Source of the DNA: Candidatus Gastranaerophilales bacterium
GTDB lineage: Bacteria > Cyanobacteriota > Vampirovibrionia > Gastranaerophilales > Gastranaerophilaceae
Reading direction: 5' to 3'
DNA: 64,000 nt
NCBI GenBank assembly: GCA_944324425.1
Contig: CALUWE010000002.1
Coordinates: forward strand, 62,001 to 126,000
Below, piece after piece: positions 1 to 64,000 of the stretch; position 1 is the stretch's first letter; the number at the start of each line of letters is the position of its first letter. The position numbers and the translations under genes are program-made. Under the pieces are notes generated by a model. It searched no databases. It was not told the DNA's origin and saw nothing but the letters and a program-made list of their open reading frames with translations.

Positions 1-1889
1 CCAAAAACTGCATCAGGCGGAACATTTCCGGATAAATTAAGGTAAAAATCAAGCTTGCCTGAATTTGGTTGAAAGCTTTTTAAAAATTCGCCGCCATCAA
101 GCGCCGCTGTTACAATTTCAGAGGTTTCCGCTATTTTAATTGCTTTTGTTGCTTCAATATTTTCAACAAAAACATCGACCAATAAATTTCCGGATGTATC
201 ACAATTGCCGTCAATTTTTGTTTTAGCGCCTTCAATTAAACCTTGTGCATTGTTAAATAAAATTTTATCTTTATCAAAAACAACTTTTACTTTGCCGTTT
301 GTTAAAACCGTATTAAGACCGTTCATTGTAACCGTGGCATCGTTTGTTTCAAAAAAGCCTTCTAAATTTGCCTTTTCTTTTGTGCCTTTTGTGTGAAGTT
401 CTATTGTGCCGTTACCTTTTAATGTCATAAATGGAAGCGGCCCCAGTTTTAAATTAAGAATTTTTTGAACGGGCATTAAAATTTTATGCGCAAATGCTAA
501 ATCAAGCTTACCTGTTGATTTAACGCTAAACTCAGCATACGGCATTTTTTGCATTCTTGTTTTGCCGACAACCGTTAAAATTGAGCCCCTTGGAGCATTG
601 GCATAAACCGTTATAATAACATCTCTTCCTAAAAATTCGCACTCGCCAAAGGATGTTTTTGCATCTTTTGGGCGCTCAACCACATAAACATCATCAAAAT
701 TTAATTTTCCGTTAACGGAAAAATTATCTATATCTTTAAATTTGAATTTTGCACTGCCGTTTATAATTGCATTTGCATTATATTTTTTAATGCTTTGAAC
801 ATAAGGCTCCTGAAAAGGAATAACCGTATCGGGAATTAAAGTAATAAAATCCTGAAGGTTTGTATCCGTTATTTTGATATCAAGATTAGGTTCAATTTCA
901 TTCAAAGAAAATAAATTTTTTATTGTTCCGCTATATTGAACATTTACGCCTTTTGTATTTAAAGAACCGTTTTGAATTGTTAAAACCTTGTCTTTAAAGT
1001 TATAAACATTTTCAAAAATTACGGGGCCCTTTGTTTGAATTTTATTTTTTTCGCCTTTATAATCAAAAGCCAAATTAACTTTATCTGCAAAAACTGTTAA
1101 TTTATAATCTTTTTCTCCGGCAGCGGAAGAATAAATATCAACAACGGAATCCGAGCTTGTTACATTTTGGTTGTACAGATATTTTTTTAAAAAAGAAGTG
1201 TCAAATGCCGAAATTAAAACCTCATGGCGATTTAATTTCATTGAATTTTTATTTTTAACATAGTCAATATCAACCAAATAATTTGAAATTTTATCATTTA
1301 CTTTTATATTGCCCGTCGTATAAAGGTTAAATTTACCGTTTTTATCCAGCCCCAAACTTTTTAGGTCAAACCCTGAAAGTTCAAAATTTGTTTTTGTAAA
1401 AAGGTCGCTGAATTTTAACCCGTATGCGCCTATTTCTGCTTTTGAATCCGCCAAATCCAATTTAAAGAACGGCTTTTTTTGAATTTTTATATACTTCGAA
1501 AAATCAAAAACTCCCTTTTCGTCTCTTTTTAAATTAATTCCTATATAAGAAGCTTCAATATCGCTTATTGAAAGTTTTTTTATTAACAGCGGCAAAACCT
1601 TGATTTCAACTCTAAAATCATTAATATCAACAAAAGGGTCCGAATTTTGTTCCGCTTTAATTAAAATATCGGGTGATTCAACATTAAAATTCAAGCCTCT
1701 AAAGCCGCCTTTAATTTCACTGCATTCTAAAACAAGATTATATTTTTCGTAAAGAAAGCTTTTAATAAAGTTAATATCCTCAACCTTTTTAATAACAAAA
1801 AGGCACCCCGAGATTATTACTGCCAATAAAACAATAAAAATAAAAAACGGTATTAAAAATTTTTTATTAAATAAAAACTTAATTGACAT
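1..1889 (-). CDS. AsmA-like envelope protein, partial (C-terminus outside window)
   Basis: An open frame runs from an ATG at 1889 to the left edge with no stop, giving at least 629 residues. It starts with a short cytoplasmic stretch (MSIKFLFNKK), one membrane helix at about residues 11-31, then a long extracytoplasmic region rich in beta-strand patterns. Residues 70-130 have the cadence of AsmA/DUF748 repeats: a 'lpLl..klsI.dI.a..i.inl.rd..G.fdfs' pattern is readable. Proteins of this superfamily (AsmA, TamB, YhdP) are inner-membrane anchored and span the periplasm, with roles in outer-membrane lipid homeostasis. Only the family-level call is supported. It is divergent from the gene at 1957, 67 bp away, so that gap must hold both promoters. 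Confidence 0.7.
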   Translation of the reverse strand, partial: MSIKFLFNKKFLIPFFIFIVLLAVIISGCLFVIKKVEDINFIKSFLYEKYNLVLECSEIKGGFRGLNFNVESPDILIKAEQNSDPFVDINDFRVEIKVLPLLIKKLSISDIEASYIGINLKRDEKGVFDFSKYIKIQKKPFFKLDLADSKAEIGAYGLKFSDLFTKTNFELSGFDLKSLGLDKNGKFNLYTTGNIKVNDKISNYLVDIDYVKNKNSMKLNRHEVLISAFDTSFLKKYLYNQNVTSSDSVVDIYSSAAGEKDYKLTVFADKVNLAFDYKGEKNKIQTKGPVIFENVYNFKDKVLTIQNGSLNTKGVNVQYSGTIKNLFSLNEIEPNLDIKITDTNLQDFITLIPDTVIPFQEPYVQSIKKYNANAIINGSAKFKFKDIDNFSVNGKLNFDDVYVVERPKDAKTSFGECEFLGRDVIITVYANAPRGSILTVVGKTRMQKMPYAEFSVKSTGKLDLAFAHKILMPVQKILNLKLGPLPFMTLKGNGTIELHTKGTKEKANLEGFFETNDATVTMNGLNTVLTNGKVKVVFDKDKILFNNAQGLIEGAKTKIDGNCDTSGNLLVDVFVENIEATKAIKIAETSEIVTAALDGGEFLKSFQPNSGKLDFYLNLSGNVPPDAVF

Positions 1890-1956
1890 AACAAAAATTA
1901 TACAAAAAATACTCCTCTTTTTGCAAAATTTGAAAAAATAATTTAAAATTTTAAGT

Positions 1957-2511
1957 ATGAAAAAATTGCTTATATATATTCTATTTATAACGTTTTCTGT
2001 CTTTATGCCCCAAATGGTATACGCCGATATTAATTCATCATTTTTATCAAAAGATGCATTTATACCGGTTAACCCCACAAAGGCAATTTCATCTTCTGTA
2101 TTAGAAGAAGGCGACTTTGTTTATTTTATTGTACCGTCAGACCTTTGGCTCGGCGAATATAAAATAATTCCAAAAAATTCAATTATAAAAGCAAAAATTA
2201 CAATGTTGAAAATGCCGATAACAGGCATAAATGCCGCCATGAGAATTGAAACAACAGAAATGGTTTCTCCTGACGGCAGAATAAATTCAATAAAAGGAAC
2301 CGTAACATATAAAGGCGAAAGGCAAATCGGCGGAGATTTGACCCCGCCTGCTTCATACAACAAAGCTCTTCACCCGAGAAAAGGGGAATATTTTAACGGC
2401 GTTGTGGCGCAATATGTCCCGAGCGGCGAGTATGAATTCGGGCAGCATATAACATTAATGCCTAATGATACCTTATATATAATATTGGATGAAGATTATG
2501 TTCCATATTAA
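1957..2511 (+). CDS. secreted protein, short relative of TrbI/VirB10-like proteins
   Basis: A 184-aa protein with a clear signal peptide (residues 1-23, ending ...MVYA). The mature part reads like a reduced version of the protein at 2580: an acidic G-D-x-V segment, then an 'IIPKNSIIKAKIT' stretch that resembles the 'IP.GS.l.G.v' strand of TrbI/VirB10 C-terminal barrels, then a 'SPDGR' turn. It lacks the glycine-zipper segment of its neighbour. No strong ribosome-binding site is seen upstream. It lies 68 bp before the 2580 gene. The relationship to VirB10 is my reading of short motifs; function is unknown, probably periplasmic or outer-membrane associated. Confidence 0.6.
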   Translation: MKKLLIYILFITFSVFMPQMVYADINSSFLSKDAFIPVNPTKAISSSVLEEGDFVYFIVPSDLWLGEYKIIPKNSIIKAKITMLKMPITGINAAMRIETTEMVSPDGRINSIKGTVTYKGERQIGGDLTPPASYNKALHPRKGEYFNGVVAQYVPSGEYEFGQHITLMPNDTLYIILDEDYVPY

Positions 2512-2544
2512 TAAAAAAATTAAGATTTTAATTAAAATTTAATG

Positions 2545-2550
2545 TATAAT
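2545..2550 (+). promoter_or_regulatory. candidate -10 element (TATAAT)
   Basis: A perfect TATAAT lies 29 bp before the ATG at 2580 and is followed by a strong GGAGGAG ribosome-binding site at 2563-2569. No convincing -35 hexamer was recognised in the AT-rich upstream DNA. The element suggests that the 2580 gene has its own sigma70-type promoter in addition to any read-through from 1957. Confidence 0.4.
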
Positions 2551-2579
2551 ATTTTAAAAGACGGAGGAGAATAACTAAT

Positions 2580-3302
2580 ATGAAAATAAAAAGTTTTTTA
2601 AGCGCATTAACTGTATCAGCCTTAATTTTAACTGCCAATTCAGTATATGCCGCAGGCAATTATTCTTATACAACCCCCGCAACAACAAATGTACAAAATG
2701 TTAACTCTCTGCAAGGTTCCGTTACATACGTTCCTGCAGGAAATGTTGCAAATGTTATGCTGACAAGCGCTCTTAATTCTGAGACAGCAACGGTGGGAAG
2801 CGCTGTCGGTGCAACATTAGCAAACGATTTTATCTATAACGGCAAACTTATTGCTTCAAAAGGAAGTGTCTTAAACGGGACCGTTGTTAAAGCCAAAAAA
2901 GCCGGTTTTGCAAACAGAAACGGTCAAATTCAAGTTGTATTCAACAATTTAAGAACACCCCAAGGCTACAACATTCCGATTAACGCCGTTTTCAAAACAG
3001 ACGATAACACAGGTATCTTAAAAGGCGGCACAAAAATGGACGGTGCTAAGGAATACGCTAAAAATACAGCCATTGGAGCAGGCGCAGGCGCAGCATTGGG
3101 TACGGCCATGGGCGCTTTATCATCAGGCTCCGTCGGTAAAGGTGCAATCTACGGCACAGCAATCGGAGGCGGCTTGGGACTTGCAAAAGGTGCTATGAAC
3201 AAGGGCAAAAACGTTAATATTCCGGTAAGCGCATACCTTGATATTATGTTTACGCAGCCCATCACTTTATCTCAGCCGACAGAATATAAATACGATTATT
3301 AA
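2580..3302 (+). CDS. secreted TrbI/VirB10-like protein with glycine zipper
   Basis: 240 aa with a signal peptide (1-25, ...SVYA). Residues about 58-140 follow the order seen in TrbI/VirB10 C-terminal domains: 'vmLtsaLnSe.atvG..V.A.l..d....gklia.KGS.l.G.v..a', then 'r.gqiqVvFn.LrtP.G..ipi'. Residues about 165-210 form a glycine-rich zipper (repeated G-A-G-A-x-x-G-x), likely membrane-interacting. The C-terminus returns to beta-rich sequence. VirB10/TrbI proteins span the envelope in type IV secretion, but none of the other T4SS genes is in the window, so this is more likely a stand-alone envelope protein using the same fold. A full-length relative with the same order of parts is at 16842. It lies just upstream of the TonB-ExbBD genes. 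Confidence 0.65.
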   Translation: MKIKSFLSALTVSALILTANSVYAAGNYSYTTPATTNVQNVNSLQGSVTYVPAGNVANVMLTSALNSETATVGSAVGATLANDFIYNGKLIASKGSVLNGTVVKAKKAGFANRNGQIQVVFNNLRTPQGYNIPINAVFKTDDNTGILKGGTKMDGAKEYAKNTAIGAGAGAALGTAMGALSSGSVGKGAIYGTAIGGGLGLAKGAMNKGKNVNIPVSAYLDIMFTQPITLSQPTEYKYDY

Positions 3303-3379
3303 TTTAATCAATCAGGCTATTTTAAAAGATGAACTATTATCTAAAATAAAAACATAAAATACTTAAAAAAGAAGAAAAA

Positions 3380-4597
3380 ATGACTTTCAAAATAAGCAAA
3401 TACAATTTAGAAGAGGACAAGGCGCCAAAGGCAAACGATACGGAAAAACAACTTCCGCATACGTTTGATGAAGACAAAGACGGATTTTTAAAATATTTTA
3501 TCCTGTCAGCTTTTGTTTTGCACCCTTTGGCAGTTGCCGTTATTTCTCTCAGCTTTTATCTTGCACTGCTTTTGGGCATTCACAACCCGCTTGCGCAAAG
3601 GCCCGAATGGAAAACAAAAGATATTGAATTTGTTTTAACGCAAAACGAAGCTGAGCCCATTAATAAGAACACAAAATATCGTTCCGATAAAAATTCAAGA
3701 GCAGGCGGAATCCACGATCCAAACAGAAAGGTTTCAATGCCTTCTCCTTCACCTGCACCCGCAATGAAACCTGCTCAAAAACCAAGTCCTGCACCTCAGG
3801 CACCGCAAAAGAAAACGGTTCAAAAACAGACACCAAAACCTGTTCAGCAGCAACCGGCGCCAAAAGTTGCACAAAAACCCGCACCTCAAGCGCCAAAGGC
3901 TGTATCAAGGCCGTCAAAACCGACGGCACCGGTTCAAAGGCCTGTTTTAAAACCGTCAACTTCAACCCCAAAACCGCAAATGCCAAAACTGGCAAAAGCA
4001 CCCTCAAGCCCTTTTAAAGTTGCCGTTCCAAATACAGGTGCTCCTGTCGGAAAAGGTTTTTCAACAAGCACAGGTACCGCTAATTCAGGAGGCGGAGGAC
4101 AAGGCTCAAGCTCGGGAGGCTCTGCCAAAGGTGCTATGAATATGCCTGCACCGCAATTCTCAACCACAAGAACCGCAAGCGCAGGTTCAGGCAGAAGCGG
4201 TTCATCTGGCGGTACAGGCCGCGGAGGCTATGGCACGGGCAATATGGGAAACCCGGGCCCCGGAAACCCAAACGGCGCCCCCGGAATTGATGCCATAAAA
4301 TCACCTCAATGGGGCCCTTATATGAGGGAATTGGAATCTAAAATCAAAAGAAATTGGCATCCGCCAAAAGGTGATACATCAAAAAGAGTTGTGCTTTTAT
4401 TTAAAATAGGCAGACGAGGAGAACTCTTATCAGTCAGGGTTTCAAAACCTTCGGGTTCAAGTGCAAACGATCAGGCAGCAATGTCTGCCGTGCAAATGTC
4501 TGCACCGTTTAGGGCACTTCCGCCTGAATTTACAGGCTCAAGCGTTGAAATTGAATTTACTTTTGATTACAACGTCTTAGGTGCAAGTTACAGATAA
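3380..4597 (+). CDS. TonB/TolA-type energy transducer
   Basis: 405 aa. Layout: acidic cytoplasmic N-terminus (1-37), one membrane helix (about 38-66), a Pro/Lys/Gln-rich periplasmic spacer (about 120-215), a Gly/Ser-rich linker (about 218-300), and a C-terminal TonB/TolA fold (about 310-405) containing 'W.PP', 'V.l.f.i...G.l..v.v..sSG....D.aa..Av', and a final beta strand. TonB uses proton motive force harvested by ExbB-ExbD to open outer-membrane transporters. The genes for ExbB and two ExbD proteins follow directly at 4619, 5276 and 5728, which supports the call. At about 405 aa it is much longer than E. coli TonB (239 aa), mainly through the spacer. TolA is the alternative, but no TolB or Pal gene is adjacent. 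Confidence 0.85.
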   Translation: MTFKISKYNLEEDKAPKANDTEKQLPHTFDEDKDGFLKYFILSAFVLHPLAVAVISLSFYLALLLGIHNPLAQRPEWKTKDIEFVLTQNEAEPINKNTKYRSDKNSRAGGIHDPNRKVSMPSPSPAPAMKPAQKPSPAPQAPQKKTVQKQTPKPVQQQPAPKVAQKPAPQAPKAVSRPSKPTAPVQRPVLKPSTSTPKPQMPKLAKAPSSPFKVAVPNTGAPVGKGFSTSTGTANSGGGGQGSSSGGSAKGAMNMPAPQFSTTRTASAGSGRSGSSGGTGRGGYGTGNMGNPGPGNPNGAPGIDAIKSPQWGPYMRELESKIKRNWHPPKGDTSKRVVLLFKIGRRGELLSVRVSKPSGSSANDQAAMSAVQMSAPFRALPPEFTGSSVEIEFTFDYNVLGASYR

Positions 4598-4618
4598 TAA
4601 TATAATAGGGGAATAAAA

Positions 4619-5266
4619 ATGGAACTTTTAATCAAATCATTCTTACTCGATTGGCCGGTATTAACACCGATTTTAATCTGTTCTTTTCTTGTAATTGCCG
4701 TTGCAATTGAAAAAATTACATACTACACAAAAAATAAACGCGACATAGGCGCTTTTATTCAAAACCTTCAAATGGCATTGGCTAAAAATAACATTGGCGC
4801 AGCAAAAAAAGTTTCAGCCGATTTAGGCGGAATAATTTCTGAGATGACAGAAGAAGGCCTTAGAATTTACACCGAACAAAGAGCAGGTTTTTCAAGAGCT
4901 TATGACATTTCAAGCTCTCTTGCAACAAGAAAACTTGAAAAACACTTAAATATTTTAGGCACCATAGGCGGTGTTGCTCCGTTTTTAGGGTTATTTGGCA
5001 CGGTTGTAAGAATTCTTTATACCTTCCAAGATTTAGCCACAAAAGGTAATCAATCTGCAGAAGTTGCAACCGGTATAGCATCAGCTCTTGTGGCAACAGC
5101 ATTTGGTCTTGGCGTTGCTATAGTTGCAGTTATTTTATATAACTACTTCCAAAGCGTGGTTACAAGATTTGAATCTGATTTTAAACTTATTAAATTGGTA
5201 TTTTTAAGCTTTATTGATTCAGACGAAGAAGTCAGAGTTGACGAAACGGGAACAATTGCACTGTAA
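4619..5266 (+). CDS. exbB: ExbB/TolQ/MotA-family proton channel subunit
   Basis: 215 aa with three predicted membrane helices (about 13-33, 115-138, 152-178). The stretch from 'LnilGtIggvAPflGLfGTVvrIl.tFqdla' to 'GIasALvaTAfGLgvAI.AvilYN.f' is the signature of MotA/TolQ/ExbB proteins. ExbB pentamers surround an ExbD dimer and convert proton flow into movement of TonB. It starts 22 bp after tonB and ends 10 bp before the first exbD, so the four genes look like one transcript. TolQ is the alternative; the TonB-like partner favours ExbB. Confidence 0.9.
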   Translation: MELLIKSFLLDWPVLTPILICSFLVIAVAIEKITYYTKNKRDIGAFIQNLQMALAKNNIGAAKKVSADLGGIISEMTEEGLRIYTEQRAGFSRAYDISSSLATRKLEKHLNILGTIGGVAPFLGLFGTVVRILYTFQDLATKGNQSAEVATGIASALVATAFGLGVAIVAVILYNYFQSVVTRFESDFKLIKLVFLSFIDSDEEVRVDETGTIAL

Positions 5267-5275
5267 GAGGGTTTT

Positions 5276-5731
5276 ATGTCAATCAAAGTTACAAAAGATG
5301 AAAGCGGCAAAAAACAAACCTTTAATGAGATAAATATCACACCTTTAACCGATATTTTTCTTGTGCTTCTGATTATTATGATGGTAATAGCGCCAAGTTT
5401 TCAATCGGTTGATAACAACATCAAAATTCCTGAAATAACGTCAGGCACAGGGGTTGAAGAACTAAACGCAACCGTTTCGGTTACAAAAGCAGGGGAACTT
5501 TACCTGAACGGCGAAAAAATAACTGAAGATACGGTTGAAGAAAAGCTTTTAGCCTTAATTGACGGGAATGATGCCAAAGAAGTTATAGTTAAAGCCGATA
5601 AAGACGCTAAAAGTTCCGATATTTTAAATATAATGCATGCCGCTCAAAACGCGGGCTTTAAAAAGCTTATTGTGGCGGGCGAACCCTTAAGCCAAAAAGA
5701 ACAGGACGAACTTGAAAAAGAGGCAAAATGA
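5276..5731 (+). CDS. exbD: ExbD/TolR-family protein, first copy
   Basis: 151 aa. A cytoplasmic 'FNEINITPLTDIFLVLLII' segment leads into a single membrane helix carrying the Asp of the family's proton-binding site (the D of PLTDIFLV), followed by a periplasmic TolR-like domain ending in a Glu/Lys-rich tail. ATG overlaps nothing upstream but its own stop overlaps the next ATG (ATGA at 5728). The membrane segment is almost identical to that of the following gene, while the periplasmic parts have diverged, so the pair arose by tandem duplication. Confidence 0.9.
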   Translation: MSIKVTKDESGKKQTFNEINITPLTDIFLVLLIIMMVIAPSFQSVDNNIKIPEITSGTGVEELNATVSVTKAGELYLNGEKITEDTVEEKLLALIDGNDAKEVIVKADKDAKSSDILNIMHAAQNAGFKKLIVAGEPLSQKEQDELEKEAK

Positions 5732-6117
5732 AAAGACCTACATTTAATGAAATCAACATAACGCCGTTAACGGATATTTTCTTAGTGTTGCTCATCATTA
5801 TGATGGTGATTGCGCCAATGCTTGACCAGCAGGGCTTAAAGCTTGCAATCCCCGAGTATGTTGAACAAACACAAAATAACCAAAACGATGAAAGCAAAAT
5901 TTTAACAATCGTTGTAGATGAAAACAACAAATATTTTATAGATGATGTTGAAATTCCCGTTAATAATTTAGCAAATGAAATTAAAACAAGGTCAAAAACC
6001 TTAACGGACGGGCTTATGATTGAAGTTCAGGGGAATTCAACCCACGGAAGCGTTGTAAAATTAATGGATGTAGCTAGAAATTCGGGCGTAACGGCAATTT
6101 CAATAACGGAGATTTAA
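5728..6117 (+). CDS. exbD: ExbD/TolR-family protein, second copy
   Basis: 129 aa, starting inside the stop of the first exbD (ATGA overlap), so translation is probably coupled. It begins 'KRPTFNEINITPLTDIFLVL', repeating the helix and the essential Asp of the first copy, then carries a shorter periplasmic domain. ExbD works as a dimer, so two co-translated versions could form a heterodimer or serve different TonB-like partners. Both copies keep the family's key residue and neither looks decayed. Confidence 0.9.
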   Translation: MKRPTFNEINITPLTDIFLVLLIIMMVIAPMLDQQGLKLAIPEYVEQTQNNQNDESKILTIVVDENNKYFIDDVEIPVNNLANEIKTRSKTLTDGLMIEVQGNSTHGSVVKLMDVARNSGVTAISITEI

Positions 6118-6122
6118 AAAAG

Positions 6123-6980
6123 GTGAATGGCAGAATCAAAATTTTATTTGCAATCTCGGTATTAATACTTGCCGCTGCCATCACGAAAAACTCTTTCTGC
6201 AAAACTACATATACGGAAGATGTAAAAAACAACTTAAATCAAATTCAAACAAAAATTTCACTTAAGATAAACAGTCCCGTTAATTTTAATAATTACTCAA
6301 AAGCCAAAATTTATGAAACAAGAAAAAGATATGTTGCAGCCTCACTGTTTGCTTCAAATAAATATGAACCCAACAATCAGGTTTTTGGCGCCATTGAAGA
6401 TAATAAACCTTGGTACGGTTTGAATTATTCGGGCTGCATAAATGATGCAATAGGGAAAACAGCCGCAATTGAGGGGCCATCAGAAGAAAGCAGATTTATA
6501 AATAATCCTGATGTTTTAATCGGAATAAATTGCGGGGGTGTTAGCGCACCAATCAGCGATCCTATATGCAGAAGCAAAGATTTTTGGCTTATGCCGACCA
6601 ATCTTTCATATGACGGCAAAACAAAAACCATAAGCGCAATATACAAAATGCCATACAAACAAACTTGCCAATTAACCGGCATAAACGCAAGAGACTTGGG
6701 CTTTAACTATGTTTGGGCAAACAACGTGAGAAACATAAATTTTAAAAACAGCCCAAATATTTCAAACCAAATTTACTCTTTTGGCGACTACATCCATAAA
6801 GGCGGCTCTTGCAGAATTAATGACGGCTGCAATAATTGCTCGCCGTATCAGCCAAGGGTCGAATTTGAATACAGCCCGACAAATACAGCCTCAATTAGTT
6901 TTAAATTGTGGAATAAAATGCCCGAAAGCAAATACAAAAACGCCGATATTAACTATAACATTTTAATATACAACCAATAA
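6123..6980 (+). CDS. secreted Cys-rich protein of unknown function
   Basis: 285 aa, GTG start 5 bp after exbD with only a weak AAGG upstream. Residues 1-26 form a signal peptide (hydrophobic core ILFAISVLILAAAI). The mature protein has about eight cysteines, including a cluster near residues 227-240 (C..nd.C.nC), suggesting disulfides in the periplasm or outside the cell. I do not recognise a family. Its position as the last gene after tonB-exbB-exbD-exbD and before a terminator suggests a role linked to TonB-dependent uptake, but this is inference from location only. Confidence 0.6.
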   Translation: MNGRIKILFAISVLILAAAITKNSFCKTTYTEDVKNNLNQIQTKISLKINSPVNFNNYSKAKIYETRKRYVAASLFASNKYEPNNQVFGAIEDNKPWYGLNYSGCINDAIGKTAAIEGPSEESRFINNPDVLIGINCGGVSAPISDPICRSKDFWLMPTNLSYDGKTKTISAIYKMPYKQTCQLTGINARDLGFNYVWANNVRNINFKNSPNISNQIYSFGDYIHKGGSCRINDGCNNCSPYQPRVEFEYSPTNTASISFKLWNKMPESKYKNADINYNILIYNQ

Positions 6981-7008
6981 AGCTGCAAAAGAATGCGGCT
7001 TTTATTTT
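6979..7008 (+). terminator. Rho-independent terminator after the TonB-ExbBD operon
   Basis: Arms AAAGCTGCA and TGCGGCTTT (one G-T pair) around a six-base loop, followed by ATTTT. It overlaps the stop of the 6123 gene and lies just before the ATG at 7018, separating the two units. Confidence 0.6.
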
Positions 7009-7017
7009 AAACAAAAT

Positions 7018-8205
7018 ATGAAAATTCATCCGATACAACAACAATTTAATACCGTAAAACAAATTACAAAAACCGTTTTTTGCGGAAAAGCAAAAAATAA
7101 AAAGCCTGTGTGCGATTCCTTTGAAAGAAGTTCGGTAATAAACTCAAAAAATGCCGCCTCTGAGAAACCTGACATTATTTTTTCAACTCTTGAAAAAATG
7201 GGAGAAGATAGAAGCAGGTTCAGAAGCTTTGATTTTGAAAAAGAAGGGCTTGTTTTATCTTTAAATTATCCAAGAGAAGCTTTTATTGAAGATGTTGCAA
7301 GCATTTTAGAAGGATTAAGCGAAGAAGAAAAAAGGAGGTTATATTCTGAATTTCATTTTCAATTAATTAAAAATGAAGACAAGAAATTGCTTGAAGGATA
7401 TCCGCAAAAAAGCACAATGCGCCTTAATGACGGCTTAAACGGCACAAGACAAAGATTAAATCAAACAATTCAAAAATTTAGTGAAAATAACCCCGTTCAA
7501 ATTGAAGGCGAAGAAGAATTATCGGAACAATTGACCTTATTATTTGGCGCAATGCCCGAACTTTATACAACTGTTGGCAAAAAACAAAACAAAACTCACG
7601 ATTTTACTTTAGATATTCATACCCTGAATGTCCTTCAAAAAACAATGAACAACCCGAAATATCAAGCCTTGAGCGACGAAGACAAAAAAACAATGCAAAT
7701 GGCAGCTCTTTTGCACGATATATCAAAAAAAGAAGGCATAAATGATGAACTTCACGCCGAAACAGGCGCTATTGCAGCTTGTTCGATACTTGAAAGGCTA
7801 AATATGCCAAAAGAAAAAAGAAGAGATGTTCCAAAATTAATTTTTGAACACGAGTGGCTTAAAAACTATAATTCCCCAAACAAAAACAAAGCGGAAAGAT
7901 TGGACTATGCAAAAAGTTTGGCCAAAAGGCTGAAAAAAGGAAATTTGGCCAAAATGGAAGCAATTTTAACGGAATCTGACATGAAATCGGTTAAAAGAGA
8001 CGGGGCATTTTTTAAACATTATAAAGAAGCATTTATTCAAGGTACAACGGAATTAGCGGAATTTACCGAACAAATTAAAAACTCTGTTTTGATATTTCCG
8101 AATATAAAATTGCTAAACAGAAAAAAGGGTGATGTTGCACAAAATGGCGGTTTGGCCGCAGCGGCGCCCGAAAAAAAGGCAGCCGCCAGCAATGCGGCTT
8201 TATAA
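7018..8205 (+). CDS. HD-domain phosphohydrolase-like protein with N-terminal F-x-G tag
   Basis: 395 aa, soluble. An HD-type metal site can be read: H201 (DIHTLNVL), H233-D234 (ALLHDISKK), H246 (ELHAETG), H278 (IFEHEW), with a later Asp near residue 298. HD proteins are metal-dependent phosphohydrolases acting mostly on nucleotides; the substrate here is unknown. Residues 1-24 (MKIHPI...TVFCGK) show an M-K-I start and an F-C-G motif also seen at the N-termini of the proteins at 13310, 20870 and 25538. The C-terminus is an Ala/Lys-rich tail. It has its own unit between two terminators. Confidence 0.75.
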   Translation: MKIHPIQQQFNTVKQITKTVFCGKAKNKKPVCDSFERSSVINSKNAASEKPDIIFSTLEKMGEDRSRFRSFDFEKEGLVLSLNYPREAFIEDVASILEGLSEEEKRRLYSEFHFQLIKNEDKKLLEGYPQKSTMRLNDGLNGTRQRLNQTIQKFSENNPVQIEGEEELSEQLTLLFGAMPELYTTVGKKQNKTHDFTLDIHTLNVLQKTMNNPKYQALSDEDKKTMQMAALLHDISKKEGINDELHAETGAIAACSILERLNMPKEKRRDVPKLIFEHEWLKNYNSPNKNKAERLDYAKSLAKRLKKGNLAKMEAILTESDMKSVKRDGAFFKHYKEAFIQGTTELAEFTEQIKNSVLIFPNIKLLNRKKGDVAQNGGLAAAAPEKKAAASNAAL

Positions 8206-8209
8206 ATTA

Positions 8210-8238
8210 AATGCGCCCTTAATATCTGTGGGCGCATT
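8210..8238. terminator. hairpin between convergent genes
   Basis: Arms AATGCGCCC and GGGCGCATT with an 11-base loop, followed by an AT-rich run rather than pure T. It sits between the HD gene (plus) and the Spy-like gene (minus) and may end transcription from either side. A second hairpin, GAAGCCCT/AGGGCTTC at 8263-8287, overlaps the end of the Spy-like gene. Confidence 0.5.
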
Positions 8239-8269
8239 ATATTAGAGCTTAGTTTAAAGGGGGAAGCCC

Positions 8270-8902
8270 TTATTTTTGAAGGGCTTCATTTGCGGGTGCT
8301 TTTTCCGTTTTGGGTTCGGGGTTTGGGTTGTCATTAGGCACCATTAAAAATGGCGGTTTAAATTCGTTTTTTTGCCTTTTCATATTTTTTTCAAATTTTT
8401 TGCGGCCGTCTTGTTTCATTTTTTCTAATTCTTTTAATTGTTTTTTAGTCAGAATGCCTTCAAATTCTTTCATGTTTTGAACTCTCATCTGATGTGCCTT
8501 TTTGTTTAATTCGCGAACTTCGTTTCTCAACGGTTCAATTAAAGCCTTTTTGTCTTCTGCGGTATTAAAAGAATTTTCAATTTTTCTGATTTCTTCTCTT
8601 TTTAATCTTATCTGCTGCATAACAGGTTTAATTTCTTCCCTGCCTTTTTCTTGAATTTCTTTAGCTTTTAATTTTTGCTCATCAGATAAATTAAGCCTTT
8701 TTTCAAATTCTTGTTTCCTTTTTTCCATATACTGTTTTTGCATAGGCGACTTTTTAAAATCCGGCCTTGGTTTTACATTTTCTGTTTGAATTGGAACATT
8801 TTGAGTAGGCATTGTTTGAATTTCCGTTTCATTTGCAAAAACAGAAGATGGAACAGTTATGGCAAGTGCTAAAACTGCCAATGTCAAAAATGCTTTTTTC
8901 AT
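8270..8902 (-). CDS. Spy/CpxP-like periplasmic protein
   Basis: 210 aa with a signal peptide (1-23, ...SVFA). The mature protein is almost entirely charged helix and carries two LTxxQ-type motifs (LSDEQ near residue 71 and LTKKQ near residue 152), the hallmark of the Spy/CpxP family of periplasmic stress sensors and chaperones. A Pro/Asn-rich C-terminal tail follows. It is the last gene of a three-gene unit with an ECF sigma factor and its anti-sigma factor (13 bp after the sigma gene), which fits an envelope-stress or metal-stress circuit. It is longer than Spy (161 aa). Confidence 0.75.
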   Translation of the reverse strand: MKKAFLTLAVLALAITVPSSVFANETEIQTMPTQNVPIQTENVKPRPDFKKSPMQKQYMEKRKQEFEKRLNLSDEQKLKAKEIQEKGREEIKPVMQQIRLKREEIRKIENSFNTAEDKKALIEPLRNEVRELNKKAHQMRVQNMKEFEGILTKKQLKELEKMKQDGRKKFEKNMKRQKNEFKPPFLMVPNDNPNPEPKTEKAPANEALQK

Positions 8903-8915
8903 AAAATTTCTCCTT

Positions 8916-9404
8916 TTATAATAAATCTTTCAGTTTTTCGGCAAGTTCTTTTTTTGCGTTATATATTCTTGATTTTATTGTGCCAATCGGGCATTTTAAT
9001 TTGTCCGCACATTCTTCATAGGTATAATCTTCAATTTCAGAGAGCATTATAACTTCTTTTAATTTAGGTTTTAGTTCATCGATTGCCTTAATTATTTTCT
9101 CTTGTCTTTCTTTCTTTAAAAGAAGATTTTCAGGTGTTTTTCTTTCTTTAATGTTTTCAAAAATTGTTTCATCTTCGGCAGCTGTTTCATATCTGTTTTT
9201 AGCGGATTTCAGATAATCTCTTGAAACATTTGCCGCTATTAAATTTATCCAAGATTTAAAACTTCCTTTTTCTTCATATTTTTTTGCAGTTAAAACCCTG
9301 ATATAGACCTCTTGTTCCAAATCCTCGTTTTCCCTGCCCATAAATTTTTTGATTACGTTTTTTACGTTTTGTTTGTTTTCTTCTATTAAGTTTTTAAAAT
9401 CCAT
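8916..9404 (-). CDS. ECF-family RNA polymerase sigma factor
   Basis: 162 aa. Region 2 is readable at about residues 20-75 ('EDLEQEVYIRVL...GSFKSWINLIAANVSRDYLK') and region 4 at about 105-160 ('LKEVIMLSEIEDYTYEECADKL.CPIGTIKSRIYNAKKEL'), the helix-turn-helix that reads the -35 element. Its ATG overlaps the stop of the anti-sigma gene by one base (TAATG), so the two are co-translated. Order is anti-sigma first, then sigma, then the Spy-like target, the reverse of the common sigma/anti-sigma order. An ECF-type promoter upstream of the operon suggests autoregulation. Confidence 0.9.
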   Translation of the reverse strand: MDFKNLIEENKQNVKNVIKKFMGRENEDLEQEVYIRVLTAKKYEEKGSFKSWINLIAANVSRDYLKSAKNRYETAAEDETIFENIKERKTPENLLLKKERQEKIIKAIDELKPKLKEVIMLSEIEDYTYEECADKLKCPIGTIKSRIYNAKKELAEKLKDLL

Positions 9405-9748
9405 TATTCCACCGTTATCAAACCGTATGAATCAACAGGAAAGCCATAGTCATAAGCACTTAAAACTTCCCCGTAGAAATTGGCGTCTGAGCTTGTATTA
9501 TAGCCGACAAGAAAAAGTGCGCTTGAAGCCAAGAAAACGGTTAAAAAGGCGCAAGCAATTTTTATGGCCGCTCTCTTTTTTGTTTTTCTTTTGAGAATTT
9601 CAAAACGAACTTCTTTTAAAAGGCCTGAAACCTTGTCCATTTCTTCTTGTTCCTTTTTGCAATCAGGACAAGTTTCAACGTGCCTTTTTAGCTCTTCCTC
9701 ACTTCTAAAAATAAATAGTTTTTGATATTTGCTGCAATTAGTTTCCAT
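9404..9748 (-). CDS. zinc-finger anti-sigma factor, membrane-anchored
   Basis: 114 aa. The N-terminus holds a ZAS-type zinc site: C5, then H23, C27 and C30 in 'KRHVETCPDCKKE' (HxxxCxxC). A single membrane helix follows at about 60-82, with a short extracytoplasmic tail. Such proteins hold the ECF sigma factor at the membrane until an envelope signal releases it. The gene directly precedes and overlaps the sigma gene, which supports the pairing. Confidence 0.85.
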   Translation of the reverse strand: METNCSKYQKLFIFRSEEELKRHVETCPDCKKEQEEMDKVSGLLKEVRFEILKRKTKKRAAIKIACAFLTVFLASSALFLVGYNTSSDANFYGEVLSAYDYGFPVDSYGLITVE

Positions 9749-9776
9749 TTTTATTTTAACCTCTGTTATTCAGTAT

Positions 9777-9801
9777 AACGATTCAAAATAAAAATTGTTC
9801 A
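9777..9801 (-). promoter_or_regulatory. candidate ECF-type promoter of the anti-sigma/sigma/spy operon
   Basis: On the minus strand, TGAAC (9801-9797) is followed by a 16-base spacer and CGTT (9780-9777). An AAC-type -35 and a CGT-type -10 separated by 16-17 bp is the general pattern of ECF sigma promoters. The -10 lies about 30 bp upstream of the anti-sigma ATG at 9748. This would let the sigma factor drive its own operon. Transcription start not known. Confidence 0.5.
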
Positions 9802-9922
9802 TTTTTTAAAAAAATTTTTAAAAACCACCCTTTTTACTTATTATAAACCATTTAGAGTAAATTCGCACTAAAAAGGTTGAAATTTATTTTTCAGCGTTTA
9901 ATAATGAATTGTAAACGATAAC

Positions 9923-9941
9923 ATCGCGGGGTGGAGCAGCC
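9923..9941 (+). repeat. partial copy of the 5' end of tRNA-fMet
   Basis: Nineteen bases beginning ATCGCGGGGTGG are identical to 10026-10044, the first 17 bases of the initiator tRNA plus two upstream bases. The copy is 103 bp upstream of the real gene. It is followed at 9945-9964 by a perfect hairpin (TTGGCTTC, loop GACA, GAAGCCAA) instead of the rest of a tRNA, so no second functional tRNA is present. Confidence 0.7.
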
Positions 9942-10027
9942 CCGTTGGCTTCGACAGAAGCCAAATAAAATCATCGAGTCGGGCGAGCCTGATGAGATAC
10001 CTGCTCAAAAGAAAAATTGAATAATAT

Positions 10028-10104
<77 letters not shown>

Positions 10105-10110
10105 TTTAAA

Positions 10111-10138
10111 AACCCTTAGAAATTTCTAAGGGTTTTTT
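10111..10138. terminator. strong terminator after tRNA-fMet, usable from both sides
   Basis: A perfect 12-bp inverted repeat (AACCCTTAGAAA and its complement) with T runs at both ends. It ends the tRNA transcript and, read from the other strand, can also end the minus-strand gene that stops at 10219. Confidence 0.85.
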
Positions 10139-10218
10139 CATGCCTGAATTTAAGGCTTATTAATTGCAGCCTTTATGCAGTAAGTTTTTTCATAGGTTAC
10201 TTAATATATCCCCATTTT

Positions 10219-11997
10219 TTAACTCTTTTTTCTCAACGAATTAGAAATATCATATTTGGATAATCTGAGAAATGCGAAAAATACCAGATTAAACAGCTCA
10301 AATGTATATTGTTCCGGAATTAAAAGGCTGTGCGCAATATTGTTTCTTAAATTCTGCCCTTCTTTAGCTACAAAAAGGTATCTGAAATAAAGTAAATCTT
10401 CAAATGTTAATTTGCTAATTATAAACTTGTCATATAACAACAAATTTATATCTTTTTCCCTAACTATATCTTGCTCATTGCTTGTTGATATGGAAGGTTG
10501 TTTATAATTTTCTAAAAACAGTCTTAAAAAAGCTTCAAAACGCAAAACTAAGCTGTCTGTTATTTCAATTAAATGCGGATAATGCATTTTGGGGTTTTTT
10601 ATAAATAATTCGGCTTCTTTAAAATACGTTTCAAAAATTCTTATTATGGATGAACTCCAATTATATTTTATTTTTTTTCCGCCAATTTTTTTTGTTTGTA
10701 AATCAACCATTTGGCTATGTTTATGTAAATATGCAATTGTATTTTGCAAATTCAGTTTTTTTGTTTCAATTCCTTTAAAAAAAATTCTATGAATTGTTTT
10801 TTCGCACAGCTGCCAAACACTTCTGTAATTTGACAAATATCTGTCGTTTAATAGTTCATTATTTGAAATTTTTGCAGGGTGGCTGTTATAATCCAGATAA
10901 ACTGATGTAAATAAACTTGAAAGAAAACCTTCGTTCTTTTCTAATATACTTTTGGCAGGAAAAAGCTGCTTTGAAGTTGCCAAATATCTGTATATTTCGA
11001 GTGGGGTTAATTTTAAAATGTCATCTGCATATTCTATAAAACCGCTAATTTCAGTTTTATGATGAAGTGTTGGCAATATAATTTTATCTTTTAATGAAGA
11101 ATACAATATTTCAATGTTTTGTTTTCTTTTGCTTATTACATCCATTGAATTGTAAGCTTGAATGGCATTAATGCAATGGCCGCATGCAATAATCGGGTTT
11201 TTCTCTTGTTTTATTAATTTTTCATAGCACTTGCATTTTTCTTCAACCCAAGGATATGACAATTTACCTGTTTTTTCGTCTATCTTTTTCCCTAAATCAA
11301 TTACATTTATTACATATTGATATTCTTTATTTTTAATTTTCTTTTTTATGCATTCCCAAAATATATCATCAATGCCTTTATAATCAGCCTTTTTAAATAT
11401 TTTTTTATACTTTAGCATTAATTCAATTATTAAAGGTATAATAAAAATATATTCTTGCCCCGATTTTTTGCAGGTGGCAATTATTTGTTTAACTTCTTTC
11501 TTGATAGGGTGCGTATCTTTATTGGCGCATAAAAACAAATGCAAAGTTTTATCAATCAAATTATTTAATTGATACAAGTCATTTGATAAATTTTTTAAAT
11601 CATCATGAAAAATTTTAACTGCTTCCAAATAAAAATCTGCAGCCATATTCACATATTTTTTATATTTTTTATTGGCAGAATAAAATAAAATTTCAGAATA
11701 AACTGCTTTTAATAAAGAATTTTTGGAATTTTCCGCACGGTTTGCGACATAATCTAAATGTTTATCAATTATTTTGTACGCTTTGTCCATCCATTTTTCA
11801 CGTTCGGGGTTAAAGTTATCCGCTATACCAAATATTGCAAATTCAACATCTATTAATTCTTGTTCTTTGTTTGAAACAGAATAATTTTTACATATTTTCG
11901 TTATTTCAGAATGCAAACCGTAAAATTTGTATAAAGATACATTTTTTTCCAGAAAATCGTATATTTCATCAAAAAGCATATAAACTTTATCCAACAA
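10219..11997 (-). CDS. DUF4209-like protein with HEPN-type RX4H motif
   Basis: 592 aa, soluble, helical and lysine-rich. Most of it I cannot assign. Near the C-terminus, R551-N-N-I-A-H556 within 'LRNNIAHSLL' matches the conserved RNxxxH core of DUF4209 and the RX4-6H active site of HEPN domains, many of which are RNases in toxin, abortive-infection and anti-phage systems. It is a single gene between tRNA-fMet and a tRNA-distal methyltransferase gene, with no toxin-antitoxin partner seen next to it. The terminator of the tRNA serves its 3' end. The tRNA-flanked position and very AT-rich coding sequence make acquisition by transfer possible, but no integrase or att repeat was found. Confidence 0.55.
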   Translation of the reverse strand: MLDKVYMLFDEIYDFLEKNVSLYKFYGLHSEITKICKNYSVSNKEQELIDVEFAIFGIADNFNPEREKWMDKAYKIIDKHLDYVANRAENSKNSLLKAVYSEILFYSANKKYKKYVNMAADFYLEAVKIFHDDLKNLSNDLYQLNNLIDKTLHLFLCANKDTHPIKKEVKQIIATCKKSGQEYIFIIPLIIELMLKYKKIFKKADYKGIDDIFWECIKKKIKNKEYQYVINVIDLGKKIDEKTGKLSYPWVEEKCKCYEKLIKQEKNPIIACGHCINAIQAYNSMDVISKRKQNIEILYSSLKDKIILPTLHHKTEISGFIEYADDILKLTPLEIYRYLATSKQLFPAKSILEKNEGFLSSLFTSVYLDYNSHPAKISNNELLNDRYLSNYRSVWQLCEKTIHRIFFKGIETKKLNLQNTIAYLHKHSQMVDLQTKKIGGKKIKYNWSSSIIRIFETYFKEAELFIKNPKMHYPHLIEITDSLVLRFEAFLRLFLENYKQPSISTSNEQDIVREKDINLLLYDKFIISKLTFEDLLYFRYLFVAKEGQNLRNNIAHSLLIPEQYTFELFNLVFFAFLRLSKYDISNSLRKKS

Positions 11998-12203
11998 ACT
12001 ATTAGAAGGATAATATCACAGATTTTATTCGACTTGAATTCTTTTTATGAAATAGCTATTTATTCTTGAAATTTCTTTTATGTTTGTTTGCCTCACTTAT
12101 ATCGTTATTGCCGGCGCATTTATGTTAAATTTTAAGCTATAAATGGTCAGGCATTTCTGCCAAAAGTTATTTATAAGTGCTAAAATAAAAAAGGGGTGTT
12201 TTT

Positions 12204-12689
12204 ATGAAAAAGAAATGGCTTGGCGCAATATTAATTTTGCCTTTTAACGTTACTGTTGTTATTCCCTGCTTAATTTTTTATTTTTCCGGTGAAAAATTTA
12301 TTTTCCCAAACGTTTACTTTTTAATTTTGAGTTTAATTTTGTTTATTTTCGGGCTTTATATGGCAATAAGCACAATGATTTTATTACATAAAATCGGCAA
12401 AGGAACTCTTGCCCCTTGGACTGCAACCAAACATTTAATTGTTGAAGGGCCTTATAAATATACAAGAAACCCCATGATAACAGGTGTTTTGAGCATTCTT
12501 GCAGCAGAAGCCCTGTTTTTAAGCTCCCTTTATATTTTTTATTGGATGATTCTATTTTTCATAATCAATTGCATTTATTTCAAACTTTTTGAAGAAAAAC
12601 AACTTGAAAACAATTTCAAAGAAGAATATTTTGAATACAGAAAAAACACCCCGATGTGGTTTCCGAAAATCCGTATTGGCAAAAAATAA
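12204..12689 (+). CDS. isoprenylcysteine carboxyl methyltransferase (ICMT)-family membrane enzyme
   Basis: 161 aa with four membrane helices (about 7-27, 33-57, 88-110, 110-130). The C-terminal half contains 'LIVEGPYKYTRNPMITG' and 'FEEKQLENNFKEEYFEYRKNTPMWFP', the typical SAM-binding and catalytic region of the ICMT/phospholipid methyltransferase family. Bacterial members methylate lipids or other membrane substrates; the true substrate cannot be told. A GGGGTG ribosome-binding site lies 6 bp upstream. It appears to be monocistronic. Confidence 0.8.
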   Translation: MKKKWLGAILILPFNVTVVIPCLIFYFSGEKFIFPNVYFLILSLILFIFGLYMAISTMILLHKIGKGTLAPWTATKHLIVEGPYKYTRNPMITGVLSILAAEALFLSSLYIFYWMILFFIINCIYFKLFEEKQLENNFKEEYFEYRKNTPMWFPKIRIGKK

Positions 12690-12897
12690 GCCTTTTTGCA
12701 TCCTTTACAAAACCTTTTTGTACAACGGTGCTTTTATATGACGATAAATGCTCAAATTCATATTGAATAAACTTATTAACGCTGGATTTTATATGTACAA
12801 AATCAATCATACAGCCGCAACAAAAGTAACAACAACGCCGGATAGCAATAATGCCGCTTAACATGTTTATACAACGGGCGCATTTCAATATGCAAGA

Positions 12898-13119
12898 GTG
12901 TTTGGCACTGTTGATTACGTATTTGCCGGCACAATTATACTTATTGTTATTATAGGAATTATCGGCTTTATAAAGTCTGTGCGCTCAAGAAAATATTATA
13001 AATGCCCTGTTTGCAAGGAATCTTTCCGTTCGGAAAACATGCACCCTGAAACCTGTAAAATTTGCGGAGCCGATTTAGAAGAAACAAATGACACAAATGT
13101 TACGGACAAAACTAAGTAA
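12898..13119 (+). CDS. small membrane-anchored zinc-ribbon protein
   Basis: 73 aa from a GTG. One membrane helix (about 8-28) is followed by a two-knuckle zinc ribbon: C38-P-V-C41 and C54-K-I-C57, then an acidic tail. Function unknown. The reading frame continues upstream without a stop for 12 codons to a TAA at 12859, and beyond it for 37 more codons to an ATG at 12748, so the gene may be the intact end of an originally longer reading frame. The GTG has no good ribosome-binding site, leaving the start uncertain. Confidence 0.5.
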   Translation: MFGTVDYVFAGTIILIVIIGIIGFIKSVRSRKYYKCPVCKESFRSENMHPETCKICGADLEETNDTNVTDKTK

Positions 13120-13166
13120 GTCCCTGCTTTATTATTACGCTTTTTACAAACATTTTTATAAACTTA

Positions 13167-13192
13167 TTTTTGCACAAACCGCTGTGCAAAAA
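13167..13192. repeat. inverted repeat between convergent genes
   Basis: A perfect 10-bp inverted repeat (TTTTTGCACA / TGTGCAAAAA) with a six-base loop lies between the zinc-ribbon gene and the minus-strand calpain-like gene. It could act as a terminator hairpin, but no separate T run follows on either strand. The rest of 13120-13309 shows nothing recognisable. Confidence 0.4.
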
Positions 13193-13309
13193 ACATGAAT
13201 CAAACACATTAAAAATTTTCGGCTTATACGTATGCAGAAGCTGCCTTTTATTGTATACAGGCTTTGTGGTTTCACTTGTATGCGCCTTTTTAATGTATGA
13301 AAAAATATG

Positions 13310-14779
13310 CTAAGAAATTTTTACATCTGAAAAATAGCTGAAAATATTTGCAAAATCATTCCACGAAATTACTTGTTTTTTTCTTGTATTGTAAGGGTTT
13401 GCAATGGTTACAAGTTGATTTTTAACATCTATATCGCAAATTGTATAAGCATGACCTGTTATAAATCTTCTTTCCGCATCCATATAATTGCCGTATTTGC
13501 CGATATGGGGCGTTGAACAAGTAACAATATGATTGTTCATTCCTTCATTTTTTATCTTTGAAAAAATATAGGGTGTGTCTTGTGCGGATGCTTTATGGCT
13601 GCTGCCAAATAAACCCGTCATTTTATACATTGCATTTGTTGTATAGCCGCCGTTATCTATATCTGCAAACATTGTTTTTCTGTAACAGTCGGATTTCATA
13701 TCTCTGGCATAAGCTCTTTCAATTGCTTTCACACCCAATTCACCGGAAACGCTTCTTTTATCCCTGTTTCCTTTTGTAGATTTTTGCCCGTCTAATTCTT
13801 CGGGCTTTATAACGTAAGATGAGCCGTCAACAAAAGTAACTATATAATTTCCGTTGTCATCAACTTCAATCATATCTTCCAATATCTTTGCTCCTTTGTC
13901 TGTTTTTGACATGGAATATATTGTTGATAACAAAAAACAATCGCCGACATTAGATTGGGAAAGTTCTATGTTTTTTGCGCCGCGATAAAAAGGCCTTACT
14001 TTATTTTTCGGAACAACAAAAGTTCCGTTTGTGGAATCATAATCAATTGCATATAATGTTCCGGCTTGTCTGGTTAAAATCAAATGTTCTCTTGAGGTTT
14101 GAGAATGAAAATCATCAACAACGATGTCTGAATATTTGCTTCTTCCGATTTTTACAATACCGTTTTCATCAACAAGCCCCCTTATATTCGGGTTTCTCAT
14201 ATCAATTACCATGTCGGTTCCTAATATCAACTGACAATCAATCGGTATTGGGGTTTTCCTTAAAGGCTGCAATCTTTCAAATTGAGTATTTTCAGGTTTT
14301 GCGGCTGCTTTTCCCTTAATGGTGGTGCCGTTTAAAGAGTTAAGGTCTGTTGCTATAAGTTGGCCTCTCAAGTTTTTGGATATTTCAAGGTGTCTTCTTG
14401 AAACTTGCTTATCCATTCCTTTTACAAAATACCCTTCTCTTCCGAAAACAATTTTTTTGCCGATACCCAAATTTCTTATTTGCTCGCTTATATCATTGCT
14501 TTTTAAATTAAGAATGCAATGGCCTCCCAAATTAAATTGGGCATCATCATTAACCAAATATTTCTTTTCTGGAATCATTTTTATTTCATCATCATTAAAT
14601 CTTGCATCAATGGGCTTTTCCCCGAATAAACCGCAAAAAGCTACATTATAATTGCCTTTTGCAAAAAGACAATTTTGGCCGGAATTATTATTTTTAATGC
14701 CTGCGCTTGCTTCTTTTTTGGAAAAATTTTGACACACCGCACTGTTGCCAAAACTTATACAATGAGGATATATTTGCAT
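13310..14779 (-). CDS. calpain-like cysteine protease with two FHA domains
   Basis: 489 aa, soluble. N-terminus: MQIYP start and N-V-A-F-C-G near residues 45-50. FHA domain 1 at about 108-157 (GRE 113-115, SRRH 127-130, NG 150-151) and FHA domain 2 at about 208-256 (IGRSK 211-215, SREH 229-232, NG 251-252); FHA domains bind phosphothreonine. The C-terminal half (about 260-489) resembles a family C2 (calpain) core: Q275 and C281 in 'QSNVGDCFLLS', H443 in 'TGHAYTI', N461 in 'IANPY'. Q, Cys, His and Asn are all in place, so it may be active. FHA plus calpain in one chain would couple phosphopeptide binding to proteolysis; a kinase partner is not in the window. Confidence 0.8.
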   Translation of the reverse strand: MQIYPHCISFGNSAVCQNFSKKEASAGIKNNNSGQNCLFAKGNYNVAFCGLFGEKPIDARFNDDEIKMIPEKKYLVNDDAQFNLGGHCILNLKSNDISEQIRNLGIGKKIVFGREGYFVKGMDKQVSRRHLEISKNLRGQLIATDLNSLNGTTIKGKAAAKPENTQFERLQPLRKTPIPIDCQLILGTDMVIDMRNPNIRGLVDENGIVKIGRSKYSDIVVDDFHSQTSREHLILTRQAGTLYAIDYDSTNGTFVVPKNKVRPFYRGAKNIELSQSNVGDCFLLSTIYSMSKTDKGAKILEDMIEVDDNGNYIVTFVDGSSYVIKPEELDGQKSTKGNRDKRSVSGELGVKAIERAYARDMKSDCYRKTMFADIDNGGYTTNAMYKMTGLFGSSHKASAQDTPYIFSKIKNEGMNNHIVTCSTPHIGKYGNYMDAERRFITGHAYTICDIDVKNQLVTIANPYNTRKKQVISWNDFANIFSYFSDVKIS

Positions 14780-14871
14780 TTTAACACCTTGATTATTCAG
14801 ACATTATAAAACATATAAACAGCAAAAAATGTTTTATTTATCCGTATTATTAAAATTTATGAACAATAACA

Positions 14872-14899
14872 AAATGCAAGGGTGAAAACCCTTGCATTT
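14872..14899 (-). terminator. hairpin downstream of the TRL-family gene
   Basis: Perfect 12-bp arms (AAATGCAAGGGT and complement) around a four-base loop. On the minus strand it follows the stop of the 14936 gene by about 40 bp. The stem is strong but the T run after it is short, so the terminator call is moderate. Confidence 0.55.
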
Positions 14900-14935
14900 G
14901 CCGCTTTATATATCCTTTGAACTACCTTAACTTTT

Positions 14936-15247
14936 TTATTGCCCGTAAGCATTTACAGTTACTTTTTTATAACCCAAAATATTTCTTGTTGTAGTGTCAT
15001 AATATGAAAGACTTCTTATATTGCCGTTTTTCATTGCATCTTTAATGCCGCATTGCCCCACGCCGACCAGCGCAAGAAAACTTGTACAGGTTGCGGTTCC
15101 TTTTTTTATGGGCGCAACATTGCTTGAACCTGACCCCGGTTCGGTTGCATTTTTATAAATTATCCCGTAAACCCCTTCTGCCATTACAGGAGTCATAAAC
15201 ATTGTAAAAATACATAAAATTGAAAACACACCAAACATCTTTTTCAT
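14936..15247 (-). CDS. TRL-family secreted protein
   Basis: 103 aa. The start is placed at the ATG at 15247 because AAGGAG lies 6 bp upstream and a signal peptide follows at once (MKKMFGVFSILCIF...VMA); an in-frame ATG further upstream (15280) lacks this. The mature part matches the TRL-like family pattern: G-V-Y-G start, 'KKGTATCTSFLALVGVGQCGIKDAMKNGNI..l...D' and 'NILGYKKVTVNAYGQ' at the end. TRL proteins are small exported proteins of unknown function, often lipoproteins. Confidence 0.75.
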   Translation of the reverse strand: MKKMFGVFSILCIFTMFMTPVMAEGVYGIIYKNATEPGSGSSNVAPIKKGTATCTSFLALVGVGQCGIKDAMKNGNIRSLSYYDTTTRNILGYKKVTVNAYGQ

Positions 15248-15386
15248 ACATTTCTCCTTACTTTTTAAGGATATAAACAAGCGTTTTTAAATTATACTAT
15301 ACGTTTTTTCTTTTGTATATTAAATTTATTGGTTTTTATTTTGCTTTGTAGTAAACTCGGTTAATAATTGTTTGGAATTGGAAGTT

Positions 15387-15845
15387 ATGAAAGAATACAA
15401 AGGTAAGTTTACAACAAAATTATTTTGGACGGTTTGCGGTTTTTGTGCGGGCTGGTTTGTTTGCGGGGTTTTAAACGGCATTATCCATAACATTTTTATA
15501 TCTTTTATTGTCGGCGTTTTGGTTATTTTATTTATGCTCTATAAAATTTATTTTCTCGATAATTTTTCAATTCTTTTATCGGAAAACGAATTATCCCTAA
15601 AAAGATTCAACAAAAAAATTAAAACTTTGGATATTCAAAAATATTTTTGGTCTGAATATTCAAAATATTCAAATACCAAAAACGCTGAAGACCAAGACAT
15701 TTATTATATTAATAAAGAAACAAACGAAGAAGAAAGCATTGATTTAACCAATTTTTCAGATGATGATTATAATGAAATTTTAACCAAATTAGGTGCAAAA
15801 AATAAAAATGTTGAGCCCGCTAAAGTTGCAACGATAAAAAAATAA
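15387..15845 (+). CDS. small membrane protein, PH-like/YcxB-like layout
   Basis: 152 aa from the ATG at 15387; a TTG at 15372 in the same frame would add five residues, and neither has an ideal ribosome-binding site. Two membrane helices (about 8-30, 35-55 of the 152) are followed by a cytoplasmic part with 'F.iLLSENELSL.rFnKKIKTLDI', resembling the first strands of bacterial PH-like (YcxB-type) domains. Function unknown. It is followed 6 bp later by the 15852 gene, so the two form an operon. Confidence 0.55.
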   Translation: MKEYKGKFTTKLFWTVCGFCAGWFVCGVLNGIIHNIFISFIVGVLVILFMLYKIYFLDNFSILLSENELSLKRFNKKIKTLDIQKYFWSEYSKYSNTKNAEDQDIYYINKETNEEESIDLTNFSDDDYNEILTKLGAKNKNVEPAKVATIKK

Positions 15846-15851
15846 GGAGAG

Positions 15852-16295
15852 ATGAAAATGGATTTAATGAAGTACATTTTAATTGTAGGCGGCTTTATTA
15901 TTTTAAGCCTTGCTTATCAAATGTTTATAATTTATTTGCATAACGGCCATAAAAAAAGATATGAAAAAGAAAACCCCGACGCTTCTCTTATGGTGTTAAA
16001 TGACAGGCCCTTTCACCCGTTTGGTTTTATAAACACTCTAACTTGCCTTTCCGTTAACGGCGAAGCAAAAGAAGAAGTTATGGCAGGGTATGGCAAAAGA
16101 GGGCACTATTTGCTGCCGGGGAAAAATGTTCTTGAAATTCAATATGAAACTCAAAGACCGGGGATTTTGCACAAATGGGTAAGAACCACATATGACCCTC
16201 AAAAAATCGAAGTTAATGTTGAAGCAAATAAAAAATATTCTCTAAGCTACGACAAAAACCAAAACCAATTCTTGTTTGAAGAAATTACAAAATAA
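15852..16295 (+). CDS. membrane-anchored protein, unknown function
   Basis: 147 aa with an N-terminal membrane helix (about 8-27). The rest is a beta-rich domain: 'LMVLNDRPF', 'SVNGEAKEEV', 'YLLPGKNVLEIQYETQRP', 'IEVNVEANKKYSLSYDKN'. This alternation looks like PEGA or DUF2846-type surface domains, where a short 'pGkh.l.v.y' hairpin precedes 'v.v.a.k.Y.l'. No family assignment is certain. GGAG lies 2 bp before the ATG at 15852 and 8 bp before an ATG at 15858, so the true start may be 15858. Confidence 0.5.
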   Translation: MKMDLMKYILIVGGFIILSLAYQMFIIYLHNGHKKRYEKENPDASLMVLNDRPFHPFGFINTLTCLSVNGEAKEEVMAGYGKRGHYLLPGKNVLEIQYETQRPGILHKWVRTTYDPQKIEVNVEANKKYSLSYDKNQNQFLFEEITK

Positions 16296-16302
16296 AATTA
16301 AA

Positions 16303-16335
16303 AAAGCCAAAGGAAAAACCTTTGGCTTTAATTTT
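16303..16335. terminator. bidirectional terminator
   Basis: Arms AAAGCCAAAGG and CCTTTGGCTTT with an AAAAA loop, then AATTTTTT on the plus strand and a matching T-rich run on the minus strand. It ends both the 15852 gene and the convergent gene at 16336. Confidence 0.85.
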
Positions 16336-16719
16336 TTAATGGTGGCAGTGATGATGTTCACCGTGGCAATTGTGGCGTTCATCGTGGTTACAAGAATTTT
16401 CCGTTAATTCAAGAGACCCGTCTAAATAATTTTGAACAAGTTCTCTGACATCAATTTCGGGGCAGCCGCAAATTACATCTACACCGTATTGTTCCAAAAT
16501 GCTCTGCGGTCTTAAACCCATTCCGCCTGCTAAAACAAGGTTTGCACCGTTATTGGCAAGCCAATTTGTACACTGGCAGGAAACCCCGCCTTCAGGGGTT
16601 TTTTCTTCCATATTTTTTATTTCTTTTTTTTCTAAATCAACATCAGCAAAGATAAAATAATCGCATTTTCCAAAATGCGGGCAAAGTTTGCCTTCACTTG
16701 CGGGAACAACAATTTTCAT
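16336..16719 (-). CDS. NifX/NifB-like (dinitrogenase iron-molybdenum cofactor family) protein
   Basis: 127 aa. The first 100 residues match the family of small MTH1175-like proteins: 'MKIVVPASEGKLCPHFGKCDYFIFADVD', then a conserved Cys pair (CQC), 'LVLAGGMGLRPQSILEQYGVDVICG' and 'VRELVQNYLDGSL'. The fold binds iron-sulfur or iron-molybdenum clusters. The C-terminus is a His/Cys-rich tail of about 20 residues, likely metal binding. No nitrogenase gene is in the window, so a general metal-cluster or metal-carrying role is more likely than nitrogen fixation. Confidence 0.85.
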   Translation of the reverse strand: MKIVVPASEGKLCPHFGKCDYFIFADVDLEKKEIKNMEEKTPEGGVSCQCTNWLANNGANLVLAGGMGLRPQSILEQYGVDVICGCPEIDVRELVQNYLDGSLELTENSCNHDERHNCHGEHHHCHH

Positions 16720-16841
16720 ATTTTTTCTCCTTTTATAAACAAATTCATCTTACCATAAATTGATAATTTGTTAATTTTGCCCAAAGGAATTATAGAAAAT
16801 CGGGTAATTTAAAAAATTTTTTAAAATGAAAAATTATAATT

Positions 16842-17564
16842 ATGAAAAAATTAATTATTTTATCGGCTTTTTTATTTTTAACATCTGCAGCCTATGCGGA
16901 TGAAACCGTTTATCCGAAATACGAACATCTTTTTGAAGAAGAAAAATGTTCTTGCAATCAAGTTATTATTGACTGCGATAAAAACATTTTGTGCAAAGGA
17001 AACATTTTAAAAATTGAATTTGAATGCCCTTATAAATCAGAATGCTCAAATGCAGGTGATAAAATCACCTTTTTAATAAAAGATGCCGTTTATACAAAAG
17101 AAGGAACATTGTTAATTCCGGCTAATTCAAAAATAACAGGAACGGTTATTAAAATTAAAAAACAAAGAATCCCAAACAAAAATGCGAGGGTTTATTTTTC
17201 TTTTAACTGTTTAGAAACACCTGACGGCACTTTGTATGATATGAAAGCTGTTCCAAACACAAAAGATGCTTCCTTAAAAGAAGGCCCTTGGATGACGGCA
17301 GGAAAATTAGCATCATATACTCTTGGTTTTGGTGCTATCGGTGCAGGGGCAGGCACAGGGTTTGCTTTCATTCCAAACCCCGCAAAACTTGGCGCAGGCT
17401 TTGCAATAGGCATTCCTGTGGGAGCGGGTGTAGGCTTAATAACGGGGCTTATAACACCCGGGTTAAAATACCACGCCAAAGCGGGTGAAGAAGTCAAAAT
17501 AATTTTGTGCGACAATTTAGAGCTTGAAAAGCAGGATGATGAGTGCGAATGTACTGAAGAATAG
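16842..17564 (+). CDS. secreted TrbI/VirB10-like protein with glycine zipper, second full-length copy
   Basis: 240 aa with a signal peptide (1-19, ...AYA). Same order of parts as the protein at 2580: an 'LIPANSKITGTVIKIKKQRIPNKNARVYFSFNCLETPDGT' block (residues about 88-127), then a glycine-zipper segment (about 155-205) and a closing beta segment ('AGEEVKIIL'). It adds six cysteines in the first 70 residues and an acidic Cys-containing tail. Sequence identity with 2580 is low but the pattern is shared over the full length. Confidence 0.6.
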   Translation: MKKLIILSAFLFLTSAAYADETVYPKYEHLFEEEKCSCNQVIIDCDKNILCKGNILKIEFECPYKSECSNAGDKITFLIKDAVYTKEGTLLIPANSKITGTVIKIKKQRIPNKNARVYFSFNCLETPDGTLYDMKAVPNTKDASLKEGPWMTAGKLASYTLGFGAIGAGAGTGFAFIPNPAKLGAGFAIGIPVGAGVGLITGLITPGLKYHAKAGEEVKIILCDNLELEKQDDECECTEE

Positions 17565-17611
17565 ACTTTGACCCTTTTTCATAAAATTGCTAAAATGCAA
17601 AAAGGCAATTT

Positions 17612-18337
17612 ATGATAATAAAAAACATTCCCAAAAAATATAGCATATACAGTATGCAATTTGCGGTATTCTTTTGCATTTTTTGTATTATCGCAAGTGT
17701 AATTATATACCATGATCCCTCTTTAATAAAAATTGAACTCAGCCAAACACTTTTAATTTCAATTTTTATTTTTGTCATACCTTTTATTTGCATATATTTG
17801 CTGATTAACTTCTTAATCGGCTGGCGCCAAGGAAGAAACGATTTAAAACAACCAAACAATATAGAATACATTAATTTGGGAGAAACAAAAACTTCGTTTC
17901 ATTTTTATAATTCGGATTATGATTTTGAAATAAATAACAGCGAAATACAAGAGCTTAAATTGGACGCTTTTCTATACGATTTAAGAAATAAATTTCGAAA
18001 AACGTTTCAAATATGTAATGAACATCTTGGGCTTGTTATTTATGAAATCAATATGCATTTTGAACTTGCAAACGGCAGCAGCTATAAAATAATTTGCTCG
18101 TCTTTATCATATATAAGCGTTCTTCAATACATTTTAAACGATGTAAAAAACATCAAAAAATTGTCCTGCGGCTTTGAAGACAAAGAACAAAAACAAAAGT
18201 TTGATATGAATTTAAAAGATTATATTCTTGAAGATAAAAAATCGGAATTTTCAAACGCCTTCAGAATCATAATGTATTCAGGCTTGTTTATAGGGTTTAT
18301 ATTAATAGTTATTTTATACATTAAAACCGGCACATAA
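17612..18337 (+). CDS. membrane protein, first of three tandem paralogues
   Basis: 241 aa. Starts 'MIIKNIPKKYS'; two N-terminal membrane helices (about 14-35 and 48-70), a cytoplasmic middle with 'PNNIEYINLGETKTSFHFYNSDYDFEINNSEIQELKLD', and a C-terminal helix (about 215-236). The next two genes show the same layout and the same 'P.NI..I.......F.FY' segment. Membrane helices followed by a beta-rich stretch recall YcxB-like proteins, but this is not certain. An AAGG ribosome-binding site lies 6 bp upstream. Confidence 0.6.
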   Translation: MIIKNIPKKYSIYSMQFAVFFCIFCIIASVIIYHDPSLIKIELSQTLLISIFIFVIPFICIYLLINFLIGWRQGRNDLKQPNNIEYINLGETKTSFHFYNSDYDFEINNSEIQELKLDAFLYDLRNKFRKTFQICNEHLGLVIYEINMHFELANGSSYKIICSSLSYISVLQYILNDVKNIKKLSCGFEDKEQKQKFDMNLKDYILEDKKSEFSNAFRIIMYSGLFIGFILIVILYIKTGT

Positions 18338-18423
18338 TTAATTTATAGGTCAAATTGCCCATTTATTTTGACCCCCCGAAAAAAGATTGCTACAATAAAA
18401 TATATTTAAAAAGGGGGCGCAAT

Positions 18424-19158
18424 ATGCTTATCAACAATGTTCCGAAAAAGTATTCATATCAAAATATACTTTCCGGTTTTATTGTTACTTTGTTGTTGGC
18501 CGATTTATGTATAGCAGGACATGCCCAAGCGGATGTTTTAAACTTTTTTAACAATAACGCCGAATTATCAAAACTTGTTATGGCCGTATGTATACCTGCG
18601 GTTCTTTTTGTTATTTTTATCATTTTTTCAATTTTGATAATCAAAAAAAGAAATGATATGAAAAAACCGAATAATATTAAAGCTATTCAACTGGAAAATA
18701 ATGAAATTTGCTTTAAATTCTATGATCCGTCTAATGATTTTTGCAAAGAAACATCCGAAATAGAAAACCTTGAGATGATTATTAATACAAAAGTTCAAAG
18801 AAAAAGGCGGGGAAACGAACCTTCGTATTCAAGAAGGTATGGATATAAAGTAACCGTTATTAACGAAATCACCCTTATATTTACATTGCCGGACGGAAGA
18901 ATATACGAAATAACCAACGGGCCTTTATCACCGATGGATTTTATTTATAAAATTTTGGAAAACTTTAAAACAGCAGATAAAATTAAGTATACCTACACCG
19001 GATATGGTGATACCAAGGAAATTGAAGAAGATATCAAACAATTCTGCCAAAACGGAACAAGAAGAATGCTTGTCAATGAAGCATTGCCGCCGTTAGCATT
19101 TGCTGCGGTTTTAATTTTTCTTGTAATTTGGTTTTTGTATATTAACTTCTTTGGTTAA
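18424..19158 (+). CDS. membrane protein, second of three tandem paralogues
   Basis: 244 aa. The ATG at 18424 has a GGGGG run about 6 bp upstream and gives 'MLINNVPKKYS', aligning with the start of the 17612 protein; a longer in-frame start at 18355 lacks these signs. Two N-terminal helices (about 14-35, 57-79), the 'PNNIKAIQLENNEICFKFYDPSNDF' block, a basic linker (VQRKRRGNEPSYSRRYGYK), and a C-terminal helix (about 220-242). Function unknown. Confidence 0.6.
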   Translation: MLINNVPKKYSYQNILSGFIVTLLLADLCIAGHAQADVLNFFNNNAELSKLVMAVCIPAVLFVIFIIFSILIIKKRNDMKKPNNIKAIQLENNEICFKFYDPSNDFCKETSEIENLEMIINTKVQRKRRGNEPSYSRRYGYKVTVINEITLIFTLPDGRIYEITNGPLSPMDFIYKILENFKTADKIKYTYTGYGDTKEIEEDIKQFCQNGTRRMLVNEALPPLAFAAVLIFLVIWFLYINFFG

Positions 19159-19191
19159 AGAATTTAATTGTCAAAAGAAAGGTTTCGCCTG

Positions 19192-20223
19192 ATGAAAATA
19201 CAAAATCACAATCCTATATACAAAATATTAGCGGGTATATTTTTTATACTTTTATTCTTGGCGGTCTTAGCAAGCGGCATATTAAGCATAATAAAATTCA
19301 TACAAAAGGCATATCTAATAAGTATTGATACAGATACAAGCTTTATACAAGCATTTACATCAAACTTTACTTCTTCGTTATATCCGATAGTTAAAGGTAC
19401 GCTTGAATATATTTTTATATTGTTTGTAATTTCGTGTTTTTTAGTCATGTACTTTTTATCGTTTAGTAAAAAAATAAATCCGGATATTGACAATATTAAA
19501 TCTATTGAGTTCTTGGACAATGCCATTAAATTTTATTACAAAGACGAAAGCCTTAATCGTAAATATGAATACGAAAAATTTGACAGTATAAACTCATTCA
19601 TTTTCACAAATGCACCCAAGCATAATATGTTTGTTACATCGGAAATTAAAAGTATCTCAACGATTTTTTCGGTAGACGGAACTGAAAGACATATTGAGTT
19701 TAGCATAGACAACAACATGGAACGTTTTTTTGCCCTAATCGAATATTTTAATAAATCAAAAAATGCCCAATTTTTTTATCTTGGAAGCGGAAACTGCGAG
19801 TGTGCCGAAGAGATAGTTAACTGCTTTATTAAACATGGAGTCAAAAAACATTATTCAGCTTTGACAAGACGCATGGGAAAATTTAAATTATTCTTGGCAT
19901 ATACCTTCCTTGCAATTGCCATAGGCGTATTAGAATCAACAAACAAACTGTCCAACTCTTATCATGTAGCAATGCCTGCAATAGCAATAGGTGCGGCTAT
20001 TTTCTTTTTTTTGGATCTCAAAATTATCCTTGAAGAGAAAGACCTAAAAAATTATCCCGAAATAATGCGTGAAGAAAAAGAGGTTTTTCAAAAAGAAAAA
20101 GAAAAGCACGAAAGCCTTATGAACACTGCAATTGATATATCTTTTACAAATATTCCGGCAACCGTGCTGTTTACTATAAAATTGGCAATAGCGGCTATTG
20201 TAAGCACGGTTTTCATATGGTGA
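19192..20223 (+). CDS. membrane protein, third of three tandem paralogues, extended
   Basis: 343 aa from the ATG at 19192 (AGG 9 bp upstream; an in-frame TTG at 19168 would add eight residues). Two N-terminal helices, the shared 'NPDIDNIKSIEFLDNAIKFYYKDE' block, and then a C-terminal part longer than its paralogues: two helices (about 230-275), a charged coiled segment (EEKEVFQKEKEKHE) and a last helix. Divergence is high, so the duplication is old. Confidence 0.55.
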   Translation: MKIQNHNPIYKILAGIFFILLFLAVLASGILSIIKFIQKAYLISIDTDTSFIQAFTSNFTSSLYPIVKGTLEYIFILFVISCFLVMYFLSFSKKINPDIDNIKSIEFLDNAIKFYYKDESLNRKYEYEKFDSINSFIFTNAPKHNMFVTSEIKSISTIFSVDGTERHIEFSIDNNMERFFALIEYFNKSKNAQFFYLGSGNCECAEEIVNCFIKHGVKKHYSALTRRMGKFKLFLAYTFLAIAIGVLESTNKLSNSYHVAMPAIAIGAAIFFFLDLKIILEEKDLKNYPEIMREEKEVFQKEKEKHESLMNTAIDISFTNIPATVLFTIKLAIAAIVSTVFIW

Positions 20224-20464
20224 TTCATTCGCACCGGTTTTAAGAAAACTCTTTTTTAATTTTAATTGTCAAATATACACTATTAAAACAAGTGCTCTGT
20301 GCATTTTAATGAGATTAAGGCTGAAACCCAACAATATCAAGGATATTAAAAAAATATAAAGAAGGGTTGACAAATATAAATTTTAGGTAGATAATAAAAA
20401 CATAAAGATAAAGTGTTTGGCATACACTAAAAGAAATGAAGAAAATGCCGAGAGAGATAGAGAA

Positions 20465-20701
20465 ATGTTAAGCGTAAATCCTATAACAAATGTAAATAAT
20501 ACACCAAATAATGTAAGCTTTGGCAGAGGAGTTCAAACAAATTATGGTATATCAGCTCCTTCCCCGAAGAAAAATATGGTTGAAGGCGGCTTATTAACAG
20601 GTTTTGTTGGTACAGTAAGCCCGATGCTAAACAAAATTCAATCAAGGGCAAGAAGAATTGAAGCAGGCCTTGATGAAGCAAAAATTAATTATTTCGCTTA
20701 A
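20465..20701 (+). CDS. small soluble protein with N-terminal V-S-F-G motif
   Basis: 78 aa from the ATG at 20465, which has GAGAGATAGAG upstream; an in-frame TTG at 20417 would add 16 charged residues. Residues about 4-19 read 'NPITNVNNTPNNVSFG', matching the hydrophobic-x-F-x-G type N-terminus of its neighbours. The remainder holds a weakly hydrophobic stretch (GGLLTGFVGTVSPM) and a charged helix. Function unknown. Confidence 0.5.
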   Translation: MLSVNPITNVNNTPNNVSFGRGVQTNYGISAPSPKKNMVEGGLLTGFVGTVSPMLNKIQSRARRIEAGLDEAKINYFA

Positions 20702-20702
20702 C

Positions 20703-20783
20703 CCCGAAGCTAACAACAACACATAATAAACAACACAAATTATTTATCGACACCTAACAACACAATCCCGAAGCTAACAACAA
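20703..20783. repeat. 17-bp direct repeat flanking a short spacer
   Basis: CCCGAAGCTAACAACAA occurs at 20703-20719 and at 20767-20783, start-to-start distance 64 bp. The spacer is AC-rich (repeated AACAACACAA). It lies between the 78-aa gene and a terminator; no other feature is seen. Confidence 0.7.
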
Positions 20784-20788
20784 TAGCT

Positions 20789-20813
20789 GACACCGCACAA
20801 GACGGTGTCTTTT
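20789..20813 (+). terminator. Rho-independent terminator
   Basis: GACACCG and CGGTGTC arms with a seven-base loop, followed by TTTT. It ends the unit before the calpain-like gene at 20870. Confidence 0.8.
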
Positions 20814-20869
20814 AATATGCGGATATTTTCAAGGGGGCAAATATATTTATTTTCGAACCTTAATGAATT

Positions 20870-22654
20870 ATGAAAATTTACCCTTGCTGTTCATATAAAG
20901 TAAGCAATTATTCTTCCTTTGACCGAAATAAACCGCACAATAAAAGCGGCGAATGTTATAGTGCTGCAAAACAAACGGAAAGCCATAGCCCTTATTATGA
21001 ATATTTGAAAAATTCCGTTTTGTTTAAAGGGAAAGGGTACAAAAAACCGAGAATTTATCTGAGTTCAAAATATCTTTTTATTCCGAAAAGCGATTCAATT
21101 TTGCGCAGAGGAGAAAAATTGAGACCGGATAAAACAGATTATACAAGAGAAGAAATTAAAAATATTTTATCCGAAAAAACCGCGGATGAATGTACGGCAG
21201 AATATTTAACCAATTATGTATCAGAACTTATTTCCGAAAACAATCCCGATTCTCAATATATAAAAAAGCTTTTAGAGCTTGTATATGCAAACAAATTGCC
21301 TGCAGGCGTTCTTCTTAACTTAGAAAAGGGTTTGGAAGTAAATGAAAACATAAAAAGAGATATTGATAAACTTTTTGAATGTTACAGAGAAGATAAAAGC
21401 GTTGAAGACGCCTTTGTTCCTGTCTTTAAAAGTGATGAAGAAGCAATGGCGGCATTAAATATCGGTGATGTTTGCCAAATTGAAGGTAATGACAGAATTT
21501 CAATCAAAAAAAATGAAAATGAAATTGAAAAACTGTTTATCGGCAAAAAAACTTGTTTGGAACTTTTCCCGCCCGTTGAAAGATTTCTGTACACACAATC
21601 AAAACAACAGGATTGCTACTTCATTTCCGTTTTTGATTCAATATATTCAAACCCATCATCCAGATACAAAATATTGGGCTTGTTTAATGAAAGAAAAAAC
21701 GGCAAAGTAGATGCAACATTCGGCGGTTATAAATATGTAGGTTCAAATGTTTCAAACAAAGATTTCAGCAGATTTGTTTTAAAAGATATTTCAAAAGCAC
21801 TGAACGCAGCAAGAAGGCTGCATCCGTGGTATATGTCATATACAACTGAAGGATTGAGGGCATTAGAGCTTTTAAACAGCGAAGAAGCAAGAAAAAATGC
21901 GGAAAGCAAAATAAACAAAAAATATCACCTGTACAAAAAATTATTGGCACAAAGCGAAGATGATCCTATATTATTGAACGATTTTCAATATTCAAGAAAA
22001 GAAATGAGCGATTATATAGCACTTTATGAAGCATCAAGAAACCCAAGAAAAATTATCTCAACGGAAGATATGAATATTCCCGTTTTTAATATAGATTACG
22101 GTTCGGTTTTATACGGATTAAAACAATTAGACCAAGATTCAAACCCAAAAACCGATACAAAATGGGAAAGATACATTCTTGAAAGATACAAAGAATATTT
22201 GGAAAGAACCGGCAAAAAAACCGTTCCTTTTAAAGAAATTGTTCCCATTGAAACATATCAGGATATTTTCCAATGGGAAATAAGCAAGGATACACCAAGC
22301 CCTTACACATACGGCGGCAACTCATTCTCTGTTTTCGGAATATTTAAGCTGCCCTCAATACTTTTACCCCTAAAAGGCAGCGAAATGGCAGACCGGCTTT
22401 TAGATATGCCCGATATAAATAAAAAACTTGTGCTCACTTGTTCAACTTCATACGAAAACCAAACAAAATTTAATATAAAACCGTTTCACTCATATTCCGT
22501 TACCCCCGTTCAAAGAGGAAAAGAAAGGCATTTTGTGGTTAAAAACCCCATAAACACTGCACAGCAACTTGAAATGACCAAAGACGACCTAAAAAATTGC
22601 TTCAACGTTGTTGAATTCGGGTTAATTGAACCATTATCTTTTAATTTGCCATAA
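20870..22654 (+). CDS. calpain-like cysteine protease, divergent
   Basis: 594 aa, soluble. N-terminus MKIYPCCSYK, with V-L-F-K-G at about 50-54. A calpain-type core is readable: Q243 and C249 in 'QSKQQDCYFISV' (Q six residues before Cys, as in calpains), H540 in 'KPFHSYSV' and N559 in 'VVKNPIN'. The Gly normally before Asp-Cys is replaced by Gln. About 290 residues lie between Cys and His, much more than in the 13310 protein, and hold the long variable part. No FHA domain is present. Its 3' end overlaps trkH (opposite strand) by 21 bp. Confidence 0.65.
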   Translation: MKIYPCCSYKVSNYSSFDRNKPHNKSGECYSAAKQTESHSPYYEYLKNSVLFKGKGYKKPRIYLSSKYLFIPKSDSILRRGEKLRPDKTDYTREEIKNILSEKTADECTAEYLTNYVSELISENNPDSQYIKKLLELVYANKLPAGVLLNLEKGLEVNENIKRDIDKLFECYREDKSVEDAFVPVFKSDEEAMAALNIGDVCQIEGNDRISIKKNENEIEKLFIGKKTCLELFPPVERFLYTQSKQQDCYFISVFDSIYSNPSSRYKILGLFNERKNGKVDATFGGYKYVGSNVSNKDFSRFVLKDISKALNAARRLHPWYMSYTTEGLRALELLNSEEARKNAESKINKKYHLYKKLLAQSEDDPILLNDFQYSRKEMSDYIALYEASRNPRKIISTEDMNIPVFNIDYGSVLYGLKQLDQDSNPKTDTKWERYILERYKEYLERTGKKTVPFKEIVPIETYQDIFQWEISKDTPSPYTYGGNSFSVFGIFKLPSILLPLKGSEMADRLLDMPDINKKLVLTCSTSYENQTKFNIKPFHSYSVTPVQRGKERHFVVKNPINTAQQLEMTKDDLKNCFNVVEFGLIEPLSFNLP

Positions 22655-24091
22655 ATCTTTATTTAAAATTGCAAGAAAGGGAATAATTTCAAGCCTGCCT
22701 GCAAACATATTTAAGGTAAAAATTAATTTTGTTAAAGTGTGCATTTCTGAATATCCGCCCATAGGCCCGATTACAGCACCCATGCCGGGGCCTGTATTTG
22801 AAAGCATTGTTATACTTCCCGTTATTGCAATTGCGGCATCTTGTTCTATAAAAGCCACAATAATTGCGCTTATTGCATAAAATGCCATAAAAAACATTAT
22901 AAAAATAACTATCTGCCCGCCTATATCCTGCGGAACTACTCTGTTATCAAGCTTAACCGGCAAAATTAAATTCGGATGGGCAATTTTTTTTAATTCTCTT
23001 TTTAAAAATTTTATAATATAAATCCACCTTGCAACTTTAATGCCGCCGCCTGTTGAAAGAGCCGAAGCGCCGATAAACATTAAAATAAAAATTAAAACCT
23101 GGGCGCTAAGGGGCCATTTTGTATAATCCGCACAGGCAGAACCCGTTGATGTCATGGTTGATGCCGTTTCATAAAATGCATTTCTTAATGCATCAAGAAT
23201 ATTTGCATTTTGTTCAAAAACAAGAATAGTGGCTATTGAAAGGCTTATTATTGCAATTATTGCCGTGTATACTTTAAATTCTTCGTTTTTAAAAAGCTCG
23301 CCAATTTTGCCGTTGATAAGCACTCTATACAACAAAAGAAAATTAGAACCTGCAAGAAAGGCAAAGAAACCTATCACCCACACAAATTTAGGCGCATAAT
23401 AAAGGTGCCCTTCGGCCGTATTGGTAAAGCCGCCTGCCGAAATTGTCGCAAAAACGGTGCAAAGCGCATTGTATAAATCAAGCCCCATAAATTTTAAAAT
23501 AAGAATTTGAATAACCGTTAAAATAATATAAATTGTCCACAATCTGCTTGCTGTGTGCCGAATTCTGGGCGTGATTTTTTCTTCTCTCGGGTTGGCGGCT
23601 TCCGCAAAAAACATTTGCCTGCCTGCAACCGCAAACTTTGGAAGAATTGCAATAAAAAGAACAATTATGCCCATGCCGCCAAACCAGTGCAAAAGCGAAC
23701 GGTAAATAAAAAATGTTTTAGGGTATAGCGAATAATCTGCCAAAATGCTTGCGCCCGTAGTTGAAATTCCCGATACCGATTCAAAAAGAGAATCAACAAA
23801 AGACAGGTTAAAAAACATAAAAGGCATTGCGCAAACAAGCGCAAACATTCCCCACACCGAAAGCACAATTAATAAAGCTTCCGTTCTTGTAATGTTATCT
23901 ATATCTTTTTCGCTTGCATCGTTTAAGCAAAACAAAACGCCGAAAATAAAGGTAATTATTCCGGAAATTATAAAAGCTGGAATTGAAGAATATTCTTTAT
24001 AAAAAAGGGCAAAAATAACCGGAAAAATAAAAATTACACTAATATGTTTTAAGGTTAACCCCGTGCTGTTTAGAATAACTTTTAATTTCAT
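22634..24091 (-). CDS. trkH: TrkH/KtrB-family potassium transporter subunit
   Basis: 485 aa, about ten membrane helices. P-loop regions of the Trk/Ktr/HKT superfamily are visible: 'SVSGISTTGASI', 'FATISAGGFTN', 'STMTSTGSACAD', 'TMLSNTGPGMG', each with the selectivity-filter Gly. It forms the membrane channel of a K+ uptake system. The partner trkA lies 12 bp upstream on the same strand. Length matches TrkH (about 480 aa). Confidence 0.93.
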   Translation of the reverse strand: MKLKVILNSTGLTLKHISVIFIFPVIFALFYKEYSSIPAFIISGIITFIFGVLFCLNDASEKDIDNITRTEALLIVLSVWGMFALVCAMPFMFFNLSFVDSLFESVSGISTTGASILADYSLYPKTFFIYRSLLHWFGGMGIIVLFIAILPKFAVAGRQMFFAEAANPREEKITPRIRHTASRLWTIYIILTVIQILILKFMGLDLYNALCTVFATISAGGFTNTAEGHLYYAPKFVWVIGFFAFLAGSNFLLLYRVLINGKIGELFKNEEFKVYTAIIAIISLSIATILVFEQNANILDALRNAFYETASTMTSTGSACADYTKWPLSAQVLIFILMFIGASALSTGGGIKVARWIYIIKFLKRELKKIAHPNLILPVKLDNRVVPQDIGGQIVIFIMFFMAFYAISAIIVAFIEQDAAIAITGSITMLSNTGPGMGAVIGPMGGYSEMHTLTKLIFTLNMFAGRLEIIPFLAILNKDLWQIKR

Positions 24092-24103
24092 AAAATACCT
24101 TTG

Positions 24104-25444
24104 TTATGCAAAAAATTCCTTTATTTTTTGTGCATCGTTTGCCATTGTAAATACAAGAAGAGAATCATTTGCTCTTATAAGGGTTTTGCCTTTCGGAATT
24201 ATTATTCTTGTTCCCCTTTGTATAATTGCAACAACCGCTCTGCAAGGAAGTTTTAATTCCATTAAAGTAATATCTTTAAAATCGCACCTCACTTGAATTT
24301 CTTGAACTTTGCCAAGGCCCCTTTCAACCGTTGCCAAAATTCCCATTTTTGAATCTATAATTTGGTTTTTAATTTCATTTAAAGCAGCCTGTTTTGGTGA
24401 AACGGCAACATCCACCCCTACATTTTCAAACAGGGGAACGGTTGCCAGCTGTTCAACCCTTGTAATAACCCTTGTTGCGCCCATTTGTTTTGATAAAAGA
24501 GAACATAAAAGGTTTTTTTCGTCACTGTCTGTTACTGCAATAACAACATCCATCTGCCCAATACCTTCATGGGTTAAAAATTCGGAATTTGTGCCATCTG
24601 CATTTAAAATAAGTGTTTTATTCAAATTTTCTGATAAAAATTCACACCTTTTATAATTTTTTTCAATTAATTTTACTTTTATTTTTGTTTTCTCTAAAAG
24701 CGAAGCCAATTCAAAGCCAACAGTGCCGCCGCCTATAATTGCAACATTTTTAATTCTTGATTTTTCATCCACAAAGAATTTTAAAGCAGTTAAATCAAGC
24801 CCGTCAGGCGTTCCCATTAAAATGCACTTATCGTTTAATTGAATTTCATCATCCCCGTTTGGAATAAATAAATTTTCATTTCTTGCAATGCCCACAACCA
24901 AAGTTTCATTTTCAAAATCTATATCTTTTAATTTTTTACCTAAAACAGGAGTGTCTTCTTTAACCCTATATTCAAGAAGTTTGGCTCTTCCCTGATGAAA
25001 ACTTTCAACATCCAGAGCATCCGGCACGGTTAAAATGCTGAAAATTTCCCTTGTTAATAATTCTTCGGGCCAAACAACAAAATTTATGTTTATGTCATCT
25101 TCATTTAAGGCATTATCTCTTATAATTTTCAGGGAATTTTTACATTCTTTCCTTGAAACAAGGCAAACCGTTTGCGCACAGCTTAAATATTTTGCCATAA
25201 TGCAGCCTACTATGTTTGCTTCATCTGTTTCGCTTGAAGCTATAAAAACATCTGCATTTTTAATATCCGCTTTTGTTAAAACGTTTATATTTGAAGCATC
25301 ACCCACAATTGTGGATAAATCAAGCTGGGAAAACTGATTAAGTTTTTCAACGTCAGGGTCAATAACAATTATATCGTGATCTTCAAAGAATTCCGTTGCA
25401 ACAATTGAAGCTATATCGCCTGCACCATAGATTACTATCTTCAT
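24104..25444 (-). CDS. trkA: TrkA, NAD-binding regulator of potassium uptake
   Basis: 446 aa with two RCK modules: each starts with a Rossmann motif, 'MKIVIYGAGDIASIVATEF' at residue 1 and 'NVAIIGGGTVGFELASLL' at about 225, each followed by a TrkA-C domain (about 140-215 and 365-445). TrkA sits on the cytoplasmic face of TrkH and gates it in response to nucleotides. Two tandem RCK modules and the operon with trkH make the assignment firm. Confidence 0.94.
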   Translation of the reverse strand: MKIVIYGAGDIASIVATEFFEDHDIIVIDPDVEKLNQFSQLDLSTIVGDASNINVLTKADIKNADVFIASSETDEANIVGCIMAKYLSCAQTVCLVSRKECKNSLKIIRDNALNEDDININFVVWPEELLTREIFSILTVPDALDVESFHQGRAKLLEYRVKEDTPVLGKKLKDIDFENETLVVGIARNENLFIPNGDDEIQLNDKCILMGTPDGLDLTALKFFVDEKSRIKNVAIIGGGTVGFELASLLEKTKIKVKLIEKNYKRCEFLSENLNKTLILNADGTNSEFLTHEGIGQMDVVIAVTDSDEKNLLCSLLSKQMGATRVITRVEQLATVPLFENVGVDVAVSPKQAALNEIKNQIIDSKMGILATVERGLGKVQEIQVRCDFKDITLMELKLPCRAVVAIIQRGTRIIIPKGKTLIRANDSLLVFTMANDAQKIKEFFA

Positions 25445-25537
25445 AAGTTAGATTATATACTATAAAGTATTTAGTTCAAGTTTATAAAGCCTTATTAAAA
25501 TGCGAGAGACAAAATCTGTCTGAAAAATTGCAAAAGT

Positions 25538-26758
25538 TTAACCTTGCATTTTTTTGTCAATATATTCATTAACATCCAAAGAAGGTTTAAAACTGCCGTC
25601 TTCACCAATTGAAAGAGCAAAATATTCGGTTATTGCATTTTTTCCGATTGTTAAATATGCGGGATAATCGGCAAAATCTTCCATTTCGCTGTCTATATAT
25701 TCATTAATTGCATCAGTCAGCCCGATTAAATATTGAGCCCTTTCTTGCGAAAAATTGCCTTCCTTATCAAAACAAAAACTCATAATTGTATCAAAATCAT
25801 TGTCGTCATCCGAAAGAGGATAGTCGCTCTTTTGCAGTTTTATCATTGTTTCCAAAATTGCATCATGGTTTTTTGAGCTGTCTGAGCAATATTTTCCGAC
25901 GGTTTCTGCAACTTTACTTACAGGCACATATACTTGAAACGAAGACATTAAATCAAGCATATCTTCAATATAGTCTATATCATATGAACCGGAAGTTGTT
26001 TTGGCATAATGTTTTATTAAATCCAATACATCTGATTTGCCGTATTCTTCACCTACATAGTCAGCCTTTTTGACAATATTGGTTTTTCTGGCTATTTCCG
26101 AAAAATCATATCCGTCATCGGTTTTTGAAAGCCCAAAAACTTCTTCCGCAAAATGGCACGCCTTAGAAGACAGCCTCATTCTGTCTTCACAAGAAAATGT
26201 ATAAAGCGCCCTTGCAAGCCCTTGCTTAAATTTACCGTCAAGCCTGCTTACGACATTTCTTGCAAAATCACCGTCAGGGCTCATATTTGCAAGTTCTTCC
26301 AAACAAACCGCTTTGGGATCAAAGGTTATAGTATTTGATTCTTCATGCATTTTAGAATCGTAAAATTCCAAGTCGGCTTCATTTTGTCTTGCTAAGTTTT
26401 CTGCCGTTTGCTTAAATATTGAAATAAATTTTTTAACATACCCGTCGTTTATTTTGCCGTCTTTTCCTCTTAAAAGCTCATTAATTGTATCCTCATCAAT
26501 TTTCAAAACAAGTAAATCTCCGGCTTGCAGCTTTACTATTGATTGAATTGCCAGAGAATCGTCTCTTTTATCTTTTATAATCTGATATTTAATGTCAGCG
26601 GGGGAATTTACACCGAAATGAGCTCTGAGCATTTCTGAATCCGAAATAATTATGTTGTCTTTTGAATTGTCGCCCGTAAAATTAATTTGATTTGAAGGTT
26701 TATTGTCTTTTGTGGAATAATTTTCGATATTGCCGACAAAATTATTGGTTATTTTCAT
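25538..26758 (-). CDS. soluble protein of unknown function with N-terminal F-x-G motif
   Basis: 406 aa from the ATG at 26758, preceded by GGAA about 7 bp upstream; an in-frame ATG at 26827 gives 23 extra basic and aromatic residues with no ribosome-binding site. The N-terminus reads 'MKITNNFVGN', with Q-I-N-F-T-G near residues 26-31, the same kind of start as the HD and calpain-like proteins. The rest is acidic, helical and has no motif I recognise. It faces the xer gene divergently. Confidence 0.55.
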   Translation of the reverse strand: MKITNNFVGNIENYSTKDNKPSNQINFTGDNSKDNIIISDSEMLRAHFGVNSPADIKYQIIKDKRDDSLAIQSIVKLQAGDLLVLKIDEDTINELLRGKDGKINDGYVKKFISIFKQTAENLARQNEADLEFYDSKMHEESNTITFDPKAVCLEELANMSPDGDFARNVVSRLDGKFKQGLARALYTFSCEDRMRLSSKACHFAEEVFGLSKTDDGYDFSEIARKTNIVKKADYVGEEYGKSDVLDLIKHYAKTTSGSYDIDYIEDMLDLMSSFQVYVPVSKVAETVGKYCSDSSKNHDAILETMIKLQKSDYPLSDDDNDFDTIMSFCFDKEGNFSQERAQYLIGLTDAINEYIDSEMEDFADYPAYLTIGKNAITEYFALSIGEDGSFKPSLDVNEYIDKKMQG

Positions 26759-26873
26759 TAAAATTTCCTTTTGCTTGTAAAATAATAAAAAATACCGGTA
26801 ATTAAAAATTGCTTTTTTAAAATTCATTCATTTAAAAGATGAAACAAAAAACGGTTTATAAAATAATTAAATT

Positions 26874-27743
26874 ATGCTGATACAATCCATAAGCGAATAT
26901 TTAACATATCTTGAAGTTGAAAGAGGATTAAGTCAAAACACAATTTTGGCTTATGAGAATGACATTTTGGGCTTTTTTGATTATTTTAAAAATATAGAAG
27001 ACCCAAACGAAATTAAAAGAATTCATTTTAGCGAATATACTGCCCACTTAGCCGAAAGCGGACTTTTAAGTTCTTCCGTTACAAGAAAAATAGCTTCAAT
27101 TAAAGGATTTTTCAGGTATTTATCGGCAAACAAAGAAATAAAATCAAATCCGTCATTATCTTTGTCAGCCCCAAAAATTCCGAAAAGATTGCCAAAAGTA
27201 ATAAGCTATGAAGAAATTGAAAAGCTTTTAAAAAACCGCCTTACAACAAAAGAAAAAGCTGTTTTTGAACTTTTGTACGCAACCGGCTTAAGGGTGTCTG
27301 AGCTTGTTAATTTAACGGTTAAAAATGTTGATTTTAAAAGCAATTTAATAAAAACAACAGGTAAAGGTTCAAAAGACAGAATTGTTCCCATGGGGAAAAA
27401 AGCAAAAGAAGCCTTGAACCACTACATGAAAGAAAGAGGACTCCTTTTAAAAACAAAGCTTGGGTCTGAAGCAGAATCAGACTTTGTTTTCCTTAATGAA
27501 AAATCTGAAAAAATTTCAAGGCAATGGGTTTATAATTTCATCAAAAAACAGGGTGAAACCATAAATAAAACAATTTCACCCCACACAATAAGGCATTCTT
27601 TTGCAACACACCTTTTGGAAAACGGGGCAGACCTAAGAGCCGTACAAGAACTTTTGGGCCACAGAAGCGTTGTTACAACACAACTTTACACCCATATAAG
27701 CAAAAAGCGTTTAAGGGAAGTTTATTTTAATATTAACGGCTAA
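26874..27743 (+). CDS. xerD: XerC/XerD-type tyrosine recombinase
   Basis: 289 aa. SAM-like N-terminal core-binding domain (about 1-90) and C-terminal catalytic domain with R140 (ATGLRVSEL), K164, H237 and R240 (PHTIRHSFATHLL), H263 (LLGHRS) and nucleophile Y272 (TTQLYTH). All catalytic residues are present. Length and sequence fit the chromosome-dimer-resolving Xer family rather than a phage integrase. Whether it is XerC or XerD is not settled; a dif site was not found in the window. The TIGR02757 gene follows after 33 bp. Confidence 0.88.
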   Translation: MLIQSISEYLTYLEVERGLSQNTILAYENDILGFFDYFKNIEDPNEIKRIHFSEYTAHLAESGLLSSSVTRKIASIKGFFRYLSANKEIKSNPSLSLSAPKIPKRLPKVISYEEIEKLLKNRLTTKEKAVFELLYATGLRVSELVNLTVKNVDFKSNLIKTTGKGSKDRIVPMGKKAKEALNHYMKERGLLLKTKLGSEAESDFVFLNEKSEKISRQWVYNFIKKQGETINKTISPHTIRHSFATHLLENGADLRAVQELLGHRSVVTTQLYTHISKKRLREVYFNING

Positions 27744-27776
27744 ATTAATTTTTTAATTTATGCTTTAATATTTAAT

Positions 27777-28556
27777 ATGAAGGAATATCTTGACTATTTA
27801 AGACAAAAATACGAAACGGCCGATTTTATAAAAGATGACCCCGTTAAATTTATTCATTCCTTTAAAAATGATGTTAAAAATTTGGAGCTTTGGGGTTTTA
27901 TTGTTTCTTTGTTTGCATTCGGAAAAAGAGAAGCCTTTATTCAAAAATTAAATATTTTATTTGAAATAATGAACCATAACCCCTATGAATTTATTTTGAA
28001 TTTTGAAAAAAACGAAAACAAATTAAGCGGGTTTATTTACCGTTTTTATAAAGATAGTGATATTAAGGCATTATTTTTTCTTCTGTCTGAAAAATTAAAA
28101 TCGGGAATGACATTAGGCGATATTTTTTATGAAAAAAGAAACAATTCTACATTAGAGCTTTTAAAAAATGTCTACAATGAATTTGAAAAATCAAAATATT
28201 TTAAAAATTCACAAGGCTTTTCTTTTATGCTCTCAAACCCGAATAAAAACGGAGCAAACAAAAGGTTAAATATGTTTTTAAGATGGATGGCAAGAAAAGG
28301 TCCTGTCGACCTGAATGTTTGGCATTTTATAGAGCCAAAAAATTTAATAATTCCTCTTGATATTCATGTGGGAAATGTTTCAAGAAAATTAAATTTATTA
28401 AAAAGAAAACAAAATGATATAAAAGCAGCCCTTGAATTAACGGAAAAATTAAAAGAATATGACCCGATTGACCCTGTGGGATACGATTTTGCGCTTTTTG
28501 GGGCAGGCGTTAATAACGAAAAAATTAAAGGTTCCGATATTTTATCTAAAATATAA
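27777..28556 (+). CDS. TIGR02757-family protein
   Basis: 259 aa. The C-terminal half carries the family pattern: 'ANKRLNMFLRWMARKGPVDLNVWHFIEPKNLIIPLDIHVGN...LLKRKQND...ALELTEKLKEYDPIDPVGYDFALFGAGV'. The family (also known as DUF2400) has a helix-hairpin-helix-like fold related to DNA glycosylases but no proven function. It is likely co-transcribed with the xer gene. Confidence 0.85.
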   Translation: MKEYLDYLRQKYETADFIKDDPVKFIHSFKNDVKNLELWGFIVSLFAFGKREAFIQKLNILFEIMNHNPYEFILNFEKNENKLSGFIYRFYKDSDIKALFFLLSEKLKSGMTLGDIFYEKRNNSTLELLKNVYNEFEKSKYFKNSQGFSFMLSNPNKNGANKRLNMFLRWMARKGPVDLNVWHFIEPKNLIIPLDIHVGNVSRKLNLLKRKQNDIKAALELTEKLKEYDPIDPVGYDFALFGAGVNNEKIKGSDILSKI

Positions 28557-28632
28557 AACTTTTATTAAAAAAGATAAAACCTGATTTTATTTGTAATAAA
28601 ATTATATAAGATGAAAACTAACAAGGTATAAA

Positions 28633-30243
28633 ATGAAGTATTCAAAATATTCTGCTGTCATAATCGGTTCGGGTATATCAGGGCTGTATTTAGCACACAA
28701 ATTATCAAAAAGCAAAAACAACAAAGACGGTATTTTGGTAATTACAAAAGCAAAAATTAACGAATGCAACTCAAAATTAGCTCAGGGCGGCATTGTTGCC
28801 GTTATGCCCGATGTCAATAAAGCAGATTCAATAAGTTCTCATGTATTTGACACGGTTAAAGCCGGCGCCGGCTTGAATGATTTTAATGCGGTTAAATACG
28901 TTTCTGAATATTCCGCCCTTGCAATAAGAGGTCTTATAAATGCAGGCGTTAAATTTGACAAAAAAGAAGACGGCTCTTTTGATTTTGCGCTTGAAGCCGC
29001 ACACAGTCTGCCAAGAATACTTCACACAAAAGATAAAACCGGCGAATCAATTGAAAACGCACTTATAGACAAAGTAAACAAAGCCAAAGAAGTTGAAATT
29101 TATGAAAACACAATGGCGGTTGAGCTTTTGGTTGATAAATATAATGCCGCTAAAGGTGTTATCACATTTAACGAAAAAATCGGCGAATTTGAAGCCGTGT
29201 TAACAAATGCTGTTATTATTGCAACCGGCGGTATCGGACAACTTTATAAATATTCTACAAGCAGGCCTGTTTCAACGGGGGACGGCATCTGCCTTGCAAA
29301 AAAAGCAGGGGCTAAAATAGAAGATATGGAATTTGTTCAATTCCACCCCACAGCTTTAAGTGTTAAAAATAGAGCAACTATGCCTTTGGTATCAGAAGCA
29401 GTCAGAGGCGAAGGCGCAAAGCTTGTAAACAAAAAAGGCGAAAGATTTATTTTAAAATATGACAAAATGGGCGAACTTGCACCAAGAGACGTTGTTGCAA
29501 GAGCAATCTATGATGAACTTAAAAATTCCGGTGAAGATTTTGTCTATCTTGATATAACAGATATCGGACCTGAAAAATTCAGAGAAAGATTTCCTGCAAT
29601 AACAAGCTATTGCGAAGAATTCGGCGTTGATTTAAACCAAAAATTAATTCCCGTATCGCCCGCAGCTCATTATTTAATGGGCGGAATTAAAGTTAACCTT
29701 GATTTTGAAACAAATATCAAAAATTTATATGCAATCGGCGAATGTGCAAGAACAGGGCTTCACGGCGCAAACAGGCTGGCTTCAAATTCGCTTTTGGAAT
29801 GCGTGGTTTCTGCCATGGGGCTATATGATAACTTAAGTTATCAAGATTTAACAGCTCCCAAAAACTATGATGAAAAAATTAAAAATATTATTTCAATGTA
29901 TCAAGAACAAGACCCCTGCTATATTGAAGATTCTGATTTAATTAAAAATAAAATCAAAGATTTAATGTGGAAATATGCAGGCATTTTAAGAAATGAAGCC
30001 CTTTTAAGAAAAGGTTTGTATGAACTTGAAGAAATCAAAAAATCAATCGGCGATAAAAAAGTCTTTTCCGATTTCAATTCCTATGAAATAAGAAATATGG
30101 TCTGTGTTGCGGAAATTATTTTGAATTCTGCACTTGAAAGAAGAACATCAGTCGGTGCTCATTTTAGATCGGATACATATACAAACAATGAAGAAGAAAC
30201 CAAAAACGAAAGTATGGTAAACAATGAAATTTCTGTTAAATGA
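28633..30243 (+). CDS. nadB: L-aspartate oxidase
   Basis: 536 aa flavoprotein. FAD-binding 'AVIIGSGISGLYLAHKL' at residues 8-24, then 'SKLAQGGIVAV', 'EAAHSLPRILHTKDKTG', 'EFVQFHPTAL', 'AVRGEGAKLVN', 'LAPRDVVARAI', 'HYLMGGIKV' and 'GLHGANRLASNSLLEC', the conserved blocks of the NadB/SdhA family. It oxidises aspartate to iminoaspartate for quinolinate synthesis. Its 3' end overlaps nadC by 20 bp. nadA is not in the window. Confidence 0.95.
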   Translation: MKYSKYSAVIIGSGISGLYLAHKLSKSKNNKDGILVITKAKINECNSKLAQGGIVAVMPDVNKADSISSHVFDTVKAGAGLNDFNAVKYVSEYSALAIRGLINAGVKFDKKEDGSFDFALEAAHSLPRILHTKDKTGESIENALIDKVNKAKEVEIYENTMAVELLVDKYNAAKGVITFNEKIGEFEAVLTNAVIIATGGIGQLYKYSTSRPVSTGDGICLAKKAGAKIEDMEFVQFHPTALSVKNRATMPLVSEAVRGEGAKLVNKKGERFILKYDKMGELAPRDVVARAIYDELKNSGEDFVYLDITDIGPEKFRERFPAITSYCEEFGVDLNQKLIPVSPAAHYLMGGIKVNLDFETNIKNLYAIGECARTGLHGANRLASNSLLECVVSAMGLYDNLSYQDLTAPKNYDEKIKNIISMYQEQDPCYIEDSDLIKNKIKDLMWKYAGILRNEALLRKGLYELEEIKKSIGDKKVFSDFNSYEIRNMVCVAEIILNSALERRTSVGAHFRSDTYTNNEEETKNESMVNNEISVK

Positions 30244-31081
30244 TTTTATAGTGAGAGATTACGTTAAAGAAGCCTTAAAAGAAGATATAGGCTATGGCGA
30301 TATTTCAACCGATTACGTTTGTGCACATCTAAAAGGTGATGAAATATTTGAAGTTAATTTAAGAACAAGACAAGACGGCATTTTTTGCGGAAAAGAAGTT
30401 TTTGAAATAGTTTTCGATATTTTATCAAACGGAAAAGTTGAAATTGAATTTTTTATAAATGACGGCGATGAAATTAAAAAAGACGACATTTTGGCAAAAA
30501 TTAAAGGTTTTCCAAGATACGTTTTAACAGGCGAAAGGCTTGCTCTTAATTTTGTTCAAAGAATGTCGGGCATTGCAACTTATACCAAAAAATTTGTTGA
30601 TATTTTAGCCCCTTATGGTGTTAAAATGGCAGATACAAGAAAAAATACCCCGAATTTCAGAATGTTTGAAAAATATTCCGCAGCAATAGGGGGTGCTACA
30701 TTGCACAGATTCAATTTATGCGATTGTATTATGCTAAAAGATAACCATATAGCACTTCTTGGCGGAAACATTAAAGAAGCGGTTGAAAAGGTTAGGGAAT
30801 TTAATTCTCATGCTCATAAAATTGAAGTTGAATGCGATAAATTTGAACAAGTTAAAGAAGCCGTTAATGCTAAAGTTGATATTATTATGCTTGATAATAT
30901 GACATTAGACGAAATTAAAAAGTGCACGGAATTTATAAACAAACGTGCAATTGTTGAAATTTCAGGCAATGTTAAACTGGAAACTCTGCCCGAGCTTGCA
31001 AAAACAGGGGTAGATGTTATAAGCTCAAGCGCAATTATAACAAAAGCGGGCACTTTGGACTTAGGGTTTGATTACCTTTAA
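30224..31081 (+). CDS. nadC: nicotinate-nucleotide pyrophosphorylase (quinolinate phosphoribosyltransferase)
   Basis: 285 aa. Family blocks: 'EDIGYGDISTDYV', 'GERLALNFVQRMSGIATYTKKFVD', 'ADTRKNTPNFRMFEKYSAAIGGATLHRFNLCDCIMLKDNHI', 'IEVECDKFEQV', 'IMLDNMTLDEI', 'VEISGNVKLETL', 'GVDVISSSAIITKA'. It converts quinolinate and PRPP to nicotinate mononucleotide. The 20-bp overlap with nadB points to coupled translation of the two NAD enzymes. Confidence 0.95.
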   Translation: MKFLLNDFIVRDYVKEALKEDIGYGDISTDYVCAHLKGDEIFEVNLRTRQDGIFCGKEVFEIVFDILSNGKVEIEFFINDGDEIKKDDILAKIKGFPRYVLTGERLALNFVQRMSGIATYTKKFVDILAPYGVKMADTRKNTPNFRMFEKYSAAIGGATLHRFNLCDCIMLKDNHIALLGGNIKEAVEKVREFNSHAHKIEVECDKFEQVKEAVNAKVDIIMLDNMTLDEIKKCTEFINKRAIVEISGNVKLETLPELAKTGVDVISSSAIITKAGTLDLGFDYL

Positions 31082-31082
31082 A

Positions 31083-31745
31083 TTATTGAATGTTTAAAAA
31101 TTTATGAGTTTGAGGAATCAACCTTACATCTTTAAATTTTGAATAAAATTTATTATAGATTTCAAGATAGTTCAAATTGTTATCCAAAGGCATTTTTGGC
31201 TGCAGAACAATCGGAATGTTGTATTTGTTGGCTAAAATTGTGCAAATTTCAATTTCATCATCATCAATTTTAGAATCAAAAACAACCTTTATAAATGTTG
31301 CGGCCTTAGATGCCGCATTTAAAAATTTTTCATTTTCTTCAAAATGTCCCAAATCACCTGTTGAAGAAGGCAGCTTAATATCCATTGCAACAACATCAAC
31401 CAAATCTATAATCTGTTCAAGCTCATTATATAAAGTGCCGTTTGTTTCCAAATAAATTTCTTTATTCAAAAATTTCTTATACTTTGTTAAAAAAGATTTA
31501 ATAAATTCTGAATGCAATAAGGGCTCGCCCCCCGTTAAACTGACGGATTCCGAATCATATCTTCTTATTTTGTCAAAAAGTTCTTCTTCTTTTAAAACCA
31601 ACGTATTGTCATCACGGCAAAAATCCGTATCACAATAACCGCATTTAAGATTGCAGCCGACAAACCTTACAAAAACTTGTTTGTAACCCGCTAAAATTCC
31701 TTCGCCTTGAATTGATTCAAAAATCTCTTTTATGGGTGCTTGCAT
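31083..31745 (-). CDS. queE: 7-carboxy-7-deazaguanine synthase
   Basis: 220 aa radical-SAM enzyme. The ATG at 31745 (GAGGG 4 bp upstream) gives 'MQAPIKEIFESIQGEGILAG', the standard QueE N-terminus. C31, C35 and C38 (GCNLKCGYCDTDFC) form the CX3CX2C cluster site. 'SLTGGEPLL' and 'LETNGTLY' follow. It makes the deazaguanine core of queuosine precursors; the other que genes are not in the window. Converges on nadC with 1 bp between the stops. Confidence 0.9.
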   Translation of the reverse strand: MQAPIKEIFESIQGEGILAGYKQVFVRFVGCNLKCGYCDTDFCRDDNTLVLKEEELFDKIRRYDSESVSLTGGEPLLHSEFIKSFLTKYKKFLNKEIYLETNGTLYNELEQIIDLVDVVAMDIKLPSSTGDLGHFEENEKFLNAASKAATFIKVVFDSKIDDDEIEICTILANKYNIPIVLQPKMPLDNNLNYLEIYNKFYSKFKDVRLIPQTHKFLNIQ

Positions 31746-31830
31746 CTTGCCCTCACATATAACCTTTATGATACAGCATTTTGGGCAAATCATTAAAAGA
31801 ATTTCAAAAATTACACTAAATGTATCAATT

Positions 31831-31854
31831 ATGGCGGTAAAATTTTACCGCCAT
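31831..31854. repeat. perfect 24-bp palindrome
   Basis: ATGGCGGTAAAA followed directly by its complement, between queE and the putative metallopeptidase (both minus strand). A hairpin could form in RNA from either strand. For the minus-strand transcript of the 31867 gene it lies just after the stop, but there is no T run behind it, so it may be an operator or a weak terminator. Confidence 0.6.
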
Positions 31855-31866
31855 AAACAAACCTTT

Positions 31867-32562
31867 TTATAAATTTTCATCTTCAAACCCGGGGGAACGG
31901 GATGGAAGTGTTTGATATCCTGCGTTTGACATAACCGATTTTCTAATGTATTTATCCGTATAATCACCTTTTATAAAAAGCCTTTTTATTGTGTTTTCGC
32001 GGACAACAAGCGGATGGTTTATATTTTCAAGTTCGGGGTTTTTTTCCGTAAAATCAGTCCAAACAGCAGCTTCCAGTGTCCAGCAATAAGTTTCTTCATT
32101 AATCGAATTTAATTCATCCTGATGAATTGCTTCATGCGATAAAACGGCGGCAAGTGCTTCTTTTGGAGCGTCATAGTGCTTTTGATTTATAAAAATATAG
32201 AGTTGATTTTTTTGTTTCCACCCTAAAGCGTCAAAATCTCTGTAAGCTTCATTTAAAAGGCTTAAGTCTCTGAATTCAACCTTAACGGGGCGCCCCGTTA
32301 AATTTTCCCCTAAAATGGCACGCCTTGAATAATCGCCCAAACTGCCTTTCATTGTTTCTATGGCTTGAATTATTTTGTCATCCTTGCTTATTTTTTTATA
32401 TTTTTTATATGTATCATTATCAATATAAATGTCTTCTTTTTGAGGTGCTTCCTGAATGCCGCCCTTTGGAAGTTCTCTGTTATATGGGGGTTCTTCTATG
32501 GCAAATGATGGCGCCAGTGCGCCAAATAAAACTAATGAGGCTAAAAATAAAATCTTTTTCAT
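31867..32562 (-). CDS. putative secreted zinc metallopeptidase
   Basis: 231 aa from the ATG at 32562, giving a clean signal peptide (MKKILFLASLVLFGALAPSFA); an in-frame ATG at 32586 adds eight residues. 'VLSHEAIHQDE' contains HEAIH (H143, E144, H147), the HExxH zinc motif, followed by 'NSINEETYCWTLEAAVW', whose glutamates could supply the third ligand as in gluzincins. No further family match was seen. The N-terminal 70 residues are charged and probably disordered. Confidence 0.55.
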   Translation of the reverse strand: MKKILFLASLVLFGALAPSFAIEEPPYNRELPKGGIQEAPQKEDIYIDNDTYKKYKKISKDDKIIQAIETMKGSLGDYSRRAILGENLTGRPVKVEFRDLSLLNEAYRDFDALGWKQKNQLYIFINQKHYDAPKEALAAVLSHEAIHQDELNSINEETYCWTLEAAVWTDFTEKNPELENINHPLVVRENTIKRLFIKGDYTDKYIRKSVMSNAGYQTLPSRSPGFEDENL

Positions 32563-32640
32563 TATTACAACTTGTCCTTTTCTCATCTTAAACTCTTCAT
32601 TTTAAGGACATTATGGCACACCGTATAAAAAAGTCAAAAA

Positions 32641-33474
32641 TCAACTCATAAGAGAAATGGCATTTTCAAGAAGGTCTTTATAGCTTGACATAATGTTTTT
32701 CGCTAAATCCATCTGCAGTTTTGCTTCCTGATAATAAGTGATATTTGCCTTAAAGTCTACGTTTGAAAGCTCTATAAGCCCGCTTCTTACTTCCCCTCTG
32801 CCTATCACGGGTCTTCCTGAGGCATCTGTTTCAACAAACATGCCGTCTTTATATTGAAATAATTCCTGAGGGTTGTGGAAATTCATAATGGCAAGTTTAA
32901 ACAAGGGGGAAGATTCTTGTCCGTTATTTGCTTTGCCGTATAAAATGCCGTCTCCTTTTATTTCAAATTCATCATATTTTCCTAAGTATTTTCCGTTATC
33001 AGGGTCTACCCAAAGTTTAATTTCGGTTGTAGGAATGTTTAAAGAACCGCCTTCGGATAAAATTCTATTGTATTCTTCTTTATCCAAAGACTTTGTCCCT
33101 GACATAATTTCGCCTTTTTCATTCATTATGTAGCCTTGAACGGTTGAACCGTCCGCTGCTTTATAAACACCGTTTTCATCAAACTTAAATTCGCCAAGCC
33201 TTGTATATGCAATTCTTCCTTCATCGTTTCTCACAACAAAATAGCCTTGACCTTCAAGAAAAACATTTTCATTTGAAGTGCCGGGGATTGCTTTACCCTG
33301 ATCGGTATTTTTCAAAAACCCGTCGCAGGAAATGCTGTCTAAGAATGTTTTAAAAGTAACCTTGTTTTCTCTGTACCCGGGGGTGTATATGTTTGCAAGG
33401 TTTTCTGTTATTGAATCCATCCAATTTATGCTTGCTTTTTGGGTGTTCATAGCATTTACATAAGCGTCATTCAT
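32641..33474 (-). CDS. flagellar hook/basal-body rod family protein (FlgE/FlgF/FlgG type)
   Basis: 277 aa. N-terminal rod motif 'MNTQKASINWMDSITENLANIYTPGYRENKVTF', a central 'NVFLEGQGYFVVRNDEGRIAYTRLGEFKFDENGVYKAADGSTVQGYIMNEKGEI' block, and a C-terminal helix pair ('LIELSNVDFKANITYYQEAKLQMDLAKNIMSSYKDLL'). These are the conserved ends and core of axial flagellar proteins, which assemble through their terminal coiled coils. Length fits FlgF or FlgG more than FlgE. Its ATG overlaps the previous stop (ATGA). Confidence 0.85.
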   Translation of the reverse strand: MNDAYVNAMNTQKASINWMDSITENLANIYTPGYRENKVTFKTFLDSISCDGFLKNTDQGKAIPGTSNENVFLEGQGYFVVRNDEGRIAYTRLGEFKFDENGVYKAADGSTVQGYIMNEKGEIMSGTKSLDKEEYNRILSEGGSLNIPTTEIKLWVDPDNGKYLGKYDEFEIKGDGILYGKANNGQESSPLFKLAIMNFHNPQELFQYKDGMFVETDASGRPVIGRGEVRSGLIELSNVDFKANITYYQEAKLQMDLAKNIMSSYKDLLENAISLMS

Positions 33475-34139
33475 TGTTTACCCCCTTGTTTGTTGTTTCT
33501 TTGCTGTCTGTAAGGCTTGTAGCTTATATTTGAATAAGCTATATTTTGTTCATCAAACCTCACTTTTAAGTAATCTATGTTATTTTTTAAATATTGTTCA
33601 ACTTGTTTATCTTGAGGAATAAATGTTGTATCAATTCTGCCGTCTTTTGCAACTTTTAAAATTACTGTAACATGATCATCAAAATCAAGCCTTACGGATT
33701 TATTTGTTTCCATTGATTTTGTAATTAAATCACCTAAGGTTTTTGAAACTTCCATTGTTTTATAGTTTGTTGCATCTATAACACTTGTTTCATCGTTCAT
33801 TTTAATGTTTATTGTGCCGTTGTTGCTTGCAGCATTTAAGAAAAACATTGCATCGACATTTTCAATTTTTTTAGTGTCATATTTATATGTTTCACCGACA
33901 TTTAAGGTTTCATTAATTAAGCCGTCAGTCATATTGGGGCTGTATTGAAAACTTGAAAAACTTGTCTGCCCTAATGCTATAAATTGGGAAATGTCAACCA
34001 TTCCAAGTTCAGAGTTTTTTTCCGTCAATTTATTTAATTCATCCTGAAATGTTGCCCCTTCAATCGGTGTTATTTGAGGGGTTAGAGTTGAATTTGCTTC
34101 AACATTTCCTTTTAATTTTTCAGTTTCATTGATGTTCAT
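33471..34139 (-). CDS. FliK-like (hook-length control C-terminal) protein
   Basis: 222 aa. The N-terminal half is low in order and Asn/Thr-rich. The C-terminal part, 'VRLDFDDHVTVILKVAKDGRIDTTFIPQDKQVEQYLKNNIDYLKVRFDEQNIAYSNISYKP', resembles the FliK hook-specificity domain ('L.v.....g.v...l......v...l...l..L...L...gl....v.v'), and a basic Gln/Asn tail follows. Location between fliJ and a rod-type gene fits. FliK is usually longer (about 400 aa), so the call is tentative. Confidence 0.5.
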   Translation of the reverse strand: MNINETEKLKGNVEANSTLTPQITPIEGATFQDELNKLTEKNSELGMVDISQFIALGQTSFSSFQYSPNMTDGLINETLNVGETYKYDTKKIENVDAMFFLNAASNNGTINIKMNDETSVIDATNYKTMEVSKTLGDLITKSMETNKSVRLDFDDHVTVILKVAKDGRIDTTFIPQDKQVEQYLKNNIDYLKVRFDEQNIAYSNISYKPYRQQRNNKQGGKQ

Positions 34140-34599
34140 TTTTTTCTTCGATTTCTTCTTGTTCTTTATTTTCTCTTTGGCGGATAAAATGTTTTTGCGA
34201 GCCTACTTCGTTCAACATTTTTAACTCTGCCATTTTTTCTTCGTATAAATATTCTTCTTTTTTGTGTTCTTTATGTTTTTCTAAAACGTTTACCTTTTGT
34301 TCTTTTTCTTTCAGAATTTCAAGCTCTTCTTGAAGTTTTTTTTCGGCTTCCGCCTTTTCTTGTTCAAGTTTTTCGCCCTCTTCATATAAGTGTTTTAAGA
34401 ATTTATCAAACCCGTCATACATTCTTGGGTCCGATTTTCTCATATTTATTCTTGTATCGCTTATATTTTTGTTGTTTTCCTGTATCTTTTTTTCAACAAC
34501 AATAACGGCATTTTGTGCTTCCTGAACAACCTTTAATTGGGCTTCCTTTTCTTTTATCCTTATTTCAAGGAATTTTTGGAGTCTGTATCTAAATGGCAT
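34126..34599 (-). CDS. fliJ: FliJ-like flagellar export chaperone
   Basis: 157 aa, nearly all coiled coil. The start 'MPFRYRLQKFLEIRIKEKEAQLKVVQEAQNAVIVVEKKIQ' is the usual FliJ N-terminus ('F.y.Lq..Le.re..E..a'). FliJ is the central stalk of the flagellar export ATPase. It overlaps the FliK-like gene by 14 bp. fliI is not in the window. The upstream gene is atpG, 111 bp away. Confidence 0.7.
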   Translation of the reverse strand: MPFRYRLQKFLEIRIKEKEAQLKVVQEAQNAVIVVEKKIQENNKNISDTRINMRKSDPRMYDGFDKFLKHLYEEGEKLEQEKAEAEKKLQEELEILKEKEQKVNVLEKHKEHKKEEYLYEEKMAELKMLNEVGSQKHFIRQRENKEQEEIEEKNEHQ

Positions 34600-34709
34600 A
34601 ATAACCGTTTTTTATATGGGTACACTATTATTTTACGGGATTATTCCGTTTTTTGTTTAATGAAAACGGAGGAAAAGTCAAAAAAATCGTATAAAAAGTG
34701 TATAAAATT

Positions 34710-35693
34710 TTATTTATTCAAACTGGCTGAGATTACTTCCGTTATTTCTTGCGTTATGGCATTTTGTCTTGCTTTGTTATATTGAATTGTAAGCGCATTG
34801 ATAATATCATTTGCATTATTTGTTGCAGCAGACATTGCTGTCATTCTTGATGCAAGTTCAGATGCTTGAGCCTCTAATATAGCTTGAAAAATTGTATTTG
34901 TAATATACATAGGAACTATTTTTTGCAATAAAACTTTTTGGCTTGGTTCAAAAATTTGAGCGGAAAAGTTTTTATTTTCATCATCAAAAAATGCTTTGTA
35001 ATCAATTTTATTTTCTTTATTAAACTCTTCTTTCGAAAAAGTTCTGACTTCATCGGAATTTGAAGTTATTACAGGTAAAAGCGTCCAAGCCTCTACCTTA
35101 TATTTCATCATATTGATATATCTTGTTGTTATAAGTTCAATTTTATCAATTCTGTTATTGACATATTCTTCCGCTAAATCAGATGCTACAATTTTAGCCG
35201 AACTTGCGTTTATATCATCCAAAACCCCTGTATAAACTTCTTTTATTTCAAATTTATATTGATTTAAAAGAGTTTTTAAGCCGGCTTCCGCTTTTTGACC
35301 CACAAGAAAAACTTCAACATTTATATTTTCTTTGTTTGCCTTTTTGATTTCTTCTTCTGCAAACCTTATGAGGTTTGCAGTATAGGCGCCGGCCAAGCCC
35401 TTATTTGATGAAATTATAACAAGCCCTAAAGTTTTAATCGGACGGGGTTTTAATAAAACGGGGTAATTATCCAGAGGGTTTGCCGACTTTATTGCATCAA
35501 ATTCCTTATCTTCAATGGCAGAATAAATTTCAATAAATGTTTTAACAAGTTCAATTGAAAAGGGGCGGGAAAGTTTAACGGCATTTTCCGCTTTTTTAAC
35601 TTTGGCTGCTGCCACCATTTTCATTGCACGTGTTATTTTTTGAGTATTTTTAACGCTTTTTATTCTGTCTTTTGTTTCTCTTAAAGAAGGCAT
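34710..35693 (-). CDS. atpG: ATP synthase gamma subunit
   Basis: 327 aa. N-terminal helix 'MPSLRETKDRIKSVKNTQKITRAMKMVAAAKVKKAE' and C-terminal helix 'ELASRMTAMSAATNNANDIINALTIQYNKARQNAITQEITEVISA' form the central rotor stalk. It is about 40 aa longer than the E. coli subunit (287 aa); the extra sequence lies in the middle (EYTGVLDDIN... and FSKEEFNKENKIDYKAFFDDENKNF). Last gene of the operon: atpD and atpC do not follow. Confidence 0.95.
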   Translation of the reverse strand: MPSLRETKDRIKSVKNTQKITRAMKMVAAAKVKKAENAVKLSRPFSIELVKTFIEIYSAIEDKEFDAIKSANPLDNYPVLLKPRPIKTLGLVIISSNKGLAGAYTANLIRFAEEEIKKANKENINVEVFLVGQKAEAGLKTLLNQYKFEIKEVYTGVLDDINASSAKIVASDLAEEYVNNRIDKIELITTRYINMMKYKVEAWTLLPVITSNSDEVRTFSKEEFNKENKIDYKAFFDDENKNFSAQIFEPSQKVLLQKIVPMYITNTIFQAILEAQASELASRMTAMSAATNNANDIINALTIQYNKARQNAITQEITEVISASLNK

Positions 35694-35697
35694 TTAA

Positions 35698-37224
35698 CTA
35701 TCCTTTATTAAAAATATTTTCATTGAAGTTTTTAAGAGCTGAAGATAAGTTTTCTTTGTCTTCATCAGATAATTTATCGCCCTTATTTAATTTTTCTTCT
35801 AATTCATGCATATTGTTTGAAAAATATTCAAACCATTGTTTTTTATATTCCTGAATATTTTCGTTTTTAATTTCATCTAAGAAACCGTTGTTGCCTGCAT
35901 ATAAAATTGTAACCTGACAAGCAACGGATAGGGGTGAATATTGAGGCTGAATTAAAATTTGAGTTAATTTTTCGCCTTTTAAAAGTTGCGCTTTTGTAGC
36001 AGGGTCAAGGTCTGAAGCAAATTGAGCAAAAGCCTCTAATTCCCTGTATTGGGCTAAATCAAGCCTTAATTGGCCTGCAACCTGTTTGATACCTTTAGTC
36101 TGCGCTGCGCCCCCCACTCTTGAAACAGAGATACCCGCATTAATTGCCGGCCTTTGACCTGCGTTAAAGAGGTTTGTTTCTAAGAATATTTGTCCGTCTG
36201 TAATTGAAATAACGTTTGTCGGAATGTAGGCTGAAACATCCCCTGCCTGTGTTTCAATAATAGGCAGTGCCGTTATTGAGCCGCCGCCAAGCTCATCTGA
36301 CAGTTTGCAGGCTCTTTCCAATAACCTTGAATGAAGATAAAATACATCCCCGGGGTATGCTTCTCTTCCTGAAGGGCGCTTTAAAAGTAAGCTCATTGAA
36401 CGGTATGCTTGAGCGTGCTTTGTTAAATCGTCATAAATTATAAGACAGTGCTTGCCTTGCTCCAAAAATTCTTCCGCAATGGCGCAGCCTGCATAAGGTG
36501 CTATATATTGCAGGGGTGCCGAAGCATCGGCTGCGGCCGATACTATTATTGAATAGTTCATAGCGCCTTTTTCTTCCAAGGTTTTTGCAAGTTGTGCAAC
36601 AGTTGATTTTTTCTGCCCGATTGCAACATAAATGCAAATAACGTTTTCGTTTTTTTGGTTAATTATGGTATCAATTGCAATTGCGGTTTTGCCCGTTTGT
36701 CTGTCGCCAATGATTAATTCCCTTTGGCCTCTGCCAATGGGTGTAAGCGCATCTATTGCGGTAATTCCCGTTTGCAGGGGCTCACAAACCGATTTTCTTG
36801 TAATAATGCCTGGGGCAATTCTTTCAACGGGGCGGGTTTTTGTTGTGTGAAGCTCTCCTTTACCGTCAATAGGAACACCCGTTGGGTCAATAATTCTTCC
36901 TATAAGTTCATTCCCAACAGGAATTGAAGCAATTTTGCCCGTTGTTTTTACGGTCATTCCTTCTTTAATTTCGGTGTAATCTCCTAAAATTACAACACCA
37001 ACGTTGTCTTCTTCCAAGTTAAGGGCAATGCCAAGTGTATTTTTGCCGTCTTCAAAAGAGACAAGCTCATTAGACATAACGTTTTTAAGCCCGTAAACCC
37101 TTGAAATGCCGTCGCCTATTTCAATAACAGTGCCGACATCAACCGCATCAAGCTCATTTTTGTAGTTTTCTATTTTTGATTTTATAATTGCCGAAATTTC
37201 ACTTGCATCTATTGTTTGGTTCAT
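35698..37224 (-). CDS. atpA: ATP synthase alpha subunit
   Basis: 508 aa from the ATG at 37224 (AGG 7 bp upstream), giving '[21 protein letters not shown]'. Walker A '[15 protein letters not shown]' near residue 168, '[15 protein letters not shown]', '[17 protein letters not shown]', '[25 protein letters not shown]' and '[32 protein letters not shown]' identify it. It forms the non-catalytic nucleotide sites of F1. Ends 4 bp before atpG. Confidence 0.98.
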
Positions 37225-37236
37225 AATTAACCTCAT

Positions 37237-37773
37237 CTATATTTTCTTAAAATTTTCTATTTTTTTCTTAATGCTTAAATCAATAACCGTGTCTTCAACC
37301 TGAATTTTTAAACCTCCGATAATATCGGGAGATATTTTAAATTCCGCATTAACATCAGCTTGAAGTTTATTTTTCAACCTTTGAATTATTTGATTTTTAA
37401 TTTCATCATTTGCTTCGAATGCTAATGTAACATTAACATTCACCAAATTATTTTTGCCGTTTATTTTGTCATCTAAAAACGCTTTTATTTCGGAAAGACA
37501 GTTTATTCTTTTTTCATCAATCAAAATGAATAAAAAGTTTTTTATCGTATCTGAAAAATCTTTAAAACATTCACTTACAATTTGTTTTTTCTCATCGTTT
37601 GAAATAACGGGGTGAGATAAAAACGTTTTAAATTCGTTATCTTTATTTATTATTTCAACAACATTGTTAAATTCAAATAAAATTTCATCAAAATTGCTTT
37701 CTTGCATGGCTTCAAAAAGGGCTTGAGCATACCTTTTTGAAGGTTTAACATTTTTTAGGGTTAATTCTTTCAT
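37237..37773 (-). CDS. atpH: ATP synthase delta subunit
   Basis: 178 aa. 'SKRYAQALFEAM' near the N-terminus, 'FLSHPVISNDEKKQIVSECFKDFSDTIKNFLFILIDEKRI' and C-terminal 'ISPDIIGGLKIQVEDTVIDLSIKKKIENFKKI' match the OSCP/delta family. It links the peripheral stalk to the top of F1. It overlaps atpF by 4 bp (ATGA). Confidence 0.93.
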   Translation of the reverse strand: MKELTLKNVKPSKRYAQALFEAMQESNFDEILFEFNNVVEIINKDNEFKTFLSHPVISNDEKKQIVSECFKDFSDTIKNFLFILIDEKRINCLSEIKAFLDDKINGKNNLVNVNVTLAFEANDEIKNQIIQRLKNKLQADVNAEFKISPDIIGGLKIQVEDTVIDLSIKKKIENFKKI

Positions 37774-38279
37774 CTTATAACCCCTTCCATTTTGTCAAAT
37801 TCATCAAGCGCCAAGTAAACGGATTTAACCTGCATTTCTTCTGTCATCATATTTTGAATTGTATCTTTTGCAAGTGTATAAACGGCCCCCTGAATATCGC
37901 CCGCTGTTTTTTGAACCGTTCTTGAATAAATTGAATCTTGCATTTTTTCGCAATTTTTATCAAGTTCAATTTCTTTTTTTATAATTTCTTCCCTGTTTTT
38001 ATCTTCCAATTTTTTTGCAATTAATTTTGCATTATTTAAGATTTTTTCTTTTTTATTCGGAATTTCTCTTTGTTCTTTTCTGGTTTCTTTATATTCCTTC
38101 AGGGCATTTTGAACGGCATCAAAACTTGTTGTAACTTTGTTTTGAATATCGTTTGCAAAATTATCTATAATTGTTCCCAACCTAAATTTTTTGAAGATAA
38201 AAGTTAAAATTGAGACCATTATAATAAAATTTATGATATTTGATTCAAGTATTTTCAGGTATATTTCTTGCAAATTCAT
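37770..38279 (-). CDS. atpF: ATP synthase b subunit
   Basis: 169 aa: one N-terminal membrane helix (about 14-32), then a long charged helix, the peripheral stalk. Its ATG overlaps the stop of the preceding b' gene by one base (TAATG). Two adjacent b-type genes mean the stalk is probably a b/b' heterodimer, as in Cyanobacteria and chloroplasts. Confidence 0.88.
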   Translation of the reverse strand: MNLQEIYLKILESNIINFIIMVSILTFIFKKFRLGTIIDNFANDIQNKVTTSFDAVQNALKEYKETRKEQREIPNKKEKILNNAKLIAKKLEDKNREEIIKKEIELDKNCEKMQDSIYSRTVQKTAGDIQGAVYTLAKDTIQNMMTEEMQVKSVYLALDEFDKMEGVIR

Positions 38280-38752
38280 TATTTTACAATTTCTTCTATT
38301 TTGTTTTTGTCAACATTTACCATATTTTTGTCTATATCAAGAATTTTTGAAACAGCCATTTTCACATATTCTTCAACTTCCGTTTTCAAAATGTTTTTTG
38401 CTTCAATTGAAGATGTTGAAACATTGTGTTCAAAATCTTGTATGTTGTTAATAATTTCTTCTTTTTTATTTGAAATTGCTTCTTCTTTTTCTTGTTTATT
38501 TTTGTTCGAAGTTTCTTTTAAAATGTTAGAGCCTTCAAATTCGGCTTCCGACAATTCTTTTTTCATATTTTCAATAATTTGGGCTTTTTTGTTGTTTGTT
38601 TCATCAACCGCTTCTTTATTTTTATATAAAAGCCCTTCTCTTTTTTTAATAAGCAAAGTTAGGGGCTTATAGCAAATGAGATTCATTAAAAACACAAATA
38701 CTAAAAAGCTTGCAAATACAAAAATAAATGTTGCATCAATTTGAAGAAGCAT
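38279..38752 (-). CDS. atpF': ATP synthase b' subunit
   Basis: 157 aa: membrane helix at about 7-27 ('FIFVFASFLVFVFLMNLICYKPL'), then a charged coil beginning 'IKKREGLLYKNKEAVDETNNKKAQI', close to the start of cyanobacterial b' subunits. It lies between atpE and atpF. The pairing with atpF is by position and architecture. Confidence 0.85.
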   Translation of the reverse strand: MLLQIDATFIFVFASFLVFVFLMNLICYKPLTLLIKKREGLLYKNKEAVDETNNKKAQIIENMKKELSEAEFEGSNILKETSNKNKQEKEEAISNKKEEIINNIQDFEHNVSTSSIEAKNILKTEVEEYVKMAVSKILDIDKNMVNVDKNKIEEIVK

Positions 38753-38763
38753 TTTTAAATTCC

Positions 38764-39009
38764 TTATTTAACAACAAATGCCATCAAAATTACAACCAAT
38801 AACGCATAAATTGCACATGCTTCAATTAAGCCGGCACCGATGTAAAAATATGTTGAAACTTGTTTTTCGGCTTCGGGTTGTCTTGCAATTGATTCAATAA
38901 TTGTTTTTGTAACCATCCCTAAACCTAAAGCCGGCCCTGCAACACCAATGCCGATTGCAATACCCATTGAAAGATATTTAAAGCAGCTGATTAAAATTGA
39001 TAAATCCAT
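38764..39009 (-). CDS. atpE: ATP synthase c subunit
   Basis: 81 aa, two helices joined by the 'ARQPEAEKQ' loop. The ion-binding Glu is in 'GLIEACAIYALLV'; it is followed by Ala, and the first helix carries Leu where sodium-type rings usually have Gln, which points to proton rather than sodium coupling (inference from these two positions). Forms the membrane ring of F0. Confidence 0.96.
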   Translation of the reverse strand: MDLSILISCFKYLSMGIAIGIGVAGPALGLGMVTKTIIESIARQPEAEKQVSTYFYIGAGLIEACAIYALLVVILMAFVVK

Positions 39010-39029
39010 TTTTATTTCTCCTTATTTTT

Positions 39030-39818
39030 TTAATGACTTTTCTTAACCGCACCTTGTATATATGAGTTTGCAAGCAAGGTAAATACAAGGGCTTGAATGA
39101 ATGCTACAAATAATTCAAAAAACATAATAGGTAAAGGCATAAAAGAGCCCAAAAGCACCGTTATGTCGTATGAAAGAATGGGGGGTAAAGTTAACCCCAA
39201 TGTTAATTTTTGAATTAAGGCTTGTGCTGTTTGAGGGTTTAAAACGGTAATTGCCAAAGCCCCTAAAACCATAATCAAAATTTCCCCTGCCAAAATGTTG
39301 GCAAAAAGTCGGACAGATAAAGTTAAGGGTCTTATAAAATCTTCCATAATATTAAAAGGTGTCATAAACCAAACAGGCTTATAATAATGTTCAAAATATT
39401 TTATCCCTTTTGCTTTAATCCCTTTGTAAAAATAATAAACAACAACAAATAAGGCTAAAGCCAAGGTTGTGTTCAAATCGTTTGTTGGGGCTGCCAATTC
39501 ACCTTCGGGGAGATGTATTAATTTAAAAGGCATCTGCCCTATTAAATTTGATGTTATTATAAGCAAAAATAAACACATTAAAATTAATGCGCTGCTTCCT
39601 TGTTCTTTTCCCATCGGGCTTGTTAAACGGACAAAAACACCCAAAATATTTTCAAAAACAGCCTGAACTTTGGTCGGCAAAATATTGATTTTTGAAACCG
39701 AAAGAATTGCAAAAAAGAGAATTATTCCCATTGCAATCCACAATGTAATTAATGTATCCATATGGACATCCATTCCGAAGAGTTTAACTATATAGTGTTC
39801 CCCTACACTTAAATTCAT
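39030..39818 (-). CDS. atpB: ATP synthase a subunit
   Basis: 262 aa with five to six membrane helices. 'SVRLFANILAGEILIMVLG' contains the essential Arg that faces the c-ring Glu, and 'FELFVAFIQALVFTLLANSYI' is the conserved last helix. It is the first gene of the operon; no atpI is seen upstream, where 39819-40116 holds only intergenic DNA. Confidence 0.96.
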   Translation of the reverse strand: MNLSVGEHYIVKLFGMDVHMDTLITLWIAMGIILFFAILSVSKINILPTKVQAVFENILGVFVRLTSPMGKEQGSSALILMCLFLLIITSNLIGQMPFKLIHLPEGELAAPTNDLNTTLALALFVVVYYFYKGIKAKGIKYFEHYYKPVWFMTPFNIMEDFIRPLTLSVRLFANILAGEILIMVLGALAITVLNPQTAQALIQKLTLGLTLPPILSYDITVLLGSFMPLPIMFFELFVAFIQALVFTLLANSYIQGAVKKSH

Positions 39819-40046
39819 AAAAGATGCCCCATAACCTAATAAACCAATTATACAACAAAAAAATTAATTCAATCAGCCTAATATATATTTAATGCTCAAT
39901 TTTTATCTTGACGGCGAAAAACCCCTTGAGTAAAGAGTTTTAAAATTTTCTAAACCTAAAGATTTAGATATATTTATTATCCTTATTTTAAAATTTTTCA
40001 ACCCCTATATTGATGTTTGGCTAATATAAACGGGCTATTATTCAAT

Positions 40047-40064
40047 TGTAATCAGCCGATTACA
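40047..40064. promoter_or_regulatory. palindromic operator-like site upstream of a response regulator
   Basis: TGTAATC and GATTACA separated by AGCC, a perfect 7-bp inverted repeat 53 bp before the ATG at 40117. It lies in the gap between the divergent atpB and the response regulator. The size and position fit a dimeric regulator's binding site. Confidence 0.5.
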
Positions 40065-40116
40065 TTACATTATCAGGATGAAAAAACAGATAAGGGTTTT
40101 GGAGGAAATATAAAAA

Positions 40117-40827
40117 ATGAGAAGACTTGATTTTCAAAGAAAAACGAGAGTTATCGTGGTTGATGACAATTATGACCACGCATCAGGTATCAGAGAATTA
40201 ATTAACCTTGAAAACGAATACGAAGTAATTGCAAATGCAGGAAACGCAAATGTTGCAATTTCATTAATTAAAAAATATCAACCGGACATTGTTTTAATGG
40301 ATATGAACATGCCGGATGTTGACGGCATTACCGCTATTTCAAAAATCAGCGAATTAAATTTAGATACAAGAATCATTGTTTTAACAGCGTATGATGATCC
40401 TGATTTAATTTTCAGAGCAATGAAATTAGGTGCTAAAGGCTACATTTTAAAAACAATGGCATCACACCAGTTAATCCATGCACTTGATGAAGTTTCACAA
40501 GGCAAAATTTATCTTCCCAACGTTTTGTGCTCAAGATTTTTTGAATATTTCCAAAATTTTGAAAAGAATCAACAAAACGCAAGCTATGAAGATGAAAACA
40601 ATTTATTAAACGACCTTACAAACAGAGAAGAAGAAGTTTTATCTCTTTTAACACAAGGCGTTACATATAAAGGCGTTGCACAAAAATTATTTATCTCTGA
40701 AACAACCGTTAAAACCCACGTAAACAACATTTTCCAAAAATTACAGGTAAATGACAGAACACAAGCGGTTTTATATGCAATTAACAAAGGCTTTTTGAAC
40801 AGACAAAAAATCAAAATTGCAGTATAG
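40117..40827 (+). CDS. NarL/FixJ-type response regulator
   Basis: 236 aa. Receiver domain (about 11-130) with D16/D17, phosphoacceptor D62 in 'IVLMDMNMPDVDG' and K near residue 110 ('KGYILKT'); LuxR-type helix-turn-helix at about 168-228 ('LTNREEEVLSLLTQGVTYKGVAQKLFISETTVKTHVNNIFQKL'). A GGAGGA ribosome-binding site lies 10 bp upstream. The kinase at 40859 follows after 31 bp. A palindrome upstream suggests autoregulation. Target genes unknown. Confidence 0.93.
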   Translation: MRRLDFQRKTRVIVVDDNYDHASGIRELINLENEYEVIANAGNANVAISLIKKYQPDIVLMDMNMPDVDGITAISKISELNLDTRIIVLTAYDDPDLIFRAMKLGAKGYILKTMASHQLIHALDEVSQGKIYLPNVLCSRFFEYFQNFEKNQQNASYEDENNLLNDLTNREEEVLSLLTQGVTYKGVAQKLFISETTVKTHVNNIFQKLQVNDRTQAVLYAINKGFLNRQKIKIAV

Positions 40828-40858
40828 TTTAAAAGATAACTAATTTTTGGTAGTAAAG

Positions 40859-42064
40859 ATGTATAAAAAACAAAAGAAACAACTGAAATCGTTTTTAAAT
40901 CTCGGAAGTTATTCCGATGAGTTATTTTCAAGAAATTCAATGACAACAATAATAAGGGCGCTTTTAGAGCCTGTCATAAGTCAAAATGCCGTATCTTTGG
41001 TATTTACAAGGCTAAAAAACAAAGAAGGTTTAGAAGGCTTAATAAAAAGGCTTGAATATTGCAACAATGTTGAAATTATTGATGTTACAGCTCCCGGCAT
41101 TTTAATTAAAGACGATTACGTTGAACTTGAATTTATCATCTTTACATCTGCCAGATACAATTTTGCTCTTATTTGGGATTATTCAAACGATTCAAATAAA
41201 AACTATACAAACTGTTATTTCTTAGCAAATTCAAGGGCAGTAAATGATGTTTATGAAATAGTTCAATCTAATTTAACGGCGGATTACAGAGAAAAATTCT
41301 ACCTCCACAAACCCGAACGCCGTGAGAATGAACTTTTAAACGAAGCCTTGTTTAATGTTTTAAGAAAACTGAATACAAGTATAGAAGAAAACAATTTCGG
41401 CCAAAACGATAATTTTATTGTTGATTTATCGGAAGAAGAAGATAACGAAAATAAAATAAAAGAAATTACCCACGAAATTAAAAATCAGCTTTCCGTATTT
41501 GATGTTTATCTGAAATTAATTGAAAAACAAACGGGTAAAAACAAAGCTGTGGATATCCTAAAAAAGACAGGCTCAATTATCTTGGCACAATTAAACGAAC
41601 TCAGAAACTACGGCGAAACAAACATAAAAGAAATTATTCTCCAAGATGTTGTTGAAGAAGCCGTCAGCATTATGGATGAAGTTTTAAAAGAAAAAAATAA
41701 TAAAATTAAATACAACAGCTACCACAAATATGACATTTCAATTTTTGCGGATGAAAACAAGTTGTTGTCCGTTTTAAACAATATTATTAAAAATGCAAAC
41801 GAAAGCAGCAAAAACGATGAATTTTTAATTGAAATAAAACCTGATAAAAATTCTGTTTTCATCGACATTACAAACCATGGCGAAGAAATAAAAGAAGAAA
41901 ACAAAAAACTTCTTTTTGAAAAAGGTTTTACAACCAAACAAAAAGGTTGGGGAATAGGTTTGTATACTTGCAAACAATACATTAAAGAATTAAGAGGCAA
42001 TTTAGAGCTTCTTGAATCCAATAAAGAAAAAACAACATTTAGAATAACTCTTCCATTAGATTAA
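40859..42064 (+). CDS. soluble sensor histidine kinase
   Basis: 401 aa from the ATG at 40859. No membrane helix, so it senses an intracellular signal. The first 195 residues form a sensory region I do not recognise. H-box 'ITHEIKNQL' with H205, N-box 'NNIIKNANESS' with N312, and G-box 'QKGWGIGLYTCKQYI' (363-367) are present, so autophosphorylation looks intact. Pairs with the upstream response regulator by adjacency. An in-frame TTG at 40847 is an alternative start. Confidence 0.85.
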   Translation: MYKKQKKQLKSFLNLGSYSDELFSRNSMTTIIRALLEPVISQNAVSLVFTRLKNKEGLEGLIKRLEYCNNVEIIDVTAPGILIKDDYVELEFIIFTSARYNFALIWDYSNDSNKNYTNCYFLANSRAVNDVYEIVQSNLTADYREKFYLHKPERRENELLNEALFNVLRKLNTSIEENNFGQNDNFIVDLSEEEDNENKIKEITHEIKNQLSVFDVYLKLIEKQTGKNKAVDILKKTGSIILAQLNELRNYGETNIKEIILQDVVEEAVSIMDEVLKEKNNKIKYNSYHKYDISIFADENKLLSVLNNIIKNANESSKNDEFLIEIKPDKNSVFIDITNHGEEIKEENKKLLFEKGFTTKQKGWGIGLYTCKQYIKELRGNLELLESNKEKTTFRITLPLD

Positions 42065-42091
42065 AATAAAACATCATCAGTTAGATTTTTT

Positions 42092-42097
42092 TATAAT
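42092..42097 (+). promoter_or_regulatory. candidate -10 element (TATAAT) for tRNA-Gly
   Basis: A perfect TATAAT 20 bp upstream of the tRNA, in an AT-rich gap after the kinase gene. No clear -35 hexamer. Confidence 0.4.
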
Positions 42098-42117
42098 ATA
42101 ATTATTTTATCGATTTT

Positions 42118-42189
42118 GCGGGTGTAATTCAGTGGTAGAATGCAACCTTCCCAAGGTTGACGTCGCGAGTTCGAGTCTCGTCGCCCGCT
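42118..42189 (+). tRNA. tRNA-Gly (CCC)
   Basis: Acceptor stem GCGGGTG/CGCCCGC, D-arm with AGTGGTAGAAT, anticodon stem CAACC/GGTTG with loop TTCCCAA (anticodon CCC), and T-arm GCGAG TTCGAGT CTCGT-type. CCA is not encoded. Confidence 0.93.
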
Positions 42190-42190
42190 T

Positions 42191-43312
42191 TTAATTTTTG
42201 TTAAAGTATGTCGGGTTAATTGCAAGCCAAGTGTAAGAATCTTCTCTTTGAGGCATTTCAACTATAAATAAACCCCCGTATTTGCCTTTTTGTGCAAATA
42301 AAACACCTTGCAAAATCAGCTCATGAACAGCTTTTTTAATTGTTGAAACGGAAAAGTTTAATTTTTGTGCAAATTCTTTCATGGAAGGAATTTTATCCCC
42401 CGCTTCATGGTTTTTTAGAATATAATTTTTTATGTTATTCAAAGCAATTTCCCATTTATAATCATAATTCGGCTTTATTTCGTTTTCGCCTTTTACTTTT
42501 GACATAAACATGGATTTTTCGGATTTGACATCTCTTAAATTTGAATTTATATATATAGAACCGTATGAACCCCTTCTTGATAAAAGAAATTTTTCCTTAT
42601 TAAGCTCTTTATTGGCGCTGTTCACGGTTCTTACGGAAACATTGAGCATTTTTGCAAAAAAACTGTTCGGGGGAATTTTATCTCCTGTTTTATAGTTTTT
42701 TTGAATATATTTTTTCATATTTTCTTTTGTTATCTTCACCAAATTTTTATTTTTAATTTCGCTGTTTTGGCTCTTTTCTTTTTCGGTTAGTTTAATCGGC
42801 TTATTTATAACCATAACGGAATTATTTTTATATATCTCTCTTCTTAAAAACCCCGTTTCAATAAGTTCATTTATTGCAAGCCTGACAGTATTTGTCGAAG
42901 TTTTAATTTCATTAGACAATTCCGAAACAGACGGAATAAATTCATTTTCATCATATTTTTGATTTGACAAATATCTTTTAATTTCAATAACGGCCTTATC
43001 TTTTTTTGAAATCATTTTAACGGGCGCTTTTTCATTTTCATCTTTAATTAAAGTTCCTATACATTGTTTTGATGTAAAAAAGCCCTTGTCTTCGGCATAT
43101 TTAAAAGCATTTTGAACCGTGCCCGTGCTGACTTTTAAAAATTTTGAAATATCTTTTTTGTTTGGCATAATATCGCCAAAATTTGCAATTTTATTTTTTA
43201 AAAGATGCTCTCTAAAGGCGATAAGCCAAGATAAAACCAAAAATTCTTTTCTTTTGGATTCACTAAAATCAAAACTGAAATTATACGCTTCTCTGATTGA
43301 GATTTTTGCCAT
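42191..43312 (-). CDS. regulator with four tandem GntR-like winged-helix domains
   Basis: 373 aa. Four repeats of a GntR-type winged helix-turn-helix can be read: about 25-90 ('IMPNKKDISKFLKVSTGTVQNAFKYAEDKGFF'), 104-169 ('FIPSVSELSNEIKTSTNTVRLAINELIETGFL'), 193-256 ('KIPPNSFFAKMLNVSVRTVNSANKELNKEKFL') and 287-351 ('KIPSMKEFAQKLNFSVSTIKKAVHELILQGVL'). Each has the 'G..iPs...la..l.vS..TV..a...L...G.l' pattern and a closing wing. No effector-binding domain is left over. GntR proteins normally carry one such domain and dimerise; here one chain could hold four DNA contacts. The gene lies 2 bp after rmlA on the same strand. Confidence 0.8.
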   Translation of the reverse strand: MAKISIREAYNFSFDFSESKRKEFLVLSWLIAFREHLLKNKIANFGDIMPNKKDISKFLKVSTGTVQNAFKYAEDKGFFTSKQCIGTLIKDENEKAPVKMISKKDKAVIEIKRYLSNQKYDENEFIPSVSELSNEIKTSTNTVRLAINELIETGFLRREIYKNNSVMVINKPIKLTEKEKSQNSEIKNKNLVKITKENMKKYIQKNYKTGDKIPPNSFFAKMLNVSVRTVNSANKELNKEKFLLSRRGSYGSIYINSNLRDVKSEKSMFMSKVKGENEIKPNYDYKWEIALNNIKNYILKNHEAGDKIPSMKEFAQKLNFSVSTIKKAVHELILQGVLFAQKGKYGGLFIVEMPQREDSYTWLAINPTYFNKN

Positions 43313-43314
43313 AA

Positions 43315-44181
43315 TTAATTTTTAATAACTATTCTTTGAAGATATTCGCCGTAACCGTTTTTGAAATTTTTTGCAAGGTCTGATAAATCTTGTTTTGAAA
43401 TATAGCCCATTCTATATGCCACTTCTTCGATACAGGATATTTTCATCCCTGTATTAATTTCCATTGCAGATACAAAGTTGCTTGCCTGAAGAAGACTTTC
43501 CGTTGTTCCCGTGTCAAGCCAAGCAAATCCCCTGCCTAAAATTTCAACCTTTAGTTTATTTTCTTTCAAATAAATTTTATTAATATCGGTTATCTCTAAT
43601 TCGCCCCTATCGGACGGTTTTAGGTTTTTAGCATATTCAACAACCTTGTTGTCGTAAAAATATAATCCCGTAACCGCAAAATCCGATTTTGGATTTTTCG
43701 GCTTTTCTTCAATTGAAATTGCTTGGCCTTTATCATCAAATTCAACAACACCGAATCTTTCAGGGTCTTTTACTCTGTAACCGAATATGGTTGCCCCTTT
43801 ATTTTTCATACCAACCATTTTTAGCATTGTTGAAAATCCGAACCCATGGAAAATGTTATCTCCCAATATAAGGGCAACGCTTTCTTTTCCTATAAATTTT
43901 TCACCTATTATAAAGCTTTCGGCTATTCCTTTCGGTTCGTTTTGAATTTCATAAGAAAATTTAACGCCTAATTTTGAACCGTCCCCTAAAACCCTTTTAA
44001 AATTTTCTATATCATAAGGATTCGTAATAATTAAAATATCCTTAATGCCCGCAAGCATTAGGGTTGTTATCGGGTAGTATATCATCGGTTTATCATAAAC
44101 CGGAAGCAAAATCTTTGATATAGGCAAGCTTGCAGGATATAATCTTGTTCCTGAACCTGCCGCAAGGATAATTCCCTTCAT
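43315..44181 (-). CDS. rfbA: glucose-1-phosphate thymidylyltransferase
   Basis: 288 aa. Start at the ATG at 44181 (GGAA 7 bp upstream). '[37 protein letters not shown]' is the nucleotide-binding signature of RmlA/RfbA; '[11 protein letters not shown]', '[30 protein letters not shown]' and 'GFAWLDTGT' follow. It makes dTDP-glucose, first step to dTDP-L-rhamnose. The other rml genes are not adjacent. Confidence 0.95.
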
Positions 44182-44262
44182 TTTATTTTCCTTATTCAAT
44201 ATTTAAAAATTATAGAAAAAAAATGAAGTGTTGTATAGTTTTTTAAATTTAATAAAACAATT

Positions 44263-45504
44263 TTATATTTTATTATCAACAACCTTTTTTAAAAGGCTGA
44301 ATATTTTATCCAAACTTTCTTCTTTTATGCAATATGGGGGCATGACATAAATGGTATTGCCCAAGGGCCTTAATAAAACATTATTATCTAAAAAGAATTT
44401 ATAAAGTTTTGGAGCAATGTTTGAAATGTAGTTATTTTCGCCCCCATCAACTTCAAAAGCAAAAATATCCCCCTTAATTCTTGCCCCTTTAAAGTTTCCA
44501 AGCTGTTTTTTATAATATGAATTAATTCTTTTAACATCATCCAACGGTTTTTTATTTTCCCATAAATCAAGGTTAGCAGAAGCTGCTGCCATACAAACAG
44601 GGTTTGCGGTGTAGCTTGATGAGTGGAAAAACATTTTGGATTTATCTTTGCTGTAATACGCATCATAAATTTCTTTTGTGCAAATAGTGGCTGCCATAGG
44701 AACAGTGCCGCCCGTTAAACCTTTAGATAAGCAAATAATATCAGGAACAATATTTGATTGTTCATAAGCAAACATTGTGCCGCACCTTCCAAAACCTGTC
44801 ATAACTTCATCTAAAACAAACATAACATCATATTCTTTAGACAATTTATAAAGTTCATCTAAAACAAATGGTTCATAAAAAAGCATTCCTCCGGAACCTA
44901 AAACCAAAGGTTCCAGAATAATTGCGCCAATTTCATTTCCTTTTTCTTTTAAAAGTTTTTTATAAGCTTCAATTGTTTTTTCTTCTTCATTTTTTTTAGG
45001 GTATGGAATTCTTAAAACATCAAAAAGCATTTTTTTATACGGTGCATTAAAAACAGATTCAGCCCCTGATGACATTCCCCCAAAAGTGTCGCCGTGGTAA
45101 GAATGTTCAAAGGCAACAATTTTGGATTTATTTTTGTTAAATTTGTTGTAATAATAACCGACTGCCATTTTTAGGGCAACTTCCACACAAATTGAACCTG
45201 AATCTGAAAAGAAAATGTGGGTAAATTTATCTGGCAAAAATTTTGAAAGTTTTTCACTAACCTCAATGGCGGGCTTATGAACAAAACCTGCAAATATAAT
45301 TTGCTGCATCATATCAGCCTGTTTTTTAATGGCAGATGCAATATAGGGGTTATTGTGCCCCAATGTGTTTGCCCACCATGAAGAAATGCCGTCTATAATT
45401 TTTGTTCCGTCTTTTGTAATTAAAAATTCATCTTTTGTTTCTTTAATTTCATAAATGGGTTCACCTAACCCATGCTGCCAAAAGGGGTGCCAAATATCTA
45501 ACAT
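44263..45504 (-). CDS. bioA: adenosylmethionine-8-amino-7-oxononanoate aminotransferase
   Basis: 413 aa from the ATG at 45504 ('MLDIWHPFWQHGLGEP'); an in-frame GTG at 45516 would add four residues. 'DGISSWWANTLGHNNPYIASAIKKQADMMQ', 'FSDSGSICVEVALKMAVGYYYN', 'SYHGDTFGGMS', 'VLDEVMTGFGRCGTMFAYE' and the PLP lysine in 'CLSKGLTGG' identify it. It makes 7,8-diaminopelargonate in biotin synthesis. No other bio gene is near. Confidence 0.93.
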   Translation of the reverse strand: MLDIWHPFWQHGLGEPIYEIKETKDEFLITKDGTKIIDGISSWWANTLGHNNPYIASAIKKQADMMQQIIFAGFVHKPAIEVSEKLSKFLPDKFTHIFFSDSGSICVEVALKMAVGYYYNKFNKNKSKIVAFEHSYHGDTFGGMSSGAESVFNAPYKKMLFDVLRIPYPKKNEEEKTIEAYKKLLKEKGNEIGAIILEPLVLGSGGMLFYEPFVLDELYKLSKEYDVMFVLDEVMTGFGRCGTMFAYEQSNIVPDIICLSKGLTGGTVPMAATICTKEIYDAYYSKDKSKMFFHSSSYTANPVCMAAASANLDLWENKKPLDDVKRINSYYKKQLGNFKGARIKGDIFAFEVDGGENNYISNIAPKLYKFFLDNNVLLRPLGNTIYVMPPYCIKEESLDKIFSLLKKVVDNKI

Positions 45505-45583
45505 AATTAAACACACTTTCTATAATTTTATGTTAATATTACATACTATAAACACAGTTTGTTTAAAAGAAGGAGTATTTATT

Positions 45584-46375
45584 ATGTCAAGAAGACCAAT
45601 TATTGCGGGCAACTGGAAAATGCACAATAATTCAGCTCAAAGTGCTGAACTTGCAATCGGCATTATGCAGGAATTAAAAAACGAAGATAAAAACAACCTT
45701 CCTGAAGTTGTTATTGCGCCTGTATTTACATCTCTTTATGCAGTTGATAAAGAATTAAAAAACTGCGGCTGCGGTAAAGTTACTTTAGCTGCTCAAAACT
45801 GCTATTATGAACCAAAAGGCGCTTTCACGGGTGAAATTTCAATTGAAATGTTAAAAGATTTCGACCTTAAATATATTATTATCGGCCACTCTGAAAGAAG
45901 ACAATATTTCAATGAATCAGATGAATTAATCAATAAAAAAGCAATTGCTATTTTAGAAAACGGCTTTTTGCCAATTGTTTGCTGCGGTGAAACTTTAGAA
46001 CAAAGAGAAGAAGGCATCACAGATAAGCACATTTCATCTCAAATTACAAAAGCTTTTGAAAATATTTCAGCTGAAGATACTGCAAAATCAGTTATTGCAT
46101 ATGAACCGATTTGGGCAATCGGCACAGGCAAAACTTGCGATTCAGTGGAAGCAAACAGAGTAATCAAAATGATTAGAGAAACAATCAGAAGCTTAAAAGG
46201 CGATATGGCCGCAAATTCAATCAGAATTTTATACGGCGGTTCAGTTAAACCCGAAACAATCGAAGAACAAATGGCGCAATCCGATATTGATGGTGCTTTA
46301 GTCGGCGGTGCAAGCTTAAAAGCAGACAGCTTTGCAAAAATCGTAAGAGGTGCAATGGCTAAAGCTTCCGTTTAA
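45584..46375 (+). CDS. tpiA: triosephosphate isomerase
   Basis: 263 aa. The ATG at 45584 is preceded by AAGGAG and starts 'MSRRPIIAGNWKMHNN', with the catalytic K13-type lysine. 'IIIGHSERRQYF' (His), 'AYEPIWAIGTGKTC' (Glu) and 'ILYGGSVKPETI' complete the active site. An in-frame start far upstream overlaps bioA and is not used. Confidence 0.97.
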   Translation: MSRRPIIAGNWKMHNNSAQSAELAIGIMQELKNEDKNNLPEVVIAPVFTSLYAVDKELKNCGCGKVTLAAQNCYYEPKGAFTGEISIEMLKDFDLKYIIIGHSERRQYFNESDELINKKAIAILENGFLPIVCCGETLEQREEGITDKHISSQITKAFENISAEDTAKSVIAYEPIWAIGTGKTCDSVEANRVIKMIRETIRSLKGDMAANSIRILYGGSVKPETIEEQMAQSDIDGALVGGASLKADSFAKIVRGAMAKASV

Positions 46376-46396
46376 TAAACGTTTTTCACAAAATAA

Positions 46397-46427
46397 AATC
46401 GGGGTTAGATTAACCCCGATTTTTTTA
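46397..46427. terminator. strong bidirectional terminator
   Basis: Arms ATCGGGGTTA and TAACCCCGAT with a three-base loop and a long T run after the stem; T-rich on the other strand too. It ends tpiA and the convergent transporter gene at 46440. Confidence 0.9.
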
Positions 46428-46439
46428 TTTTTTATTTTT

Positions 46440-47798
46440 TTAATTTGCTTTTTCTTTTACAAAACAAGTTGTAAGGGCTGCTAAAATAAGCATTATAGCA
46501 CCCGCTAAAAAGGCATATTCCCAATGGTTGTTAAATAACCCGTCATCAAGCGTAATTTTAGCAGAATCAATCACTTTTGCTAAAACCGTGCAAACAAGAA
46601 CCTGCGGTGCTGCTATAAAAATGTTGAATACACCCATAATAGAGCCTTCCGTTCCTTGTTTTATATATTTTGAAAGCATTGCAAAAGGCAAAGCTAATGT
46701 GCTTGACCAGCCGATACCCGCCAAACCCATTGCAGCCATAACCAAAGTTTTATCGGTTGTTTTCCACATAATTAAATAAGCAATCGCCATTGAAATTAAA
46801 GAAACTATATGAACAATTTTATTTCCGTATTTAACGGCTAATTTACCTATCGGAAGCGCCACAATGAAGCAGATTAAATTAAAAATTGCAAAACAAACGG
46901 AAGAATAATTTGCTCCTTCCATACTTGCCGCATCATATAAAGTTTTAACCGTATCATCCACCCCTGCTAAATCGGGAACACTAAAAATTGTATGAATTGA
47001 ATATTGAGTGAAAAATATCATCATGCTCATTAAGCCAATCCATGCAAAAAACTGCATAAGGCAAATTTTTGGAACTTCAGGGGAAATTTTAAAAAATTCC
47101 TTAACATTTTCCATAAAAGTAGGTGTTTTAACATCTTCTTTTGTTACAACTTTTTCAATTTTTCTTTCTTTTATGGTGATACATGTCCAAATCATCGCCA
47201 AAAGAAAAGCTAAACCCGCCATATAAAATTGCGCATTAACAGACATTTGATACCCTAGCGCCCATTTTAAAAACGGTGCTGTTCCTGCAGCTATAACAGA
47301 ACCCAAACCGATTGCAAAGCTAAGGTATGAATTTGCAACAGAATGTTGTTCTTTTGGCATATTATCGGGAATTAAAGCTCTGTATGGCCCTTGAGCAGCG
47401 TTTACACAGGCATCTATTATCCATATCATAATAGCGGCAATTAAAAGCCCAAGCCAAGCAGGAGCGCTTGTTCCCAAAGATTCTGCAATTGTGCCGCTGT
47501 TTGGCAATATAAAAAGACCTATTGCAGCAAGCAAGGCGCCCCCCAATAAATAAGGAACTCTTCTTCCGATTGGCGTTTGTGTGTGGTCGGATAATGCTCC
47601 GATTATAGGCTGCACAACAATGCCTGTTACGGGGCCCGCAAGCCAAATTAAACCGAATAAAAAAGGGCTTGCGCCGAGAGATTCAGTTACAGGGCCGGAT
47701 AAAATAATTCTCATCTGCCATGCAAATTGAAGCCCAAAAAACCCCAAACAAAAATTTAACAACTGAATTGTGCTGAATTTTTTCAAATCTTCCTGCAT
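46440..47798 (-). CDS. MFS sugar transporter, GPH/sucrose-symporter type
   Basis: 452 aa, about twelve membrane helices. 'GPVTGIVVQPIIGALSDHTQTPIGRRVPYLLGGALL' is the loop 2-3 signature of the GPH/SUC branch (glycoside- or sucrose-cation symporters). A second MFS-like motif (LPIGKLAVKYGNKIVH) sits in the C-terminal half. Substrate not known; a disaccharide is likely by family. Confidence 0.85.
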   Translation of the reverse strand: MQEDLKKFSTIQLLNFCLGFFGLQFAWQMRIILSGPVTESLGASPFLFGLIWLAGPVTGIVVQPIIGALSDHTQTPIGRRVPYLLGGALLAAIGLFILPNSGTIAESLGTSAPAWLGLLIAAIMIWIIDACVNAAQGPYRALIPDNMPKEQHSVANSYLSFAIGLGSVIAAGTAPFLKWALGYQMSVNAQFYMAGLAFLLAMIWTCITIKERKIEKVVTKEDVKTPTFMENVKEFFKISPEVPKICLMQFFAWIGLMSMMIFFTQYSIHTIFSVPDLAGVDDTVKTLYDAASMEGANYSSVCFAIFNLICFIVALPIGKLAVKYGNKIVHIVSLISMAIAYLIMWKTTDKTLVMAAMGLAGIGWSSTLALPFAMLSKYIKQGTEGSIMGVFNIFIAAPQVLVCTVLAKVIDSAKITLDDGLFNNHWEYAFLAGAIMLILAALTTCFVKEKAN

Positions 47799-47988
47799 TA
47801 ATTTACTCCTTAAGATATACGCACAATTATAACCTGATTTTTAGCATAAAGTCCATTAATTAAAAAAATGATTTTTCATTTAATTTAATTAAAAAAATAT
47901 TGTTATAGTGCTTAATAATTTTGCCCCGGTTTGAAATAAAATATATAATTTTTAAACGGATTATAGTGCTTAAAAAATATAAAATCAG

Positions 47989-49344
47989 ATGGAAGATAAA
48001 AAATTCAGCTTAAATACAACTTATGAATGGTTTGAACAAACCGTCGGAAAAAGCGTTAGTAACGCGGTTTCTACGTTTTGGGAAAACGATTTTGACATTT
48101 TTTTAACCTCTGTTAATGAATTTGAAAATATTAAAGACGACCCAATATTAAAAGGGGAATTATTCTACACATGCCAGATTTCAATTAAAAATAAACAACA
48201 CATCACTTTAAGAGTTTCATCCGATTTTATAAGAATTATTTTTCATGATGTTTTTAATTCAAACTCTCCGCTTTTTAATTTGGAACAGTTAACAGAGTTA
48301 GAAAGAAAAATTTTAAACGACTTTTTTGAATTTATTGTAAAAAACCTTGATAATGAAATTATCAAAGAAACAGAAATTTCAAAAATTGATCCTTTAAATA
48401 AAACCGAATTGAACTTTGTATTTTTAATAAAAACAAAAAAAATGAACGCCGGTAAATTAAGTTTAAAAATTCCTTTAAACAGACTGAAGTTTAAGTCTAT
48501 ACCGAAAATTCAAAATTTTGAATTTGAAGATTTTCTGAACAATTTTGCCTACGTTGATATAATAACAGGTTACACAAAACTTTCTTTGGATGACCTTAAA
48601 AACTTGGAAAAAGATGACATTCTTCTTCTTGAAGAAAGCAATATAAGACAAATGACCTTAAAAACGGAAACCGTTGAATGTGAATTTAAGGTTAACCCTG
48701 AGCCTTCCATTATGATTGATATGGATATGGACGAAGAAGAAGACAATAACGAAATTCAATATAAGGGAAATATAAATATGCCAAACGACAAAACCATGTG
48801 GGATGACATTCAAATTGAAGTTGCCGCTGAATTTAAAAAAGTAAAAATGACATTAGGCGAACTGAAACAAATTTCAAAAGGCCTTGTAATAGACCTTGGC
48901 CCCGTTATGAATAATGAAATTTCGCTTCTTGTTGAAAATAAAGCGGTTGCAAAAGGGGAGCTTGTCATTATAAATGATAAATACGGGGTTAAAATAACCG
49001 AAGTTTTTGCATCCAAAAAACCTGAAGCAAAAGAAGAAATTAAACCAAATCAAAAAGAAGGAATGCCAACTCCGCCGCAAGGGGCACCGCACCCAATGCC
49101 TCAAGGAGCACACCCAATGCCGCCTCAAGGTGCAAGGCCGCCGCAAGCTGGGGCACCGCAGGGGGCACCGCCGCAAAGGCCAATGCCTGCAAGACCTCAA
49201 GGGGCAAGACCGCCGCAAGCTGGGGCACCGCAGGGGGCACCGCCGCAAAGGTCAATGCCTGCAAGACCTCAAGGGGCAAGACCGCCGCAAGCAGGAGCTG
49301 CCGCACAGGATAAAAACTTTGATTACTCAAACTTTGAGGAATAA
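47989..49344 (+). CDS. fliN: FliN/FliY-type flagellar switch protein with two SpoA domains
   Basis: 451 aa. An N-terminal region (about 1-170) of FliM/CheC-like type is followed by SpoA-like domain 1 (about 186-248, 'YTKLSLDDLKNLEKDDILLLEES') and SpoA domain 2 (about 272-343, 'IQIEVAAEFKKVKMTLGELKQISKGLVIDLG...NEISLLVENKAVAKGELVIINDKYGVKITEV'), the FliN core. A Pro/Gln/Gly-rich tail (about 350-440) is encoded by a 72-bp tandem repeat. Part of the flagellar C-ring; first gene of the fliO-P-Q-R operon. Confidence 0.85.
   Translation: MEDKKFSLNTTYEWFEQTVGKSVSNAVSTFWENDFDIFLTSVNEFENIKDDPILKGELFYTCQISIKNKQHITLRVSSDFIRIIFHDVFNSNSPLFNLEQLTELERKILNDFFEFIVKNLDNEIIKETEISKIDPLNKTELNFVFLIKTKKMNAGKLSLKIPLNRLKFKSIPKIQNFEFEDFLNNFAYVDIITGYTKLSLDDLKNLEKDDILLLEESNIRQMTLKTETVECEFKVNPEPSIMIDMDMDEEEDNNEIQYKGNINMPNDKTMWDDIQIEVAAEFKKVKMTLGELKQISKGLVIDLGPVMNNEISLLVENKAVAKGELVIINDKYGVKITEVFASKKPEAKEEIKPNQKEGMPTPPQGAPHPMPQGAHPMPPQGARPPQAGAPQGAPPQRPMPARPQGARPPQAGAPQGAPPQRSMPARPQGARPPQAGAAAQDKNFDYSNFEE
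49135..49296 (+). repeat. 72-bp tandem repeat inside fliN
   Basis: Two full copies (49135-49206, 49207-49278) and a partial third (49279-49296) encode a 24-residue unit beginning RPPQAGAPQGAPPQR. The first two differ at a Pro/Ser codon. Copy number may vary between strains by slippage. Confidence 0.85.
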
Positions 49345-49354
49345 ATAAGAAAAA

Positions 49355-49792
49355 ATGATTCAATATATAGCACAATTTATAGTCTATACTCTTGCTATGA
49401 CAGGGCTTCTTGTCATAGGATATGTTGTTTATAAAAAAACATCTTCAATAAATGTACTGAAAAGAAATTCTCTTATAAAAATTGAAGATATGTTGAGACT
49501 GCCTGACAGAAAAACTTTATATGTAATAAATTGCAAGGGTGAAGAATTTCTGATAGCTTCATCAAACGATAAAATGTCTTTAATTTCAAAATTAGGCGAT
49601 AATTCTTCTCAAAAGAAAAAGTTAAACAGTGAAATGATAGAAAAATATTTAATTGAAAAACAAAATGAAGATTTTATCGTTGATGAAAATCCATATTTAA
49701 AAGAACAAGAAGCCCAAAATAAAAAATACTTTATAAAAAGCCTTTTAAAAGAATTAAGTGATAAAAACCAAACAAAAAGGGGTAATTATTAA
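49355..49792 (+). CDS. fliO: FliO flagellar biosynthesis protein
   Basis: 145 aa with one N-terminal membrane helix (about 5-26) and the FliO core 'RLPDRKTLYVINCKGEEFLIASSNDKMSLISKLGD'. FliO stabilises FliP during export-gate assembly. Its stop overlaps the fliP ATG by one base. Confidence 0.75.
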   Translation: MIQYIAQFIVYTLAMTGLLVIGYVVYKKTSSINVLKRNSLIKIEDMLRLPDRKTLYVINCKGEEFLIASSNDKMSLISKLGDNSSQKKKLNSEMIEKYLIEKQNEDFIVDENPYLKEQEAQNKKYFIKSLLKELSDKNQTKRGNY

Positions 49793-50433
49793 TGGATGTA
49801 CTTTTAAAAGATATGAACCCTGTCTTACAGCTGTTATTAACAATGGCAATGTTTACTTTATTGCCCTTTGTTTTTATGTGTATGACAAGTTTTTTAAGGT
49901 TTGTAATCGTCTTTTCAATGCTCAAAACCGCAATGGGCACAAACTCTGTCCCCCCTGCAATGGTTTTAATCGGACTTTGCATTATTATGACATTTTACAC
50001 AATGAGCCCTGTTTTTCAAAAAATGTATGAAGCAGGTTCAATTCCATATAAAGAAAACGGGAATATTGTTATGGCGGTTCAGGCAGGGTCTGAACCATTG
50101 AAAGAATTTATGCTGAAACAAACAAGGCAGGAAGACATTGCCTTTTTTATAGAAAAAACAAGAACAACTCGCCCTGAAACCCCTGAAGATTTAACCTTGT
50201 GGGAAGTGGCACCCGCTTATATTTTATCAGAATTAAGAACCGCATTTGAAATCGGCTTTATAATTTATGTTCCTTTTACGGTGTTAGATTTGGTCGTAGC
50301 TAACATTTTGCTTGCATTAGGTATGTTTATGTTATCGCCTACAATTGTTTCTCTTCCTTTTAAACTGCTAATTTTCGTTGCGGTTGACGGATGGAGTTTG
50401 ATTGTTAAAGGTTTAGTAGAAAGTTTTAATTAA
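49792..50433 (+). CDS. fliP: FliP flagellar export-gate protein
   Basis: 213 aa. 'MTSFLRFVIVFSMLKTAMGTNSVPPAMVLIGLCIIMTFYTMSPVFQ' and 'PAYILSELRTAFEIGFIIYVPFTVLDLVVANILLALGMFMLSPTIVSLPFKLLIFVAVDGW' are the FliP blocks. It lacks the extra N-terminal signal segment of E. coli FliP (245 aa). TAATG junctions on both sides couple it to fliO and fliQ. Confidence 0.95.
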   Translation: MDVLLKDMNPVLQLLLTMAMFTLLPFVFMCMTSFLRFVIVFSMLKTAMGTNSVPPAMVLIGLCIIMTFYTMSPVFQKMYEAGSIPYKENGNIVMAVQAGSEPLKEFMLKQTRQEDIAFFIEKTRTTRPETPEDLTLWEVAPAYILSELRTAFEIGFIIYVPFTVLDLVVANILLALGMFMLSPTIVSLPFKLLIFVAVDGWSLIVKGLVESFN

Positions 50434-50924
50434 TGGAATTACTTGTAGAATATATGGCCAAAGGCTTTATGGTAATGCTTACAATTTCAATGCCCTGCGT
50501 TTTGGTGGCGGCGGCAGTAGGGCTTGTAGTTGGTATTTTACAAGCCGTTACTCAGGTTCAAGAACAAACAATTGCAGCAGCACCAAAAATTATAGGCGTG
50601 TTTTTAACCATTATAATTTTAGGCATGTTTTATATAAAAATTTTAACGGAATATATTAAAGAAGGGGGCTATATCGCATTTAACCTTATTCCAAAAATGG
50701 AAACATACGTTCTGCCTGCTGATTATTACCGCCATACAAGCCCTTTTGCAGCTGAAATGAAAGATACTATTTCGCCATCCACAGGTAAAACAAAAGACTT
50801 AATGCAAAACCCCGGCAAAATTCCTTGGGTTGAAAGGCAAGAAAAAAATAAATATACTCCTGCAATTCAAGGGGCAAACCCAAGGCCTAATTTAATTGAA
50901 ACAAATAAAATTTTAGGAAGATAA
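50433..50924 (+). CDS. fliQ: FliQ flagellar export-gate protein with long C-terminal tail
   Basis: 163 aa. Residues 1-90 are FliQ ('AKGFMVMLTISMPCVLVAAAVGLVVGILQAVTQVQEQTIAAAPKIIGVFLTIIILG'). FliQ is normally about 90 aa; here about 70 extra residues follow (YYRHTSPFAAEMKDTISPSTG...), soluble and charged, on the C-terminal side. The tail is in frame, with no stop or frameshift sign. Confidence 0.9.
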   Translation: MELLVEYMAKGFMVMLTISMPCVLVAAAVGLVVGILQAVTQVQEQTIAAAPKIIGVFLTIIILGMFYIKILTEYIKEGGYIAFNLIPKMETYVLPADYYRHTSPFAAEMKDTISPSTGKTKDLMQNPGKIPWVERQEKNKYTPAIQGANPRPNLIETNKILGR

Positions 50925-50927
50925 AAA

Positions 50928-51347
50928 TTGAAATATTTTTTATTGGTACTTTTATTTTTAATACAAGGATGTGTTTTTGCAAGGGAAGTTTTAGCGCCTG
51001 CAATTCAATTTGATTTAGAAAATTATAAAGATTATTTTAAAAAATCAACAGATTACAAGGTGAACCTAAAAAGCAGATATGATTATAAAATAACTTGCGA
51101 TGCTGACATTATAGGAATTTCTTGGGGCGATACCGATAATATTAAAGTTTTTGATATGAAAGATGAAAACGGCGATATTATAGATATGAAAAGCACGGTT
51201 TTAAAAGTTAAATATGAAACATACACTTATATAAGGCTTTATAAATCTACAAGAGAAATAGTGAACATTTTAGTGAATGTAAACCCAATTTATGACAACA
51301 ACATAAATAAAAGCCTTGGGTTATGCACAATTCAACCGTACAGGTAA
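50928..51347 (+). CDS. secreted, possibly lipoprotein, encoded between fliQ and fliR
   Basis: 139 aa from a TTG at 50928 with GGAAG about 8 bp upstream. A short signal peptide ends LIQGC, which could be a lipobox (Cys15), though Gln at -2 is unusual. The mature part is charged and beta-rich with 'YKITCDADIIGISWGD' and 'LKVKYETYTYIRLYKSTREIVNILVNVNP'. No known family. It starts 3 bp after fliQ and ends 10 bp before fliR, so it is part of the operon. Confidence 0.65.
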   Translation: MKYFLLVLLFLIQGCVFAREVLAPAIQFDLENYKDYFKKSTDYKVNLKSRYDYKITCDADIIGISWGDTDNIKVFDMKDENGDIIDMKSTVLKVKYETYTYIRLYKSTREIVNILVNVNPIYDNNINKSLGLCTIQPYR

Positions 51348-51357
51348 AGGGGAATAA

Positions 51358-52143
51358 ATGGAATCAAGCTTATTTTTTATGCAATTTGCAAAATTATTCC
51401 CTGAATTGAATTTGGCACTTGGCGCAGGGATTATGATTTTTGCACGGTTAATTGGAATAATGCAATTTGCACCGCCTTTTAACAGAAGCGAAATGCCTGC
51501 AATGGTAAGAATTTCATTTGCACTTATTATAACAATTATTTTATGCATTATTATGAAACCAACACCCATACCCGATAATACTTCACTTTTGCTTGGAATT
51601 ATTTTGAATTTTTCATTCGGGTTTATTATTGGTTTTATTGTAAATTGCATTATAGCTGCAATTTCAGCTGCAGGAGATATTATAAACAGCCAGCTTGGCG
51701 TGTCATCTGCCATGATTTTAGACCCCTCAACAGGAACTCAAGCATCTTTAATGGGGAACTATTTTACAATTTTAGCTGTTATAATTTTTATGCAAATAGG
51801 TGGAATTTATTGGGTATTAGACGCATTTATAAGAAGCTTCGATGTTTATCCGATGTTTTCGGCTTCCATACCGCTGACCAAAGTCATAAATATGGATTAT
51901 TTGGTTAAAATCACCTCTAACACTTTTATTGTAGGTATGCAAATAGCAGCACCGGTTTTACTTGCAACATTGGGGCAAGATATTATATTGGGTACAATCA
52001 GCAAAACCGCACCTCAGGTTAACGTTTTTCAGATGAGCTTTCTTTTTAAACCCGTTATGGGAGCATTACTTTTAATTTGGGTTATGCCGATGTTAATTAA
52101 TGTTATAAGTGATTATTTAACATCATTTTCAAGCTTGTTTTAA
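51358..52143 (+). CDS. fliR: FliR flagellar export-gate protein
   Basis: 261 aa, about six membrane helices. 'RLIGIMQFAPPFNRSEMPAMVRISFALIITIIL', 'AAGDIINSQLGVSSAMILDPSTGTQASLMGNYFTILAVIIFM' and 'APVLLATLGQDIILGTISKTAPQVNVFQMSFLFKPVMGALLLI' are FliR features. It completes the FliP5-Q4-R1 gate. flhA and flhB do not follow here. Confidence 0.93.
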   Translation: MESSLFFMQFAKLFPELNLALGAGIMIFARLIGIMQFAPPFNRSEMPAMVRISFALIITIILCIIMKPTPIPDNTSLLLGIILNFSFGFIIGFIVNCIIAAISAAGDIINSQLGVSSAMILDPSTGTQASLMGNYFTILAVIIFMQIGGIYWVLDAFIRSFDVYPMFSASIPLTKVINMDYLVKITSNTFIVGMQIAAPVLLATLGQDIILGTISKTAPQVNVFQMSFLFKPVMGALLLIWVMPMLINVISDYLTSFSSLF

Positions 52144-52153
52144 TACTAAAAAT

Positions 52154-52183
52154 GCCCGATTTAATCGGACACTTCTTTTTTAT
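52154..52183 (+). terminator. terminator after fliR
   Basis: A small stem (CCGAT/ATCGG, three-base loop) followed after seven bases by a T-rich run. Weak stem, so moderate confidence; it lies between fliR and the convergent gene at 52202. Confidence 0.45.
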
Positions 52184-52201
52184 TATATACAAAAATATTA
52201 T

Positions 52202-52849
52202 TTAATTTTGACCCTTAAAAGATTCGTTTGTTAAAAACAAAACTTCTGTGTTTGTTCCCAAACCTTCCAAAAGAACATCCGCCATAGTTAACGGTCCTTG
52301 TTCTTTAGGTGCTTCTTTTTCTTCGGGCATGCAAGATTTAAACGCATTAACCAAAACTTGCCCGCTCATTGCAATTAAAGCACCTGCAAGCGCAAAGTAT
52401 GCTAAAGGTCTTGCGGATTTTGCAGCACTTTTAATATTTGAAATCTCAATATGTTCTTTAGCTGCACCGATTGCATCAACCCTTCTTGCTAAACCGGTAA
52501 CGCCTTCTTTAATTTCATCTGATGAATTTTTAACGTAACCTAAAACGCTTCTTGGTTCATCCGCAATTAAATCTTTGTGTTTTTCAAAAGTATCAAAAGC
52601 ATCTCTTGCAACATTCAATTTGCCTGCTTTAAATTCTTTTGAAATTTTTTCAATTTCATTAACTCTGACTTTTTTAACTTTTTGTTCAATTCCCGCAACT
52701 GCAGAAGAATTAAAGAAGAAATCATGTTCTTCCGTTGTGAGAGGTGCAAAACTTCTGACCAAAGCACCGCCAACAGCGCCCAAACCGCCTGCTTTGAGCA
52801 CGCTTGAAGTTTTTGTGTTATTCTCTTGTCCTACACTGTTTACTCTCAT
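52202..52849 (-). CDS. membrane protein of unknown function
   Basis: 215 aa. Starts 'MRVNSVGQENN'; a Gly/Ala-rich segment at about 19-33 (AGGLGAVGGALVRSF), a charged helical middle, and a membrane helix at about 148-172. The start resembles the short M-x-x-N start of the 78-aa protein but has no F-x-G motif. No family recognised. Upstream DNA to 53013 shows no gene. Confidence 0.5.
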   Translation of the reverse strand: MRVNSVGQENNTKTSSVLKAGGLGAVGGALVRSFAPLTTEEHDFFFNSSAVAGIEQKVKKVRVNEIEKISKEFKAGKLNVARDAFDTFEKHKDLIADEPRSVLGYVKNSSDEIKEGVTGLARRVDAIGAAKEHIEISNIKSAAKSARPLAYFALAGALIAMSGQVLVNAFKSCMPEEKEAPKEQGPLTMADVLLEGLGTNTEVLFLTNESFKGQN

Positions 52850-53013
52850 TTTTTACCCATTTCACACAATTAAACATGTCCCAAATTCTTAAAAGAGAAA
52901 AAAGACATGAGTTATGCATTTCTTAGTTCAATAGTCAAATATTGGACTTTTTCTTAAATTTTTAATAGTTTACCATGCAAAAAAATCTTTGTCAATAGTC
53001 ATGAAAAAAAAAA

Positions 53014-53976
53014 TTAATTTATTTTTATTCCTGAAATTATATAGCTTCCTATCGGCATATGGCTTTCTGTATAAACTATATGATCAAAATATCTTTTATC
53101 AAGCCACTTTAATTTATATAATATTTCAAGAGTTAAAATTTCTCTTTCGGGATTATTGTTTTGTGCCATTTTAACTATTAAAACTTGTTTTGTTTTTATA
53201 TTGAAAACATAAATAAAGCCGCCTGCGCCAACCTTTGATAAAAGATAAGGATTAAGACGCATAATCTTTGTATCCGTTCTTTCGCCAAACTTGTCGTAAC
53301 CGCCGATAATTTCGGGGTATTTTTTATATGCGCCTATTAATTTTAGGTTTTTTCTGTCCAAATAATAATTTATAACAGCCTTGCCTATATCCGGCAATTT
53401 TAGGCCGTAAACAGGAACCCCGCAGCCGTCTGTTGTTTGAATAATATCAGTTGTCTTTGCGTATTCAATCAATTTTTCTTTTATTTTTAATTGCAGGGGA
53501 TGTGAAAAATCTGTATATTTTGAAATCTCTAAACCTTTAAATACACAATAAGCAAGCATCATGGCGTGTTTGCCCGAGCAATTATTGTGGGTTTGGTTAA
53601 ATTTTGCTCCCGCTTTATATGAAGTTAAATCTAAAGGCGGTATAGCAGGGCACAAAAGAAAATCTTTTGTAAGACCTATTTTTTTCAAAACGGATTCAAT
53701 AAGTTTTATATGTTGAGGTGAACCTGAATGCGACCCTTGCATGATTGCAATTTCTTCGTTTGAAAAACCGAAATAATCGTAGATTTTTTCATCGGCCAAA
53801 ATAGAAGCCTGAATCGGTTTCATCATGCTTCTTAAAAAAAACTTGGCATCATTATGATTTCCTGCCTCCATAACGGTGCCGTTTACATCATAAAGGCCTG
53901 CAATAGCATAAAAACGTGAATCTATATAATCTGATCTGTATATGTTTAATAAGGGAAGGTATTCGGGGTTTTCCAT
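53014..53976 (-). CDS. asparaginase II-family protein
   Basis: 320 aa. 'FFLRSMMKPIQASILADEKIYDYFGFSNEEIAIMQGSHSGSPQHIKLIESVLKKIGL', 'NNCSGKHAMMLAYC' and 'DGCGVPVYGLKLP' are the conserved blocks of the L-asparaginase II (PF06089) family, a penicillin-binding-protein-independent asparaginase type. Cytosolic. Starts 2 bp after the gene at 53979 ends, so both are one operon. Confidence 0.8.
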   Translation of the reverse strand: MENPEYLPLLNIYRSDYIDSRFYAIAGLYDVNGTVMEAGNHNDAKFFLRSMMKPIQASILADEKIYDYFGFSNEEIAIMQGSHSGSPQHIKLIESVLKKIGLTKDFLLCPAIPPLDLTSYKAGAKFNQTHNNCSGKHAMMLAYCVFKGLEISKYTDFSHPLQLKIKEKLIEYAKTTDIIQTTDGCGVPVYGLKLPDIGKAVINYYLDRKNLKLIGAYKKYPEIIGGYDKFGERTDTKIMRLNPYLLSKVGAGGFIYVFNIKTKQVLIVKMAQNNNPEREILTLEILYKLKWLDKRYFDHIVYTESHMPIGSYIISGIKIN

Positions 53977-53978
53977 GG

Positions 53979-54731
53979 CTATTCTTTAATGTTCAATATC
54001 TTTCTTAATCTGCTTTTTAAAATTCTGTTTTCTTCATCCAGACGTTTAATTTCTTTTTGCATACCGCGAACAAGAGTTTGGGTTTCTTGCTCATCTCTCG
54101 GTTTTACAAGTGAAAAACCAATGCCCATAACAAAACGTTTTTTAGCATCATCTTTAAATGCAAGTAATATTTTAACATCTTTTTCTGTTATATAGCCGAG
54201 TTCTATCATAAGTTCGGCCATTTTAACAGGTTTATTTTGTTCGTTTCTGTCTTTTTGAATTCTGATTGCTTTTTCTAATTGCATAACATCAATTTTGCCC
54301 AAGCGTTTAAGCATTTCGCCGGTTCTGATTTTGCCTGCCATAAATTGCGCAATTGAAACAATTGAATCATTTTCGGGAATGCTTATGTATTGAAGCTCTA
54401 ACGAACGCGACAACAAAGAACAAGTTTGAGCAAATGTCCAATAGTTGGCTAAAGTTATTTCAAATAAATCGTTCCCGTTTTGAACACATTTATAAAACGT
54501 ATAAAATTCTTCAGGAAGCCTTTTTTCTCTTGTTTCAAGTTCGGTTCTGCCGGCAAAAGTTAATTTCGGCACATAATATTGCATTAAGTTATCAGTAACC
54601 AAAACATCCAAAAATTCTGCCAATTCTTCTCTTAATTTGTCTCTTGTTTTTAAATACAAAACCTGCTTTACCCAAAGCGGCAAAACATCAATGTTATGTA
54701 AAAATAATTCTGAAATTGGCTGAGAAGTCAA
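53979..54731 (-). CDS. protein with MshEN-like segment and C-terminal coiled coil
   Basis: 250 aa. Residues about 125-190, 'RTGEMLKRLGKIDVMQLEKAIRIQKDRNEQNKPVKMAELMIELGYITEKDVKILLAF', resemble the N-terminal MshEN/GspE-type domain, some of which bind cyclic di-GMP. The first 120 residues are helical and unknown; the last 35 are a coiled coil. It could be a cyclic-di-GMP receptor, but the RxxxR-type loops were not verified. Confidence 0.55.
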   Translation of the reverse strand: MTSQPISELFLHNIDVLPLWVKQVLYLKTRDKLREELAEFLDVLVTDNLMQYYVPKLTFAGRTELETREKRLPEEFYTFYKCVQNGNDLFEITLANYWTFAQTCSLLSRSLELQYISIPENDSIVSIAQFMAGKIRTGEMLKRLGKIDVMQLEKAIRIQKDRNEQNKPVKMAELMIELGYITEKDVKILLAFKDDAKKRFVMGIGFSLVKPRDEQETQTLVRGMQKEIKRLDEENRILKSRLRKILNIKE

Positions 54732-54860
54732 AACAGGCTCCTAATTCTATCCTACATTTTGCATTATAACAACAAAGCGCTTAATTAACAAATATATTAA
54801 TACCCAAATACTCTATTTATGTGATAATATTCTTGAAAAATGTTTTGGTCGGCTTAAATT

Positions 54861-55772
54861 ATGGATGAAAATAAAAAAATTATAATAATCTCCGTATTAT
54901 CTAACGGATTTTTAACGGGATTAAAACTTATCTCGGGAATTTATACGGGCTCTATGGGCATGTTATCGGAAGCGCTTCATTCATTCGGAGATTTTATAGC
55001 CTCTTTTATAGCATTTTTTTCGGTTGTGGAATCATCTAAACCCGCTGATATAAAGCACCAATTCGGCCATGGCAAATATGAAGATATGGCAGGATTCATT
55101 GAAGCAATTTTAATTATAATAAGCGCACTTTTTATTTTATGGGCAGGGTTTGAAAAAATTATTTCCAACGGTCAATCTGCAGAAATTAAGGCCGATTTGG
55201 CAATTTTAATTATGGTTTTATCCGTTGTAATAAATTTTGTTGTAGGAAAAATTCTCCTTCAAAAAGGTAAAGAGGCTGATTCTAACGCAATTTTGGGAGA
55301 CGGGCACCATTTGATGGCAGATGTATACTCATCTTTAGCTGTCATTTTAGGGCTTGTGGCCGTCAAAATAACTGGGCTTACCATTTTAGACCCGATTATC
55401 GCAATTGTTGTTGCAGCAATGATTTTAAAAACGGGAATTACCTTAATGGGCCAAACGGCAGATTCCCTTTTGGATTCAAGTTTGCCAAAAGAAAATCTTA
55501 AAATAATTGACGAAATTTTAGACGGCTATAAAGCCCATGGAATAAAAGGGGTAAAATCAATTAAAACTTCTAAATCAGGAAGCATTAAAAACATTGTCCT
55601 TGTAATATATTTCCCCTGTTTAATGACCTTAAAAGACACCCACGCTTTATGCGACAAAATAGAAGTTGAACTTGAACACAAATTAAAAAACACAAATGTA
55701 ATAATTCACCCCGAACCGGATTCCGCCTGCATCAACAAAGAAACTTGCAAATGGTTGAAAAATTCCAATTAA
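54861..55772 (+). CDS. cation diffusion facilitator (CDF) transporter
   Basis: 303 aa with six membrane helices and a cytoplasmic domain (about 210-303). Metal-site residues in 'LSEALHSFGDFIASFIAFF' (HxxxD) and 'GDGHHLMADVYSSLAV' (HxxxD) match zinc/iron exporters of the CDF family. The C-terminus ends with 'PDSACINKETCKW', extra Cys residues that could bind metal. Its last 4 bp overlap the convergent gene. Confidence 0.9.
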   Translation: MDENKKIIIISVLSNGFLTGLKLISGIYTGSMGMLSEALHSFGDFIASFIAFFSVVESSKPADIKHQFGHGKYEDMAGFIEAILIIISALFILWAGFEKIISNGQSAEIKADLAILIMVLSVVINFVVGKILLQKGKEADSNAILGDGHHLMADVYSSLAVILGLVAVKITGLTILDPIIAIVVAAMILKTGITLMGQTADSLLDSSLPKENLKIIDEILDGYKAHGIKGVKSIKTSKSGSIKNIVLVIYFPCLMTLKDTHALCDKIEVELEHKLKNTNVIIHPEPDSACINKETCKWLKNSN

Positions 55773-56644
55773 GCGGGATTTATGGTTGCTTTTTTCTTTT
55801 CATAAAGTTTGTCCATAGTCTGCCCGTTAATTTCTCCGCCTATCAGCATAATAACGGATGTATAATAAAGCCAAACCATTAAAATCGCAAAAGCACCTAT
55901 TGTTCCGTAAACTTTGTTATATGTACCAAGTTCGTTTACATAAAGCGAAAATAACCAAGACCCTAATAACCAAAAAATACAGAAAAATAAAGACCCCGGG
56001 ATAACGCTTCTTTTAATTGAAAATTGCTTACAGGGAAGAACGTAATAATTAACGGTTGCAAGCAAAAACAGCATTAAAAACGCAAGCGGCCACCTTGTAA
56101 TTAACATCATTTGCGCTATTACATCATTCAAGTGAATATAAAACTGCAAAAAGTTAATGATAACCTTACCGAAAATTACAAGGTTGACACTTATAAAAAG
56201 CAAAAATGCGTTTAAAATAACCATTGCAAAAGATAAAAGTCTGGTTTGTATAAATGTTCTTGTTTCCTTAACTTTATTTGCTCTGTTTAAACCTTTTATA
56301 ATTACCGCAATTGCGTTTGATGCCATAAACCAAGTAACCAAAAACCCGAATATTGCCATAACACCGCCGTTTTGAAACAAGGTTACTTCCCTTAAAACAC
56401 CCTGAATAAGGTCAATTACCCCGCTTGGAGCAACGGTTGACAATGCGGCTATAATTTTTGTTACAAAAACTTTTTTACCGAGCCACCCAAAAACCGCAGT
56501 TAAAAAAAGCATAAAAGGGAAAATGCCTATCGCAAGCATATATGCCATTTCTCCCGCAGCGTTTGCAAAATCTTCCGAGATAATGCTGTCTATTAAATTT
56601 GTTATATATTCCTTTAAAAGATTATACATATTTTGCAAATTCAT
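55769..56644 (-). CDS. YihY/BrkB-family membrane protein
   Basis: 291 aa, six membrane helices. 'AAGEMAYMLAIGIFPFMLFLTAVFGWLG', 'GGVMAIFGFLVTWFMASNAIAVIIKGLNRANKVKETRTFIQTRLLSFAMVIL' and 'GTYNKVYGTIGAFAILMVWLYYTSVIMLIGGEING' are YihY features. This family was once called RNase BN but is not an RNase. Its start overlaps the end of the nrnA-like gene by 23 bp. Confidence 0.9.
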   Translation of the reverse strand: MNLQNMYNLLKEYITNLIDSIISEDFANAAGEMAYMLAIGIFPFMLFLTAVFGWLGKKVFVTKIIAALSTVAPSGVIDLIQGVLREVTLFQNGGVMAIFGFLVTWFMASNAIAVIIKGLNRANKVKETRTFIQTRLLSFAMVILNAFLLFISVNLVIFGKVIINFLQFYIHLNDVIAQMMLITRWPLAFLMLFLLATVNYYVLPCKQFSIKRSVIPGSLFFCIFWLLGSWLFSLYVNELGTYNKVYGTIGAFAILMVWLYYTSVIMLIGGEINGQTMDKLYEKKKATINPA

Positions 56645-57578
56645 CTAATAAAAGCTCTATTGCCTCTTTGGCAGGTTTTCTTATTGTGCAGCCCGCCGCC
56701 ATTTTATGCCCGCCTCCGTTAAATTTTTCAACAACGGGGGTTAAATCTATGGTTTTGCTTCTTAAAGATACTTTTGTTATTTTTTCTTCATTTTCTTTAA
56801 GAAGGATTGAAATATCAACCGATTTTATACTCCTCAGAGTTTCCGCTATTCCTTCCGTGTGTTCATTTTTAACATTATATTTTTTCATATCAGACGGCGT
56901 TATTATTGCATATGCCACTTTGTCATTAAAAACGAATTTCGCATTTGTAATAATTTCCGCCTGAAATGTTATCATGGACTTGGGTTTATTGTCATAACAT
57001 TTTTTTGCAATCAAGGATGTGTCTATTCCTTTTTGCATTAAATTTGAAGCAGCTAAAAACGTGTCTTTAGTAACTGTTTCATACTTAAAACAGCCGGTGT
57101 CGGTTAATATTGCAACATAAAGACATTCCGCCATTTCTTTTGTAATTTCGATTTTTGCATCATTAAAGAAATCGTATAAAACTTCGCCCGTGCTTGAATA
57201 TCCGCCTTTTATAAGGTTAATTTTTGCATAACCCTTGTTTGTTTTGTGGTGGTCAATATTAATTGTATTTGCGCATTTATTAAATATTTCTCTCGGAAAT
57301 TCAACAATTCTGTCTATCGATGCAACATCCAATGCAATTAAAAGGTCATATTCATCTTTTACTGTGTCTAAATATTTAACATCATCAAGGGCAGGCAAAA
57401 ACTTGTACATTTCAGGCACCTGAACTTCTTTTTTCACCTGAACCAAAATATCGGCTTTATCACCTATAAAAAGTTTCATCGCGGCGGCCGAACCTAAAGT
57501 ATCACCATCGGGGTTAACATGGGTTATAAGCAAAACCTTATTTGCCTGTTTGATTTTTTCTAAAATTTCATCTATCAT
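56622..57578 (-). CDS. nrnA: DHH-family phosphoesterase, NrnA-like
   Basis: 318 aa from the ATG at 57578 (AGGG upstream); a longer frame upstream overlaps the promoter of the next gene. Motifs: 'LLITHVNPDGDTLGSAAAM', 'DLLIALDVAS', 'INIDHHKTN' (DHH) and 'GGGHKMAAG' in the DHHA1 domain. NrnA degrades short oligoribonucleotides and pAp. Confidence 0.9.
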   Translation of the reverse strand: MIDEILEKIKQANKVLLITHVNPDGDTLGSAAAMKLFIGDKADILVQVKKEVQVPEMYKFLPALDDVKYLDTVKDEYDLLIALDVASIDRIVEFPREIFNKCANTINIDHHKTNKGYAKINLIKGGYSSTGEVLYDFFNDAKIEITKEMAECLYVAILTDTGCFKYETVTKDTFLAASNLMQKGIDTSLIAKKCYDNKPKSMITFQAEIITNAKFVFNDKVAYAIITPSDMKKYNVKNEHTEGIAETLRSIKSVDISILLKENEEKITKVSLRSKTIDLTPVVEKFNGGGHKMAAGCTIRKPAKEAIELLLDEFAKYV

Positions 57579-57616
57579 AAACCCTATTATCGCACAATCA
57601 AAAGTTTTTTCAAAAT

Positions 57617-58642
57617 ATGGAAATATTAACCGATTTATTTTTTGTTTTAATTTATCTTTTTGCAATTGTTTTAACCTGCAATATTTTTACAAACTCAATT
57701 GAAAATTTGGGCAAAAAATTAAATTTGGATGAGAGTACAACAGGCTCAATTTTAGCTGCAATAGGAACCGCACTGCCTGAAACAATTCTTCCCTTAATTG
57801 CAATTTTTCAAGCTAAAGGCAATGGTTTGGATGGCATTGAAATCGGAACGGGTGCAATTTTAGGGTCGTCTTTTTTGCTTTCCACTTTTGCACTTTTTAT
57901 AAGCGCCTCGGCTTTTATGCTTTTTCAAAAAAGAAAATTGACAAGCCCCTTGAATATTGATTTTAAAAACTTCTCAAGGGATTATAAATTTTTTATTTTC
58001 GGCTATTTCATTGCAATATCGTCAACTTTTATAAATGAAAAAAATTTAAAAATCGCAATCGGAATATTTTTAATTAGCTTTTGGATTTTTTATGCAATAA
58101 AAACGCTTTCAAAATCAAATGAAAATGAAATTGAAGAAAATTGTCCCTTTTTGTATTTTGCTTTCTTTAACAAAAAATTAAGCGGGAATTTCTTTTTAAT
58201 TTTAATTCAAACCGTTGTTTCGCTTTTCTTGCTTTTTGTTTTTTCAAAACTTTTTGTGGATGAAATTCAAGCTTTCTCAATTTTAACAGGAATAAGCCCG
58301 CTTGTAACAAGCCTTATCTTATCTCCTTTGGCAACCGAATTACCTGAAATTACAAACAGCATTATATGGATTAAAAACAAAAAGGATTCTCTTGCAATTT
58401 CTAATATAACGGGCGCTATGGTGTATCAGGCTTCAATATGCACATCATTGGGGTTAATTTTTACCGATTGGAAATTTTCGCACCATGCAGCTATAAATAT
58501 TTTTTGCACAATTTTTGCGGTCTTAACGGTATTTACACTTTCAAGAATTTTGAAAAAAGTTCCCGCAGCCCTTCTTTTAAGCTGTTTTATCTGGTATTTG
58601 GGTTTCTTTATTTCTCTTATTTTTCACTTTTCATTAAGATAA
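57617..58642 (+). CDS. sodium/calcium exchanger (CaCA) family protein
   Basis: 341 aa, about ten membrane helices. Two inverted alpha repeats: 'LDESTTGSILAAIGTALPETILPLIAIFQ' and 'GISPLVTSLILSPLATELPEITNSIIWIKNKKDSLAISNITGAMVYQASIC', each with the conserved acidic residue (Glu in ALPE and in ELPE). Cation partner unknown. Confidence 0.85.
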   Translation: MEILTDLFFVLIYLFAIVLTCNIFTNSIENLGKKLNLDESTTGSILAAIGTALPETILPLIAIFQAKGNGLDGIEIGTGAILGSSFLLSTFALFISASAFMLFQKRKLTSPLNIDFKNFSRDYKFFIFGYFIAISSTFINEKNLKIAIGIFLISFWIFYAIKTLSKSNENEIEENCPFLYFAFFNKKLSGNFFLILIQTVVSLFLLFVFSKLFVDEIQAFSILTGISPLVTSLILSPLATELPEITNSIIWIKNKKDSLAISNITGAMVYQASICTSLGLIFTDWKFSHHAAINIFCTIFAVLTVFTLSRILKKVPAALLLSCFIWYLGFFISLIFHFSLR

Positions 58643-58673
58643 CTTAACGATTTTTCTTGATTTGGAAAATATA

Positions 58674-58698
58674 GTACAATACCTGTGGGTAGTTGTAC
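58674..58698 (+). promoter_or_regulatory. hairpin upstream of the Tad operon
   Basis: Arms GTACAATACC and GGTA-G-TTGTAC (one bulged G) around TGTG lie 46 bp before the cpaB ATG. It could be an operator or a structured leader; no T run follows. Confidence 0.4.
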
Positions 58699-58743
58699 CG
58701 AAAAAGTGTAATTAAAAAAGAGTTTATTGGATTTAAAAATTAT

Positions 58744-59613
58744 ATGAGTTTAATGAACAACAGAAAATCTTTAATAGCCGCAACAATTGCAGCCATTTTT
58801 GTGCTCGCTTTGTTTGGTACCATTACCTTTAAAAACGAAAATAAAAAAACCGAAACTAAACAAAGTACCCCCCAATATCAATATGTCAGCGCAAAAAATG
58901 CAATTAAGAAAAATGCTGTAATTAAAGAAGAAGATGTTGAAATTAAAATGTCTCCCGCTTCTTTGGTCGGATCCTACAAAGCAACAGGCGAGGTTGTGGG
59001 CAGAAAGGCAAAACAGGATATTGAAGTCGGGAAACCTATTATGAAAGTCTTTGTTCAGGAAATCAAAATTGACGACGGCGCAAGTGTCGGAATAAAGCCG
59101 ACGGAAGGTTTCAGGGCAATCCCCATATTGGTAAGAAAAAGTTCTCTGCCGCCTTATATATCGTTATCAGACAGGTTTGATCTTGCAACAAAAGAAAACT
59201 CAATGACAATTGAAAATTTAAGAATACTGAACATGCTTGATCCGACCAAAGACGATTCAAACAAAATGTTGATACTTGAAATTAAATCGGAAGATATTCC
59301 GTCATTTATTAAATATCAAGTTGCAACAAAAGGTTTTATCTTTCTGCAAAAAAACAAGGAAGACATTGGCGAATATAAATTCATGGATATACAAAAATTA
59401 GAAGAAGAACGAAAAAAAGCGGAGGAAAAAAAGCTTTTTGACGAATTATTAAAACAGGCAAACGAGCCCGCAAGCCTTCCTCCGATAGAAAATATCAAAA
59501 ACAATGAACCAATACCGAACCTTCAACCGAGCGGATTTATTGAAGCAAAAAATACAAAAGAGGTTGAAGTTATTATCGGAAATTCAAAAACAAAAATGGA
59601 ATTTGAAGATTAA
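58744..59613 (+). CDS. cpaB: CpaB/RcpC-type Flp pilus assembly protein
   Basis: 289 aa from the ATG at 58744; an in-frame TTG at 58693 overlaps a hairpin and is less likely. One membrane helix (about 10-30), an SAF-type domain ('YVSAKNAIKKNAVIKEEDVEIKMSPASLVGSYKATGEVVGRKAKQDIEVGKPIM') and a second domain (about 120-220). It links the secretin to the periplasm in Tad pili. Confidence 0.9.
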   Translation: MSLMNNRKSLIAATIAAIFVLALFGTITFKNENKKTETKQSTPQYQYVSAKNAIKKNAVIKEEDVEIKMSPASLVGSYKATGEVVGRKAKQDIEVGKPIMKVFVQEIKIDDGASVGIKPTEGFRAIPILVRKSSLPPYISLSDRFDLATKENSMTIENLRILNMLDPTKDDSNKMLILEIKSEDIPSFIKYQVATKGFIFLQKNKEDIGEYKFMDIQKLEEERKKAEEKKLFDELLKQANEPASLPPIENIKNNEPIPNLQPSGFIEAKNTKEVEVIIGNSKTKMEFED

Positions 59614-60953
59614 TGAATAAATCAATAATTAAAAAATTAATAATCTGTTTAATGCTGGTTTCAGGGCTTCCGGCTCTGTGTGCCAAATTCAGAGAAATTA
59701 ATTCAACGGGATATGAAAATGAAATTCCTGTTGTTCAAACAGAAGACCTGCAAGAAAACAAAGCCGGACTTCCTGCTTTTGAAACCGTAAATGCGGTTAA
59801 AGACGGCAATGAAAAACTATACGGCGTTGTGGGCAAATCACAAGTGTTAAGCTTTGACAAGGATATTCAAAGAGTTTCTTTAACCAACAACAAAATTGCA
59901 GAAATAGTTGTTTTATCGCCAAGACAAATTTTAATCAACGGCAAAGCTCCCGGCAACACAAGCATAGTTTTTTGGAGTGAAGATTCAACCGTTCCGGTTT
60001 TTTATAATTTGGTAATTCAGCAAAATGCGGATGCATTTATTCAGGCTGTTGAATATGTTGCGCCAAACGAAAATGTTTCACTTGTTTTTAATGATAACGG
60101 CGCTGTTTTAACCGGACATTTGAGCTCAACAACCGTAAAAGAAAGAATTGCCAACATTGCAAAAGCATATAACATTAATTTAACCGATGTAACCGAAAGC
60201 CCTGCAAAACAAGTGCTTTTAGAAGTTAAGATAACGGAAGCAAGCAAAAACTTTACAAGAAGATTGGGCCTGAATCTGGTTCAGGGCAAAAATCTTGATT
60301 TGTCAGGATTCGGTGCAGGCCAATGGGGCCCATCATCAGGGTTTTCAGGCAAAGCTCACGTTATTCAAACAGGTCAAGACGGGCTTGTTTTGGGATATTG
60401 GAAGGGCGGCAAATTCGGAATTGACTTTGAAGCAAGTGAAGCCAAGGGTGATATTAAAATCTTAGCCGAACCAAAACTTTTATCGGTTAACGGCGAAGAA
60501 GGAAGCTTTTCTGTCGGCAACCAAGTGCCCGTGCCGTCTGAAATGGGACAATACGGTAATGTTTCTTATGAATACAAAGACACGGGTGTTATTTTGAAGT
60601 TCACCCCTACAATTATGGAAGATTCAGGCAGAATAAGACTTGTTTTAAGTCCTGAAGTATCCGAGGTTGACCAATCGGTTTCTGTTACTTCAACCTCAGG
60701 CGCTGCAGTATACGGATTTAAAACAAGAAAAGTTTCAACAACAGTTGAACTAATGGATGGTGAAACTTTAATAATTGCAGGATTATTAAGAAATTCATCT
60801 TCAAAGAGCAGGACACAAGTTCCGATTCTTGGTAATATACCTATATTGGGAAATTTCTTCTCAATAACAAATGACGATAGAGACGACGAAGAATTGGTAA
60901 TATTTATTACACCAAAAATTGTTGATAATTCAATAAACGTAGATAATCTGTAA
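59613..60953 (+). CDS. cpaC: CpaC/RcpA secretin
   Basis: 446 aa with a signal peptide (1-23). BON-like N domain ('LSFDKDIQRVSLTNNKIAEIVVLSPRQILINGKAPGNTSIVFW') and C-terminal secretin domain with 'ILAEPKLLSVNGEEGSFSVGNQVPVP', 'GVILKFTPTIMEDSGRIRLVLSPEVSEVD' and 'LIIAGLLRNSSSKSRTQVPILGNIPILGNFFS'. Forms the outer-membrane pore of the Tad pilus. ATG overlaps the cpaB stop by one base. Confidence 0.95.
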   Translation: MNKSIIKKLIICLMLVSGLPALCAKFREINSTGYENEIPVVQTEDLQENKAGLPAFETVNAVKDGNEKLYGVVGKSQVLSFDKDIQRVSLTNNKIAEIVVLSPRQILINGKAPGNTSIVFWSEDSTVPVFYNLVIQQNADAFIQAVEYVAPNENVSLVFNDNGAVLTGHLSSTTVKERIANIAKAYNINLTDVTESPAKQVLLEVKITEASKNFTRRLGLNLVQGKNLDLSGFGAGQWGPSSGFSGKAHVIQTGQDGLVLGYWKGGKFGIDFEASEAKGDIKILAEPKLLSVNGEEGSFSVGNQVPVPSEMGQYGNVSYEYKDTGVILKFTPTIMEDSGRIRLVLSPEVSEVDQSVSVTSTSGAAVYGFKTRKVSTTVELMDGETLIIAGLLRNSSSKSRTQVPILGNIPILGNFFSITNDDRDDEELVIFITPKIVDNSINVDNL

Positions 60954-60958
60954 AAACT

Positions 60959-62182
60959 ATGGCTATAAAAATCGATACAGTAATAATAGATCCGGAAGAA
61001 ACTTCAAGAGAGCTTATTGCAACCTATCTTGAAACAATTGACGATATTAATATTATTCAACAATTTAAAGATATTTTATCGGCACAAGATTACATAATAG
61101 AAAACAGGCCGCCCCTTGTTATTGTTGATATAACCAAAAAAACAAATATATCGCTTGATATTATTTCAAAACTTACAACGGTTGTAAAAAACATTAAAAT
61201 CATAGTTTTATCATATGAAACGGAATCTGACGTTGTAATTAAGGCACTTCGTGCGGGCGCCAGAGAATTTTTGGTAAAACCGTTAATTGAAAAAGATTTT
61301 GTTGCATCCGTTCAAAAAATGAAAGACCTTGTTCTGGGAAATATAAACGACACAACAAAATGCAAGGTAATAACAACTTTTTCAAATAAAGGCGGCATCG
61401 GAAAGACATCAATTGCCGTTAACTTGGCCATGGAAATTGCAAATATCACAAAAGAAAAAGTAGCTCTTGTGGATTTAAACATGCAAATGGGCGACATTAC
61501 AACATTTTTGAACTTAGACCCTTCGTTTGATACATCATATGTAATAAACAACTTGGACAGGATTGACGAAACCTTCCTTTTAACAACTTTGGAACAATAC
61601 AATAAAACAAGTTTATACGTTTTGGCAGACCCGCCCGATATTGAACAAGCGGAAATTATTACAAGCGAAGACATTACAACCTTAATTAATATTTTAAGGA
61701 ATGTTTTTTCATACATCGTAATAGACACAACCTCAAGCTTTGACGCCAAAACCATAACAGCGCTTGATAACTCTGATTTAATTCTTTTGGTATCAATTAT
61801 TAACTTGCCTTCAATCAGAAATTGTCAAAGGTGCTTTGACTTGTTCAAAAAACTGGGATATGCAAAAGATAAAATTAAACTTGTCATAAACCGTTATATG
61901 GATGCGGATGATATTAAAATTGAAGATGTTGAAGAAGTTTTAGACCATAAAGTTTTCTTTAAAATCCCAAACAATTACTATACCATCATAAATTCAATAA
62001 ACAAGGGTATTCCGATTTGTGATGCCGCGCCAAATTCAAACATCTGTAAAAGCTTTAAACAACTGGGAGCATTACTGTCGGATAATTACAACTACACAAA
62101 CAAAAACCAAAAACCGCAAAACCAGAGAGAACAAGGGTTTAAGTTTTTAAACTTATTCAGCAAAAACAAAGGAGATATTTAG
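60959..62182 (+). CDS. cpaE: CpaE/TadZ pilus localisation ATPase
   Basis: 407 aa. N-terminal receiver-like domain (about 1-120, with 'VIVDITKK' in the phosphoacceptor place) and a MinD/ParA ATPase domain with deviant Walker A 'SNKGGIGKTSIAVNLAME' and 'VALVDLNMQMGDITTFLNL'. Positions the Tad machine in the cell. Co-transcribed with cpaC and cpaF. Confidence 0.93.
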   Translation: MAIKIDTVIIDPEETSRELIATYLETIDDINIIQQFKDILSAQDYIIENRPPLVIVDITKKTNISLDIISKLTTVVKNIKIIVLSYETESDVVIKALRAGAREFLVKPLIEKDFVASVQKMKDLVLGNINDTTKCKVITTFSNKGGIGKTSIAVNLAMEIANITKEKVALVDLNMQMGDITTFLNLDPSFDTSYVINNLDRIDETFLLTTLEQYNKTSLYVLADPPDIEQAEIITSEDITTLINILRNVFSYIVIDTTSSFDAKTITALDNSDLILLVSIINLPSIRNCQRCFDLFKKLGYAKDKIKLVINRYMDADDIKIEDVEEVLDHKVFFKIPNNYYTIINSINKGIPICDAAPNSNICKSFKQLGALLSDNYNYTNKNQKPQNQREQGFKFLNLFSKNKGDI

Positions 62183-63742
62183 TTGTCTCTAAAAGACAGA
62201 TTAAATGCCAATCACAACAACAATAACGATCGCATCCACAAGGAAGATGCGAACGCTTACTTGAACTACTCCGTTACCCCGCTGAATGATGAACTAAGAG
62301 GCCTAAAAGACCAGTTACATGTTCTTTTGATTGAAAAAGTAAATACAACCCCAAACTGGTCAAATTTTTCTGATGACGAACAAAAAAACTTAATCAGACA
62401 ATTTATCGAATTTCAAATTGCAAGCAACTTTAGGCAAGTTCCTATTAATAAATCCGAAAAAGAACGCCTGATAAAAGAAATTATACAAGATACAAAAGGT
62501 TTTGGCCCGCTGGACCCGTTGCTTGAGGACCCCGGAATAAGCGATATTTTGGTAAACGGCGCAAAGAATGTTTATATAGAAAAAAACGGCAAACTTTATA
62601 AAACATCGGTTACTTTTAAAGATAACGACCACTTAAAAAATATCATTGAGCGTATTGTTTCAAAAGTGGGAAGAAGAATAGACGAAAAATCTCCGATGGT
62701 GGATGCCAGATTAGCTGATGGCAGCCGTGTGAACGCAATTATTCCGCCGCTTGCAATAGACGGGCCTTCATTATCAATCAGGCGTTTTAAAAAGGATGCG
62801 GGAACAATTGAGGCCCTTTTGAGATGGGGTTCAATGTCAACGGAAATTGCAGATGTTCTACAAGCTGCAGTCAGAGCGAGATGCAACATTATTATTTCAG
62901 GCGGAACGGGCGCCGGTAAAACAACATTATTAAACAGTTTATCGGCAAGAATACCATCCGGAGAAAGAATTATTACAATAGAAGATTCAGCCGAACTTTG
63001 TTTGCAGCAAGAGCATGTTGTAAGGCTTGAAACAAGACCCAAAAACATCGAGGGCGAAGGTGAAATTTCAACAAGGGACTTGGTTATAAACTCCCTCCGT
63101 ATGAGACCCGACAGGATAGTAATCGGTGAATGCCGTGGCGCGGAAACACTTGATATGCTTCAAGCCATGAACACAGGCCACGACGGCTCTTTAACCACAC
63201 TTCACGCCAACTCTCCAAGAGATGCGCTCTCAAGGTTAGAAACAATGGTTTTATACGCAGGTGTTGACCTTCCGAGTAAAAACATAAAGCAGCAAATATC
63301 ATCAGCCATCAATATAATTGTTCAAACATCAAGACTTCAAGACGGTTCAAGAAAAGTAACAAGGGTATCTGAAATCACAGGTATGGAAGAATCCGTTATT
63401 ACAATGCAGGATATTTTTGTTTGGAAACAAACCGGCATGAGCGACAGCGCCGTTATAGGAACCCATGTTTCAACCGGTGTCCGTCCCGAATTTATGAAAA
63501 AAATTGAGCGAATCGGCATTGAAATAAATTCAAGAATTTTTGATGCAAACTACAAACATACATACATAATAAAATCCGCGCCGAGCGAAAATGTTGTTGT
63601 AAAACAAAAATCGCCAATGGTTGACAAAAAAGACACACAAAATATTGAATCAGTTAGAAAAACAATGGTTTCAAGAAGCGAACAGGAAGCCGATATTTTA
63701 AGAAGGCTGCACAACAAAAATGGACATAGAATTGACACTTAA
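62183..63742 (+). CDS. cpaF: CpaF/TadA secretion ATPase
   Basis: 519 aa from a TTG at 62183, with AGGAG 8 bp upstream and the preceding stop immediately before. Walker A 'IISGGTGAGKTTLLNSLS', Asp box 'IITIEDSAEL', Walker B 'RPDRIVIGECRGAETLDMLQAMNTGHDGSLTTLHANSPRDALSRLE' and the His box are present. Powers Tad pilin assembly. The C-terminal 80 residues are a charged extension. Confidence 0.95.
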   Translation: MSLKDRLNANHNNNNDRIHKEDANAYLNYSVTPLNDELRGLKDQLHVLLIEKVNTTPNWSNFSDDEQKNLIRQFIEFQIASNFRQVPINKSEKERLIKEIIQDTKGFGPLDPLLEDPGISDILVNGAKNVYIEKNGKLYKTSVTFKDNDHLKNIIERIVSKVGRRIDEKSPMVDARLADGSRVNAIIPPLAIDGPSLSIRRFKKDAGTIEALLRWGSMSTEIADVLQAAVRARCNIIISGGTGAGKTTLLNSLSARIPSGERIITIEDSAELCLQQEHVVRLETRPKNIEGEGEISTRDLVINSLRMRPDRIVIGECRGAETLDMLQAMNTGHDGSLTTLHANSPRDALSRLETMVLYAGVDLPSKNIKQQISSAINIIVQTSRLQDGSRKVTRVSEITGMEESVITMQDIFVWKQTGMSDSAVIGTHVSTGVRPEFMKKIERIGIEINSRIFDANYKHTYIIKSAPSENVVVKQKSPMVDKKDTQNIESVRKTMVSRSEQEADILRRLHNKNGHRIDT

Positions 63743-64000
63743 AATCGGTATCTGCATTTTTAGCAGCATCTTGACGTATATATGCGTTATCAATTTGTGC
63801 GATTATTTTCACGTTGATGAAAAAGAAGTTGTTAAAAGGCTTATTGCTGTTAAAAACCACGATTTTAAAGGCAATATGCCAAGCAACAACAATTTTGCAA
63901 CTGCAAAGTCCAACTTCCAGTTTAAAGTTTTTTCAAAAATATTTAAAAACATAAAAATTGTTGAAAAAATAAAAGCACTGTTAGAGCAGGCCGACATCCC
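63720..64000 (+). CDS. tadB: TadB-like pilus assembly protein, partial (runs off right edge)
   Basis: At least 93 codons open to the window edge; the ATG at 63720 overlaps cpaF by 23 bp. A membrane helix (about 8-28) is followed by a basic linker and 'KIVEKIKALLEQADIP', the start of a T2SS-F type domain as in TadB. Order after cpaF supports tadB. Confidence 0.75.
   Translation, partial: MDIELTLKIGICIFSSILTYICVINLCDYFHVDEKEVVKRLIAVKNHDFKGNMPSNNNFATAKSNFQFKVFSKIFKNIKIVEKIKALLEQADI

Follow-up and report, generated by a model that had tools for sequence, protein, structure and literature searches.

Gene locus and genomic context

The window, that is, the whole stretch of 64,000 nucleotides analysed from a Candidatus Gastranaerophilales bacterium, carries a gene for a protein in which two FHA domains precede a calpain-like (Peptidase_C2) core. 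The features of the gene and its product are listed in Table 1. A terminator-like stem lies between this gene and the TRL-like gene upstream, which suggests that the FHA-calpain gene is transcribed alone, as its own unit.

Table 1. Features of the FHA-calpain gene and its predicted product (positions in the window)
Feature	Position	Strand	Remarks
FHA-FHA-calpain protein	13310..14779	-	complete ORF, 489 aa, ATG start
Shine-Dalgarno-like AAGGTG	14785..14790	-	5 bases upstream of the ATG; read from the sequence
Terminator-like stem	14872..14899	-	12 pairs
Predicted disordered N-terminal leader	14624..14779	-	residues 1-52; pLDDT <50; little conserved except for its end
Conserved leader end NYNVAFCGLF	14624..14653	-	residues 43-52; consensus roughly xYN[VM][AS]FxGLF in 6 of 7 orthologues
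FHA domain 1	14312..14584	-	about residues 66-156, boundaries approximate; pocket signature G113 R114, S127 R128 H130, N150 G151 T152
FHA domain 2	14000..14278	-	about residues 168-260, boundaries approximate; pocket signature G212 R213, S229 R230 H232, N251 G252 T253
Peptidase_C2 (calpain-like) core	13310..13990	-	residues 264-489; almost no linker after FHA2
Predicted nucleophile Cys281	13937..13939	-	Gln275 six residues ahead
Predicted catalytic His443	13451..13453	-	
Predicted catalytic Asn461	13397..13399	-	

The GC content of the gene was 34.6%, within the range of the host's genes (34.1 ± 3.8%), and a recent arrival as foreign DNA was therefore rejected, no trace of one being seen. A phage or plasmid origin was rejected as well, with no relatives among 50,697 phage records, 72,556 plasmids and the IMG/VR contigs. 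The PADLOC models gave no match to the protein at E ≤ 0.01, on which grounds membership of a defence system was dismissed. The neighbouring genes were unlike among the host genome (G000), G153, G244 and G390, so no operon partner was accepted; in the comparison of neighbourhoods, common flanks were found in three genomes of genus g41 only.

Elsewhere in the window, a 592-aa protein (10219-11997, - strand) matched the PADLOC candidate defence family PDC-S39 (1.9e-12) and, weakly, DUF4209. In addition, the regions 47989-52143 and 32641-34599 hold flagellar export and C-ring genes, with a FliM/N-like domain found by Pfam and fliP, fliQ, fliR and a fliJ-like gene recognised by eye. From these genes, the host probably carries a flagellar type III export apparatus.

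Tandem FHA domains

The Pfam FHA profile (PF00498) matched two stretches of the protein (6e-19), both over the cut-off. The phosphothreonine contacts of known FHA domains are made by Arg, Ser and Asn, and the corresponding pocket signature GR / SRxH / NGT was intact in both domains of the window protein. The FHA profile of the orthologues aligned with 3po8. A model of the FHA part only (residues 53-268) reached a pLDDT of 85.5 with a pTM of 0.49, so that it is uncertain how the two domains lie relative to each other. In a Foldseek search with this model, nearly all of the top 50 matches were FHA domains, among them those of GarA, ArnA, EmbR, Rad53 and Chk2, with probabilities of up to 1.00 and weak E values (best 3.5e-3). 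By sequence and predicted fold, the window protein thus carries true FHA domains.

Under Hanks kinases, GarA, OdhI, FhaA and FhaB serve as adaptors or inhibit enzymes, and to our knowledge none of them carries a protease. The fold and the phosphothreonine-pocket residues of these proteins (e.g. 3po8, 6i2p) are shared by the window protein.

Calpain-like core

The Peptidase_C2 profile (PF00648) matched residues 264-466 (4.3e-14; 52.7 bits, the cut-off being 23.8). The oxyanion Gln and the catalytic Cys, His and Asn were found in the expected order, at exactly the positions given in the preliminary description (Q275, C281, H443 and N461). The same residues prevail in the calpain-like domains of this bacterial family (n = 50), with Gln in 46, Cys in 49, His in 47 and Asn in 45. 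Furthermore, the AlphaFold2 model of the full protein had a mean pLDDT of 78 and a pTM of 0.70, and its top 38 matches in the PDB were all calpain protease cores (probability 1.00), which bears out the papain-like core on which the preliminary description depended. By sequence and predicted fold, the protein belongs to family C2. The contacts among C281, H443 and N461 are inferred from the alignment and the fold.

A profile of 38 sequences aligned the active-site motif and the His and Asn with those of calpain-9 and calpain-1. Compared with these eukaryotic cores (2p0r and 1tl9), which are alike in fold and active-site alignment, the window core is smaller, with about 18% identity, and the protein is without the calcium-binding accessory domains of eukaryotic calpains. 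The chain ends 28 residues beyond N461, and the second core Ca2+ site is therefore probably absent. Position C-9, nine residues before C281, is Asp in calpains and a presumed ligand of the core Ca2+ sites of classical calpains; it is E272 in the window protein and reads E/E/E/F/E/Q/K across the orthologues. E354 was kept in all orthologues except the degenerate copy described below.

Orthologues and spread of the architecture

A profile of two orthologues was run against 383 genomes of the order and against class and phylum samples. Six copies of the full architecture besides the window protein were obtained from the genomes of the order, and no further full-length copy came from the class and phylum samples; a query of GTDB contigs with a single protein gave nothing useful. 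All six relatives have their FHA domains before the calpain core, so that the domain order noted in the preliminary description is conserved. The fusion is real and is conserved in a few related species. The orthologues from G153 and from G244, a genome of another family, have 50-51% identity and two FHA domains each, and those from G286, G388 and G390 have three. In the alignment, none of the six non-degenerate proteins had lost GR/SRxH or the catalytic Q/C/H/N, and the window protein and the five intact orthologues also kept the flanking GDC motif. The two-FHA proteins have a complete NGT in each FHA domain; the Asn was lost in FHA1 of the three-FHA forms.

In a tree of the calpain domain, the two-FHA proteins formed a clade (support 99/99) of the host, G153 and G244 of another family, and genus g41, of the same family as the host, fell outside it. 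The grouping requires a transfer between lineages, or a duplication with loss. The placing of the long FHA proteins described below beside the orthologues in this tree was not trusted, the branch having a length of 3.

The sixth relative, from G395 (L087:1471-3414), is degenerate. It has three FHA domains and an intact frame of 647 aa, and it occupies the same genomic site as the copies of G286 and G388, L087 being syntenic with L085 and L086. The catalytic Cys is replaced by Asn and the catalytic Asn by Asp, and the Gln and the conserved Glu are lost too; the FHA arginines of the three domains have become Lys, Lys and Thr. This joint loss, set beside the joint retention in the intact copies, points to a reader and a cutter that act together as a single unit, although one case is no proof. 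The copy could also be a decaying pseudogene in which everything is eroding.

N-terminal leader

No signal peptide was apparent in the leader by eye, and no known secretion signal was identified. Its end resembles a recurrent N-terminal pattern, in which a start near MKI and a low-complexity stretch are followed by [VIL]xFxG. The pattern was seen in four proteins of the window (7018-8205, 13310-14779, 20870-22654 and 25538-26827) and, outside it, in L003, L008, L009, L059 and L062-L081. The N-terminal F.G motif was nominally enriched in the host genome sample (Fisher p = 1.8e-4, the motif having been chosen post hoc), but this was not repeated in the samples of G244 and G153 (p = 0.63). A genome-wide export leader was accordingly not upheld.

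Protein kinases and FHA domains in carrier genomes

The preliminary description had suggested looking for a Ser/Thr kinase partner, and the host genome (1.84 Mb, 98% complete) does encode two Pkinase proteins with recognisable kinase motifs (L008 and L009). They are eukaryotic-like kinases with long unannotated C-terminal parts (L008:796-2169 on contig C9 and L009:466-2136 on C7 of G000), and the neighbour of L009 is a protein of 414 aa that starts similarly and matched no Pfam family. Among 19 genomes, however, Pkinase (Hanks-type) genes, the family to which the search was confined, were present in four of the seven carriers of the FHA-calpain gene (G000, G286, G388 and G390) and about as often in non-carriers (7/12). 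None was found even at E ≤ 5 in G153 (97% complete), G244 (99%) or G395 (86%); of 14 control genomes, 12 gave kinases in the same search. In the neighbourhoods that were read, no gene beside the FHA-calpain gene was recognised as a kinase gene.

The FHA domain, in contrast, follows the gene, being present in 7/7 carriers and 0/12 non-carriers. In six of the seven carriers, the host included, it was found nowhere else in the genome, and therefore these domains do not belong to any wider FHA network there. With Pkinase present or absent regardless of the gene, the protein is not part of a simple in-house pathway of kinase and FHA domain. The carriers without Pkinase need another type of kinase, a foreign mark, or docking that is independent of phosphorylation.

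Comparison with known calpains

The CysPc core, with Cys-His-Asn and a preceding Gln, is common to the window protein and the non-classical bacterial calpains of family C2 (Rawlings 2015, PMC4631099; PMC9380684), and the window protein has no EF-hand or calpain III domain. The accessory domains listed for bacterial calpains are PPC, WXG100, F5_F8_type_C, HemolysinCabind, CARDB and the like (PMC4631099, PMC9380684). In the window protein, tandem FHA domains adjoin the core instead, and FHA is mentioned in neither survey. A search of the open-licence literature for FHA with calpain, Peptidase C2 or cysteine protease returned no such fusion; as far as searched, the combination is undescribed, which does not prove priority. 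In the 2015 survey, a single bacterial calpain is named as having been examined biochemically (PMC4631099), and the FHA-calpain protein offers a route into the function of these enzymes.

Proposed mechanism and alternative explanations

The window protein is probably an active calpain-like cysteine endopeptidase of family C2 whose tandem FHA domains set its choice of target or its activity. In the version that we find most likely, both FHA domains would dock on one or more proteins bearing phosphothreonine; given two or three readers per protease, the phosphothreonines would probably lie in a cluster. Docking would place the C2 core, which adjoins the FHA domains directly, at the target, and the core would then make one or a few cuts in it, in the manner of calpains. 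Cleavage, phosphothreonine binding by the FHA domains and the coupling of both are what we infer. The phosphorylation-guided proteolysis of the preliminary description is thus plausible in view of the intact catalytic set, the phosphothreonine pockets and the conserved order, but its source of phosphorylation in the same cell did not find support. A circuit in which the cell's own Hanks-type kinase marks the targets of the protease is very doubtful: the two Pkinase proteins of the host would suit it, but the kinase does not follow the gene, none was recognised in the neighbourhoods, and two near-complete carriers, G153 and G244, are without one. For these two the circuit is refuted unless a Thr kinase of a different type is present.

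Export would place the phosphorylation in another organism. The protein might be an effector that reads phosphothreonine on proteins of a host cell or a neighbouring microbe and cuts them, the disordered leader with its conserved end serving as the targeting signal. This would be one version of the favoured explanation, so that the two confidences overlap, and taken by itself it is somewhat unlikely. It is consistent with the intact FHA pockets of carriers without detected Pkinase (G395 aside), with the conservation of the leader end while the rest of the leader varies, with the patchy distribution of the gene, and with the F.G motif in the host kinase L008 and some other proteins, nominally enriched as it is. 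Against it stand the lack of a secretion signal recognisable by eye and of the enrichment in the two other genomes' samples. Export of the protein is a possibility only. The wider proposal, of a family of phospho-reading calpains, some of them in bacteria without Hanks-type kinases, that are exported and cut only the phosphorylated form of foreign proteins, is quite unlikely.

FHA domains are able to act without phosphorylation too, and those of the window protein could be a scaffold or lid, which would gate the C2 core by holding or inhibiting it and would not read the substrate. Hardly any linker separates FHA2 from the catalytic helix, and the three carriers without a kinase would then be no puzzle; the loss of the Asn in FHA1 of the three-FHA forms points mildly in the same direction. 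We regard this explanation as unlikely: in the two-FHA proteins both domains retain the phosphothreonine-contacting Arg, Ser and Asn, which a pure scaffold could do without. That the protein is a binding protein with an inactive calpain-like domain (a pseudoprotease) is highly improbable: the G395 orthologue has indeed lost its catalytic residues, but Q, C, H, N and the GDC motif persist in the window protein and five orthologues.

If the FHA domains of the proposed endopeptidase select phosphorylated targets, a reversible phospho-mark would be turned into an irreversible cut within a single chain, and the protein could become a genetically encoded tool for phospho-dependent cleavage. The joint decay in G395 and the carriers without a kinase make the question directly testable.

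Other FHA and calpain-like proteins of the family

Two more calpain-like proteins are encoded on other contigs of the host genome. In the family, 120 of 239 genomes gave calpain-like or FHA-like matches, most of which fell in the calpain part, and a genome often had several. The 2015 survey stated that a bacterium has only one calpain (PMC4631099), and a 2022 survey of cyanobacteria already reported three in one species (PMC9380684). Our finding of several matches per genome goes against the former statement. The calpain-like proteins are strongly expanded across the family (e.g. L038, contig C41 of G011), with up to six per genome, some in tandem, and their N-terminal parts differ greatly in length.

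Further fusions of FHA with a papain fold occur in the family, namely FHA-FHA-C2 (1323-1327 aa), FHA-FHA-EDR1 peptidase-like and EDR1-FHA. Like the window protein, those of L057, L060, L049, L050 and L052 combine one or more FHA domains with a C2 or EDR1-type peptidase-like domain. Unlike it, they are large, with FHA and protease distant or reordered, and they are not orthologous to it over the full length. As these large proteins are quite different, the combination appears to have been assembled more than once. Together with L054, they make up a set of large FHA proteins (695-2113 aa) from the same bacterial family, most of which have a C2 or EDR1-type peptidase-like domain and some of which carry LysM and an EF-hand-like motif.
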